In this document: positions 1 to 64,000 of the stretch, in pieces
How positions within the stretch are numbered: the first letter of the stretch is position 1
How the letters are laid out: the number at the start of each line of letters is the position of its first letter
Assembly: GCA_017893485.1 (NCBI GenBank)
Contig: CM030358.1
Location: 147,448,926-147,512,925, forward strand
DNA length: 64,000 nucleotides
DNA from: Hemerocallis citrina
Lineage: Eukaryota > Streptophyta > Magnoliopsida > Asparagales > Asphodelaceae
Reading direction: 5' to 3'
The notes under the pieces: model-generated
Databases searched by the model: none
What the model was told of the DNA's origin: nothing
The model's input: only the letters and a program-made list of their open reading frames with translations
Position numbers and translations under genes: made by a program

Positions 1-715
1 CAGAGCTCAACTCTTTCCTAGAGTTGCTCCTCAAACTTGTTTCCCAAACGGCTCTCTCCTAGAGCCTGGTCAAGCTCTTCGCTCCGCTCGCCTCCAGAGC
101 GGACCTCTTCTCAAAGAGTTCAAAGCTCAACTCTCCCCTAGAGTTGCTGCTCAAACTTGTCTCCCAAACGGCTCTCCTAGGGCCTAGTGATGCTCTTCAC
201 TCTGTTCGCCTCTAGAGCGGACCTCTTCTCAACGAGTTCGAAGCACAACTCTCTCCTAGAGTTGCTCCTCAAACTTGTCTCCTAAACGACTCTCTCCTAG
301 AGCCAAGCTCTTCGCTCCGCTCGCCTCCCGAGCAGCCTTCTTCTCAACAAGTTCGAAGCTCAACTTTTTCCTAGAGTTGCTCCTCAAACTTGTCTCTCAA
401 ACGGCTCTCCTAGAGCCTAGTGATGCTCTTCGCTCCGCTCGCCTCCAGAGCGACCTCTTCTCAACGAGTTCGGAGCACAACTCTCTCCTAGAGTTGCTCC
501 TCAAACTTGTCTCCTAAACGGCTCTCTCCTAGAGCCAAGCTCTTCGCTCTGCTTGCCTCCCGAGCGGCCTTCTTTTCAACGAGTTCGGAGCTCAACTCTC
601 CCCTAGAGTTGCTCCTCAAACTTGTCTCCCAAACGGCTCTCTCCTAGAGCCTGACTATGCTCCTCCCGCTCACCTCCTGAGCGGCCTTCTTCTCATCGAG
701 TTCGTCGAAGCTCTC
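1..715 (+). repeat. Tandem array, unit about 118 bp, six copies
   Basis: Units begin near 4, 124, 241, 357, 475 and 590. Each contains two short inverted repeats with the same loop: a CAACTCT/AGAGTTG stem and a GGCTCT/AGAGCC stem, each around a CTCCT-like loop. Copies differ by substitutions and small indels. The array sits in the retroelement's 3' untranslated zone and extends past the left edge. Confidence 0.85.
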
Positions 716-1290
716 AACAGCGAGCTTCAAATCTCCTCGCCATCTCCGAGCATTTCGAGCTCTCCTACACCGAGCTCTGCCATGGCCTAGCCATCATCGA
801 GCTCCGCCAAGTCTCGCCATCATCGAGCTCCGCCGAGTCTCACCGTCATCGAGCTCCAACGTCTCCACCCTCATGAGCTCCAATCGAGCTCTCTTCCTCG
901 CCGAAGCTCCCTCCACCACGAGCTTGACCCCTTGCCGAACCCATCTCAGTCGAGCTCGACCTTCAACACCTCCGAGTTCGAGAACTCCTTCGCCGAGCTC
1001 TCCTCCTTCGTCGAGTTCCTTCATCGCCGAGCATTCGTGGCATCAGAGCCCAAATGAGAGAAAAAAGCTCCACTCGTCGCCCTATTGCCGAACTCTACCG
1101 TCGCCGAAAATCCGAAGCACTCCACTGCCGAGCTCCATCTGCTTCGCCGTCCTCCTTCCTCGCCGAACTCCTTTCCCCTCGTCGGGAACCCACGAGCTTC
1201 TCCTCCACTCCGGAGCTCACCTCGCCGATGCCGAGCTACATGGCGCTCGGAGAAGGAGACGGGGGAGGGAGACGAGAGAGAGCTGAGGTA
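716..1290 (+). repeat. Low-complexity zone rich in CGAGCTC words
   Basis: Irregular repeats of words such as CATCGAGCTCCGCC and CGCCGAGCTC fill this zone. Several reading frames stay open, but their products are Ser/Pro/Arg-rich and no frame is favoured, so I call it non-coding retroelement 3' sequence that probably grew from short repeats. Confidence 0.6.
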
Positions 1291-1927
1291 GGGAGAAGAA
1301 GAAGAGGGCGAGAAAGAGAAGAAGAAAAATAATAATGGTCAACGTTGACCACGCCACGTGTCAGCATTGTGGACTTCGGCAGCTCGATCCGAGCACTCGT
1401 GCCACCGACCCCCAAATGAGAGAAAATATGATTCCTCCCAATGCATGCTCGCCTGATCGTGATCAACGCACAGGATCGCACCATTTGTCAAGTAAAATTT
1501 AATTTATTAAGTTTAATTAATTGAATTAATTATTTAAAAAATTCGAAAAAATCAATTAAAATCGAAAAAAATAATTAACAATTTCTAAAAATAATTATTA
1601 ATTCAGAAAATAATTTTTAAAAAATCTGAAAATATAATTATTAAATTAGAATAATTAATTAAAATGTTCGATAATTAATTATTTAAATTTGAAAATTGAA
1701 TTAAAAAAATTCAAAAAAATGATTAAAATTTGGGGAAAAAATCAGACAAATCTGGAAAAATCACAAAAAATCCAGAAAAATCTGAGAATATTTTTGGGCA
1801 TTTTACAAACTCAGAATAACACCATTACACCTCGAGCAAGATCCAAATTCCCTTAAGAACTTCGATAAAATTCCGTACGCCATTAGAACAATAAAACTAC
1901 TCCTTAAAAACTGTAGAACTCAGTCTC
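1291..1927 (+). other. AT-rich 3' untranslated zone of the left retroelement
   Basis: It starts near a GGTCAACGTTGACC palindrome (about 1338) and becomes a run of short AAATTCGAAAA and TTAATTAA words. The same kind of AT-rich zone precedes the polypurine tract of the complete element (41755-42000), and a similar piece occurs at 47025-47340. No gene is seen. Confidence 0.6.
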
Positions 1928-1943
1928 CAGGAGTGGGGGCTCG
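1928..1943 (+). promoter_or_regulatory. Polypurine tract for plus-strand DNA synthesis
   Basis: A purine-rich block, AGGAGTGGGGGCTCG, sits immediately before the LTR's TG. The complete relative has almost the same block just before its 3' LTR (42146-42161). This is where plus-strand primers form in LTR retrotransposons, and it identifies the next LTR as a 3' LTR. Confidence 0.8.
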
Positions 1944-2527
1944 TGATATGGCTAAAATAGGATTAAATCGGGATCGTTTAAATCAGGCATGAATCTTAAA
2001 GGTCTCAGGGGTAAAACGGTAATTTCAGCTACAAACGGTCTAAAATGGGAACTGAATCTTTCTTCAAAGCCTAATAACCCATAAACATATCTGTCATACT
2101 AGGTATGGCTCGTATGGGTAGCAACCCATTACAAACCAACCCAAATGGATAAAAAGTAATTCAAATTCATGGTTATCTCCATGAATCGATTTAAACTCTA
2201 TATCTTATCCAAAAACACCGAGAAGTAGAGATTTATCCTTATCTCGAAACGGGTCTCTAAGACGACTATAAATACCCCTCTCCCTCCACCGTGACAAGGT
2301 AATCAATCTTTTTCTACCTAAAGCACTTTCTTAATCTTTCGGATTACTGACAAGAGCGTCGGATGGTTCGTCGTCGGGATCCATCTCGATGTTTCGAACT
2401 TTGTGCAGGTTCGCGGCAACAGCGAGAAATAAGTCAACACGTTGGTGAAGGTCAACAGGTTTGCTCAATTGTTTTCCTCAAAAACTCACAAATTCATCTG
2501 TTTGCATCCACACCCGAAATCAGCGCA
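1944..2527 (+). repeat. 3' LTR of the left Tat-like element
   Basis: It begins TGATATGG like the LTRs at 31479, 42162 and 63402, and ends CAGCGCA at the point where those end in AGCGGCAACA or ATTAGCA. At 584 bp it is somewhat shorter than the 663-bp LTRs of the complete element and clearly diverged from them. It carries TATAAATA (2267-2274), followed by the shared AGGTAATCAATCTTTTTC block. The 3' flank runs straight into the WRC-domain gene, so this insertion probably cut that gene. Confidence 0.8.
2267..2274 (+). promoter_or_regulatory. TATA box of the LTR promoter
   Basis: TATAAATA followed by ACCCC occurs at the matching place in all four LTRs of this group (2267, 31878, 42561 and 63747). 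It is the likely core promoter. Confidence 0.7.
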
Positions 2528-2557
2528 CCGACAATCCTCAAATCCATTCATCAATTG

Positions 2558-3256
2558 CTACAAAACTACACAGCAATTCATTACCATAAGCGCAGTGAAA
2601 GAAAACCATACCATGGGTCCTGAATTCCGCGCCACCTCCCCAAACTCAGCCCTCCTACCATCTACCGCCACCCGTCGCTCCGCCTCCTCCTCCTCCATGC
2701 CACTCCACGCCCTCCGCTCCACCTTCCCATTCCCCTTCATCCCACTCCTCACATCACAAACAGCCATCTTCCTCGACCTATAATACCCCCTTAAATCCTC
2801 TCCTCCCCCACCAAACTCACTCCTCCCCCCACTCACATTCATCTTGCTTTTCCCTCTCCTACCACCATAATCTCTCCACCTCCTCCCTCCATTCTCCTCC
2901 GCAACCGGCACGATGCGCTTCTTGAAAACCTCCACCTCCACCTCCACCTCCTCCTCCTCCTCCTCCTCATCGTCATCCGACGCCGATGACGACGACGAAG
3001 GCGGCGATCTGACGCTCTTTCGCTTACCTCTGTTGGATGTGCAAACCGGAGGGGATTTGGGGAGGAGGTTGAGGGCGGCGAGCTTCCGCGCTCGCTTGCG
3101 CTCGTTGCGGATCTTCTGCTCCTTGTAGTGCTTGGCGCAGTAGCTCCGCCCCGGTGCCACCATCGATTGGCACCGCCACTCGCCGTTTCCGGTCCTCGTG
3201 CACTGCAGGAACGGCGGGAATTTTAACCTAGGCATTCCGACGTTCGGGTGCTCCAT
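2558..3256 (-). pseudogene. WRC-domain protein, 5' exon of a cut host gene
   Basis: The frame reads from an ATG at 3256 (232 aa). Near residues 19-44 it has a WRC zinc-binding motif with the exact family spacing C-X9-C-X10-C-X2-H, including the words WRC and CAKHY. A basic stretch follows (RNERKRARKL, a likely nuclear signal), then Ser-rich and Asp/Glu-rich runs. WRC domains bind DNA or act in nuclear regulators such as growth-regulating factors and some JmjC demethylases; I cannot tell which family this belongs to. The last about 25 residues look non-coding, and a possible splice donor lies after the ATG near 2612. The retroelement LTR ends 30 bp beyond, so downstream exons are gone. Whether the remnant is transcribed is unknown. 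Confidence 0.65.
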
Positions 3257-3619
3257 CAAGATTCGGATTTTGGACCGGAAATCGAAAATTTGAAGGAAAT
3301 AATCCCCTTTCTTTCATAGTTTCACAAGGCTTGACCATATACTTTCGGACGCTTGCGTTAGAGTGAATGTTCTATGCGGGTTGTGCGTAGGGGTTTGGCT
3401 TAGGGAATGGGGACGGAGAAAGTAGGGGATGCTTTGAGATGCGTGTGATTGGTAGGCTGCTGTCCAGTTCCGCCTGTCGTGCGGGAACCCGTATAGAATA
3501 TTATTTCGCTCGTTATTTTTTTTTGATACTTAGATTCCAGCATAATATTCCGCTGGTTATTTGTAACAATTAATTGATCATTTGGTAGGAAATTGTTTCT
3601 AGAAGGTATTAAATATCGT
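3257..3619. other. Upstream region of the WRC-domain gene
   Basis: This would hold the 5' untranslated region and promoter of the minus-strand WRC-domain gene. I see no clear TATA box and no transposon structure. Confidence 0.3.
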
Positions 3620-3946
3620 ACTCCCTCCATTGTAAAATATAATTCATTTTAGTTTTTTTATTAATTTTTAAAATATACATCACTTTGGATTTACGAAACA
3701 AATGTCTTGTAATTCTTTAACGTCCATCAAATAATTTTAATAAGATTTTTTATTTTATCCTTAAATTTTTTTTAAATGAGTAATAATAAAATTATAGAGG
3801 AGGGCAAATTGAACATTTTTAATTGACAGCTTATTTATGAGCTTTAAAAACTAAGCATGTTAGCATTTTTTGTCAATCTTATGTTTTTTCTTAATAGATG
3901 TGTAGAAATCTAAAACGACTTAAATTTTAAAACGGATGGAATGTAT
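3620..3946. mobile_element. Stowaway-like MITE, decayed
   Basis: The left end reads TACTCCCTCCATTGTAAAAT and the right end is its imperfect inverse, finishing ATGGAATGTA. CTCCCTCC-type ends with a TA target are typical of Stowaway/Mariner MITEs. The body is AT-rich and non-coding and the inverted ends have several mismatches. About 325 bp of AT-rich sequence with no recognisable feature follows (3947-4272). Confidence 0.5.
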
Positions 3947-4272
3947 TCGAAATTCAAATACCATGTTATACACGCTCTATTAAAAATTGAGAAACATTAT
4001 TTATATGACCTTGGAAATGATATCACTTGCAATAACATATATTCCTAGAGTACTATATTTATTTCATTATTTTCTTATTAATAAAATATGGTAATTATAT
4101 TTTATTTTATTTCAAAAAACACCTACATCATATGTGCAAGTAAATTTAGAACCACATAATACAAATGTGAAAAATCCATTATGGAGCATTGAAGAATACA
4201 AATTTGGAAACAAATAGGAGATAATCTAGGAGCTCACCTCTAAAAAAAGATGCTGGTTAAGAAGTATCAAAC

Positions 4273-6823
4273 TGTAGCGCCCCGATTTTCGTATACTGGA
4301 AACTCGTGACATCAACTAGAATCTTTTACTTCAGTGAGTACACAACACAGAAAAATCACATAAAATTAAAAACTTCTTTTCTTACCTTAATGTTTTTCTT
4401 CTTAAATATGAATGCCCAACACAGCTTAAGCTCAAAATCGGGTGGTCCTGCAATCTAAAGATAAGTGGGCACGTCAGTTGAATGCAACTGACGCAAACTG
4501 ATAAAAACATTGAGCTTCACTCCTTAACAACCAATCACAGTCAATCAATAATAAGATTTATATAAATGCCAACATGAAATGTGAAATGCAGACAATCAAA
4601 AGTGTCAGTGTGCCATGACCTAAATCTAATGCACAACCATAAATGCACACAATGCTCCTACTCTAATGTAAACTTAATTTGGAAATATATGCATCCCATA
4701 CTACATATTTCCTAAATCAAGTTCGTATTCTCCATATAATAGGGTTCAATCCCTCGTCATGCATCCTACTCTTGTACTATTTTCTATTTCTGACATTCAT
4801 CTTGCGACTGGTAAGATTGCAGTCGCTCGGTCCAGTTCTGCCGCTGCAGTCAGAAATTATTAGTTATGTCATTGTGTATGCCGAGACCTTGTGGTCCTAT
4901 GCCACTTTCCGATCATACTCCGCCCGGCCCCCTGTGGTCCTACGCCACTCTCGGACCTTACCCAAAAGTTGTTACAAACGTCAAGGTGACCCTGCAGGTC
5001 CTACCTGCTCCACCGAGGGTTCGCATTAAACAACAGAGAACCTTAGGCAGATCTGGAGGGTCCATTAACTAACTCCCACCTTATAGTTTTTATCACTAAA
5101 TCCCATAAATTAACAGTCGAGACCACGCCACACGTATCACAGACGAGACCACGCCGCACGCGTCCCCTTGATAGTTGAGTACACGCCCTACTAGTGCTTG
5201 TCCTTACCAATTTATACCAATCTTCTAGGTAGTTCTAGAATTAGTGGTTGAGTTATGCTAAAGGATTTCTTAATTTAATTTACTAACTTTACCCGATCTA
5301 AATTTCATTATTTAAACATCTTCTAGTTCCTTTAAAACATGTATGACATTAGTTAGTGGGTAGCCTCGGACAATCTAGGTTCTTAAGGAATGCTTGAAAC
5401 TTGATTATTTAAGTTATTTACTACTTTATTCTAACAACTTATTTATCGTGACTTCTCAATTTATTTATTATCATTTCTAGTAGATTATCTTCCTAGATTA
5501 CTTATTATATTATCTATTTCAAGTTCTAGGTAATTTAAAGACTCTTCGGAATGGCAACCGTCATATGGCAACTTTCCGTAATGTTGCATCAATTAATTAT
5601 CTCGGACAAATACTAACTTGCACATCTCACATGCACAACACTACTATGTATAGTAACAGCATACACATATGTATTACAAAGTATTCTTCATTGTATAAAC
5701 ACTCTTTCATGTATATCAATGAACATCTTTCATACATATTTCTTAACTACTTTTCCACATTATGTTGTTTAGACATGTACATGTGTGGACTTTTATTCAT
5801 AAAATGCCCAAATACTCATTTACTCATTTACAACTTCATTCATATGTTTTGTTAAGCTACTAAACGTTTCTTGTTAAGCTACTGAACTTTTCTTATGCAT
5901 GTGTTTATTTTCATTTGTTATCTATATTTTTTTTTTAATTTTATAAGCAAAACCTCTTGTTGCATAATTTCCATCATAATTTACCATCAATCTAAGGTAA
6001 AATAAGCATTCTACTACATTTATTTGTGCATCACTCAATTTCAAAATTTTGTGATTATCTATGCAAACATACATTTTCTATCTTCTCTACTTTTTTTTTC
6101 CTCCTTTGTTTCCTTAATCTGACAATTATAAATATATACACAAGCATGCATATAAAACCATTGTATTTTATTAATACTTTAATCTACAATAATTTTCAAT
6201 CTACTAACAATTACTATAACAAACTGTTAACACTTTAATCTACAACAATTTTCAATCTATTATAACAACAAACCATTAACAGTTACTACAACCATCAACA
6301 ATTCAAATTTTCAATTTTATCCATCAAATTATTAATCAATCTACACAACCTAGGCAATCTATTATCAACAATTTATTATACTACTAATACTAGTGGACTA
6401 CTACATGACTTTTTAATTTTAAAATAACAAACTACTAACAATCAAATAATCAAACAACCAATTACTAACAATCTATTAGCAATCAAACAATTAAATACTA
6501 AAAATTAAAGAAGCATACAAGGAGGAAGACACACCCACCTTATGTTAAAAGAGTTTAATTCTAGCTTTATCCTCTTTAATAATCTTCTTTTGATATCAAG
6601 CTCCAATAACTCTAGAAAATTGATAGTAAATTAATTAGAATTTGAACATAGAATGAAGACATGAAGCTAAGTGTGAACTAAGATTCACCTTCACCTAGAT
6701 TGCTTGTCTTCTTTACTCCTAACAAGCAGTATAATAGTAGCAGTAGTAAAGTAGTATAGTAGAAGGAGTAGAAGTAGTTATAGTAGAAAGTAGTAGTAGT
6801 ATAACAGCAAGAGTAGTAGTAGG
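4273..6823 (+). repeat. Long LTR (family L), 5' part only
   Basis: It starts TGTAGCGCCCCGATTTT, like the TGTAAC(A/T)CCCCGAATT starts of the solo LTRs at 9504 and 19855. About 190 bp in it has the same stem block (GTCAGTTG/CAACTGAC at about 4471), and it shares the motif on the CCCACCTTA side near 6535. The copia LTR starting at 6824 interrupts it and the 3' part is not found in the window. Long LTRs starting TGTAACACCCC suggest a Tekay/Del-type Ty3/gypsy family, which I infer only from LTR form. No gene is seen in it. Confidence 0.6.
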
Positions 6824-7722
6824 TGTTGGAAATACTTTTGGGATATTTTTCGGGCCGGATTCCGGTGTGCTTCGACCACCGGCGGCGCCGGAAAGTGATT
6901 GGATTACGTTCCTCTCGTCGAGTACTATTCCATAGTGTACTCATTTGCCAAAAACGGTTTCCGTATGAATGAGAAATGTAGGTCCAAAGTTGGGTACTCG
7001 AAATGTACTAACTTAAGAATTTGGAATGGATAGTCCCACATCGGGAGATGGGAAAGATTTCTCTAGTATATAAGCTAAAGAAATTGATTAAAGGGCGTAG
7101 CCCTGGGGTTACCACTAATGTGTAGTGGAGAAAGGACCTAGCCAAAATTATAAACACACACGTGCGCACCCGGCCTGGCCCCGGGCTCCGGGCTCGGCTC
7201 GGCTTGGCTTGGCTCTGGCTTGGCTTGGCTTGGCCATGGCTTGAGGCTTTTCAAATCCTATAACTGGTACCATTACTCTGTAACAGCAAAGTAATGGCTC
7301 ATCAGTTACGTTTTTTGAAATTCTGTAACCGGTACCATTACTTTGCTATTACAGAGTAATGGACCCTTCGGTTACTCATCTTCTCCTATAAGACCAGTAA
7401 TTTTTGTCTACCGGAACACAGAGTTTTCAAATCTCCTTCTTCTTCTTCCTCTGAGTCAGAGTTTGAGAGTACAACATAGCTACCAGTTCGCTGAATTCTC
7501 TGAAGCTAGGATGCTGCTCTTCAAGGAAAGGTAATACAGTTGTATCCTGGGAGGCAATTCGTCAACCACCGTCATACTACGGGGCGAATTTTTCTTTAAA
7601 GACATAGATCATAATCTCGACTCTATATTGAAGTGTTTGGTTTGTTCGTTTATTTCCTGTAAATTTTTTTCTTCACAAACATTGTTAGCAGTTTCCTATT
7701 TTATGAAATTCAAGTTCTAACA
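6824..7722 (+). repeat. Probable 5' LTR of Copia-1
   Basis: The left end TGTTGGAA lies at the break in the older LTR. A matching TTCTAACA, giving inverted TGTT/AACA ends, lies at 7715-7722 before the gag leader. Inside is a promoter-like TATATAAG (about 7063). Because the 3' LTR is missing the right boundary cannot be proven; a second TTCTAACA-like end lies near 7755. I could not recognise a tRNA primer site. Confidence 0.5.
7268..7366. repeat. Inverted repeat in the Copia-1 LTR
   Basis: A block near 7270-7295 (CCATTACTCTGTAACAGC, then AAAGTAATGG) recurs in reverse complement near 7338-7365. The arms are about 28 bp with one or two differences. This could form a stem in DNA or in LTR transcripts. 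Confidence 0.7.
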
Positions 7723-7838
7723 ATCTGAAAGCAAAAATTTTCCTCTATTCTAACAGTTTTTGTGAATATTATTTACAGGTACTATTATCATTTCAAAAAA
7801 ACAAACAACTAACAGTTCAATTTCAACTGTTTCAGAAA

Positions 7839-8346
7839 ATGGAAAACACTCAAAAAGAAAATGTCAGTGGACTTATCAGTGCACAAACACCAGTGATCCA
7901 AAATATGACTGCACAATCGGTTGCGACACAAACCATCGTTCTGCCCACACATATAACTGTGGGAGAAAAACCCAAAAAGTTTAATGGAATTGGATTCAAG
8001 AAGTGGCAAGGAAAGATACAGTTCTACCTGACTACCTTGAAGCTGGACAAGTTTCTTACTGAAACTGTCCCTATGCTAGCACCTATGGATGCACACTCCG
8101 TTGCTGCGGTTGATGCATGGAATCAGGGTGATTATCTCTGTAGAAACTATATCCTGAACGGTTTTGGTAGACCCGCTCTACAATGTCTACTGTGTCTTCA
8201 AGACATCCAAACTTCTGTGGGGGTCTTTGGAGAAGAAGTACAAAACAGATGATGCTGGCTTCAAAAAGTTTGTAGTTGGCAAGTTTCTGGACTACAAGAT
8301 GGTTGACTCCAAGACTGTTGTGAGTCAAATCAAGAACTGTAGGTGA
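7839..8346 (+). pseudogene. gag: Copia gag, frameshifted
   Basis: The start ATG at 7839 follows an A-rich leader. The first frame contains KKFNGIGFKKWQGKIQFYL, typical of the copia gag N-terminus, and then an AWNQGDYLCRNYILNG block. Near 8165 the homologous frame shifts, continuing as LLWGSLEKKYKTDDAG and KFVVGKFLDYKMVDS, the middle part of the UBN2-type gag domain. It ends at a stop near 8344. In a working element this protein forms the particle that packages the RNA. At least two indels make it non-functional. Confidence 0.85.
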
Positions 8347-8541
8347 TAATGCACGAAATCGCTGCAGAGAACATGACGCTGTGTGAACCATTCCAGGTTG
8401 CAGCGTTCATTGAGAAGCTTCCACCTGGATGGAAGGACTTCAAGAACTACCTCAAACACAAGCGAATTCAGGTTGTGGATTGAATAGGAGAATCGCAAGA
8501 CTGACGAGTTCTATGGAAATCAATCCATATAAAAGGCCAAC

Positions 8542-9208
8542 ATGGTGGAGCATGAACATAATGGCAAAAAGTGGAAGTTCTTGTTACCGGTCTCGAACAA
8601 AAAACCTGTCGCAAAGAGGTTTGCTAGAAAATGCCACAAGTGTAGTAAGTTGGGGCACAAAATCTTTGACTGTCGCAGCAAGGATAACAACTGTGCTGGA
8701 ACTGGACATGCAAAAGGAAATGAGAAATCTCATGCACACATAGCTAAGAACTTGTCCACTGGTCTCTCTAATTTGGACCTCTGTGCTGTCGTATCAGAGG
8801 TAAATCTGGTGGGGAGCAATCCTCGTGAGTGGTGGTACAATACTGGGGCTACCAAGCACATCTGCTCGGACAAAGAGATGTTCACCTCATATTAGAACAT
8901 GGATGAACAATTGTTCATGGATAATTCTTCCACCTCCAAGATTGAAGGAACATGGAAGATAGTGTCGAAGATGACTTTAGGTAAGGAACTAACACTAACC
9001 AATGTGTTGCACGTTCCAGATATTAGAAAGAACCTGGTATCGGGATCTTTGCTAAGCAAGAATGGATTTAGGGTCATTCTTGCTTCTGATAATTTTGTGC
9101 TTTCAAAAAATGGGGTGTACTTGGAAAAAGGGTATGTGAAGAATAAATTGTTCAAATTCAATGTAATGACAGTCATCTCAAAATCTGTTGTTCCTGTTGT
9201 TCCCAAAA
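8542..9208 (+). pseudogene. Copia gag zinc knuckle and protease, frameshifted
   Basis: Near 8630-8680 there is a CCHC knuckle (CHKCSKLGHKIFDC), the nucleic-acid binding end of gag. Near 8830 the retropepsin site reads WWYNTGATKHIC; the usual copia motif has VDTGA, so the catalytic Asp is replaced by Asn. A stop after SY (8893) breaks the frame, which continues shifted with LTNVLHVPDIRKNLVSG, the conserved copia stretch after the protease, until about 9208, where foreign sequence begins. Confidence 0.85.
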
Positions 9209-9503
9209 TTAGATATCGGATCGATCCCTCCAGTGCTGGGCGAAGACACTCGGGTGAAGATTCGCGCTGATAGCTTCCCGAGCATTTTGAAGGCAGAATA
9301 TCTGAACATTATTAGGGTTGTCTACTATATTCTGCGGGAGTTCGAGATCTTTATTCCGAGCCCAGGTATTCGGCCCACCACAGCTCTGGCGCCGGGTTAC
9401 TGTATGTTCCCCGAGGACGCCTTCCTCTCGGGGCTGAGGCTGCCTCTGCATCCTTTTGTTAAGAGGGTTCTGAACTGGGCGGGGCTGTGCCCTATGCAGT
9501 ATG
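9209..9503 (+). pseudogene. Captured fragment of a gypsy-type 'putative plant transposon' domain gene, part 1
   Basis: Copia sequence stops after the protease region. The frame then encodes a piece resembling the antisense protein of the Tat-type element at 37328-39529: PGIRPTTALAPGYCMF and GLRLPLHPFVKRVLNWAGL match PGVRANTKLPSSDMCMF and GLRFPLHPFILQILGWYCL there. This is the domain Pfam calls transposase (putative) gypsy type. It does not belong in a copia element. The frame continues at 13699 after the solo LTR and one copy of its 5-bp target duplication are removed. Confidence 0.75.
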
Positions 9504-10099
9504 TGTAACACCCCGAATTTCAAATAAGGATAAATTCGAGATTTCGCAGGATCTTTATTTCACTTCGTACAATTTTACAAGAAAATTTAAAACTTTTCAT
9601 TCACAATACATCAGAGTTCAATTACAACTTGGTTTTGCACAGCGGAAGAAAGAAATTTACAATAAAACATTTACAACATCTTTAAAATAACACAGCTCCA
9701 GCATATCCACTTTATAGCTTTGCGAATAGTCCATTACCTGCTTGTTAATCTGTGGGCATGTCAGTTACTTACAACTGACGAAATGTTATACACGGCTATC
9801 CTCTCTATGCCGGGAATAGTATAACGATCTCATACTTTAACAAATCACAAAAAGATTGAATGAACATATAAAGTGTCAAAAGTGATTATTCTAGACATAA
9901 GTGTATGTCATGCCTTAATGCCTAATGCACACATTTCTATACTAGGATGACACTAATGCACACTTGTTCGGATTCTATGCATCCCATACTACATAGGTCC
10001 GAGGGCAAGCGCCTACGTTCTTCACAATACAGGGCTCGATCCCTCGCCATGAAAACTACCCGGTAGCAAAACAAAGTTCAGACTATTCCACGAATGTGA

Positions 10100-10380
10100 A
10101 TCCCAGCCTTGGAGTCCACCGCCAGCTGTTATAACAGATTCCACATCGTACGAACCGTCCCGTATGTGACCTTCTAGCCCAATATATATATATATATATA
10201 CATTGGAGACGGTAAACACAAAAATCCATCCGTCCGACTACTCAAGATCCCGGAGTCCACCGCTGACCCGTCCTCATAGTCCCGGACTAAAATATAATAA
10301 TCCGTCTCCCACAGGGCAACCTCAGTCCACCAACTGGATCTATAGTCTTGGAGTCCACCGCCGACTATATAGAGCACCCC
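10100..10380 (+). repeat. Dispersed GGAGTCCACCGCC motif in the solo LTR
   Basis: Copies lie near 10110, 10254 and 10350, next to inverse words such as CGACTATATAG and CTATAGTC. The second solo LTR has the matching GGAGTACACCGCC copies near 20476 and 20642, and a diverged one near 20680. The repetition is therefore a family property. Confidence 0.6.
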
Positions 10381-10835
10381 ACTTACGTTTCCCTAAGTTT
10401 ACTACATCTTCACTTATGTGCCTAAACTTTCCTAAGTTCAAGACATGAATAATCTCCACATGTAGAATTAGTTGTTATCTCCTACCGGACTTAGTCAACA
10501 AATACGAGATGGCTCCATAACCACATCTCAAAATCACAACTCAACATTCTGTTATTTCAATAATGCCGGTAATGAGGGTTTCACTAATTCTAAATCTCAG
10601 TTTTCTGTATAAGCATCATGGGTATTCATACCCTCAAAAATCAAAAGTCTTAAGCTTGTCATAAATTCCATTTTTAAATTCATTCACAAAAATTCTATCT
10701 TGCCACTATTCATGATCTATTCGATCAATCACAACCACAAGTTCACTACATGAATTTGTTGTAACAAATCTAAATTTTCACAATATTTCAATTCACAAGC
10801 TATTTCTTAAACATGATACAAGTGTAGTTATTCTT

Positions 10836-11083
10836 TTTTTTTTTTTTTTTTTTTGATTATACTGGGTATCCATCCCCCTCTATGGGTCAGACTAATCCCA
10901 GTCCCGTGGCCAGGATCCCGCGCTTGTTACGGGTTGTAGCACTACCCTTTCGGATAGAGGTCACTGGCCACCCAGAGGTATTTAATCCCCATCTTTTGGG
11001 AACCCAGGGGTTCGAACCTGAGATCTTGGAGGAGCAAACTCCAAGTCCCATCGCTCTCTACCACTGGGCCACATGCGGTGGTT
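10836..11083 (-). mobile_element. tRNA-derived SINE with poly(A) and 15-bp duplication
   Basis: On the minus strand it starts near 11083 with an A box, TGGCCCAGTGGTAGAGAGC, and a B box, GGTTCGAACCC, about 45 bp further on. These form the internal RNA polymerase III promoter of tRNA-derived SINEs. It ends in a run of about 19 A (T run on the plus strand, 10836-10854). AGTGTAGTTATTCTT flanks it on both sides (10821-10835 and 11084-11098). The second solo LTR lacks it. SINEs code for nothing and use a LINE's reverse transcriptase. Confidence 0.92.
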
Positions 11084-11282
11084 AGTGTAGTTATTCTTAA
11101 AGATCAAAATACTACTTTCCATCACATGATTCTACTAAAAATTTATTACTTCAAGAAATATACAAGAATTATCTCATAGTATTTTCATTTCATTTTTTTA
11201 TATTAAAATTAGACTTAGTATTCTAAGATTTCTTTTATTCAAGATCTTAATATATGCAAAAGAAGTTTTTTAAAAAAATAAA

Positions 11283-11520
11283 GGAGGTGCCCAGGTTTCG
11301 AACCCGGCCTCCATGGTCAACCCGGTCAAAGCCCAAGGCCGAACCATCTAACCAATAAGTCCATTGGACTTTGATGTCATAGTCCTAAGCCGAAAGCTTC
11401 ATGTATTAGTTCTCTTTTCGGAAATTATAAAAAAAAAAAAAAAGAAAGATGTAACTATCAAGTTTCGAACCCAAGACCTGTCACAATAGAATTTTATTTT
11501 GCAGTGGCTAACCAGTAAGT
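11283..11520 (-). repeat. Two tRNA-like modules inside the family L LTR
   Basis: Read on the minus strand, two segments each have a TTGGTTAG-like A-box word followed by a GGTTCGAAAC-type B box: one at about 11291-11360, one at about 11464-11515. The second solo LTR has the same pair near 21418-21490 and 21590-21640, with partly decayed boxes. I cannot fold them into full cloverleaves, so they are not called tRNA genes. Confidence 0.45.
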
Positions 11521-13139
11521 TTATGTGTAATCTCTGTTTAAAAAGGCACAAATGTTCTTTTGTTCAACTATCCACAAAGTGTGTCTTTTTCCATAAAATG
11601 TGTTTATTCAAAAGATCAATTCTTTCACAATTTTAGAAATAATCCTTTCCATGATAGTAACTAATAAAAAAATAGTAACTAATAAAAAGATAGTAACTAA
11701 TAAAATTTCCAATTATTTTAAAAATACTATTTTTCACTTATTTAAAGAAATTCCTTTTTCTCATCTTTTGCAAAACTTAGACTTTTCTTTAGGAACTAAA
11801 TCCTACAAAAGAAATGAAAACTAGTATCCATGTCTATTTGATTAAAATCTCAATTTGACATAAATTATATTTTATAAAAATAAAAATTGCTCTTTCACAC
11901 AATAGTTCCCATTCTTTTAAAAATAGAACCTACTCATGTCGACATATTATAAACTAATCGAAATTTCATTTTTATTTTATTATAAAATCTAATATGGTCA
12001 ATAATATTATAAGCATAAAATTTTACAATTTCCCAACATGGTTTATACAAGAATTTGTCTTCTTTCATTAACATGGTAATTGTCACAATAAGACTACTTT
12101 CGCAATTATGATGGCATGATTCCCATTTGTAAATTTCACATCAAAGTTATTCTCATATATTAACACTATTGTAAACACAAGACTAAGCAAACATATTAGC
12201 ATGGTTCACAACAATCAAGTAATTCTCTTTCTTTAGTTAGCATGGTAGACTTCCTTTTTCTACTTAATCACATCAATCACAACATCACTTTAAACTAACA
12301 TGAATTTTATCTATTCATAACAAGATTCTTCACAAAAATATTTTTTGCAAAAGAATGTATTCCCAACATTTTTCAACAAATTTCTCCTACAACCACACAC
12401 TTTTAACATGCACAATATTTTACAAGTATTCTAACATGTTCTATGGCATTAGCTCTTTAGTCAAAATTCCTATTATTGGTTTAATCATAACAATATTGTT
12501 CTCATTCATAGCATGTAACTCTAACATGAAATTTTAACTACACATCAAAACAAAATGTTCATATATTATCACTAGCATGCATAGTTCTAAATTAGAAAGC
12601 ATGAGAACCCACCTTATAGAAGCTTGACGATGAAAGAAAGAACACCACTTCTAGCTCCAAAGATTCCTAGCTCCTAGTAAGGCTTCTCCTCCTAGCAATT
12701 TCTCCTTTCCAAACAAGAGATCCTCCAAGCACAATAACTTTCTTACTCTCTTTCTTTTTCTTCCTTTCTTTCTTTTTCTTACACTTATTTTGATATTGAT
12801 TTTGGTGCAAGAGAAATGTAGGAAATGAGACTCTATTTATATGATTTTGGAAGGGTATAAAGTGCAAAAATCTCACCCTAATAACTCTTCAAATTTATTT
12901 TACAACTCTCCACTTTCCTAACTCCTAAAACCTCCATCTCTTCATCTCCCCACTCTCCACTAACTCAACCTACCAACTCTTCTCCTCCCCTTGCCCAAAA
13001 AATGGTCCAAATACATTTGTGTATGCATGCACACATGCATAAACAAATATGAACACATTTTTATAACTCTAAATGTGTACTAATATGTGTAATTTGTCAT
13101 GTATTAGTACATGTTTAACTAAAAATGTGATTTTAATAG

Positions 13140-13237
13140 TGGGCTTGCTACATGGGCTCATTACTAATTAATTTATTTAATTATCTAGTGGGCTTGCTAC
13201 ATGGGCTCATTACTAATTAATTTATTTAATTATCTAG
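13140..13237 (+). repeat. Tandem duplication, two 49-bp copies
   Basis: The segment starting GTGGGCTTGCTACATGGGC appears twice in direct succession with no difference that I can see. It lies near the 3' end of the solo LTR and is absent from the other copies. Confidence 0.85.
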
Positions 13238-13698
13238 TGGGCTCCTCTCCTAATGGGCTACATTTTAGTTTATAGGTCCATGGATCAAAAGAAAGGCTAA
13301 ATAAAACTAATGCATGCTAAAAATAGTAAAATGAGAGTAGCAAAATGAGAATAAAAATTTGCACGTGCACCATACGTGTAGAAAAAATTGAAAAATGCAT
13401 TTTAATCAAAAACAAGGGGAAAATAAATTTTCGTTTTATAAAATAGATTTAAATACATAAAAATAAATAATTTAAACCTATAGAAAATATTATACGTAGT
13501 GGTGGAAACACGTGCATCAAAACACGTAAAAAGCACGTAAATCCCAGGGATTGAAATATTATATTTTAGTTGACTGAAATCAATACGGAAAATATATAAA
13601 TAGTACGAATCCAAAATATGTAATGAAATACATTACAAAATATACGTGCATAACACCCATGGGCAAAATTGTAATTTCCAATTTTGCGGGGTGTTACA

Positions 13699-13905
13699 GT
13701 ATGGTCCGAACTCGTGGAAGCATCTAGTCTGCTACATACTAAAGTACCAAGAGAAGGGAGTGACGCAGAGGCTGACGTATTTCCGAGTCGTTCTTGGGAT
13801 TGGCTCGCTTGGAGACCAGGAGGGGATTTTCTACTTTTCACCGAGGCCGCATAAGAAGGTTATGCACGGTCATCCGGATTCCATAAAGGGGTGGAAAGAA
13901 AAAAT
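13699..13905 (+). pseudogene. Captured gypsy-type domain fragment, part 2
   Basis: Reading resumes with YGPNSWKHLVCYILKY and ends with HPDSIKGWKEKI. This matches FSPNTWRHVNAFLLQC and NPDSLKGWREKY in the Tat antisense protein, in the same order and frame as part 1. Copia sequence resumes at once. The capture spans about 500 bp without its insert. In the Tat protein the matching part lies within one exon, so no intron test of an RNA intermediate is possible. Confidence 0.75.
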
Positions 13906-14760
13906 TAATCATATTGCTTATGTTGTTGAGTCTTCTTCTGTTTGGCATGAAAGACTAAGCCATATTAATTTCAATTCTCTGTGTAGATTAATAAACATAA
14001 ACTTACTACCAAAATTTAAGGTAGACAACTGCGCAAAATGTGAAGTTTGCACAGAGGCCAAACTCATTAAAACTCCATCCCGCTCTGTAGAAAGAAATAC
14101 TGAAACTCTAGGTCTAATTCACATGGATATGTGTGATTTAAAATACGTTCAAACCAGAGGTGGCAAAAAGTTTTTTGTGACATTCATAGACGATTGCATA
14201 AAATTCTGTTATGTATACTTGTTACATAGCAAAAATAAGGTATTAGATAAGTTCAAGGAATATAAGCATAAGGTTGAGAATTAACTTGGTAAAACGATTA
14301 AAATCGTTAGGAGTAATAGAGAAGGGGAATATGATGCACCATTTAATATATTCTACTCTTAACATAGAATAGTTTATCAGACAACTGCTCCTTACTCACC
14401 TGAATCAAACGTACTGCCGAGCGCAAGAACCGAACTCTAAAGGAGATGATGAATGTCTTGTTGTTGAATTCTGGGTTATCCCAAAATATGTGGGGGGAAG
14501 CGTTGCTGACTGCCAACTATATTCTCAATAAAATACCTCACAAGAAAACTGGCAAGACACCATACGAACTGTGGAAAGGTAATGTACCTTCGTATAAATA
14601 CCTCAAAGTATGGGGGTGTCTAGTAAAAGTGGCAGTACATAATCCAAAACAGGTCACAATAGGATTTAAGACCATTACTTGCGTATTCATATGCTATGCA
14701 CACAACATTAGTGCATATCGGTTCTTGGTATATAAATCGGATATACCGATATCCATGTGA
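13906..14760 (+). pseudogene. Copia pre-integrase and integrase, several frameshifts
   Basis: The frame reads SSVWHERLSHINFNSL, then the H-H-C-C zinc module with CAKCEVC. The integrase core begins with LIHMDMCDL (first catalytic Asp) and TFIDDC. A stop lies near 14283. The next part, with a QTTAPYSPES block, has a stop and a frameshift at about 14410. It recovers in MMNVLLLNSGLSQNMWGEAL and LNKIPHKKTGKTPYELW, up to WGCLVKV. The integrase would have joined element DNA to host DNA. The gene is inactive. Confidence 0.88.
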
Positions 14761-14969
14761 ATACAAGAATGGAATCAAGGAATGCTTTCTTAAACACGTG
14801 TTTTCGTGCAAGGATGCTACGTATCCCAAACGTACACGTGAACAAAGGAATGCAAGCACTTCGATTGATGAACCAGGACATGATAATGATGAGCCTAGAG
14901 GAGTAAACGGGCTAGAATATCAAAGTCATTTGGTTCTGACTTTGTAACGACCTTTCTGTTAAAGAATGA

Positions 14970-15255
14970 GTCCCGAACATTCAAGAAAGCCATGTCTATG
15001 CCTGATGCTCCTATGTGGAAGGAAGCAATTAAAAGTGAAATAAACTCCATTATGCAAAATCATACATGGGAGTTTGTTGATTTACCTTATGGGTGTAAAG
15101 CTCTATGATGCAAATGGATTTTCAAACAAAAATTAAAACCCGATGGTTCAATAGAGAAACATAAGGCGAGACTTGTGGTGCAAGGATTTAGGCAAAAGGA
15201 AGGCCTAAACTTCTTTGATACATATTATCCGGTCACAAGAATAACTTCCATAAAA
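14970..15255 (+). pseudogene. Copia reverse transcriptase, N-terminal fragment
   Basis: The sequence encodes PDAPMWKEAIKSEINSIM, WEFVDLPYGCKAL (then a stop at about 15107), CKWIFKQKLKPDGSIEKHKARL and FDTYYPVTRITSI. These open the copia RT domain. The catalytic YVDD region and RNase H are missing. Sequence identity ends at about 15255, at the join to reverse-strand gypsy sequence. Confidence 0.88.
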
Positions 15256-15549
15256 ATGTAGCCAAGCCTTCGCCTTATCTCGTAGGGAAAAAGAAAAGAG
15301 TCTCAGTCTAATTGCATCATCTGATACTCCATTGTGTTTGAAAGTGTCACCAATTTCTAGAAAATTTGAAATGTGAGCATAAGGATCTTCGTGTGGTAGT
15401 CCCCAAAATTGAACAGTCTGTTGAATCAATAGAATCATCTCCGGTTCAATCTCAAAATCGTCAGCTTCAATAACCGGCTTCTTTATGCTTGATTCATAAA
15501 TCGAGGGCATAGTATAGTCTCTCAAAGGCCTATTTTCATCGTTCGCCAT
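15256..15549 (-). pseudogene. gag: Athila-like gypsy gag, N-terminal fragment
   Basis: The minus-strand frame starts at 15549 with MANDENRPLRDYTMPSIYES. It contains VQFWGLPHEDPYAHISNFL and FKHNGVSDDAIRLRLFSFSL, then DKAKAWL, the well-known start of Athila-type gag. It ends at the junction with Copia-1. The start matches the usual place, after a long leader and primer site, so the 5' end of this element points left and the rest is lost. Confidence 0.85.
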
Positions 15550-15773
15550 GATAATGCACTTGTATGTCCTGAAATGTAAGTATCGAAAAAAAAAATTAGA
15601 AAAAAAAATAGAAAAAACTAAAAAAAACTAAAATAAGAAAAATAAAATAAAAAAAAGTAAAAGTTAGTCAAAGGAAAATAAAGATGTAAAATGATAATAA
15701 AATAAAAATAATTACAAAAAATCCAAATTAGCAATAATCTAGCAATTTTCAATATCAATAAAAGAATAACTAA
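15550..15773 (-). other. Leader between primer site and gag of the Athila-like fragment
   Basis: On the minus strand this is an A/T-rich untranslated leader with long T-rich runs, normal for Athila-type elements between primer site and gag. Confidence 0.6.
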
Positions 15774-15791
15774 TCCCCGGCAGCGGCGCCA
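15774..15791 (-). promoter_or_regulatory. tRNA primer-binding site, minus strand
   Basis: On the minus strand it reads TGGCGCCGCTGCCGGGGA. This resembles the complement of a tRNA-Asp 3' end, the usual primer of Athila and Tat elements. It lies 9 bp inside the LTR end. Confidence 0.85.
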
Positions 15792-15800
15792 AAAACTTGA

Positions 15801-17590
15801 TGTTGATATTTGCAAGTGTACAAAATCGCACAAGTAATATAGATAGGTGAGTAGAGTGTCGAACCCATAGGGACTAGATATTTTACTGAGTACCGATATC
15901 ACTAGATGAATCACTATTTGGAAGATCGAATTTTATAAATAATGAAATAACTAAATTACTTTAATCTAACTAAATCTAACTAAATTGGTGAAGAGAGAGA
16001 GGGCTGTGAAACGATGAAGCACTTGTACTTTGTTTAATGGTAAAATTAGTTCTAGGGCTCTTGGTTCACCTCGTTTATCACACACACAAATTATTATTCC
16101 TTATAAATTTAAAGATATTATCTTTCCCAAATTGTCGACCAAAATCCTAAAAATATTAACCACTCTATCAACGTAGTCTAAAAATTATTCTCAACTAATT
16201 CTTCGCCTATCCATCAAATTATTAATTGAGAAATTGGATTTCTTAACGGTCACGTCTTTCAATATACGGTGTTAATTTTTATTAATCACAAATAACCTGT
16301 TCGGTCTCTTTATGATTTGAAAAATCATACAAATGTCTATCCACCATGTTGTACGCATAAATAATAAAAATTAAAACACAATCAGGAAAAATAGAAGAAT
16401 AATAAGGAATTAAAATTTGTGTTCTACAAAACTCGGCTACACCTTCGCCTCTAGAAGAATAAATTCAGTTCATGTTCGATTTGCAATTAATAAAATGTTC
16501 GGGTTGCATCTAAAAATATTTGGAGAAGAAGAAGTACACAAAAAATCATAACAAAAAAAATATATATATGCACCCTTGTCTCAAAAATACCGAACCCAGA
16601 AAGCTTGAAGACTGCGTCACCAGTCAGATGTCACATCAGCACGTCTGGGTCCCGTCGAAGTCGCCAGGTCGCCAGGTCAGCTCTTCGAACCGTGCGCCAG
16701 TGAGCAGACAGCCTGACACCTCTGTCTGCTGCTGTCGCTTTCGCCCTGGTGCTTGGGTCCTGGTGCGTGCACGTCAGACGAAGAAGAAGAAAAACAGCCT
16801 GGACTTGCTGCTTTATTGAAAAGGAAGAGGGGCCCACGCTGTCATATGTTTAAGTCGCCAAGTTAACTGCTTCGTTGGGTGCACTTCGAATACTGCGCCG
16901 ATGAAGAAAACAGCCCTACTGCCCACACGTGTTTGGTCTTCTTGGAACTCGCACAAACTTTTATGGTTTTGATTTGAGCAAGAAACAGAGAGAAAAAGTT
17001 GATTGTATTTGATAGCCGTCACCTCTTACTCTTCTCTCTCCTGTTTGGCTTGTATTTGTAGAGAACGGGAAGGAGTTTAGGGTTTGCACTTTTGCATAAA
17101 AGTCCACACTCTTTCTTTATTTCATTCCTTTAATTGATCTGAATTTATTTCTTTCTCTTTCTTTCTTTTCTTCCTTTTCTGCCCACCACGTGCTGCTGCA
17201 TACACAAAATAATACCAGAAATTAGGACTTTTAAATAAAATAAATTTAACTAGTTTAAAATTAATTAAACCAACTACAAATCATATTAGCGTATAAAAAA
17301 TCCTTTTAAAAATTATTTGTCGCACTTTTAAGTCAACAAAACAATAAAAATTGATAAATCTATTATTTTACTCTGTTTGTTGATTTATTTCCACAATTCT
17401 TTACTTTTTGCATCAAAAATATTATTTCTTCAAAAATAATTAATTAATGAAATCCTATAGAAATAAGATGAATTATAGACAATATCAGCGAAAACAAGCC
17501 ATTTTAATAGGTAAATGAGTACAAATATTTGTATATAAATTCGACACATAAATGGTTTATACTATTACTAAAGGATAAATAAAAAATGAT
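15801..17590 (-). repeat. LTR of the Athila-like fragment (outer end approximate)
   Basis: The inner end is exact: on the plus strand the LTR starts TGTTGATATTTGCAAGTG, i.e. ends ...AACA on the minus strand, next to the primer site. The outer end is not certain; the sequence changes character near 17590. The GC-rich segment at 16600-16800 and the AT-rich rest hold no gene. A short palindrome-rich strip (17600-17650) follows. Confidence 0.65.
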
Positions 17591-17684
17591 GGATGGTTGA
17601 TATATCCAGTCAATAACTGGAGCTGCATATATGCGGCTCCAAACCAGATCATCTTTTTTTGCGGTAGGGGCCCCACTTTATGCG

Positions 17685-17685
<1 letters not shown>

Positions 17686-17718
<33 letters not shown>
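17686..17718 (+). repeat. Run of 33 G
   Basis: The run is uninterrupted. Such lengths are hard to sequence and assemble, so the true length and the exact join here are uncertain. Confidence 0.9.
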
Positions 17719-17719
<1 letters not shown>

Positions 17720-17720
17720 G

Positions 17721-17817
17721 TGTTACCGAACAAGTGGGAATGCTTTTACTTGGTTGATTCTTTGTGATCGGTTATTGCTTCTCTACAACCGCTTCTCGCT
17801 GCTCTTTAATTCCCTAG
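17721..17817 (+). repeat. Partial 5' LTR of Copia-2
   Basis: It matches the end of the 3' LTR (about 23720-23788), up to CTTTAATTCCCTA versus CTTTAATTCTCTAACA. Upstream is the G run, so the start is lost. A degenerate CTGATGTCAGG just after the end may be the remains of the usual tRNA-Met primer site. Confidence 0.6.
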
Positions 17818-17924
17818 GAACTGATGTCAGGTTGTTGGAGTTCCTTGGTGAAGATGTCAAATCAGAGTTTCACAAAGATCACGTAGTTTGATTGTAAGAT
17901 CAACTTTAATATCTGAAAGGTGGA

Positions 17925-18652
17925 TATGTACGACGCTTTGGTTCAACAGGGCTTGCAACTTGTCCTAGAAGGTGATAGAGGGAAGTCATCCGACATGAAG
18001 CAGGAGAAGTGAGAGGAGATTTGTTAAAAAAAACCTTGCGTTTAATCCGGATGTGATTGATGAATGACGTCAAGTGCAACTTCCTAAAGGAGAGATGCGT
18101 GGCGAGTCTGTGGGTGAGACTCAAAATTGACTACTCAAAATCGTCGTTACAAGATAGTATGTACTGGACGAGAAAACTGTTTGTTTCAAAATGAAGGAAT
18201 GTATCGTTTTTCAAGATAATATAGTGGAATTCAATAAGGTATTATCTAAATTGAGGGCGATAAATGCAAATGATCTAAGCGAAGATGATAAGCTTTCAAC
18301 TTAGGGCGATAAATGCAAATGATCTAAGCGAAGATGATAAGCTTTCAACTTATTAAATTCACTGCCATATTCATATGTGCATTTGATAACCGTGAAGCTA
18401 CACAAGAATTTTACCAAGGAAAAGATTTCGATAGCTGACCGAGTCTGTGTGATCAAGAACTTGAAGGAGGGTGATCTTAGGAAGGAGGCTCAGAGATCAG
18501 CATATACTTATATGAGTTGCATGGATGTGGATGGAACTTTAATTAGAAGGGATAGTGCGCGTAAGGGTGAGATTCGTTGCCACCACTGCAGAAAGACTGG
18601 GCATTACAGGAGGGATTGTTGCAAGTGGTTGAATCATAGGGCGCTAACATAG
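17925..18652 (+). pseudogene. gag: Copia gag with zinc knuckle, multiply broken
   Basis: Near 17928 one frame reads MYDALVQQGLQLVLEGD, a typical Tork-like copia gag start region. Stops follow. Near 18340 LLNSLPYSYVHLITVKL is recognisable. Near 18570 the CCHC knuckle CHHCRKTGHYRRDC is intact. A 50-bp tandem duplication at 18253-18351 adds to the damage. Confidence 0.8.
18253..18351 (+). repeat. Tandem duplication, two copies of about 50 bp
   Basis: The block from AGGGCGATAAATGCAAATG to GCTTTCAACTTA occurs twice in a row, apparently identical. It must be recent, since the surrounding gag is heavily decayed. Confidence 0.9.
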
Positions 18653-18779
18653 TCAGTGTCATTGAATTAGGTGATAACTTAGACTGTCTTCTTGTTTTAA
18701 GTTCTATTCTTGATTCAAGTAGTTCTTCTCCTATTTGCTATAAGAGGGAGATGTGTTATACTACAAGTCTATAACATGT

Positions 18780-19100
18780 CGTTGAGTGAGAATGTAGACT
18801 GATGAGCTTTGTAACGTAGTGGATGAGGAAACTGTAAAGTTGGAGATACCAGATGGAAAGAGGTTCACATTGGAGAAGGTCATGCATATTCCTTTGTTGA
18901 AACATAACCTAATCTCCTTGGGAACTCCGGAAGATGGGGTTGTAGGTACACAGCTCGAGGTGGAGTTCTGTCAATTTGAGAATGTCGTCATAAGGTGATG
19001 AAAGGAATGAGGGGTGTTCAACACAACTTCTACAAGCTTTGTGAGACCAGGAAGACTTAGTCGAGTGTTTTGAATCCCATCACTCTAAAGCATTATCTAG
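18780..19100 (+). pseudogene. Copia protease-region relic
   Basis: One frame reads ETVKLEIPDGKRFTLEKVMH and then IPLLKHNLISLG, the conserved stretch after the copia protease. The active site is not visible. From about 19100 to 19700 I see no further recognisable coding sequence. Confidence 0.6.
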
Positions 19101-22100
19101 TTCGCCGCTACTAGAATTACCGAAGTGAGTCAACGACGATCGAATATCAACGGTAGGTGGAGTATGCGTCGGGATAGGTGGAGTTCGTGCGGAGAGTGAC
19201 ACCTTTGTGTTTATGCATACTGGGGTATGCTATTGAGGAGGCATACAATTGGAGAAATGACAGGTTGAGATAAATTCAACTAACAGAAGAAGCTATTAAA
19301 TTGTGTTGTTTGCAATAGGAGAAAGGAAAGAGTCTATAAGCAATTAATCGCTCATGTATGGAAGTATGAGTGAAGCATGAGTATGCAATCGAATGTGGAG
19401 ATTGTTGGGTTTATGTCTTGCATACTAGGTTCGATGTGAGGAGAAGATGGTGAAGCGAGAAAAGTTCGAAGTGAAGATGTTCGACAAAAGGAAGCTCTGT
19501 TTCTGATTGTCAGGCAATTAATAGACGACTGCAACATGAGGTTAGGAAATTGACTTGCAGGTGCACCGACTGCTCTTGCGAGCAGTCAACCAATAGCGGT
19601 GCATCAACAGTTTTGGGTAGGTTCTGAATGAAACTGTTTGAACCCAGTTTCTTCTCCAAGTTAGATCGCACATCTCCTATCGTGTGACTTTCTTTTCAAG
19701 GTATATCAGAAGTTAATTGTATCAAGACTACAACCTATGATTTCGCTAGATCTCTATATAATAAAGTAATTCATCTGATAGATTTCAATTGTAAATGATA
19801 TAGTATTTTCTAGTGAGCCTTGAGAGATAGATAGGTTCTTGGTGAGAGTGATTGTGTAACTCCCCGAATTCCAAATAAAACCGAATTCGAGATTCCACAG
19901 GATCTTTACACTTCACTTCGTACAATTTTATAAGGAAATTTAAACTTTTCAACATACATCAGAGTTATTTACATTGTTTACATAGCGGAAAATAAAAATG
20001 AATTACAACAATAAAAATAATATACAACTTGTACAACTTTATCAATGTAATTAATCAACAGTATCATAACATTTTTACTTCTTCATGAATATGTCAATTT
20101 CCTGCATAATAAGCTGTGGGCACGTCAGTTACTTACAACTGACAAAAATGTTATACTCGGTCATCATCTCTATGCCGTACATATAACGATCTCAATACTT
20201 TAACAAATCACAAACTTGAATGAATATAAAGTGTTAAATGTGACTATGCTAAATATGTAAGTGTATGCAATGCCTGAATGCCTAATGCAGATATTTTATT
20301 CTAAGATGACACAAATGCATACTTGTTCGGATTCTATGCATCTCATACTACATTGGTCCGAGGGCAAACACCTACGTACTCCACATTAAAAGGGTTCGAT
20401 CCCTCGCCATGAAAACTACCCAGTAATAAAAGCAAGGTTAAGATATTCCACTAGTACGGATCCCAGTCCCGGAGTACACCGCCCGACTGTTATACAGACT
20501 CCTCATCGTGCGAATACCCCGTAAGTGCTCCTCTAGCCCCGGTATACGTATATACAACGGAGTACGGCAAACTATCCACCCGACTACGCATAGTCCCGGA
20601 TTTAAAATAAAAACTCGTCTCTATCGAAGCAACCTCAGTCCCGGAGTACACCGCCCGACTGGATCTATAGTCCCAGAATACATCGTCCGACTATATAGAG
20701 TGCCCCACTTATGTTTGCCCAGGTTTTACTATATCTTCACTTATGTGCCTAGTTCTTAAGTTCAAGACATGAATAATTATCATACCTAGAGTTAGTCTTA
20801 CTTCCTACCGGACTTAATCACAAAATACGAGATAGCTCCATGGCCTTATCTCAAAAGTATATCTCAAATCTTTTAATTTCAACAGTGCCGGTACCCGGGG
20901 TCTTACTAACTCTAAATCACAACCTTTCATGTACAAGAATCTATGAGTACACATACCCTTCATGTATTAACTCAATATGCCCATATCTCCAACTTATTCA
21001 TAAATAGATTCATATCTCATTTTAGCACTTATTCATGATTCACTTATTCATTTATAACTCAAAATAGAACAATAATTCCTTTCATGAACACAAAAAATTC
21101 ATCACTATAAATTCTATTAGCAATTTAAGCAATTCACATCTCAATTCACATTTAAGTTATTTTTTTACTCAATATAAGTGTTTGATTACACAAGGGAAAT
21201 TTCATAACTTGTTACATATTTTTCCTTCTTTTCAAAAATAAGGATCATTTACTCAATTGATAATTTTGGAGTCAAAACTCATTTACTATTTCAAATCCCA
21301 TTTTACTTTCTCAAAATATACAAGAAAATTTCATAACTATCTCTAATAATTTCCATTTTATTTTATAAAAATAATAGGATTTTATTCTCAACTTTATTCA
21401 TATTTAAAAGTATGGCTCGGGTTTCGAACCCTGAACCTCAGCCGAGACAACAGCAAGAGCCCAAGCCCAGTCACGCTAGCCATAAAGTCCATTTGGACTT
21501 TGTGTCAAATAGTCATACTGAAAACCCCAAATACTGAGCTTCTGGTTTCGAATTTTAATTAAGTGAATCAAAATAAAATGTGACTATCAAGTTTCAAACC
21601 CATGATCTCTTACAAATAGTGCTCTGTGGTGCACTGGTTAACCAGTAAGTCCAAGTGTGATTATTGATTAGGAGTTGTATCGATATAATTTTGTTCATAC
21701 TATTCAGTAATTGGTTCTTTTTCACAAAAACTCGTTTATCCAATGATCCAATCTTTTAGGATATTGAATAAACTTCTCTTTTGGACTGAGATGAATTTTA
21801 AAACAGCAACTAACAAGTTTCAATGTACTTTAAAAAATATATTTCCATTTTAAATCGTTTTCCTTTTCATTTTTACATACTAATTTACATTTTCTCAAAA
21901 CTCAAATTTAAGAATGATGTTCATTAGAACTAGTTTATGTACTCCATTATACTAATTAAAATTTTGTAATAAAACTAAACATGTCTCTTAATCAACCATG
22001 AATATCTCAAGAAAATTCTATTATGCAAAAATTTTGTATTTTCAACATAAGTCAATATGTTTCATGGCAATAACTAATTTTTTTTTTCTTTCTTCTTTCT

Positions 22101-22782
22101 TAATCATCATGACTCTAAAGCATATATTCAATATAACATTCTTCAACAAATTCTCATACAAATCACTCATTCGACATGCATAAATTTACAAGCATTCTAA
22201 TATGATTCATAGTATTAATTCTTTAGTCAAAATCTTCTTTTTAAGTAACAAGGTGGTTATTATTTACTTAATCACAACAAGCTTATTGCATTTTACACTA
22301 GCATGGATTTTATCTACATATTTAACATCACATTCAATTTATACTACTCATTTATAATTTTTAGCATGCAATCTCTACAATAGAAAGTAAAAAATCACCC
22401 ACCTCTTATGGAGAGTATCAACTAAGAATGAAGAGACCTCTTCTAGCTTCTAGCTCCAACAAGCACCTCCTTGTCCTTCTCCTCCTACCAACAGCTCTCC
22501 AATGCACAAAGGTACTCTCTTCTCTCTTTCTTTTCCTCTTTTTTTTTGTTTATTTTTTTAGTGTGACAAAATAAGAGAAATGAGGGTGTATTTATAGGTC
22601 AATGTGAGTGTTCAAATTGCATAATTCTACACCTAATAAATTACTCCACTTAATTTTCAATTCTTCATTTTCTTAACTCCCATAACCCCTAATTCTTCAC
22701 CTCTCCAACTCTTCAAAACTCAAACCCCCACCTCTTCATATACAAAACCAGCCTCCCATCTCTTCACTGTGTGACAGCTGAA

Positions 22783-22808
22783 CCCCCCCCCCCCCCCCCC
22801 CCCCCCCC
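22783..22808 (+). repeat. Run of 26 C
   Basis: An uninterrupted C run followed by a short CA repeat, with another C-rich block near 22891. Length is unreliable for assembly reasons. Confidence 0.9.
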
Positions 22809-22951
22809 ACACACACACTCTTTGCCACGTCACCCTCAAGTGAAGTCACCCAGAGAGCACAACAATTGTGTGTTGTTTCTTCACGTGGCCCCCCCCCCCA
22901 TCATATACACATTCACATATATTTACCATATGCCACAAGCCATTTTAATAC

Positions 22952-22956
22952 ACACA

Positions 22957-23001
<45 letters not shown>
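22952..23001 (+). repeat. CA microsatellite
   Basis: About 24 CA units with one TA interruption near the left end, followed by a short TA run. Confidence 0.9.
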
Positions 23002-23012
<11 letters not shown>

Positions 23013-23802
23013 CCATCTATATATATACTGTATATTAGAATGTAAGTAAAAAAAATAGTTTAATTAAAATTTATAATGTATCATGCACAAATAAAATAAA
23101 TACACATACTCCAAAAATTTATTTTGAAAACGAATACGCTCAAATACGCGCACCAAAACACGTGTGTCGCACGTAAAATACAGAAATACGAAAATTGACT
23201 TTATCAACAAAAAAATATTAAAGATAATAAAAATACAATATAAGAAAATATATTTATTAATTTTACGACGAAATTGCTACGTACGTAGAAAACACCTGCA
23301 TTACACGTATAAAAGTATTTTAATCAAAATGGAGAAAAATAAACTTTCGTTTATAAAAATAGATTTGAATACCTAAAAAAAATAATTTAAATACATAGAA
23401 AATATTACACGCAGCGGTGGAAACACAAAATCGATACCTGCATCAAAAACATATAAAAAGCACGTAAGAATGCAGAGATTGAAATTTAATATTTTAGTTG
23501 ACTCAAAATAGGGTAAAATCAATGCGGAAAATGCATAAATAGTTGGTAATCAAATTACGTAGTAAAAACACGTTACAAAATACACGTGCGTAACACACGA
23601 GGGCAAAATTGTCATTTCCAATTTTGCGGGGTGCTACAGATTGTAAATCTTGCATATTCTTTAGTTATATAATATCTCGGTTGATTAGGTTTGTCCGAAC
23701 AAGGAAAAAAATTGTATGCATGGTTGATTCATGTGATCGGTTATCGCTTCTCTACAGCCCCTCCCCACTGCGCTTTAATTCTCTAACACTATGTCTCCGG
23801 AG

Positions 23803-24265
23803 TTTCCATTGGGGCTATCCATCCTTCTTCTCTCAAATTGCTCATCATTACATTCATGACATCTGTCACAATGGTGGAGAGTAGCGGTGAAAGTAGGTCC
23901 CTTGGCGTAGGCCCCTATTATAGTAGAAGGATTGAGCATGTACTCCATTGACAAAGAAGGATGTCTAGCAAATGAAAAAGCAGTACCTGATCCAACCAAT
24001 CCACCAATACACCTCTTCCTGAAACTACATCCCCAAAGTGATTCTACTACGCAATTTAAGTCAACCAAATCGTATGTTTTCTCATAGTCTAGCTTGATTA
24101 GGTAATTCTTAGTGTTTGATACATGACAATGATAGCTTAAAAAAATTCAGCGGTGCCAACACAGTCTAGGATAAATCTTCTCTTGGTGAAACATATCCGT
24201 CCTTGCTTACCAACTGGTTAATGACTTTTCCCAGTCTCGTGGCCAACACCTTAATGTAAGAGTCT
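23803..24265 (-). pseudogene. LINE reverse transcriptase relic
   Basis: On the minus strand, pieces in different frames match the LINE RT in the right order: LATRLGKVINQLVS (about 24250), KLDYEKTYD (about 24095), then VNGV...NRGLRQG (about 23930-23900), the block preceding the DPLSPLLF motif. Frameshifts and stops are frequent. This is an old fragment lacking both element ends. Confidence 0.7.
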
Positions 24266-24306
24266 GTTTGGGTGATTCATTAATCATATCAAAATATGGT
24301 TACATA

Positions 24307-24336
24307 CTAGATTTGCCCGTAGGCACGTGCCTACGG
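24307..24336 (-). mobile_element. Helitron 3' end with 20-bp perfect palindrome
   Basis: On the minus strand the palindrome CCGTAGGCACGTGCCTACGG (24317-24336) is followed by six bases, CTAG (24310-24307) and a T. Helitrons end in a short hairpin, a few bases and CTRR, inserted before T. The 5' TC end is not located. Confidence 0.6.
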
Positions 24337-24734
24337 CACGTCTTCAGAACGATACAGCATATGAAAAAGCCTTGTAAACAGTAAATCAATAATTATGTAG
24401 CTCAAGTTTGGATAGTATGACAATAATTAGTTGTAAATAAAAGTCCATGTTTCCATATATAATTATCTCTAATATTATAATGGGATAGTTAGCGTTGTCA
24501 TTTGTCAACATACAAACTCGTGTGTTGCACGTGCAACTCTAACTCTCTCATTAATTACAACAAAAACAAACAAATAAAAAAATTTCACCTATTTAAAACG
24601 TGCAACACACGTGCAAAACAATTTTATAATATTTTTTTAACACTAAACATACACATATATTGCACGTACAACTCAAATTCTACTTATAAACATGTGCATT
24701 GCACGTACGAATTGTAGTTTTTTTTTTACAAAAT

Positions 24735-24919
24735 ATTTTTCACAATTACGTGCAAAGCACGTCCAACTCCAGAACTATTTCTTCGCACGTATATCGCACG
24801 TGAAAAATACTAGTGTGTGTATATATATATATATATACACAAAAAATATTTTTCACAATTACGTGCAAAGCACGTCCAACTTCAGAACTATTTCTTAGCA
24901 CGTATATCGCACGTGAAAA

Positions 24920-24926
<7 letters not shown>
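24735..24926 (+). mobile_element. Duplicated Helitron-like 3' ends
   Basis: A block of about 78 bp containing ACGTGCAAAGCACGTCC and ending in a CACGT/ACGTG hairpin plus CTAG occurs twice, ending at 24813 and 24926, 113 bp apart. Each copy is followed by T and a TG/TA microsatellite. Other hairpin words of the type TGCACGTGCA lie between 24500 and 24720. Only termini are visible. Confidence 0.55.

Positions 24927-24979
<53 letters not shown>
24925..24979 (+). repeat. TG microsatellite
   Basis: About 25 TG units directly after the second CTAG, ending in TATATAGAGAGAGA. From 24990 to 25309 no feature is seen. Confidence 0.9.
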
Positions 24980-24982
<3 letters not shown>

Positions 24983-25312
24983 GAGAGAGAGAGAAATAAT
25001 TAAATAAATAAAGGAGTTATTTTGGGGGGATTTGAATTTGAGTTTTGGGGGGAAAATGTATTTTGTGAGATTAGATCTGGGCCTTTGATTGCAACTTGAG
25101 AGCTTTCTTTATGTTTTATTATATCGATGGTTACTTCGTTTCAACAAGTAGCTAGTTTGGCCCTGCTGACGTGACACAAGTTAGCCCACGAGCGCTAATA
25201 GTTTCGAAACTGGTCCATAATCGCAAATATTTTCAAAAAGTGGCCTATGACGGCAAAAAATTCGAGAGGGAAAGGGCTGGATTGGGAATTTTGAAGTTTT
25301 TTTTCTTCCTAA

Positions 25313-26090
25313 GAGCACCCACAGTCGTTGCCATTTTGTCATTTTATACATTTTTAGACACTGTAGCCGACACACTCATAGCTATTTTGTCATTTTTTAC
25401 CAATTCTGCTACAGTGGAAAGGAATAAATAGCAATGTATATAGCAAAATGCATATTATAGAGGACGAAACATTATGTTTCGTCAGGATTATTTAAATATA
25501 TTTTTAAATAATCGGACGAAACATGATGTTTCGTCTGAATTAAAAAAAATAAAAAACAAAGAAAAAACCCAGAAATATGCATATAATGGTTGGACGAAAC
25601 ATCAGGCCATTGGGTCCCATTTCCTTTAAATTTTTTTTTGCAAATTACCATCATTGGTTACTGGGTGCAATTATTTAATTTTTTTGCAAATTTATAAATT
25701 GTTTTTGCAAATTTGTTAAATGTTTTTACATTTTTTTAAATGTTTTTGGATTTTTTTTTGGCAAAAACCCCCCTTAAAAGCTGGACGAAACATCCAGTTA
25801 TTTTGCAATTTTTTCTTTCTTTTGGGACGAAACATTTCGTCCTGTATATTTTATTAATATTTTTTCAGTTTCTGACTATATAAATGATTTTTTAATCACA
25901 GACGAAACATGATGTTTTTTAAATGACTTTTTCAATTTTTTTGCAAATTTATAAACATGATGTTTTGTCTGTTTCATTTTTAACGAAAATATGCATTTTT
26001 TGCCTTTTGACGGCTGCAGCATTTCATCGAAATGGAAAGGTAAAATATGCATTTTGCCATTTTTTTTACCACAAACGACTGTGGATGCTC
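25313..26090. mobile_element. PIF/Harbinger-like MITE, 778 bp, TAA duplication
   Basis: The ends GAGCACCCACAGTCGTT and AACGACTGTGGATGCTC are inverted. TAA flanks both sides (25310-25312 and 26091-26093), as PIF/Harbinger elements require. No transposase is coded, so it would depend on one in trans. The word GACGAAACAT and its inverse recur inside. Confidence 0.8.
25463..25925. repeat. Repeated GACGAAACAT words, several paired as palindromes
   Basis: Copies start at 25463, 25515, 25593, 25784, 25826 and 25901. The first two are each joined to their inverse ATGTTTCGTC, forming 20-bp palindromes; the copy at 25826 overlaps its inverse. The others are half-sites. All lie inside the MITE. Confidence 0.75.
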
Positions 26091-27043
26091 TAAAGTGTTT
26101 ACTTAGGGGTGGCAACAAGCCTGGGCCAACCCAGCCCAGCCTGCCCCTAGAACGGTCCGGGTTGGACCTGAACCAGCTCCGAGCTTGGGGCTGGTTCGGG
26201 CTGCCCAAATGGTGGGAAAAATTTCTTGGCCCGGCCTAGAAAAGGCCCGGCCCGACCAAACCCGGGACCGAACCAACTCAATTCAGGCCAGCCCGACCGG
26301 GCCAACCGTTGGGCTCGGGCTTTTCTTTATTTTTGATTTCTGTTTTTTGCTATTTTTTGGATTTTTTTTTGTTTTCTCAAAAAAATAATTATTGAATCAC
26401 AATAGTACCTCCTGACGAATATCTACTAGCTAGTATTTTTTGGTAAAATAAGAAATCCGAAAATGAACAAAATCTATATATACCCACCTTATTCACTTCA
26501 TTTTTCTTCACAAATTCTATAATATTCATTCAAAATGGAAGGCTATTCTCTTGCAATTGGCGGAAATGATCAACATCAACTCTCTCAACTCTCTCAAGTG
26601 CTCTCAATATTGCAAGACCGGCTCTCTCAACTCTCTTTACTCTCATTCGTCTCTTACACTCGTTCCCTATTATTTTAATTGTTTAATTTTTGTATTATCA
26701 TTATCATTATTTTTCTTCTTATTTTTAGATTTTACTAGTTCATAATTTATTGTTGGTGTTTATTTGAAATCTCTCTTTCTTTTTTTCTTTTTTAAAGACT
26801 TTTTTTTAATTAACATACACTAGTTCATAACTTATTGTCATTTTATTGAACTCTCTTTTCTAATTTTTTAAATTTTCTTTTCATTAGTTCATAATTTGTT
26901 GTTTGTATTATTTTGAACTCTCTCTTCTTCTTTTGTATATTTTTTTTGTAATTAACATACTCTAGTTCAGAGTTGTTTGTATTATTTTGAACTCTCTCTC
27001 TTCTTCTTTTGCATTTTTTTTATTTACATACACTAGTTCAGAG

Positions 27044-27044
<1 letters not shown>

Positions 27045-27112
<68 letters not shown>
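27045..27112 (+). repeat. TA then GA microsatellite
   Basis: A perfect TA run (27045-27080) passes directly into a GA run (27081-27112), inside the hAT element. Confidence 0.95.
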
Positions 27113-27115
<3 letters not shown>

Positions 27116-27319
27116 TATATTGGCTAGGCCCACTATAATATTCAATAGATATATTCAGTTGTATATATAATCCTTATCTAATTTTCGGGCTTCACACAAT
27201 TCATCCATCTAGGGCCCTCTCTAATATCTAGTCATCATATATATACATCTTCCAATTTTAGGCGTCTTAAACAATTTGTATAATGCAGAACCTTCTGTCG
27301 ATGAGATAGTTGATGTGTT

Positions 27320-27475
27320 ATTATTTTGAAAACATAACGAAACTACATTTCCTATTCTTTCTCGTATAGGTAAAGATTTTGCTAACTCCCCTGATGTTAA
27401 TTGTTGCATCAGATTTTTTTTTCTTGGTGAAAGAATTATGAGCCTAAACATGATTTGCTTGCTTTCAAAGAATTT
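27320..27475 (+). pseudogene. hAT transposase C-terminal relic
   Basis: In one frame FPILSRIGKDFANSPDVNC matches the C-terminal hAT dimerisation domain, where FPILS+IA+D is followed by a proline and an SESAF block. An in-frame stop lies just upstream, and the SESAF block is replaced by unrelated residues. The catalytic region is not recognisable. Confidence 0.55.
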
Positions 27476-28366
27476 GAATATACTCGTATGCACGAAAGAT
27501 TGGATGAAAGCGGAAGAAATGACACAAGATTTACTCCAAATGGAACAAAATGGACCAAGTAGTGACGAATGAAGATTGAAGATGCACAACAGATCAAGTA
27601 CTTCAAATAATGGGGGGAATTTAGGGCAATGGGATTCTAGATTTAGGTCAAGTAGAAGTACACGACAGTAGTCCAATGACTTATCTTCAATCTAACTCTA
27701 GGTCATCTCGAACTCTAAAGTATAAACATCCCCTCAACTTATTTGAAATTCTTTCACTTTGTATGAAATGTTGCAACTTTATTTGATTCTATTTAAAATT
27801 TTGTAATTCCTTGCCAAATTTTAATATATGATTCTTTTCTTTTATTCTATATGGTCTTCAAATTATTGTATACATTTTTTTCTTTAAACTACTATATTGA
27901 AGAAAAAAATGAAAAAATTCCAAACCGCCAAGGCCTAGCCCGGCCCGACCTGGACCTCAAATAAGGGGTTAGGGGTCAGGTCTGGGCCGGGGACTTGCTA
28001 GCTCTGGCCCAGCCCGACCCAACACAGATAACATTGAAGCCCGACCTGCAAAAGCCCGGACCGGCTCTGGCCTGGCCGGTTTTGGCTCGGCCCGGCCCAC
28101 TAGGCCCATCTGCCACCCCTAAGTTTACTGTGATTTTAAATATGAGGGTAATTTATTCATTTCACAAAGACTTTTTTATAAACATAATTTTTTAGATTTG
28201 CGTTAGGGGGCGAAGTGAGTGGAAAAAAATTGTCAGAGGGTTTCCTAATTTCGAACCCAAACCTTGGTGGATTTCATGACTTTTCCCCTTTGTTTTTTGA
28301 TGTATTTGTAAAAGAGGATTTTGATGTACTATTTCTTTTGCGATATAAATGTTTTAGGTTATAACA

Positions 28367-28390
28367 TTAGTAATTTGCACGTGCTATGCA
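28367..28390 (-). mobile_element. Possible Helitron 3' end
   Basis: On the minus strand, a GTGCATAGCAC hairpin is followed by GTGCAAATTA, CTAA and T. This fits the hairpin plus CTRR rule but is short, so chance is possible. The surrounding 28130-28660 shows no other feature. Confidence 0.35.
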
Positions 28391-28680
28391 CATCTTTTAA
28401 GCTCCCACTCTTCACTAATTAACCTCAAGGGCATCAACATTTATTTTGCATGAACTGCACTTTCGTAAATAATTATGTCGAAAATAAATTTGAAGTTCGA
28501 CGATGTTATATAACTGTTAATTAAAAATAGATAGTTAATATAACTCTCATTTTAAAATATGTGGTTGAAATTAGATTAATTAAGTTTGTTTGTCAACAAA
28601 ATACACAACTCCAACTTTTGAGTTATAGTAATAAAGATCTTGGATTTAGTGGCTTTGTACATTTTATTTGATGGGAAGTT

Positions 28681-28897
28681 TTTTTTTGATGAAACGGATA
28701 GTCAAAAGACTCCAGCCATGCATTAATAACACAACAATTACAATAAGAGGATCTTACAAGACGTAAAACAAAACCACCCAAATATACAATCTATACACAC
28801 AATGGAAGATACTAACAGGAAAGAAACAAACCAACATCAATAATAAACAACACAACCGAAGGATAAGCTAGAAAAGAGCTGGATACTGGCCCGAGAA
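28681..28897 (-). mobile_element. LINE 3' fragment (member A), 17-bp duplication
   Basis: ttatttgatgggaagtt flanks it on both sides (28664-28680 and 28898-28914). Its minus-strand 3' end reads GGCTGGAGTC, TTTT, GACTATCC, then TTCATC and A8. The same end is found in members B and C. At 217 bp it is a strongly 5'-truncated copy. Confidence 0.88.
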
Positions 28898-29180
28898 TTA
28901 TTTGATGGGAAGTTAATAATGTACTTTAGCCCGAGAATTTTTCGCACCAGGGCATTATAAAAAGAAAAAGAAAGAAAAATAAATCCTAGTGTACCAGCTT
29001 TACCACTGTCGTTAGAAAAATAATAATAGTCATAACAATTCAATTACTAAATCAAGAATAATGAATATATAAAACACTTGTGCAACCAATACACTAGGGA
29101 ATTTTTTTCCAAAATGACCCTCTTTTTGAAAGTTTTTCCAGAACTAACCCGTTTTTTATAAAAATTTCATAAACGACCCA

Positions 29181-29325
29181 CTCGCTTTTTGAAAAAGCTG
29201 TTTGGTTAAAAATAACTCGCTTTTTCAGAAAGCGAGTGTTAAACTTTTAATTTTCGAAAGGTTAGACTCGCTTTTTGAAAAAGCGAGTTATTTTTAACTA
29301 AACCCGCTTTTTCAAAAAGAGCGTA
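29181..29325. repeat. Nested hairpin module in the left arm of foldback MULE 1
   Basis: Four hairpins built on CTCGCTTTTT and its inverse are arranged as H1, spacer, H2, loop, H3, inverse spacer, H4. The module is itself a palindrome inside the large palindrome. The right-arm copy lies at about 43066-43210. The same layout with different stem letters occurs in foldback MULE 2. Confidence 0.85.
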
Positions 29326-29682
29326 TGGTTATTTTGGTAAATATTTTCGAAAGTAGGTTAGCTTGGTAAATACTTTTAGAAAGTAAGTTAGTTTGGTAAA
29401 TAATTTCAGCAAGTGGATCAGTTTGATAATAAGTTCTTTCTATATCACATTGTCACTTCATCTTCTTTAGACTCCTATATATGAAATCGTTTCTTTAGAC
29501 TACTATATATGAAATCGTTTGTCAGGACTTTTTATATCACATTGTCACTTCATCTTCTTTGGTAATGATTTTATAAAGTTAGTAACTGTTTAGCAGTAGT
29601 CGAGAATATACATAACTTGACATTATTTCAGTATACACATAATTGATGTGTTTTAAGTTGTCAAGAATGAGCCCATAGATAC

Positions 29683-31080
29683 TGTTGGATCCTGTAGGCG
29701 AGACAACAAACACTAGAGGGGGGGTGAATAGTGTTAATAAAAAACTGCGGAAATTTTCTTCGGTACAGTCGACTTGTTTGTGAACCAGTCGACTGAAGTG
29801 ATCAAATAACAGTAAATACAATAACTCGGTGCAGTCGACTTATAGATAAGGCAGGCGACTGATGATGCAATGAAAGTACAAGTTATACGAGACTGATCAG
29901 TCGACTCATAGTGCAAGGAGTCGACTGTCCAGACAAGTTTTACAGAACTTATGAAAAAAAAAGTAAATGCAAGATCAAGACAACCAATCACAGAGTACAC
30001 AAGATATATCCTGGTTCGGTCCTCCCGACCTACATCCAGTCCCCAAGCAACCCACTTGAGATTTTCACTATTCTTGAAAAAGTTTACAAGAATACCCTAC
30101 GGCGTTAAGACAACAACCTTGTCTAACCCGTAGTCCTTTCTCTCAACCAGAGAAAGCAGACCCACTCTACTACCAAGAGTGAAACAAACCGACTCTACAA
30201 CCTAGAGTCAAAAACCACTCTCCAACTGAGAGCAAAATGAACAAGAAAAACTTTACAGTCAACCTATAGCATTGTTGGTGTATTGTGTTGTTGCACGTGG
30301 CTAAAAACAAGGTCGACTTCTATACCCAGTCCAGAACAGAATCGTTGTTATACTGGACTGAATGTAGAGAACCAAAAAGTTTGAACTTGAAAGCTTTTTC
30401 TCAAATTTTTCACTTAGAATTTTCTCAAAGAGTGCTCGGATCTCAAAAAGTTGTTGTAAGATCTTTTCAGTGAGATCTGAACTCTATTTATAGAGTTAGA
30501 TCTCCTGGACGTTGGGGGACAGTTATTCCAACTGTCAACCAACGGATCTTTAGCTTTTGATTTTGAAAAATCAATTTTTGAAAACAGAAAACGGTCAAAA
30601 GCACTCGAACAGTCGACTAGGTTGCCATATGAGTCGACTGGTCAGAGTTTGAATAAATTTAAACAGTTTTGTACTTGTCAGTCGACTGCCAGAGGTATCA
30701 GTCGACTGGTACTCAACAGTTAAATTATATCAAACTGTTTTGACTCTTTTTGTGATTTTTTGAAAAACACACATTATGAAATTGTGAGTGTATGTGTGTG
30801 TGACAAGGTTTTACAATCGAACTAAGACTCAACAAAATTAAAATACAATGTTTTACAAGACACAACAATTTGACACATTTGAGCTTGAAGTCTTGAGTCT
30901 TGAATCTTGATTTGAGTCTTGAGTCTTTGAGCGAAGCTTTGGCCATTGTCTCTTATTTGGAGCTTTTATGCTTGATCATTTGTTCAGCTGTATAGAGGTA
31001 AATCCTTTGTGTATAGCACCTGTAAGTTTAGCATAGATACATGTGCAGTGTGTTGTGATCATCAAAATCAAGAATCAACA
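29683..31080 (+). mobile_element. Solo LTR, 1.4 kb, copia type likely, GATAC duplication
   Basis: TGTTGGATCC and AATCAACA are the ends, and GATAC flanks both sides (29678-29682 and 31081-31085). The uninterrupted right arm of the foldback MULE, near 31364-31370, shows the pre-insertion sequence. The AGAGGGGGGGTGAATAGTG block near the left end is common in copia LTRs. There is no gene. It carries nine perfect AGTCGACT sites and one variant. Confidence 0.88.
29767..30707. repeat. Paired AGTCGACT palindromes in the solo LTR
   Basis: Sites start at 29767/29787, 29833/29853 (second is AGGCGACT), 29899/29919, 30611/30632 and 30680/30700. Within a pair the spacing is 20 or 21 bp. The first three pairs are exactly 66 bp apart. 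The sequence between sites is not conserved. Confidence 0.9.
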
Positions 31081-31478
31081 GATACTCTCAATCTCCGGTA
31101 TACAAATAATTGACTTTTGACCTATCAATCATATACGCTGAGTTCTTGCGTCAAATGTCTCACACTCATTTTCTGAAAAAGCGAGGGTGGTTAAAAGGGT
31201 CCATGATTTTTTTTTATATATTTCACATTGGTGGTTAAAAGGGTCCTTTTAACCACCCTCGCTTTTTCAGAAAGTGAGTGTGAGACATTTGGCGCAAGAA
31301 CTCAGCGCATATGATTGATAGGTCAAAAGCCAATTATTTGTATACCGGAGATTGAGAGTATCTATGGGCTCATTCTTGACAACTTAAAACACATCAATTA
31401 TGTGTATACTGAAATAATGTTAAGTTATGTATATTCTCGACTACTGCTAAACAGTTACTAACTTTATAAAATCATTAC

Positions 31479-32141
31479 TGATATGGTCAAAACAAGGGGT
31501 TCAATCGAGACCGTCCAAATGGGGCACGAATCCTACAGCTCAGGGACGAGACGGTAATTTCACATGCAAACGGGTCCGAAGCGGGTACTGGGTCTCCTTC
31601 TCACAGATCCAATAACCCGCAAACGGATCCACCACAGCTGGGCACGGGTTTCAACCCGCTGCCAACTCGATCCAGCAAGACACAATCAAGGTCCCTGATT
31701 AGATCTAAATCAACGGCCATGATTCACGTCAATCTTTACACTGGGATTTAGGGATTAAAATTCCTTATCTGATTACCAGAATATACCTTATCAGATTACT
31801 TTCCCAATCTGTTTACAAGGAGATTATTCTATATCAGACTACGCGGATTACATTCCAAAATTGTTCTCTAAGACGCCTATAAATACCCCCCACCCATCTC
31901 CATTAACAGGTAATCAATCTTTTTCTAGTTAAACGCTCTTTCATAATCATTTCTGGTTACTGACTTGAGCGTCGGAGGGTGCGTCGCCGGGAACAACCCC
32001 GGTGTCTCGCACTTTTTGCAGGTGCACGGCGGGAGCGACGATCAGAGTTCAACGGAACAGGTATACAGGTTCTCCTATTCAGTTTCCCCAAAGAACTCAC
32101 AAATTCATCTGTTTGCCCCCACACCGAATTTAGCGGCAACA
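31479..32141 (+). repeat. 5' LTR of the Tat-type element
   Basis: Starts TGATATGGTC and ends GCGGCAACA. TATAAATA lies at 31878-31885, with AGGTAATCAATC downstream where transcription probably starts. I found no difference from the 3' LTR. Confidence 0.95.
31878..31885 (+). promoter_or_regulatory. TATA box of the 5' LTR
   Basis: TATAAATA followed by a C run, in the same place in all four LTRs of the group. Likely drives the gag transcript. Confidence 0.75.
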
Positions 32142-32144
32142 GAT

Positions 32145-32160
32145 TGGCGCCGTCTGTGGG
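32145..32160 (+). promoter_or_regulatory. tRNA primer-binding site
   Basis: TGGCGCCGTCTGTGGG lies three bases after the LTR. The first ten bases match the complement of a tRNA-Asp 3' end, the usual Tat-lineage primer; the rest diverges. Confidence 0.85.
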
Positions 32161-32213
32161 AAACTAACGAATAGAGACCTCTCCTCTTCCCGGTGAACAG
32201 GTTTTCTCCAGCC

Positions 32214-35200
32214 ATGCCGCCTCGCAAAGTCAGATCTAGGGGCTCCAATCGAGCGCCCATCCCTGACCAGCAGGAAGTCCTTCCTGATCCCACTCAACAA
32301 CAAGGGCAGCTCCCTCCTACCGTGGAAGAGCCGCTCCAGCGAAACCCTCCACATCCTGATCCGAAGGGGCCTAACCCCCAGAAACAGCCTCTTCATCCAG
32401 AGAACATACCCAACCACACTGCCTCCAGTGCCTCCATGGCCTCCCATCATCCCCGAGCCTCTGGTCGCCACGATGCCCATCCCAGACGCCCGGAGGATAA
32501 GGACCTTCGTCACCATCTGGACGAAAAGCGGGCTCGGGGAGAAGCCTCCCACCAAGAACGATCCCCCCGACACCGGGGACACAGGGGATCCCCCGCCCGA
32601 AGAGGGAGAAAAGACTCCCCCGATCACTACCGAGGGAGGCACTCACCGGCAGGTCGGCAGCAGCATCGGAACAATGAGGCACCCATCACCCGTGCCGAGT
32701 TCCAGCAATTCCAAGCTATGGTACGACAGGCCCTCAATCTCCGTCAAAATCCCAATGAGCCAAGGGCCCCCTCCCCTCGTCCGGTCCGGAGCCCTCGCCA
32801 ACGTTCCCCTTCTCCTCGACCCGCTCCTACCAATTCCAGACGCACCCCAAGTCCTCGTCGTTCCCGAAGCTACCGTCGCCGCAGCCCTCGCTCCCCATCC
32901 TACGAAGACGAGTCCCGTGGCTCGGCAGATCACCGCCGGAGAGATAACACCATGAACCGCCGCCTGAACGAGGTGGAAAAACTCTTGGGACGGATAAACC
33001 GGGAAGAAGAACTCAGGGGGAGGACCCTCCGTCCTAGCCAACCCCCGTTCTCCCGGACCATAGTGGATACTCCTGTTCCCTTCGGTTTCAAACCTCCCCA
33101 GTTCGAGAACTACACGGGAGAGACCGATCCGGTTGACCACATCGAAGGCTTTAAGACTTTGATGCTCCTCCATCAAGCGTCCGACGCCCTCCTCTGCAAA
33201 ACATTCCCTGCAACTCTGAAGGGCCCAGCTCGAGAATGGTACTCTCGCCTTGCCCCGGCGTCAATATTCTCCTTTGAACAGTTCGAGACCCTGTTCATCA
33301 CCCACTTCGTCAGCAGCCGAAGGGCCGAGAAGACCAGCATTTCCCTGTTGCACCTCCGTCAGCAGAAGGGGGAGAGATTGAGGGACTACGTGAAGAGGTT
33401 CACAGCCGAGGCCAGAACTATCGCATCCCTCGACCAATCCGTTGCTACCGCGGCGTTCCAATCCAACATCCTAAATTCTAACCTCCGCTCCTCCCTCGCC
33501 AAAAAACCGCCACATGACTTTTCTGACCTCCTCCTCCGTACTGAAAAGTACATCCGAGCTGAAGAGGCCGAGGAACCGCCCAACTGGGAAGCAACCGCCT
33601 CCGGGTCTAAGAGGAAGGGAACGGAAGAAGAGGGACCCAAAAAGTTTCAGAAGGATAATGCTGGCCAGCGCCGGCCTCCCCCTAGATTTGAAAAATTTAC
33701 TCCCCTCACCACAAACATCTCCGCCATTTTCATGGAAGTCGAAAAAGAAGGGGTCCTGCCTCCAGCTCCAAAGATGAACACCCCAGCCAAAAGGAGGGAT
33801 AAAGACAAATGGTGCCGTTATCACCGGGACCATGGGCATGACACCAACGACTGCCGGGCTCTGAGAAACGAGATCGAAGCCCTCATCCAGAGGGGGCAGC
33901 TGGCGAAGTTTGTAAGAAAGGACGGGGCCGAACTTCCTCCCCAGCCTCGGGGGGCTAACAAACGTCCAGGACGGGAAGAGACGCCAGAATTCGAGGAAGA
34001 GCGAGTCCTCCACCTTATCCATGGGGGTCCAATGGGGGGCTCCTCGAACTCTTCTCGGAAAGCTTTTATTAGGGAAGTAAATTCTGTCCGGGCCACCCCT
34101 CCCCCCAAAGGGCTCGGAGTGCCCGTCACCTTCTCTGACGACGATCTCGAGGGCGTCCGCACCCCTCATTGCGACGCACTCGTCATCAACCTTCACATGG
34201 CCAATTTCAAAGTCGAAAGAATCTTAGTGGATAACGGGTCCTCCGTTAACATCCTATTCCTCGATGCTTTTAAGGGGCTGAAGCTCTCCCGAGACAGACT
34301 GAAGCCCGCCGGGTATACGCTCCATGGGTTCACGGGGGTGCCGGTGACGATCGAAGGGGTGATTACCCTCGATGTCACAGCAGGCAAAACTCCTACTACC
34401 CGCACGGAGTCGATGGATTTCATGGTTGTAGATGTCCCAGCGGCCTACAACGTCATTTTGGGTCGCCCCGGCCTAGCCGCCCTCGAGGCCGTCCCTTCGG
34501 CCTATCATCTCAAAATGAAATTCCCCACTCGGGCTGGAGTGGGAGAAGTTAGGGGCAATCAGGAACAGGCCCGCAAGTGTTACATGACCTCCACGCTCGG
34601 ACCCGTCCTCTCCTTAGAAACACTCGAGATTCCACAAGATGCTGCTCGGCCGACCCCCGAGCCAGTCGATGAGCTGGAGGAAATACTCTTCTCGGAGCAG
34701 GAGCCGACCCGTAAGTTCTATGTCAGCAAGGCACTCCCGTCCGCCCTACATTCAAATATTGTGAAATGCATCCGAGCCAACCGGGACCTCTTCGCATGGT
34801 CAGCAGCGGACATGCCCGGTATCTCCGAAGAACTCTTGGTCCATCGCCTCAGCGTCGATCCGGGGTCCAAACCGGTCCAGCAGAAGAGGCGCAAGTTCGC
34901 CCCCGAGCGCCAGCTCGCCATCAGCAGAAGAGGCGCAAGTTCGCCGGTATCTCCGAAGAACTCTTGGTCCATCGCCTCAGCGTTGATCCGGGGTCCAAAC
35001 CGGTCCAGCAGAAGAGGCTCCTCCGTTAACATCCTATTCCTCGATGCTTTCCAGCAGAAGACCCACTTGGCTCGATTTTGCTTCGCAAATCCGCTCCTAA
35101 GCGGACTAGAAGTAGCTCGCCATTCGAAACTGCTCCTGCATCTCTCAAACTTATCACACAATGGTTCGGAGTCCAGCACTCGGCTCGACTCTTCCTACTC

Positions 35201-35261
35201 GGCCCGTCTTCAGACGGGCCGGGGGCAGATCGCCGTTCGAAATTGCTCCTGCAGCCGTTGA
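32214..35261 (+). CDS. gag-pro: Gag-protease polyprotein with a scrambled C-terminus
   Basis: The first ATG in a good context is at 32214 (1,015 codons before the stop). Residues 1-290 are very basic and Pro/Ser/Arg-rich. The Retrotrans_gag core is about residues 320-410, including FETLFITHFVSSRRAEK and LRDYVKRFTAEAR. A zinc-knuckle-like WCRYHRDHGHDTNDC is at 533-547. The retropepsin site VDNGSSVNILFL starts near 672, and LGRPGL lies about 95 residues later. The start of RT (VDPGSKPVQQKRRKFAPE) is near 885, after which the frame enters duplicated pieces and 214-bp repeats. The open frame over 3 kb suggests gag and protease are intact. The last about 110 residues are an artefact of rearrangement. 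Confidence 0.88.
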   Translation: MPPRKVRSRGSNRAPIPDQQEVLPDPTQQQGQLPPTVEEPLQRNPPHPDPKGPNPQKQPLHPENIPNHTASSASMASHHPRASGRHDAHPRRPEDKDLRHHLDEKRARGEASHQERSPRHRGHRGSPARRGRKDSPDHYRGRHSPAGRQQHRNNEAPITRAEFQQFQAMVRQALNLRQNPNEPRAPSPRPVRSPRQRSPSPRPAPTNSRRTPSPRRSRSYRRRSPRSPSYEDESRGSADHRRRDNTMNRRLNEVEKLLGRINREEELRGRTLRPSQPPFSRTIVDTPVPFGFKPPQFENYTGETDPVDHIEGFKTLMLLHQASDALLCKTFPATLKGPAREWYSRLAPASIFSFEQFETLFITHFVSSRRAEKTSISLLHLRQQKGERLRDYVKRFTAEARTIASLDQSVATAAFQSNILNSNLRSSLAKKPPHDFSDLLLRTEKYIRAEEAEEPPNWEATASGSKRKGTEEEGPKKFQKDNAGQRRPPPRFEKFTPLTTNISAIFMEVEKEGVLPPAPKMNTPAKRRDKDKWCRYHRDHGHDTNDCRALRNEIEALIQRGQLAKFVRKDGAELPPQPRGANKRPGREETPEFEEERVLHLIHGGPMGGSSNSSRKAFIREVNSVRATPPPKGLGVPVTFSDDDLEGVRTPHCDALVINLHMANFKVERILVDNGSSVNILFLDAFKGLKLSRDRLKPAGYTLHGFTGVPVTIEGVITLDVTAGKTPTTRTESMDFMVVDVPAAYNVILGRPGLAALEAVPSAYHLKMKFPTRAGVGEVRGNQEQARKCYMTSTLGPVLSLETLEIPQDAARPTPEPVDELEEILFSEQEPTRKFYVSKALPSALHSNIVKCIRANRDLFAWSAADMPGISEELLVHRLSVDPGSKPVQQKRRKFAPERQLAISRRGASSPVSPKNSWSIASALIRGPNRSSRRGSSVNILFLDAFQQKTHLARFCFANPLLSGLEVARHSKLLLHLSNLSHNGSESSTRLDSSYSARLQTGRGQIAVRNCSCSR
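34818..35060 (+). other. Scrambled join of RT and protease fragments
   Basis: 34946-35018 repeats 34818-34890 with one base change. 34922-34945 repeats the end of that block (up to 34901). 35019-35050 is a copy of protease sequence 34239-34270, jumping back 780 bp. Joins fall at or near the word CAGCAGAAGAGGC. It marks where most of pol was lost. Confidence 0.88.
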
Positions 35262-36000
35262 ATGGATCGGAGTCCAACACTTGGCTCGATTTTGCTTCGC
35301 AAATCCGCTCCTAAGCGGACTAGAAGTAGCTCGCCATTCGAAACTGCTCCTGCATCTCTCAAACTTATCACACAATGGTTCGGAGTCCAGCACTCGGCTC
35401 GACTCTTCCTACTCGGCCCGTCCTCAGACGGGCCGGGGGCAGATCGCCGTTCGAAATTGCTCCTGCAGCCGTTGAATGGATCGGAGTCCAACACTTGGCT
35501 CGATTTTGCTTCGCAAATCCGCTCCTAAGCGGACTAGAGGTAGCTCGCCATTCGAAACTGCTCCTGCATCTCTCAAACTTATCACACAATGGTTCGGAGT
35601 CCAGCACTCGGCTCGACTCTTCCTACTCGGCCCGTCCTCAGACGGGCCGGGGGCAGATCGCCGTTCGAAATTGCTCCTGCAGCCGTTGAATGGATCGGAG
35701 TCCAACACTTGGCTCGATTTTGCTTCGCAAATCCGCTCCTAAGCGGACTAGAAGTAGCTCGCCATTCGAAACTGCTCCTGCATCTCTCAAACTTATCACA
35801 CAATGGTTCGGAGTCCAGCACTCGGCTCGACTCTTCCTACTCGGCCCGTCTTCAGACGGGCCGGGGGCAGATCGCCGTTCGAAATTGCTCCTACGGCCGT
35901 TGAATGGATCGGAGTCCAACACTTGGCTCGATTTTGCTTCGCAAATCCGCTCCTAAGCGGACTAGAAGTAGCTCGCCATTCGAAACTGCTCCTACATCCC
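35067..36000 (+). repeat. Tandem array, 214-bp unit, about 4.4 copies
   Basis: Units start at 35067, 35281, 35495, 35709 and 35923 (partial) with TTGGCTCGATTTTGC. Copies are nearly identical. Each has hairpins GGCCCGTC/GACGGGCC and CCGCT/AGCGG. Diverged related sequence continues to about 36080. Long open frames on both strands here are by-products of the 214-bp repeat and carry no domain. Confidence 0.95.
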
Positions 36001-36475
36001 TTAAACTAATCTAACGACCGGATCCTTCCTCCGGCTCGACTCTATCTCTCCGACTCGTCCTTAAACGGTCCGGAACCCGTCCCGACCGTAGACTGTGCCG
36101 AGCTGACGAGGTACCGACCCTCGTTTTGGGAAAAAATCACCCCGAGGTCAACTCGCCGTTAGATCCTCTCAAATTGTGTGCCAAAGCGTGATGAGTGGAT
36201 CCAGTAGTGCCACGTGCCCACAAAACGACAAGATAACGTTTTCTTGGTACTCGTGCCTGCCTCTGGATTCGCGCCACCATCCAACGGTTGTAGACACCCC
36301 ACGTCGACCGGCGTCAATAGCCGAGCGACAGGATCAGAATTGCGACAAAAGACTCGACGAACAGCCAATAGAAGACACTTCGGATAAATCGACCCCAATT
36401 TTATTAATGACTTGGACGAGTTTACAAAAAGATTACTACAGCGAGTTCAACAAAATATTACAAGGCATGACCCGC

Positions 36476-37165
36476 TCATTTCCTCCGAGGAAGGGGGACA
36501 CTCCGGTTCAACGACACTTTGGGTCGGCGCTTCTTAGCCTCCGAGCTCGTCTCCAGGCCGACGAACCGGGACGCCCCTTCGCCGCTGAGCCTCACAGTTG
36601 CCCCAACCGAAGCGCCACTTGAAGACACCGCCACACCACTTTGTGCATCGGCGGCTGACGCCCCGATGATGGGAGTCCGGGACGCCGCTTGGTAGAACGT
36701 GATACCTCGCTCGATCTCTTCGCGGGTACAGGAGGTGCTCCGGACGTTGGCCCTCACCGGCTGAGGCTTGAGCCGAGCGACCTCCTCCTCCAATTCGACG
36801 ATCCGGTCCTTCAGCGCCTCGTCCCTCACGACAATTTTGAACCGAGGAAGCTTCGCCGATCCAGGGTATTCGGCGCTGTCAGATATGACACGACGCAGAT
36901 GGGTCACCTCGATACTCTTGTCGACTGTCACCCTTTGCAAATGCTCGACCTTCTTCACGAGCTCATCTCGTTCGGCCAAAACAGAAGCCAATTCTTCTTC
37001 CTTAGCAAATAGCTCGGCTTCGGCTATCCGCAAGTGGTACACTTCGGCCAACAGATCCCCGTTCTTCATCTCCATATTGTACAGCATCCTCCTCGTCAGG
37101 TCGATCTCGCCCTCAAGGCGTTTCACGAGAGATAGATGGAACAGCTCTACTTGTCGCCGAGCCAT
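36476..37165 (-). CDS. Antisense coiled-coil protein of the Tat-type element
   Basis: The ATG at 37165 opens 229 codons. Residues 10-75 and 118-132 show heptad-like Leu/Glu/Lys patterns (VKKVEHLQRV, ELEEEVARLKPQ) and would form coiled coils. The C-terminus is Ser/Ala-rich and ends in a basic tail (KKRRPKVSLNRSV). Function unknown. It lies 160 bp downstream of the other antisense gene, on the same strand, and could be a further exon or a second gene; a possible acceptor (GTGGTAG) lies near 37178. No splice junction can be proven from sequence alone. Confidence 0.55.
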   Translation of the reverse strand: MARRQVELFHLSLVKRLEGEIDLTRRMLYNMEMKNGDLLAEVYHLRIAEAELFAKEEELASVLAERDELVKKVEHLQRVTVDKSIEVTHLRRVISDSAEYPGSAKLPRFKIVVRDEALKDRIVELEEEVARLKPQPVRANVRSTSCTREEIERGITFYQAASRTPIIGASAADAQSGVAVSSSGASVGATVRLSGEGASRFVGLETSSEAKKRRPKVSLNRSVPLPRRK

Positions 37166-37327
37166 CGTAGTGACGGGGGCCTACCCTACCACCGAACCAA
37201 ACACTTAGACAATTTCAAAGACAAAACGTTTTTTCATTTATCAAAAAGCGGTGGCCAGTCCGCAAAAGGCGTTACAAAGCTCGGAAGAAAAAGCAGAACA
37301 GAAACTACAAAAAGATTAACGAAAGAA

Positions 37328-39529
37328 TCAAGGGTCCACCTGCGTCTCCGCTCCCACCCCGGACGCATCGACGGGCGGTCCCTCGATCTCTCCCTTAGCC
37401 GGGTCATCCTCTCCCCCTCCGTCTTCGCCTTCGACCTCGTCCTCGGCATCCCCCTCCTCGTCGTCCACGGGCGACCCGGGCCACAGTCGATAATCGACTC
37501 GCTCGAAGCCGGGGACACGAGCCTGGACATGGTCCAGGGCCGTCTGGTAGGATCGCTCCATGTTCTCAGCCATATGTTTCTTCGCCTCTGCCTCAATCTC
37601 GGCTTCGACCTCCGCCCGGATCCTCGCGGCCTGCGCTTCCCTCTCCGCCTTCTCGTCGGCCAAGGACTTCAATGCCGCGGCAAGATCTTGGGCGGCCTTG
37701 GCAGCTTTGGCGGACTCCGCTTCGAGGCCCTCCTTCGCTTTCTTCAGGTCGGCGGTAAGGTCGGCCACCCGAACGTCCAGAGCCTCGGCCCGCCTCTGCT
37801 CGGCCTCGAGATCCTTGACCGCCCGGACCTTCGCCAGCCTGTCTTTCTCGCTGGCGGACTTCAGCTCCTTCTCCTGTGCGGCGAACGCCTCCATGAGATG
37901 GCCGAAGTGAACGGTGGCCTACGAAGACAACGATAAGTACGAAGTACGCACCGAGTAACAAACTTGAAGAAATTTGCGAACACTTACCGAAACAAGCCCC
38001 CGGGCGACTTCGTAAGTGTCGTCGCCGACCCTCCCCGCATTCAGCGCGGCCTTATCCTTCGGGGTCGCCAAGTGTTTGACGACCTGCATTGACATCTGCG
38101 AGTTGCCGAGGAAACCATCATGATTCCTCACCAGCCAGTTCGGCACAAACAACTGCTTGTGCTGCTCGGTCAGGATTTCCTCGGCATTCTGAGTCAATGG
38201 GGGAAGCTCGAGCGCCAGCGCCGCATTGACATCAAAGACACCCTCGTTCACGGACGGGGCGACAGGGGCCGAGGTCTCCTCCACCACCACTACCTCCGAA
38301 GGCACCTCGGCAGCCGGGGGAGGCGGAGCAACGTTAGTGGCGACCGCGGGCTGAACACCCGAAGACGCACCCTCGGCCGCCCTCTTCCTTTTTCTGGTCC
38401 CGGTCAGCTTGGACCTATCGGCCATCATAGCTTTAAAGTCAATCTTCATCGACTCTGCATCAACAAAAAAAAAGAGAGGGGGAGAAAACCGAATCAAAAC
38501 AGACGAATTGAAGACTTAGGAAAAAAAAAATGAATGAGATGTCAAGAGCGTACTCGGATCGATGGGGCTTAGTCCGGACCCGAACAACACCTCTTCGGTC
38601 AACTCCCTCCAACTCAGTACCGGAAGGGCCGTGATCCTCCTCGCTACCTCCTCCTCGGCCTTAGATAGTGCGGGGTCGCCCCGCGCAAATTTCGGCACTT
38701 CCACCTTCCACCGGGACGGAATGTGCCAAATCGCTTCGCCCCTTACGATAAAATACTTCTCCCTCCAACCCTTAAGAGAGTCGGGATTCTCTACAATCTT
38801 AACACCTCTCCTCGGCCCCAAATAGTACCGGTACTCCGAGCCGTGTTGCTTGTTTATCCGATAGAGGCCCCGGAAAACTGACAGATCCGGCGCTACCTCG
38901 GCTCGGTGACACTGAAGCAAGAATGCGTTCACATGACGCCAAGTGTTTGGACTGAACTGAGTAGGGGCGAGACAATACCAGCCGAGGATCTGAAGTATGA
39001 AAGGGTGCAGCGGAAAACGCAGTCCCGCGTTCAAGGAGTCGACGTCAAACATGCACATGTCCGACGAAGGCAACTTAGTGTTTGCTCGCACCCCGGGGCC
39101 AGCGACCATCAGCTTGTACTCCGACGGGATAGCGAAAGCCTTCCTGATCCGAAGAAGATCCTTCTCGGTCAACGACGAAATGAGCTCGTCAGCTTCGGAG
39201 GGATGGAACGGATTAGGCTCCTCGACGATCTTCGACTTTCCGTAGATCGCTTTCTCCAGAAGATCACCCTCGTACTGCCTGACTCCCGAATGCCCGGACA
39301 GGACGGAAGGATATTGTCCTATCTCGGGAGCTCGTTTCGGGTTCTCCACAATCACCCCCACTATGGGGGGCGGGGTCTCCCCTGTCCTCTTCTTCTTCCC
39401 GACCCTCGACTCGACAGCCAGCGGTTCGGCCATCTGCTTCCCCTTCCTGCGAGCTTCCGCCCTACTCCTCTCCCCGGCGCCATCACCGCCCGAGGACGAG
39501 GCACCACTACCCGAGCTTACCCTTGACAT
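37328..39529 (-). CDS. Antisense gene with two introns, gypsy-type 'putative plant transposon' domain
   Basis: Exon 1 is 39529-38554, intron 1 is 38553-38455 (99 bp; GTACGC...TGATGCAG), exon 2 is 38454-37988, intron 2 is 37987-37919 (69 bp; GTAAGT...TCGTAG) and exon 3 is 37918-37328. Phases agree at both joins and the result is a 677-residue frame without stops. Residues 1-50 are Ser/Gly- and Lys/Arg-rich. About 115-260 match the domain Pfam names transposase (putative) gypsy type (PGVRANTKLPSSDMCMF, GLRFPLHPFILQILGW, PDSLKGWREKY). Exon 2 has a Pro/Val-rich linker and exon 3 a long Ala/Glu/Lys coiled coil with an acidic tail. Extra antisense genes before the 3' LTR are known in Tat elements; their function is unknown and I do not infer a transposase activity. 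Promoter not identified. Confidence 0.72.
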
Positions 39530-39599
39530 CCTTTGAAAAAGCTAAGGCAAAGACAAACTAACCTTTGAAGTGACGTTCACGGTCGGAGAATGCTCGCCT

Positions 39600-40580
39600 G
39601 AAATCGCCTGGCCCACGCGACAGCTAACGACAACACCGTGGAGCAAGAGCGCCGCTAGCAGAGGACTTAGAGAACAAAAGTGAATTCGTAGAGTGAAAAG
39701 TGAGAAATGAGCTCATGGGTGAAGGATTGGTAACTTATAACCTCAACTGATAACGGGCCTCCTTGGGAATCCAAAAGGCCCACTAAGAATCCCAAACGCC
39801 CTACAAGAGAGAGGCGGCGGTATGAGAGGGGTGGCGGAACTCCCCAAAAAACACAAGTTGCGACTCGGCCACCGGTCTAATGAGCCGAGCTATCGAACGA
39901 AACGCTCAGTGACCGAGCCACCGAGTTCGCCCAAAAATACCCGATTCCGCGCCCGGCAAACAGCGCGAGGTATGCAGACCGAGGTGACGAGATACCGACC
40001 CTCGTTTTTGGCAAAAAATCCTCCCGAATCAAAATCACCGTCGGATCTCTCCAAAATTCGCGTCAGAATCTGATGAACGGTTCAGATTGCGCCACGCCCA
40101 CAAAACGACAAGATAGCGTTTTCCCGTGATCCGAACCCCATCCTCGTGATGCGTGGCAAAATGAACGGCCCAGATCCGTCCACGCAGACCTTCCAAACCG
40201 CTTGCCATCGGCTTGGTCGGCCGAGCTACCGAACAGCTCAGCCGAGCAACCGAGCCACTTAATACGGAACGGCGGAACCATCAAGAAGACAAGTAAACAA
40301 CTCGGCCTCCGGCCCACCAAGCCGAGCCACCGAGTTCGCCCAAAAATACCCAACTCCGCGCCCGGCAAACAGCGCGAGGTATGCGGACCGAGGTGACGAG
40401 ATACCGACCCACGTTTTTGGCAAAAAATCCTCCCGAATCAAAATCACCGTCGGATCTCTCCAAAATTCGCGTCAGAATCTGATGAACGGTTCAGATTGCG
40501 CCACGCCCACAAAACGACAAGATAGCGTTTTCTCGTGATCTGAACCCCATCCTCGTGATGCGTGCCCAGATAAACGGCCC
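39600..40580 (+). repeat. GC-rich 3' repeats, first block
   Basis: Two copies of a unit of about 410 bp (near 39960-40375 and 40376-40550) contain GAGGTGACGAGATACCGACC, a GTTTTTGGCAAAAAATCC block and CACAAAACGACAAGATAGCG. A related CAAAACGACAAGATAACG block lies at 36222. No gene. Confidence 0.7.
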
Positions 40581-40582
40581 AG

Positions 40583-41490
40583 ATCTTGCCACGTCCACAA
40601 AACGACAAGATAGCGTTTTATGGGGATCCACGCCAAAGATGGACGGCCTAGTTGGTGCCACGTACCTCGGATGCTCCGAACCGAGGCACCGACCCTTCCA
40701 ACCAGGTCGCCGACCCCCCAAGCCGCGGCACTACGCATCCGGGCCGTGCTGCTGGGTTACCGACCCATCCAACCGGGTCGCCGACCCCCCAAGCCGCGGC
40801 ACTACGCACCCGGGCCGTGGTGCTGGGGTACCGACCCTTCCAACCGGGTCGCCGACCCCCCTAGCCGCGGCGCTACGCATCCGGGCCGTGGTGCTGAGGT
40901 ACCGACCCTCGTTTTTGGGAAAAAATCCTTCCGACCCTCAGGAGCCGTTGGATCTCATAGGAAAGCGCGCTCGTCATGATGGACGACCCAGGTCTTGCCA
41001 CGTCCACAAAACGACAAGATAGCGTTTTATGGGGATCCACGCCAAAGATGGACGGCCTAGATGATGCCACGTACCTCGGATGCTCCGAACCGAGGCACCG
41101 ACCCTTCCAACCAGGTCGCCGACCCCCCAAGCCGCGGCACTACGCACCCGGGCCGTGATGCTGGGGTACCGACCCTTCCAACCGGGTCGCCGACCCCCCT
41201 AGCCGCGGCGCTACGCATCCGGGCCGTGGTGCTGGGGTATCGACCCTTCCAACCGAGTCGCCGACCCCCCTAGCCGCGGTGCTACGCATCCGGGCCGTGG
41301 TGCTGGGGTACCGACCCTTCCAACCGAGTCGCCGACCCCCCCTAGCCGCGGTGCTACGCATCCGGGCCGCGGTGCTGAGGTACCGACCCTCGTTTTTGGA
41401 AAAAATCCTTCCGACCCTCAGGAGCCGTTGGATCTCGTAGGAAAGCGCGCTCGTCATGATGGACGTCCCAGATCTTGCCACGTCCACAAA
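40583..41490 (+). repeat. Higher-order tandem repeat, two large units with 71-bp inner repeats
   Basis: The block GCCACGTCCACAAAACGAC recurs at about 40588, 40996 and 41476, giving units of about 408 and 480 bp. Within each, a 71-72-bp repeat starting CCGACCCTTCCAACC runs in tandem: 40689, 40760 and 40831 in unit one; 41097, 41168, 41240 and 41311 in unit two. Unit two has one more inner copy, which explains its extra length. Confidence 0.88.
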
Positions 41491-41754
41491 ACGACAAGAT
41501 AGCGTTCTATTGGGATCCCCGCTAAAGATGGACGGTCTAGATGGTGCCACGTACCTCGGATGATCCGAACCGAGGTACCGACCATTCGAACCAACTCGCC
41601 GACCCCTCGAACCGCGGCGCAACGCATCCGGGCCGGGGTGACGGAGTGCCGACCCTCGTTTTTGGGAAAAAATCCTTCCGAGGAGCAGGAGGCGTCTGAT
41701 CGTTCCGAAATTCGCGCTCCATCTTGATCGAGGGCCTAGATGATGCCACGCCAT

Positions 41755-42145
41755 AAATAGGTATTAAAAATTGGTTTTTATTTATTTAAATCGGTTTATT
41801 TATTTAAAAAATTGCGAAAAATCGCTAAAAATTCGGGAAAATTAGCTAAAAATTCCAGGAAATAATTAAAAATTCGGGGAATATTTCTAAGCCACCGAAC
41901 GAGCAATTATTACCTAGAATACGCGGTTAAAGCCCCCGAACAATTAGCCAACACATCGCAAAATTAAATAAATCATCCGGAAAAATAGATAAAAACTCGA
42001 CACAGCTTCGGAGCATCAAAGAAGGAGAAACTAGCCTACCCCCGTGCTCCAGGATTCAAAAATCACCCATTCGGACTGCGATACAGTCCCACCGACCACT
42101 GAGTTAGTCAAACTACTCCTCAAAGACTGACCACCCTCAGCCTTT
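41755..42145 (+). other. AT-rich 3' zone before the polypurine tract
   Basis: It contains many AAAAATTCGGG and TTTATTTAAA words, like 1330-1900 in the left relative. No gene seen. Confidence 0.6.
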
Positions 42146-42161
42146 AGGAGTGGGGGGCTCG
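42146..42161 (+). promoter_or_regulatory. Polypurine tract
   Basis: AGGAGTGGGGGGCTCG directly precedes the TG of the 3' LTR and is nearly the same as that at 1928-1943. Confidence 0.88.
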
Positions 42162-42824
42162 TGATATGGTCAAAACAAGGGGTTCAATCGAGACCGTCCA
42201 AATGGGGCACGAATCCTACAGCTCAGGGACGAGACGGTAATTTCACATGCAAACGGGTCCGAAGCGGGTACTGGGTCTCCTTCTCACAGATCCAATAACC
42301 CGCAAACGGATCCACCACAGCTGGGCACGGGTTTCAACCCGCTGCCAACTCGATCCAGCAAGACACAATCAAGGTCCCTGATTAGATCTAAATCAACGGC
42401 CATGATTCACGTCAATCTTTACACTGGGATTTAGGGATTAAAATTCCTTATCTGATTACCAGAATATACCTTATCAGATTACTTTCCCAATCTGTTTACA
42501 AGGAGATTATTCTATATCAGACTACGCGGATTACATTCCAAAATTGTTCTCTAAGACGCCTATAAATACCCCCCACCCATCTCCATTAACAGGTAATCAA
42601 TCTTTTTCTAGTTAAACGCTCTTTCATAATCATTTCTGGTTACTGACTTGAGCGTCGGAGGGTGCGTCGCCGGGAACAACCCCGGTGTCTCGCACTTTTT
42701 GCAGGTGCACGGCGGGAGCGACGATCAGAGTTCAACGGAACAGGTATACAGGTTCTCCTATTCAGTTTCCCCAAAGAACTCACAAATTCATCTGTTTGCC
42801 CCCACACCGAATTTAGCGGCAACA
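42162..42824 (+). repeat. 3' LTR of the Tat-type element
   Basis: 663 bp, apparently identical to the 5' LTR, followed by the ATTAC duplication at 42825-42829 and then the right arm of foldback MULE 1. Confidence 0.95.
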
Positions 42825-43364
42825 ATTACCAAAGAAGATAAAGTGATAATGTGATATAGAAAGTCCTGACAAACGATTTCATATATAGTAGTCTAAAGAA
42901 ACAATTTCATATATAGTAGTCTAAAGAAGATGAAGTGACAATGTGATATAGAAAGAACTTATTATCAAACTGTTCCACTTGCTGAAATTATTTACCAAAC
43001 TAACTCACTTTCTAAAAGTATTTACCAAGCTGACCCACTTTCGAAAATATTTACCAAAATAACCATGCGCGCTTTTTGAAAAAGCGGGTTTAGTTAAAAA
43101 TAACTCGCTTTTTCAAAAAGCGAGTCTAACCTTTCGAAAATTAAAAGTTTAACACTCGCTTTCTGAAAAAGCGAGTTATTTTTAACCAAACTCGCTTTTT
43201 CAAAAAGCAAGTAGGTCGTTTATGAAATTTTTATAAAAAACGGGTCAGTTCTAGTAAAACTTTCAAAAAGAGGGTCATTTTGGGAAAAAATTCTTCACTA
43301 GCAGTACTATAGTATAAGTAGTACCGGCCGCTACATATTCACATTCACATTCACATTATTAACA

Positions 43365-43400
43365 CTAGTATCATGCACGTGCGATGCACGTGGAGGAAGA
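43365..43400 (-). mobile_element. Possible Helitron 3' end
   Basis: On the minus strand a CACGTGCATCGCACGTG hairpin is followed by CATGATA, CTAG and T. A second hairpin with CAACACGTGC/GCACGTGTTG arms lies at 43427-43449. The 5' end was not found. The remainder of 43303-43540 has no other feature. Confidence 0.45.
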
Positions 43401-43557
43401 AGGAAAAAGACAAAAAAAAATCCTACCAACACGTGCGCTGCACGTGTTGACTAACATACAAAAAACAATAAAAAATTATTTATTTGTTTGGAGCCCCATC
43501 TCTCCCATTATAATAGTTATAGATAAAGTAGTATGTATGCTATATGTACTAGTATTC

Positions 43558-44696
43558 TTTTTTTTTTTGATGTAAACGGATAGAGTCCGAAGACTCCAGC
43601 CAGATCAAAAAAATATATTAATAATCAAGTAATGTACAACAAGCTACAGCAAAATAATAAAAAGTTTTACAAGGCGTAAAACCGATGCCTGGCTGCACAT
43701 AAAAATGCGAACAAAAAACAACAAACAAACAAGCAGCAGAAGAGAGTAGACGGTCGATTTAAGCCGGCATTGCGATGCCACAGAGAAGACATGGGGAAAG
43801 CAAAGCTCGGCGATCCAAAGGCGACAAACTGAGTCTCTGGGAGGCCTGAAGAAAGTCAAGCAGCGCGCAGCTCAGCACGACGCAGGAGAGGCGCCGAGCG
43901 CAGAAACAGAACCTGGCATAACTACCAACCTAGAAGCCGGGCGAACAACCCGAAGTAGCAGAGAACCACACAGCCGGACCCCATAAGGGGCCGGACCCCA
44001 TAAGGGGCCGGATAAGAAGGGAAATCGACCCACTAAACTAGACTAGCTCAGGCAGGTTGCCCTATAATCAATAGCACAAGCTCAGAGCAATGGAGCAAGC
44101 TTACACTAGCAATAAAGCACCAAAACATATAAGGAAAGAACAGATAAATCATTACACTCCAAGCCAACACCACAACAGTAGGCATGAAAAAAGTATAGCG
44201 AGACAAGACCATCCAGTATAGAAAAGAAAGCAAACGTGATTAGAGAAGAAATAAACATTCAAAGCTAGCCTTGACAAAATAGGGCCTGGGTCGGCTGAAA
44301 CAAAATAAAACAAGACCGAATCGACCATCATGAAGGTCGCGGTCACTACAACACAAAGCTCGATCCAAATAGGAGTCAAGAGAAAAGAAACAAACACAAA
44401 CCACAATACCCACCTACTGAGTGAACGACCCAGCAAAACAACGCCTTAGCTCACAGCCGGGCTTAAGGACGCACAAAAGGGCAGCACCAAAAGTGGCTCA
44501 GAGGAGGCCCAGAACAGAGAAGCCATTACCCAATTTAAACCTGCGATGAGAACAAAGCGATCAAAACTCCCAGCAAAAGAATCATAAAGCATTAAGATTG
44601 TAAAGGCATAGTACAGATTTCTCTAAACGGTTAAAAAAACAAGCGTCTCTATCTTGATGTTTAACATTCGACGACCAAAGGTTTGATGTAAAGGCA
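43558..44696 (-). mobile_element. LINE-derived retroposon (member B), 1.1 kb
   Basis: tatatgtactagtattc (43541-43557) and the same word with one change (44697-44713) flank it. The T run at the left is its poly(A) on the minus strand. The minus-strand 3' end has the same hairpin as members A and C (GAGTC, TTCG, GACTC at 43583-43596). I find no zinc knuckle or RT; open frames inside are hydrophobic and unconvincing. It inserted at the stop codon of the peroxidase pseudogene. Confidence 0.88.
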
Positions 44697-44711
44697 TATA
44701 TGTACTGGTAT

Positions 44712-46170
44712 TCATTCTCTAATTAATTCACAGAAGAAGAGGTTTTGGTCGTTTGCGTACTCGCGAACAATAGGCGTTGTCCTTGGATCACTCATCAGTT
44801 CCTGGTCAGATTTGAGCAATCCAGTCCCCCTCTCCAAGTTTAATTTGGCAGTACATGTTGTCGAACTTTCCTGGCGTCATTACGTCATTGAATGCCGCCA
44901 TTGTTGGATCCTTCAAGTAATTTGCGCACCCTTTCTGTAATGCTTGGGCTAACTTAGGGTGCATGGTGGGGTCAAATGCATCAGGCCCCCCGGCCGCCAT
45001 TAAAATTGAAAATGCATGCGATCAGCAAACTCTTTGCAGTGGGAGAATCCAATAGTGTGGGCTTCGGACAGTGCCACCATTTCTCGATCGGACAGTGAAC
45101 CCTTTGGCAGTAAAACTGTGAATGATTTGCGTGATGGTCGTGTTAGGAAGAACAAGACTGTTGTGGGCGAAGGCAGCAGTTGAAATGAGAGCGTCTTTAC
45201 GACCAAGCAGGGCCGGCCTTGAGTTCCCGGGGGCCCGAGGCGAACTCCCAAAATGGGCCCCCATACACTAAAAAAAATAAAAAACATGTATACAAAAAAT
45301 TTGCACATTGTTGAAAACAACATATGCAAAATATATATCATTGAATAACAAGTTTACTCATAAGCATCAAACAGATATGCTAAATTAAGTCAAAATATAT
45401 AATTAAATATGCAAAACCTGTCAATGTAAAGTTGTTTTGGTGAACGCAAAACCCAAATTTAAAGTAGCAAATTCAGTTCAAGTCTTCAAGTCTAAATCCA
45501 AATAATTTTTTTAAAAAAATTAAAGGCTCAAATAATTATTTTTGGGAGCCCCTAATAACAATTTTTTTTTTACGCGCAAAATACATGTCTATATTTACAT
45601 GGGAATTACAAATTTGGGATCTCTAAAATCGCAAAAATTCCAGGGGCCTGAGGCGGCCGCCTCACCCGCCTCAAGTGTGGGGCCGGCCCTGCAACCAAGG
45701 AGGACTTTGTAGAAGGGTCCGTCCGCCAACCATGGTGATGTGGTCACGTGTAGCGAGGGCAGGGATGTCGGAGCATGAAACAATATTGTTGGGGCATGTG
45801 AGTTCGAGTTTGGTCTTTGCACGTATGACAGTGTCAAATGCGTCGCCGGGGAGGGAGAGATTAAGATCATCGTCGCGCTTGATTGGCTTTGTTGAAGTTG
45901 TTGGTGGAGACAAGGACGGAAGCATCACATCCGCCTACAAAGCAACCATGGAAGAAGAGGCGAAGGGTGTCAGCGGCAGTGGTTGTTGCTACCATCTGCT
46001 TATCCATAGCCACGTCTGACACAATTTGCTCCACCTGGGGGCAAGACTTTGCATAGTAATCCAAGCTCAATTGTCGTTGTCGTCGTCGCTGAACAATCAA
46101 CAGAAAAGTACTGGAGAAATGAAAAGGAAAAAATTAGTAGAAAAATAAAGATTGGGATGGGTGTGGCCAT
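44712..46170 (-). pseudogene. Class III peroxidase, near full length but broken
   Basis: Class III peroxidases are secreted haem enzymes that oxidise phenolics with H2O2 in the cell wall or vacuole. The ATG at 46170 starts a signal peptide (MATPIPIFIFLLIFSF), then the frame shifts. LSLDYYAKSCPQVEQIV and LRLFFHGCFVGGCDASVL follow; the family has HDCF, so the Asp after the distal His is Gly here. VSCSDIPALATRD is recognisable, then a frameshift before PFYKVLLG. A 484-bp hAT element interrupts at this point. GRKDALISTAAFAHN, then after a shift EMVALSEAHTIGFSHC with the proximal His, follow. FDPTMHPKLAQALQKGCANYL and KFDNMY come next, and, after a last shift, SDQELMSDPRTTPIV to the stop at 44712-44714. 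No intron is visible. At least four frameshifts and an insertion make it non-functional. Confidence 0.93.
45208..45691. mobile_element. Small hAT element in the peroxidase gene, copy 1
   Basis: Ends CAGGGCCGGCC and GGCCGGCCCTG; 8-bp flanks CGACCAAG (45200-45207) and CAACCAAG (45692-45699) with one mismatch. 484 bp, non-coding. Confidence 0.9.
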
Positions 46171-46480
46171 GATAATTAATACGATATTGAGAGAGAAATG
46201 GGAAAATGTGAAAAATGAATGGTAGAAGGGAAAGAAAGAAAGAGGTTGACAGGGATAGAAAAAAATATGCGATGGAGAGAAATTTTATGGTGGAAAAACA
46301 ATCAATTAACAGTATATGCATGATAATACAATGGCTATCACAATTCACCAAGACTGTATGGGCTAGCAGATGATTTTTCCAGTCAGCTTATTTCTTTGTT
46401 TTATTTTCTTACAATGCTGAGCTGTAATATGCTATTTTTGTTTTAATTTGTTGGAGATGACACTGGTTGTTAGTACTGGG

Positions 46481-46684
46481 CACGGCCAGCCCTGAGTTCC
46501 CAGGATATTGAGGTCAAAGACCCAAATAATTATTTATTGGGCTCTTAATATCAATATAATTTTTTTACGCTCAAAATACGTATATATTTACAAGAGAAAT
46601 ACAAATTTGGGACTTCTAAAATTGCAGAAAATTCGGGGGCCTGAAGCGGCCGCCTCACCTCCCTCAAGGTGGGAGCCGGCCCTG
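46481..46684. mobile_element. Small hAT element upstream of the peroxidase, copy 2
   Basis: Ends CACGGCCAGCCCTGAG and GGAGCCGGCCCTG; perfect 8-bp flanks GTACTGGG (46473-46480 and 46685-46692). At 204 bp it shares the two ends and the CGGCCGCCTCACC block with copy 1 but lacks the middle. Confidence 0.92.
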
Positions 46685-46692
46685 GTACTGGG

Positions 46693-47024
46693 AGGATGAG
46701 AGGAAAACAGAAAATGTGAGAACGAACCAGATTGTTGTTTATAGCACCTATTGCGGTGAGATAGCAGGCAGCAGGTGGAGGAGGAATACTTAAGCAAATC
46801 TAAGAAAAAGAAAAATTTCAAACCATATGATTTTGAATTATATCTATTATATCTACATATTATGCTGATAGGAGAGAGAATGTACCCCCTCTCTCCTTTC
46901 TCCATTTTGAAATAGAGAAAGAAGAGCAAAAGTAAGAATTCATACATACCTTAACACAAGCACAAATCCAGCCACCATCTTCGCTCAATTTTCAACCGTT
47001 TGATTGTTCAGATGCACAAAGACG
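46693..47024. other. Upstream flank of the peroxidase pseudogene
   Basis: AT-rich sequence with no recognised gene. It may hold the old promoter region. Confidence 0.3.
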
Positions 47025-47340
47025 TGGGTAATCGAGGCTCTCGATCGCGCTACGTCGCCACCCAATCACGCATTTCCAATTTACTCAGCGGGCAAGCCCA
47101 TCACGTGATCAACGTCCCAGGTCGTGCCACATCACCACATCATCTTGACCCCTTATTAAACTCAGCAGGCAAGCACAGGCTCGATGGGTGATCCAGATCG
47201 CTCCAAAAATCGTGTCAGCTCAATTAATCAATAAAAAATCACAGAAAATGATTTAAAATCAGAAAATTAAATTAAAATTCTAAAATTATTATTAAATACA
47301 GAAATTTAATTAGAAATTCTGAAAAAAATAAAAAAATTGA
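47025..47340 (+). mobile_element. Fragment of a Tat-like 3' zone
   Basis: A GC-rich part with CCACGTC-like and GATCCAGATCG words is followed by AAATTCTGAAAA-type AT-rich sequence, the same succession as before the polypurine tracts of the other Tat-like elements. No LTR follows. Sequence at 47341-47849 is AT-rich with nothing recognised. Confidence 0.4.
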
Positions 47341-47936
47341 AATCTATACAATATCTTATGCTAAACCACTTTTGTCTAGGATTTTTCTCAGTTTTTATTT
47401 TTTAAAATAAAACAAGAATGATAAATGTAGGAGATAACTACTCACTCTTACTCCATCCAAATTGGAATTGGAATCTTCATTATTATATAGATATTATTAG
47501 ATGAATTTTTCAATTTTTTTTTTAATTTTAAAAAAAATTTATGTGTAGTATTGCACGGGTTATACGACATATTATATTTATATTATATAAGTGTGTACAA
47601 TATTGCACAAGGATACACTAATAAAAAAAATAATGCTGATCATTCGATTTCCTTAAGACGTCTGAAATTTTGTATACTCAAATTGAAGTTTAAAAACAAT
47701 AATGTGATACTCATATAAAAGCACATTTTCAATCATACTTTCTTGATAAGTTGAGTACAATTAACAATACTCATTTCTCTTCCCTTTTTTTTTGTATGCC
47801 ATTAAGTTGTAGCTGATTTATGGGGAGTCAAACCTATCACATGTACTATTTAATTTGTGAATTTTTTCCCAAACCGACCTATTTTTTGAAAGTTTTTCCC
47901 AAACCGATCTACTTTTTTTTTAATACCCAAACTGCC

Positions 47937-48082
47937 CCACTCGGTCTTTGAAAGACCGAGTTTAGTGAAAACTAACTCGGTTTTTCAAAGACCGAGTGTT
48001 AGTATTGAATTTTTTGAATTCTAACACTGGTCTTTGAAAAACCGAGTTATTTTTCACTAAACTCGGTCTTTCAAAGACCACA
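47937..48082. repeat. Nested hairpin module in foldback MULE 2
   Basis: Four hairpins based on CTCGGTCTTT with its inverse follow the same H1, spacer, H2, loop, H3, inverse spacer, H4 plan as at 29181-29325. The right-arm copy spans 50361-50455 and 53128-53175, broken by the LINE derivative. Confidence 0.88.
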
Positions 48083-51000
48083 CAGTCATTTTGAAAAATA
48101 CTTTTGAAAGTGGGCCAGTTTGGTAAATACTTTCAAAAAGTGGATTATTTTGGTAAAAACTTTCAGAGTTAACTATAATTATTATAGTGAATATTATTGA
48201 CCAAGGTGAGTTCTTGTCCTTCATTTAGGTGCATATTTCTTTCCACTAGTCACTAAGAAATAATTGCATCTTGTTCTTTGATTAACCGACTGAAATATTT
48301 GCTGCTGCAGATCCTATCTCTCAATTCTTATCTACTGGTGTGATGGGTGTTGTCCTAAATCTAGAAAGAAAAGCATTATTGGGTCTAAAATCATAACATG
48401 CACGTGTTTAAAATTTTCAAGATCGTCTGAGCTAATTTCCTTAGTAATACTCTATACTTTGTATGGTCTTTTTATTTTTTCATCTTTAGTTGTTATCTAT
48501 TTGCCTTTTTATTACCAGGTTAATAGCTGAAAAATAAGGATACAATGATGCAGGTTATTTATTTTTCTAGTTGTAATCTATACAATATATTATTCTAACT
48601 CACTTTTGGTTCAAGTATTTTTCTAATTTTTTCTTTTTAAAACAAACAAAAAAAAAGGGTAGCAAATATAGGAGGCAACTTCCCACTCCTCCATCCAGAT
48701 TTTGAAGTGCAATTATTTTTCTTAATCAAACCTTAAAAAACATGCAATATTGTATATATGTTATCGGGAGAATTTTTTTTCAAAAATAATTCTCATAATT
48801 GTTCACTTTTCAAAAATTATGTGCAATGTATTATTACATAGTGTTATATTTAAAAATTATGTGTAATACAGTGGTAATTATGAAATTTGAATCCTCTTGG
48901 TGAATAATTCACTAGAGACGTTCACTGGCCCATTTAACCATACATCTTGCATCAAAATGTGTGCCCTCTGTTATGATCAACAAGATGTGTGGTTAGATGG
49001 GCGACTCTAGTGAATTAGCATTTCACTGGATAGGATTCAAATCCGTAATTGTGGTACATTAGTGCCATTGTTTCACATGTTCTTCAACATAATTTTCAAT
49101 TTATATTATTTTGCTTGGTTAGTTAAAACTTAAAAGTGGCCATTTTGAATATCAGTATTGCTGCTTTATTTTCTTTATTATTAAGCCACTATTACCTACA
49201 CTTTTCTATATTTTTATTTTGCAAGTGTTATTTTCAGGGTCATAATATTGTGTTCTCTTGAATAGAAAATTTTGCCGTACTGACCCACTTTTAAAATTAT
49301 TCACCAAGAGTGTATAGTTAAAGAGGATGACTACACATACATAAGTTTTTATTCCAAACATACATTATAAATGCATTCGGCCCACTTCTCACTAAAAGAT
49401 AAGGTTTTAACATTGTCCTTTAGTGAGAAGTGTCCTCCATTACATTTATAATGTATGTTTGGGGTAAAAACTCATGTATGTCTAGCATTTTGCATGGTTA
49501 AATGGGCCAGTGAACGTCTTTAGTGAATTATTCACCAAGAGGATTCAAATTCCATAATTACCACTGTATTACACATAATTTTTAAATATAACACTATGCA
49601 ATAATACATTGCACATAATTTTTGAAAAGTGAACAATTATGAGGACTATTTTTGAAAAAAAAAATTCTCCCTATAACATATATACAATATTGCATGTTTT
49701 TTAAGGTTTGATTAAGAAATATAATTGCACTTCAAAATTTGGATGGAGAAGGAGTGGGAAGTTGCCTCCTATATTTGCTATCCTGTCTTTTTGTTTGTTT
49801 TAAAAAGAAAAAATTAGAAAAATACTTGAACCAAAAGTGAGTTAGAATAATATATTGTATAGATTACAACTAGAAAAATAAATAACCTGCATCATTGTAT
49901 CCTTATTTTTCAGCTATTAACATGGTAATAAAAAGGCAAATAGATAACAACAAAAGATGAAAAAATAAAAAGACCATACAAAGTATAGAGTTTTACTAAG
50001 AAAATTAGCTCAGACGATCTTGAAAATTTTAAACACGTGCATGTTATGATTTTAGACCCAATAATGCTTTTCTTTCTAGATTTAGGACAACACCCATCAC
50101 ACCAGTAGATAAGAATTGAGAGATAGGATCTGCAGCAGCAAATATTTCAGTCGGTTAATCAAAGAACAAGATGTAATTATTTATCAATGACTAGTGGAGA
50201 GAAATATGCACCTAAATGAAGGACAAGAACTCACCTTGGTTAATAATATTCACTATAATAATTATAGTTAATTCTGAAAAGTTTTACCAAAATAACCCAC
50301 TTTTTGAAAGTATTTACCAAACCGTCCCACTTTCGAAAGTATTTATCAAAATGACTGTGCGGTCTTTGAAAGACCGAGTTTAGTGAAAAATAACTCGGTT
50401 TTTCAAAGACCAAGTGTTAGAATTCGAAAAATTCAATACTAACACTCAGTCTTTGCAATTTACATTGTTGTGACGATTCAAAAAAGAGATAGAAAAGCGA
50501 TTTGGGAGCGATTTTGAATTCACTTCCTCTTCGACCTTTCTCCACCCAGATCTGCCGTCCACACCTCCCCATCGACCTCCTCCCCTTTCTTAAAGTTGTA
50601 GATCTCATCCTCCTCTACACACCCATCTCTCTTTTTTCCCCTATTCCGAGCTCCGACTTTTTTCACCCTCCCCAGGAGCGTCTTCTCTGTCGTTTGTCTC
50701 CGGAGCTCTTCTCCGTCTCCTGTTACCAGCCATCTCCAGTTCCTTTCCGTCGAGGTGGCGTCCGTTTAACTTCCTAAGTCGTCGCCTTTCTTCTTCGAGA
50801 CTCCGCTCCGGTCCTCCTCCTTCTCAAGCAACGCGAGAGACTGTGGTTTGGCTTTTATTCTGCGTGCGTTTCCCCGGGTGAGCGACGTATCCTTCCCCTT
50901 ATCACTGTAAGTATCCCCACTGCTGTCTCCTCCCCCTTATCCCTGTAAGTATTCCCGCTGCTGTTGTTTCTCTGGTTTGTGAGGCTTCGATTATAGGGTA

Positions 51001-51532
51001 ACTTTGCTTTTCTTTGGTGACTTTTTTGGAGGATTACTTTTCCTCCTATTGGAGGAGAGGTGTTCTCATTTTAGGGGCCTGTGTTATTTTTTGGCCTCTA
51101 ATTCGCCATTGTGCTTTTCCTCCTCTCTTCCTCCTCTATTAAGCTACTTCTTCTTCCTCTTCTGGGAGCGTTAGTGCGTTCCGTGAGAGGTGTTTCTCTT
51201 GGTTATATTCTGGTGTTAATCTTATCTGTTCTGCTCTATTTTATCACTAGGTTGTTTTGTACTGTTTAGTCACTGGTTTGTAGCTCCCGCTGAGTTCCAG
51301 TTGGAACTTTTTCTTATTCTTTAGTATTGCTTCTCTGTCCTTATTCTTCTCCAATCTCTTCTATCTCTTATTTGTGGGTGTTATTGCTCCGGCTAGTACA
51401 GCTCTGGTTTATTTCTTTGGCGGTGGTTCGCTGGCGGATTTTGTAATAGCTATAGTGCTTCTGGTTCTAGAGTTTTTTGCCTTCTTTATTGTTGGTGGTT
51501 GTATTTTGATTTTATCTCGTTGTTTTTCTGTC

Positions 51533-52672
51533 ATGGAACTCGCCGCTTCTAAAGCTTGTTCTAACCGTTCAGTGTCGTGTCGGGCTTTGTATAGTGACTT
51601 AACTTCTCTCCCCCTGAGTAATTCTTTCCATTCCCTTAGCTCTCCTTACTCCACCATTTCTCCCTCTCCTCGTAAGGCCGACCCTATTCGGTCCTGTCAT
51701 AGGTGCCTTCTTCCAGGGCACTTTAAACGTGACTGCGTGAACAAAATGAGGTGCCTCTTCTGTGAGAAGTTTGGTCACTCACGCAGTCGATGTTTTCTCC
51801 TACAAGAGCTCCTTGGTTTGCCCAGAGGCTTTCTTTTACCGGCCAAACTTCTCTCATTTCTTAACTATCCTCTCTTAAAGCGCAGACTTCATGGTTGCGC
51901 TACTAAGTATCTTAGTATTCATTCTGGTAAAGAGCTAGTCTCCTCAGTGATTGTTTCCAGTCCTGCTAGTCTCCCCTCTTCTCCCTCCTCTGAGTTATGT
52001 GATTCGAGGGCTATCTTACAGCATTCTAATATTGCTAATCACTTTAAGGATCTTAAGGTTTATACGAAACCTATTTCTTTCACCCGGACGAGCGTCCACA
52101 AGGCTCGTCCTCCTACTGTTCCTGTGGCATCTTCATTATTCTTGTCCTCGAGTTATAACGAAGGATTGTTTAAATCCCTTGCCTCGCGTCACTCTTGGCG
52201 CTGCAGTGCGATGGGGCTCTCCCCGCATCGCAGCTCTTTGGTCCCTCAGGCGCCTACTGCCTATGCCGGCAGTGATATAAAGGCTCTTTCTTTAGGTTAT
52301 CACTATCCTTGTTCTGTGTTGTTTTCTTCTCCCGACCTTCCTATGTTCTCCCTACTTGTCCCGAGATGTATCTTCTCGATGTATCAAGGTTTAGGGATTC
52401 AATCTTGGATACATGATCTCCTTTCGGGGATGAGGGATTTCCTGCCCCTCTTCCCCCGCAGTTGTCTCTTTCCCTCGTCTTGCTTCACCAAAGATGAAGT
52501 TTCCTTGCCTGCCCCGGATGCTATTTCTTCCACTGTGGCACAGGTAGCCCTGCCCCCCATTAAGCGGAAATACATCAAGAAAGTTGTCAATAAAGTTCAG
52601 ATACGTGTGAGTGCGCGTATTCTTTCTAGGAAAGCTGCTTCCTTTTCGTCTCTTCAGCTTGGGCACAGTTGA
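51533..52672 (+). CDS. LINE ORF1-like protein with two CCHC zinc knuckles
   Basis: The first ATG is at 51533 (379 residues); the hydrophobic stretch in the open frame upstream has no ATG and is taken as leader. Residues 55-68 are CHRCLLPGHFKRDC and 74-87 CLFCEKFGHSRSRC, both exact C-X2-C-X4-H-X4-C knuckles. Tandem CCHC knuckles occur in ORF1 (gag-like) proteins of plant L1-clade LINEs, which bind the element RNA. The rest is Ser/Pro-rich, and a Lys/Arg-rich stretch near 345-360 (IKRKYIKKVVNK) may help bind RNA or target the nucleus. No RRM-like domain is evident by eye. The full-length frame suggests recent insertion or selection. Confidence 0.75.
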   Translation: MELAASKACSNRSVSCRALYSDLTSLPLSNSFHSLSSPYSTISPSPRKADPIRSCHRCLLPGHFKRDCVNKMRCLFCEKFGHSRSRCFLLQELLGLPRGFLLPAKLLSFLNYPLLKRRLHGCATKYLSIHSGKELVSSVIVSSPASLPSSPSSELCDSRAILQHSNIANHFKDLKVYTKPISFTRTSVHKARPPTVPVASSLFLSSSYNEGLFKSLASRHSWRCSAMGLSPHRSSLVPQAPTAYAGSDIKALSLGYHYPCSVLFSSPDLPMFSLLVPRCIFSMYQGLGIQSWIHDLLSGMRDFLPLFPRSCLFPSSCFTKDEVSLPAPDAISSTVAQVALPPIKRKYIKKVVNKVQIRVSARILSRKAASFSSLQLGHS

Positions 52673-53079
52673 GGTGTCTTCTTCCTCGCCTCCGCAGTCC
52701 ATTGTGTCCCTCTGCGAGTGCCTTCTCTTCTCTTAGGCAATGCGAATCCTCCATTGTGTTGCTTCAGTTAGCATGGACTGCTTGTGAAGGTGATCTCCTT
52801 CGTGTGGGGAGGTTTTGGCTCCCGGTCTCTTGGCGCAGTGGATTAGGTCCTTATCTTTCGCGGGCGTGACGAGTGGGCTTGCTCCACTAGTGTTTTGTTT
52901 ATCTAGCCCTTTCGGTCTGCTGCTTCGTTTCACGCGCTGTCTCCCTGTATTCTGGATTTATCTGTCATTTTTGATCGTCCTTATTGTATGTTTAATTCTG
53001 TTTTACATCTTGTAAAGCCAGTGACTACTATATTGTACATTATCTGTTTTATTTGATTAATATATTTTGTTGATGGCTG

Positions 53080-53093
53080 GAGCCTTTTGGCTC
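53080..53093 (+). other. 3'-terminal hairpin of the LINE family
   Basis: GAGCC, TTTT, GGCTC, 19 bp before the A tail. Members A and B have a C-to-T change in one arm and the matching G-to-A in the other. This is likely the RNA structure recognised by the LINE reverse transcriptase. Confidence 0.65.
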
Positions 53094-53996
53094 TATCCGA
53101 TTCATCAAAAAAAACACTCAGTCTTTGAAAAACCGAGTTAGTTTTCACTAAACTCGGTCTTTAAAAGACCGAGTGGGTCGCTTTGGGAATTAAAAAAAAA
53201 GTAGGTCGGTTTGGAAAAAACTTTCAAAAAATAGGCCGGTTTGGAAAAAAAATCTTAATTTGTTGGCAGTCTATGCAGTCCCCATATTGGGAGAGAGATT
53301 TTTCAACATCTCAAAATAATTCAGTCAAGACTATAATCAAACCTTTGCCTCTCAGTTAAGCACGAGAAAATTTTCCAACTGCAATATGCAAATAATTTTG
53401 ATTAACCGTAATTTCTAGAGTTATTTTCATAAAGGCCATCCACAATTTTGACTTTTCCAAATAAGTCACTTACAAATATCTATTTTCATACACACCACCA
53501 ACAATATATGTTTCCTCCACTAAAGCACCTACGCGAGTTTTTTTAAGTTTAATTAAGGCTAAATTTGAAAAAACTCATTCAAGTATTGCTCATTTAAAAA
53601 AACCACTCATTTTTTTTATTATAAAAAACCGCGTTCACCTTCATTTTCAAAAAACTCACAGCGACGGTGTTAGTTTCCGTTAGGTTATTTGTCACGTACA
53701 GCACACGTGACCTTTTTTTGAACAATTTTGGCCCATGTCTAAACCCAAAAACCTCTTCACTCTTTCTCCTATTCTTCTGCTTTAACTAATCTTCAAAATT
53801 CCCAAAATAAAATAAATCATTATCACAATTTCTTCCCACAAAATCAACCCATTTAGATCTCAAAATCACTTTTTCCTCCACCTTCCACCGAAACACCCGC
53901 TAACATCCAACCCGATCTGCTAAATCATCACCCTCCGCTTGGAAACCCTAGATTTCATCCAAACAGTGGTAGCAAAATCTTCATTTAAAAGCTCCA

Positions 53997-54535
53997 ATGT
54001 CAGGTTTACTCTTCACGTCAATTTCGTTCTCTCATATATTTTTCACATGTATTGTTTTGATGTTTGTATACATCTACTTGCAGATTTGACAACCTCCAAA
54101 GCTTCAAGGAGGAGCTCCCATAGCATTTTTAATGGAGATGGAACCTTACTGTGTCATCACAAGGAGCCTGCAGTTGTCAAGATAGCCATTACATCAGCAA
54201 ATGTTGGAAGATACTTCATTGGATACCCAAATTGGCAAACTGACAAGTGACGATTTTTTCAGTGAGTTGAACTTGTGGGAGCAGATGAGAAGAGGGAGAA
54301 AGCATACTCCAAATTGAATAGGGAAAATGATAAGTTGCGTTTGCTAGTTGAGGAAGCAAGTAGGAGGGAAATTAAATTTGCAGCCTTTGTCAAAAAACTT
54401 AAGAATATGAAGTATAAGTTGGGAGTGTCATTCATTGAGGAAGAAGGTGGTGGAGTTGAAAGTAAGGGAGAGAACTTTGAAGCGATTTACAGTGTGCTTG
54501 ATTGTCTTAGTTGTTTTCATGTTATATATTAGGAA
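53997..54535 (+). pseudogene. GRF-type zinc-finger gene in MULE 3
   Basis: An ATG at 53997 begins a 7-base coding piece ending in CAG. An intron, 54004-54083 (GTTTAC...CTTGCAG), gives continuous reading: MSDLTTSKASRRSS, then LLCHHKEPAVVKIA and SANVGRYFIGYPNWQTDK. GRF zinc fingers have N-x-GR-x-F, then Cys, then CxFFxW; here one Cys is Tyr and the next is a stop (TGA, 54248), where the MULE 4 copy has TGC. A second stop replaces a Trp codon. Beyond the stops a frame with ENDKLRLLVEEASRR encodes a coiled coil. GRF domains bind single-stranded nucleic acid in known proteins. Confidence 0.75.
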
Positions 54536-55799
54536 ATAGCAGTGTTTGCTAATAATGTAAGTGATCTGAATTGTGAAACCTGTATTAAGTCTCAAAGATG
54601 GATATGAATGTTTTGAGTATTACAGTAGTTGAGATCTAATATTAGCAATGAAGATAGATCACTGACTTATATCTTTGAATATTGTCTTTTGTTGTTCATT
54701 TATCTCTTTTAGTAACAGTTGTAAACTACACTTCACTTCAATGTATTGTATCAAAAAACACATTAATCTTTTCGGACTATATCAGGAATCTTTTCAGACT
54801 ATACCAGGAAAACACATCTAACTAATTAGGTTGTAATTAAAAACCTTGGTCATCTTTCCTTTTTTTTTTCTTTCAAAAAACCTCACTTAACTGATTAGGT
54901 TGTTTAAAAAATCTTACTTAACTACTGCTTTTTAGTTGAAACCTCATCCAATCATGTATGTACTATTTAAAAAATATGTCAACAATTCACACAGTACTTG
55001 AAATGAACAAATTGTCATCATCATTCTCACATATTTTCATATCATTCAACACATTTCATTACATTCAACACACAATATATGAGATAAACATGAACAATAC
55101 CAGGATTCCATAAATATATCATATACACATACATTTCATTAATACATATAAAAAAACACATATTATCCTTCACATTTACATGAAATTAACAAGTGCACTT
55201 TCGCAAAAAAGTACACAGTTACACCACCGGTGCACATAAAAAAAATACATTCTTCATTTTTTGGATTATCAGTGCACATCCAAAAACAACTCCTGAAGCC
55301 AATGTAGCTTGAACAGTAATATGAATAAGTATATGTAGCTAAATTGCGTAGTTTTCATAGAAATACGAACAACATAATACTAAAATAATGAGTACACTTT
55401 ACCCTCAAGTCTGTTGTTGTTGATTTTTTCCTCCACCATCACTAGGCTTATCAGTACAACTATTCACTTACATTATAACTAAAATCATGAATATACACTT
55501 TGCCATGGTAAATTATATTGTAAATATAAATCATTTTACCTTTGACTTCTTGCAATTAACACCTCCCATTTACGGATCCTTCTCTTTTCTTTTCCTCTCA
55601 CACTTTCCCTTGACAAGGTCAAATCCAAGGAGATCTGGTTCAGCTGCAGTGCCACCTTGCCCTCTACCACGACTTCTCCATTTTCCTCTAACCATACTTA
55701 CCAACATGTCCACTTCCAACATCTCCACTCTCAACATTCACCTGTTAACTTCTTTGAAGCTCATCCAATGTGTTCCTCACCCTTCTCACAACTTCATCT

Positions 55800-57135
55800 G
55801 CTCTCTTCCTCTTTGGTCTTCCACGTTTGTTGGTTGACCTTTCTGATGGTGGAGTTGCATCGTTCTTGCACTTTCTGATGTTGGGTCCAGATTGTTGACA
55901 TCTCATTCACTTCACAATTAAGTCAACATTGCTATCTCTTTACAACTTTGACCCGTTAGTGGGGTTCTCTCTTCCTCTTTGGTCTTCCACCTTTGTTGGT
56001 TGACCTTTCTGGTGGTGGAGTTGCATCGTTCTTGCACTTTCTGATGTTGTGTCCAGATTGGTGACATCTCGTACACTTCACAATTAAGCCCACATTGCTA
56101 GCTCTTTACAACTTTGACCCGTCAGTGGGGTTCTTAAGCTTATTCTCATTAAGATCCTTCCTTCTAGCCTTACGTGGTCTACCAGAAGACCTCAATCGCG
56201 GGGGAAGTATCCATGCATAGTTCAACTTTTCTCAAAATGATGAGTTGGGAACTGTGTCTATGGTACCTGTAATATGACACAAATGTTAGAAGACAATAAA
56301 TTAAAGTGAAGAAAGTGTAGAAAATAAATTGAGAAATATTATTAATAATATACATTCGTATACTTTCATGTATGTAGTCCTAGTGTAACTGGTATCACAA
56401 TATTCCTCTATGCTCTTCCTTCTATTTCTCAGACACACTGGTGCATGTCTACACACCACACCAGTTAGTTACCTGCCACTCTCTACAGTCACAAGTCCTT
56501 TCATCTAAGTCCACATAGTAGTTAATCCCATGTTCCATTATCTCATACTTGGTGTCAGATGATTTCCAAATGAAACAAGCACTGGACTTGTCGTTGTCTT
56601 TCTTCAATTTCTTTATAATCTTTCAGGTGACAATACCTGCATAGTTTTGAATCATCTCCCTCTTCCTCTGTAGTCTCACCATCACCAATCTTCTAATCAT
56701 CTCCAACATTGTTATGATTGGGCAATCGTAGCTTGCAATATATATTTGATCCATGCTTCACATATATTATTGCATAACAAATCACACATGTTTGTATCTT
56801 AGCAATGTATATATATCAGTAAATTGTGCGATAATATCAAATTGTAAAATATGTTATTAAACCATATACAAAATAATACATTCTTTTGGTGTTTCCTCGA
56901 CTCTAATTTGTTCCTTTGATGGAGATGGATTCTTCAAACCAGTGTCTCTACTTTTACCTTTCACCCCTTGGGCTAAATCAATGTCATCACATGACCCTTC
57001 CACCCCCTTGGCTAAATCAGTGCCCCCACATGACCCTTCCGCCCCCTTCGTTGTATCAATGTAAAAATCTACATACCCGACCGCAGGTTGTACGTTACTC
57101 TTCTTCCCACATATGTTTTGTTGTGGTATTGTCAT
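55800..57135 (-). pseudogene. MULE transposase, C-terminal part and N-terminal piece; catalytic core missing
   Basis: On the minus strand a frame from 57135 (92 aa, MTIPQQNICGKK...) resembles a variable N-terminal part. From about 56745, in shifted frames, MLEMIRRLVMVRLQRKRE and YYVDLDERTCDCREWQVTN (SWIM zinc finger, CxC) are followed by RHAPVCLRNRRKSIEEYC. Near 56075 CTRCHQSGHNIRKC is a CCHC knuckle followed by RPKRKR. This is the C-terminal order of Mutator-like transposases. The DDE catalytic domain, which should lie between, is not present, and stops interrupt. Confidence 0.75.
55810..56115 (-). repeat. Tandem duplication of the transposase zinc-knuckle exon, unit about 167 bp
   Basis: CTCTTTGGTCTTCCAC starts at about 55810 and again at about 55977; both units contain the knuckle and the basic tail. 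In the left unit the knuckle is damaged. Confidence 0.8.
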
Positions 57136-58504
57136 GTACCAACTTGAAATTCTCTGCTAATTCCCCCTCTCATACTCTGTAGTAAATGTAACTATTTTCA
57201 GTGTAGTTACAACATTTCCTTAATATGTTCTTCAAAAATTTTCAATTTGTCAACCTAGGAAAAATATATAGATATGTCATCTTCTTTTCACCCACATATT
57301 ACCATCCTACTTTTTCACAAAGTATCCCTCCCAATGAATAACAAGTGCTAACACCATCCTTCTATTGAAATGCAATAAACAAATAAATATAATATAATAA
57401 AATCAACATTTATTGAGTTGTAATTTCAAAATCACCCCCATATGCGATGTTTGTTTAAAGTAAAGAAATCAATTCAACCCCGATTCAACAACACTTCAAT
57501 TACTTATTTCAAGAGTGTGCAAAAATAACTCAATTCAACAGTGTGGTTCAGGCGCCAAACCATGTGCTTTTTCCACAAAATTAAATCAATGTTTACAAAA
57601 CCCTAACCCCACCCCACGTTCACAAGCACAAAATGGTCCCCCCACAACCCATTGTTTTATGATTCCAAACATCAATAACCCACCCCTATAAATAGAGTAA
57701 AAAATAAAAGAAAGAAAGACGGAAAGAGAATGAAGAGCTCACTTTGTTCCAAAATGGGTTGGGATGAAGCTCAGAACATTGAGAGAGAATCAATCGCAAC
57801 AACGAGAGAGAATTTGATCGCAACCAACGTCTGGAAAGGAGAAGGAGATGGGTTAATTTTGTGGGAAGATTGAATTGATGATGATTTTTCTGAGATATAT
57901 TTGACCAGGGTTGGATTTAATTTGGTTGCGGAAATTTCCAAGCGGGATAAACTAGGATTTGTGTTGAATTGAGATTTTTTAAGATAATAATTAAAGAGAA
58001 AGAGATGAGAGATTTTTAGGGTTCAGATAGGAGAAAAATAGACCGAAAAAAGGTCAAATGCGTTGCATGTGACAAAAAACCTAATGAAAACTAACGCCGT
58101 CGCTGTGGATTTTTTGAAAGCTTAGTTGCGTGCATTTTTTGTTTTTTGTTTTTTGTTTTTGTTTTTGTTTTTTTTTTGTTTTTGGTTGAAAACAAGCAAT
58201 ACTTGAGTGAGTGAAAACTAATGTCGTCCCTCTTCAAATTCAGCCTTTAATTAAAGTTGACGTACTTATTAATCTGGACCGCTAATAAGATCACATTGCC
58301 ATCATTCATAATCTTGTAAGTGGGGTCCACATTGTTAGTAGTGTTTTGTAGAATAGAAATTTGTGGATGGCCTCGATGGGAAAAACCCTACATGCCCTAA
58401 TGTGTCACACAAATATCTAAAAAAGGAATGATATATTTCCCAAAACCCTATCGACTTTTCACCAATTTGCATGCCACCCTACCCAACTTTGATTTTGGCA
58501 ACTT

Positions 58505-60401
58505 TTTTTTAGGGAAAAGGTGGAGTAAGGTCACTCTGTTTCATTAATAAGAAATTAACAAAACACCCCCAGCATACTGGGGCAAGTTACAACCTACAGA
58601 CAGAAAAAAAAACATGAAGCGACATGACCAGTACATATAATCAGCTCTCACTCTAACCTACGAGGACCAACTAATTGTATGTCTGTCAAGCAAGCTTCGA
58701 GTACCCACCTCCACGGCACGCGCCCACCCACCTGAAGCGAATCCTGTGGGATTTAAAAATTTGCCGCTCCCCTCCTTGTACCTCACCAACGCAACTTCAC
58801 ACATGGCCCAATCGGAGTCGCACCCAAAAGGAGAGCCGTCGCAACTTCACCTCTCACACGCTTTAGCTCTCACAAGCGATTTCTCACTAAGCAAAACTCT
58901 CACTAACCCTAACCACGGACACAGTCTAAGAGAGCAATGAAGATGGTACTTATACTCTCTCAGGTGATTTCTCACAAACACAAATAGACACCTGCATAGA
59001 GCAGTGAGAAGCAACGTCTTCACTCTCTCACTCTCTCACTCACTCTCTCTCACGTAAAACCCAACCAAATCACAACCAATTTGAAGAATCACCTTCACCT
59101 CTCGCCCCTGCGGGCGGTGGACGTTGTAGATTTCAGGGTCAATAATGAGGGCGTAGTGGTGGTGCTGTTGCAAAGTCTGTGGCAGTAGATTAAGAAAGGT
59201 CGAGTTCAGTGTGTGACTCCTCGAGTGCCGACCAAAAATACAAACATCTCCCCTCTATGCACCTCATGGGGGGACCCCTTCTGCGGGCCCAAGCCCCACC
59301 CTGTGCAGTAATGATCATGGGGGAACCCCGTCTTCAGGCCCTAGCCCCACAACTATACACCTCATTCTTCTCACCGAATCAAAATTTTCTCCACCTCCTT
59401 CTTCACATCTCGGACGCGCCGCGACAGTTGAGACAAACACCCCGGAAACTGCGACAAGTGAGCACCCATTACGGAGGGACCCTATCTTGGGCCCAAGCTC
59501 CACAATCAGTCTCATAGGGGTAAAATACTAGTATGTAATAAGCGGTCTCATGGGGGGACCCCGTCTTCGGGCTCTAGCTCCACAACCGAACTACATCGCA
59601 AACATCACAACTAGACATATCCAACCCAGAAAGCGCCACCAACCCCCCAAACAACTAAATACCCTGTCGTCTCACACTACGGCACAGCCAAGCACACCCC
59701 CGGCTTCTTCACACGCACTACCAACCCTCGAAAAACCAAACCATAGATGTAATTGGTCCCAAGAGTGTGGACATGGTGGCAAGCGCAAAGAACAACCGGT
59801 GAAACACCTAGCAAAGCTAACCAATCTCAACCTAAACCAAACCCCAACCTCAATAAACCCACCTCCAACTCCAAGCATCACAGATCTAAGTCGTCTGCGG
59901 CATAGAGACAGTGGGGGCAAAATAGAAGGTCATCGCCTGTGGGGAGTGGGCGGGGGGTGGGGGGTGGCGCCCCCTTGCCGACTCAGATCCTGTCGCCGTC
60001 GCCCAGATCTGATAGATCAGATCTGGGTCTTCTTCCCCGTGGTCGATGGTGGATGCAGCATCGGCGATGGCCGAGATCCACTCCTTCGATGGACCGTCGC
60101 CCTCACTCTGAGTTGGCCCATCGCCGTCGCCTAGGGGCGTGCTGGCCTCATCATCGAGTCGGCACGAGCTACAGGGCATCTTCGACGCCGTCACGCGATG
60201 GAGGACGATGAAGCGGTGCGGAAGACTGGATGCCGTGGATCTCCATCGACACGCTGGAACAGCGTCTTCGTCGCCATACTGGAAGGGAAAGAGGGAACCG
60301 CATTGGTGGAGGAGTGGTAGGGGGGACGTCAGGGAGGGGGAGGCGGCGCTGAGGGCAAGCCGCCGTCGCCCCTAGGAGATAGATCTAGGGTTTGTTACCT
60401 G
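58505..60401 (-). mobile_element. Reverse-strand retroposon (member D), 1.9 kb, 16-bp duplication
   Basis: ttgattttggcaactt flanks both sides (58489-58504 and 60402-60417). The T run at the left is a poly(A) on the minus strand. Near that end is a CCCCAG/CTGGGG hairpin (58577-58592) and a TTAATGAAAC-type LINE tail. The other end is GC-rich, like a LINE 5' leader. No knuckle, endonuclease or RT frame was found, and the tail differs from members A-C, so it belongs to another family. Confidence 0.85.
59264..59592. repeat. Four dispersed copies of a 45-bp word in retroposon D
   Basis: Copies near 59264, 59316, 59468 and 59548 read like CATGGGGGGACCCCGTCTTC followed by GGGCCCAAGCCCCACAA with changes. 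Spacing is irregular. GGGGGGACCCC is partly palindromic. Confidence 0.75.
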
Positions 60402-60417
60402 TTGATTTTGGCAACTT

Positions 60418-61215
60418 ACCACACTGCTATTATCCTTTGTTCGGCATTTCACCCTACACCATTAGTTCAGTATCATGTGTGGTCACATGATGCGTAGCAT
60501 TTTGTTTGGCTAATTTACCCTTCTATTTAATTAAGTAAAAAATTAAAATTAATTAAGCAAATTAATAATGCGTTTGAATAGAGTTTGGGTTAGCTATAAA
60601 ATCTTAATGGGTTTGAATGGGTGTTTAGGTTTGGTTTGAATGGAGTACATGCTTGCATTTGGGTTAGCTTCGGAAGAGAAAGTGATGGAGGTTTGGGTTG
60701 AGTATGGGTTTTTTGAGAAGAAAAGGCAATAAAGAGGAAAGAGATGGTGGTGATGAGTTTGGGTGAATTCAAATTTGGATTTGGATTGGAGAATAAGAAG
60801 GTGATTATTGATAAGGAGAAGAAAAAGAGGAGGAAGATAATGATTTTGGCCGTGTTCAGGTTTGGGTTCATATATGGGTTTGAGTTTGAATTTGGATTAT
60901 GGGTTGAGATTTAAGAGAGAAGTGAGAGAGGAGGGGAGAGAGAGGAGAAGGAGGGGAATGTGTTTGGGTTAAAATAGAGGAGAAAGGAGAGAGGTAGAGA
61001 GAGATAGAAAGAGTGGGAAGGATGAGATGAAGGGAATGAGCTTGAGTTTGGGTTTGAGCTTGGATATGGAATGAGATTTGAGTTTGTTTGAAAAGAATGA
61101 GAGAGAGAAAGAATCAAAGAGATAATATGTGGGTGCTTTGATCATTATACATCAAAGTTAACCACATCTATCACTTTAAAGCAATCAGTTAAATAGAACT
61201 TCAATAGTAAATAAG
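60418..61215. other. Purine-rich low-complexity region without a recognised gene
   Basis: GAGAGAGG and GTTTGGGTT words dominate, especially at 60640-61110. The minus-strand frames there are Ser/Leu/Asn/Pro-rich products of these repeats. I see no transposon ends. Confidence 0.4.
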
Positions 61216-61813
61216 GGATAAAGTTTAAAAACCTCATTGAAGTATTACTCTTTAAAAAAAATCTTTATAAACCCTTTTTTTAACAAAAATAAACCGCACT
61301 CAACTACGTTTTCAAAAAACTCATAGCGACAGAGTTTGGTTTCGTTAGCTTTTATGTTACGTGCAACACACATGACTTTTCTCATGACGTTTTTGTCCAT
61401 GGTCTGAATCTGATAATTTCCCCCTCTATTTCTCCTCTTCTTCTTTAATTAAAATCCAAATTCCCCAAATCTTCCAAACCCTAATCCCATTTTCAACCCA
61501 TCTTGATCCCCAAATCTCTTCTTCCCCCACTCTCGATCTCCAAATCCCCCCCCCCCACACACACTCACACTCGGAAACCCTAGATCTTATCCAAAATCTG
61601 GTAGCGAAATATCCATTTGAAAGCTCCAATGTCAGGAATACTCTTCACTTCAATTTCATTCTCTCATATTTTTTTCACATATTTTGTTTTGATATTTGCA
61701 TACATCTACTTGCATATTTGAAAACTTCCAAAAATTCAAAGAGAAGCTCACATAACATTTGCGATGGAGGTGGAACACTACTGTGTCATCAGAATGAGCA
61801 TGTAGTTATCAAG

Positions 61814-62261
61814 TGTAATGCCCCACCCCAATACACAGACAATTTATTTATTTATTAGTGCAACTGCCCACCACAGACTGCCTCTCAAAAGGTGGTTAAC
61901 CATTTAGTTGATTCTTGATCATAAGAAATTATATTTATATTTAATTAATCTTCTTAATCTCCCGATATGGGATCAATTTAATTCTCCCCATTTCAAATCT
62001 CATGCATGCTGATGTTAGCCAAGGCAGCCCCCGTCGGGCGGGCCCCATGCCACGTCAGCATGCCCACAGCTCCCCTCCTCTGCGCCTAGGCCCCACACGC
62101 CACTTGGCACACGCTACTACTTACTCTCCGTGGGCCCCACGTGCGGTACAAACCCCACACAACTACCCCTATAGAAACTATATAGGGCAACCTCTTTTAT
62201 TCTTTATATTATATATCTATATAATACTATATTATATCTTTTGAAATTACGGGGTGTTACA
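61814..62261 (-). repeat. 3' LTR of the TRIM
   Basis: On the minus strand it begins TGTAACACCCCGTAATTTC. It differs from the other LTR by several substitutions and indels (for example in the GGCAGCC region near 62025), so this insertion is not recent. Confidence 0.9.
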
Positions 62262-62276
62262 TAACCCCCCCCTAGA
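62262..62276 (-). promoter_or_regulatory. Polypurine tract of the TRIM
   Basis: Minus strand: CTAGGGGGGGGGTTA immediately before the 3' LTR. Confidence 0.8.
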
Positions 62277-62460
62277 AATTAGCGTCCTCGCTGAGTATGG
62301 GGCATGCAACCTAGTGCATGATCTCCTTTCTGGCTGATGTGGAAATGACGTACCCTAATTCAACTAATTCAAACGTACTTTCCTTAGCCAAACTGCCAGT
62401 GTACTGACCTCAGCTCCCTCTCAAGCATACCCATCCTGACCCACACTCGGTGTCAAAAGT

Positions 62461-62474
62461 CGGCTCTGATACCA
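62461..62474 (-). promoter_or_regulatory. tRNA-Met primer-binding site of the TRIM
   Basis: Minus strand: TGGTATCAGAGCCG, two bases inside the 5' LTR. This is the classic initiator tRNA-Met site of plant copia elements and TRIMs. Confidence 0.95.
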
Positions 62475-62476
62475 TT

Positions 62477-62916
62477 TGTAACGCCCCACCCTAATAGACA
62501 ATTTATTTATTTATTAGTACAACTGCCCACAATAGGCTGCCTCTCAAAAGGTGGTTAACCAATTAGGTGACTCTTGATCATATGCAATTATATTTATATG
62601 TAATTAATCTAGTTAATCTCTCGATATTGGATCAATTTAATCCACCCCGTTTCAAATCTCACGCATGCTGACGTCAGCCAAGGCAGCCAAGTCAGCACAC
62701 CCACAGCTCCCCTCCTCTTCTCCTGGGCCACCACACGCCACGTGGCAAGCGCTGCAGCAGCAACAGCTCTGCTGCTGCCTCTCCCTAGGCCCCACGTGCG
62801 GTACAAACCCCACACAAGTAACCTGACAGAATCTCTATAGGGCAACCGCTTTTATTCTTTATATTATATATCTATATAATACTATATTATATCTCTTGAA
62901 ATTACGGGGTGTTACA
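62477..62916 (-). repeat. 5' LTR of the TRIM
   Basis: Ends TGTAAC and GTTACA in inverted form. The TATATAATATAAAG region near 62862-62880 (minus strand) may serve as promoter. Confidence 0.9.
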
Positions 62917-63401
62917 TCAAGATAGCCAGTACATCTGCAAATGTTGGAAGATACTTCATTGGCTGCCCAAATTGGCAAACCGACAAGTGCCAATTTTTTT
63001 GGTGGGTTGAACTTGTTGGAGCAGATACAAAGGGGGAGAAAGCATACTCAGAATTAAAGGTGGAAAATGATAATTTGAGTTTGCTAGCTGAGGAAGCAAT
63101 TAGGAGGAAAATTAAACTGACAGTCACTATAGAAGATCTAAAGAATATGAAGCATGAATTGGAAGTAGAGTGCCATTCATTGGGGAAGAAGGTGGTGTAG
63201 TTGAAAGTAAGGGAGGCTCCGATCAAGGGATACAATGTGCTTGGTTGTCTTCGTTGTCATGTTATATATTTTGAAATAGCAGTGTTAGACAATGTAAGTA
63301 ATTTGAATTGTGAACCTGTATTACAAAGATGAATATGAGCTAGTTGTTTAGAGTATTTCAGTAGTTGACATGTGGTATTAGCAATGAAGATACATAACTG
63401 C

Positions 63402-64000
63402 TGATATGGCTAAAAATAAGATTAAATCAGGACCGTTCAAATCGGGCACGAATCTTAAAGCTCTCAGGGGTAAAACGATAATTTTCACCACAAATGGGTC
63501 TGAAATGGGGACTGAGTCTTTCTTCAAAGCTCAATAACCCATAAACGGATCAGTCCTATTGGGTATGGGTAGCAACCAATTACAAACCATTCAGATATTA
63601 AAAGAGTAATTCAAATTCATAGTTATCTCTAAGAGGCGGTTTTAACCAACGCTGTTATCATGAAATGAATTTGAACTCTACATCTTATCCAGAAACACCG
63701 GGACATAGGGATAAATGATTATCTCTAAACTGTCTCTAAAGGCAACTATAAATACCCCTCTTCCCCCACCATAACAAGGTAATCAATCTTTTTCCACATA
63801 AAGTTCTTTCATAATCTTCCTGATTACTTACAAGAGCATCGGAGGGTTCGTCGGATCCTTCCCGGTGTATTAAACTTTTTGCAGGTTCACGGCAGCGGCA
63901 AGAAACCAGTTAAAATGCTGGTGAAAGTCAACAGGTTTGCTTTATTCATTTCTCCAAGAATCCACAAATTCATATGTTTTCTCCCACACCACAATTAGCA
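63402..64000 (+). repeat. LTR of another Tat-like element, running to the window edge
   Basis: It begins TGATATGGCTAAAA and contains TATAAATA (63747-63754), the AGGTAATCAATC block and CCCACACC near the end. It ends ATTAGCA at the last base, close to where its relatives end. It is closer to the LTR at 1944 than to the young element. The sequence before it is MULE 4, not a polypurine tract, so it is a 5' or solo LTR. Confidence 0.85.

Follow-up and report, generated by a model that had tools for sequence, protein, structure and literature searches.

Paired palindromic octamers in a solo LTR of Hemerocallis citrina resemble the repeated motifs of Sirevirus LTRs

We identified five closely spaced pairs of a palindromic octamer in a 1398-bp solo LTR lying within the 64-kb window of Hemerocallis citrina DNA that was analysed. 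The reading that we favour, with a probability of roughly 0.6, is that the LTR was left by a Sirevirus-type Ty1/copia element, is read on the minus strand and carries the repeated-motif (RM) array of such elements in a CAGTCGACTG version, with upstream pairs that would act as promoter-control sites. Since the array resembles the palindromic repeated motifs described in Sirevirus LTRs, we regard it as being of a kind already known, while its unusual motif sequence and a second cluster, located downstream of the presumed promoter, look like its distinguishing features.

The solo LTR and its palindrome pairs

The original prediction placed the octamers in a solo LTR, and this is borne out by a GATAC target-site duplication and by an empty site in the other arm of the foldback element that hosts the insertion; because that arm has the target site uninterrupted, the LTR ends are supported as well. 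The minus strand is the most likely orientation of the LTR, given the position of TATAAATA at LTR 589 and of a C-rich box 28 bp from the 3' end. The features are as follows, in window coordinates, with LTR positions counted along the minus strand.

29683..31080, minus strand (assigned from the TATA-like box and the C-rich box): solo LTR, TGTTG...CAACA, 1398 bp
31081..31085, unstranded: right copy of the target-site duplication GATAC, 5 bp
30680..30707, minus strand: palindrome pair 5, at LTR 374-401, preceding the TATA box
30611..30639, minus strand: palindrome pair 4, at LTR 442-470, preceding the TATA box
30485..30492, minus strand: putative TATA box TATAAATA, LTR position 589 of 1398, function presumed
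30311..30318, minus strand: single site with one mismatch, outside the pairs and absent from the original prediction, at LTR 763-770; it reads GGTCGACT on the plus strand
29899..29926, minus strand: palindrome pair 3, LTR positions 1155-1182, downstream of the TATA box
29833..29860, minus strand: palindrome pair 2, including the near-perfect site AGGCGACT at 29853
29767..29794, minus strand: palindrome pair 1, LTR positions 1287-1314
29711..29733, minus strand: C-rich box CACTATTCACCCCCCCTCTAGTG, whose end lies 28 bp short of the 3' end of the LTR
29678..29682, unstranded: left copy of the target-site duplication GATAC, 5 bp
31350..31366, minus strand: target site left uninterrupted (CATAGATACTCTCAATC), in the other arm of the foldback element

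On the minus strand, pairs 5 and 4 (LTR 374-470) precede the putative TATA box, which lies 118 bp beyond the last upstream site copy, and 6 of the 10 site copies follow it, in pairs 3, 2 and 1 (LTR 1155-1314), which should be in the transcribed leader. Searching the minus-strand LTR for a handful of short words of plant promoters, with no background control, returned TATAAA at 589, CAAT at 133, 297, 796 and 807, TTGACC at 483, TTGACT at 819 and 870, and CACGTG at 782; AATAAA was not found on this strand of the LTR. The start of the minus-strand LTR, TGTTGATTCTTGATTTTGATGATCACA, and the phrase around GACTGGATGTAGG resemble those of many plant copia LTRs, and we treat this likeness as a lead only.

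The count of nine perfect sites and one near-perfect site forming five pairs, as originally predicted, was reproduced. All nine exact matches to AGTCGACT in the 64-kb window fall within 29767-30707, as against 0.50 expected and a maximum of 2 in 100 shuffles, and the tenth site, AGGCGACT, belongs to pair 2. At one mismatch or fewer, the motif is not unusual across the whole window, with 23 matches against 15.9 expected and 23 or more in 9 of 100 shuffles. Coding repeats are unsupported: none of the 25 listed stop-to-stop open reading frames of at least 150 aa in the window overlaps the LTR at 29683-31080.

The arrangement of the sites is more regular than random placement provides. Spacing from start to start within the five pairs is 20, 20, 20, 21 and 20 bp, in agreement with the 20 or 21 bp first reported, while 200,000 random placements of 10 sites in 1398 bp never yielded more than three such pairs, as against 5 of 5 observed. 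The 66-bp repeat of the three left pairs was likewise recovered from the pair starts (pairs 1-3); the right pairs (4 and 5) are 69/68 bp apart, a step that is similar to 66 bp and not identical with it. The observed number of 66-bp distances, six, was reached in 2 of 200,000 random trials, under a null that ignores the pairing and therefore overstates the significance.

Comparison with the repeated motifs of Sireviruses

Sirevirus LTRs are described as carrying a repeated palindromic motif with dyad symmetry in at least eight copies per element (Bousios 2010, PMC2829016). The array in H. citrina shares with this description the presence of many copies of one palindrome in an LTR amid divergent flanks, and its copy number, nine perfect and one near-perfect in one LTR, is above that published minimum. 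According to the same paper, 117 of 127 LTR copies of the RM occur in the upper half of the LTR, in a cluster that begins 200-400 bp from the LTR start and upstream of the TATA box. The upstream cluster observed here (374-470, with the TATA box at 589) fits this placement, whereas the six copies at 1155-1314 do not.

The motif itself departs further from the published class. A CGG-CCG signature is given for 12 of 13 published RM elements, Tnd-1 being the one without it (PMC2829016), but it occurs in 0 of the 10 sites here, which have CAG-CTG instead, in CAGTCGACTG and its variants. The Vitis RM, CGGTCGACCG, on the other hand, comes very close to the present motif CAGTCGACTG, with a difference of two bases, which speaks for the assignment. 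Strict pairing at 20-21 bp sets the array apart from the RM as the published text describes it. RM clusters are also said there to form predicted CpG islands, and the two clusters here, taken with 45 bp on each side, point in the same direction, with CpG observed/expected ratios of 0.97 and 1.12 against 0.42 in the rest of the LTR; this enrichment comes largely from the sites (4 of 6 and 6 of 10 CpGs, with a ratio of 0.49 for the LTR outside sites), and G+C in the clusters is 0.36-0.38. The C-rich box 28 bp from the 3' end can be likened, by description, to the C-rich integrase signal of Sireviruses, for which the mean distance to the 3' end of the LTR is given as 21 bp (PMC2829016). No primer-binding site (PBS), polypurine tract or coding region survives in the solo LTR, from which the Sirevirus PBS junction CA/ATTGG with TATCAGAGC, the multiple polypurine tracts, the AT/TG attachment and gag-pol are accordingly absent.

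On this comparison we consider the assignment to the Sirevirus-type Ty1/copia family type probable, as drawn from the LTR alone in one copy. It seems unlikely that the LTR belongs instead to another Ty1/copia lineage in which a similar array evolved: such an origin would suit an array that lacks the CGG-CCG signature and includes a downstream cluster, but the Sirevirus description is matched by the C-rich box and by where the TATA box and the upstream cluster lie, and the RM is reported as absent from classic retrotransposons (PMC2829016). With the LTR read as Sirevirus-type, the RM class may not be confined to motifs with the CGG-CCG signature and may extend downstream of the promoter.

Searches beyond the Sirevirus description returned little that bears on the array. 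Among the literature matches listed for AGTCGACT, the titles and abstract openings carried no link to plant LTRs, and no paper was found that joins CAGTCGACTG, or TTCACCCCCC, with a retrotransposon. In the parts of the text that were available, 'sire' and 'palindrom' each occur 0 times in PMC11656987, and PMC3414828 holds nothing bearing on the array. Five pattern scans of viral and prokaryote collections gave 60 loci (1 and 19 viral, 0 in two further viral scans, and 40 prokaryote), which we take to be chance matches to short patterns because 0 of the 60 match the LTR (blastn, E 0.01); a pattern derived from the GACTGGATGTAGG phrase found none in the viral collection.

Candidate roles of the pairs

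We place promoter control, through putative binding and consequent regulation, at about even odds as the main role of the pairs. The upstream pairs would be putative double-stranded binding sites for a host factor, either dimeric or acting as paired dimers, which may control the LTR promoter from there. The function of the published RM was left open, with regulation suggested and reporter tests called for (PMC2829016). A looser parallel is provided by Tnt1, in which LTR boxes bind host factors (BII boxes, PMC3316501) and box I is called symmetrical (PMC2829016); the likeness to the present sites is one of description, in terms of LTR boxes and the symmetry of box I.

The original prediction had gone further, proposing an array of binding sites for a dimeric protein acting on one face of the helix. 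A regulatory array remains the best reading and matches the published Sirevirus class, but the geometry holds only in part. Within pairs, 20-21 bp corresponds to 1.9-2.0 turns at 10.5 bp per turn, consistent with a single face. Between pairs, on the same assumption, the 66-bp step amounts to 6.29 turns, or a rotation of 103 degrees, and the 68-69 bp steps of the right pairs are 171-206 degrees off, so that a whole array on one helix face is rejected.

The symmetry of the pairs also fits hairpins of RNA or of a single strand, a reading absent from the original prediction. In each pair, 9-bp inverted arms, which hold a single mismatch in pair 2, enclose a loop of 12, 12, 12, 13 or 12 nt (pairs in order) in which no sequence conservation is evident, a design that would give a potential hairpin in the transcript. 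The outer flanks extend the stem, a C preceding and a G following each of the five pairs (10 of 10), while inner flanks extend the palindrome in 4 of 10 cases (Fisher P 0.011, for a test picked after looking); complementarity one base further out drops to 0 of 5. Folded singly, four of the five pairs are predicted at -12.1 to -16.3 kcal/mol and pair 2 at -8.1, and for neither cluster, as minus-strand RNA, did any of 200 dinucleotide shuffles fold as well (z -4.61 and -4.45). These strong folds arise largely from the palindromes themselves, and the z-scores are not independent of the original observation because any array of identical palindromes folds well.

One proposal built on these hairpins is that the three downstream pairs act as stem-loops of the 5' leader that aid dimerisation or packaging of genomic RNA, as has been proposed for the palindromes PAL1-PAL3 at the 5' end of Ty1 RNA (PMC5454406). 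The parallel lies in palindromes near the 5' end of a genomic RNA, a position that is itself proposed here, with dimerisation as a hypothesis. Between 84 and 243 nt separate the downstream pairs from the 3' end of the LTR, which places them just upstream of the would-be primer-binding site; this location is favourable to the proposal, as are the stem-extending flanks and the predicted folds. Two of the pairs, however, lie upstream of the TATA box and would fall outside a 5' leader, and folding behaves unevenly: in the right cluster every pair is predicted to fold on itself, but in the best fold of the three-pair left cluster the sites of pairs 1 and 3 join each other and only pair 2 self-folds. 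The LTR minus strand also has no AATAAA. We regard leader stem-loops as an improbable main role. As part of the favoured reading, transcript hairpins could also feed small-RNA silencing; LTR palindromes of maize Sireviruses are reported as small-RNA hot spots (Bousios et al. 2016, via PMC10760457 and PMC5311732), and share with the present array palindrome clusters in the LTR with strong predicted folds, though the maize consensus is a different one, CACCGGACNNNGTCCGGTG.

Somewhat less likely again is that the pairs are functionless by-products, formed when slippage, template switching or gene conversion in the course of reverse transcription multiplied a short inverted repeat. The near-constant steps of 66 and 68-69 bp could be traces of old duplications, and 37 bp of the pair 3 region align at 84% with the pair 4 region in inverse orientation (E 5e-4, sites included). 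Apart from the self-match, this is the only match of the LTR in the 64-kb window. Against this, identity over the 46 positions outside the sites in the 66-bp units is 33, 26 and 39% for the three comparisons, in none of them significantly above shuffles (P 0.29, 0.63 and 0.07), while site positions in the same comparisons are 95, 90 and 85% identical. The sequence between the sites is thus not conserved, as had been claimed. A simple 66-bp tandem duplication with equal conservation throughout, which the original prediction had named as its own refutation, is unsupported by these values of 26-39% outside and 85-95% inside the sites. With sites near-intact and unit identity at background level, recent duplication of whole units does not explain the array. 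In a gapped comparison of the non-overlapping flanks of the five pairs in both orientations, 1 of 20 tests fell below 0.05, which is the chance level; that single row was pair 3 with pair 4 on the minus strand (P 0.014), compared with P 0.979 for pair 4 with pair 5 on the minus strand. The flank tests imply that the sites were either kept amid changing surroundings or copied as very short units.

A more speculative proposal, to which we give only a slim chance, is that the pair and not the octamer is the unit, a 9-bp inverted repeat with a free 12-13-nt loop, so that one motif would double as a DNA-binding array in transcription and as stem-loops in the RNA that serve its dimerisation or packaging or the production of small RNAs. 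If true, one retrotransposon would carry this dual-use pair repeatedly, both in its promoter half and in its 5' leader. Near-intact octamers, a fixed pair geometry and unconserved flanks together offer a clear test between DNA binding and RNA structure: the former predicts that the octamer matters and that spacing is tied to the helical turn, whereas the latter predicts covariation of the arms and a loose loop length.

The foldback host and neighbouring elements

The solo LTR is one of two insertions hosted by the arms of a long foldback element at 29099-43293, the other being an 11.3-kb LTR element in the opposite arm. The foldback arms (29099-29682 with 31081-31198, against 31245-31478 with 42825-43293) are 89-99% complementary by piece, and the foldback end region contains several ACTCGCTTTTTGAAAAAGCGAG-like inverted repeat copies. 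Rfam, run at the gathering threshold, matched no known structured RNA in the whole window.

The second insertion, an LTR retrotransposon at 31479-42824, is recent, as its 663-bp terminal repeats (31479-32141 and 42162-42824) are identical and ATTAC is present on both sides. It contains a gag-like long open reading frame at 32175-35261, the end of which is overlapped by a tandem array at 35064-36011 (214-bp unit, 4.4 copies, 98% matches), as well as 71-bp tandem repeats in a 480-bp duplicated block at 40688-41656. Beyond the foldback element, its end region is partly matched at 47859-48166, 50274-50447 and 53113-53254, with 74-77% identity in the best orientation.
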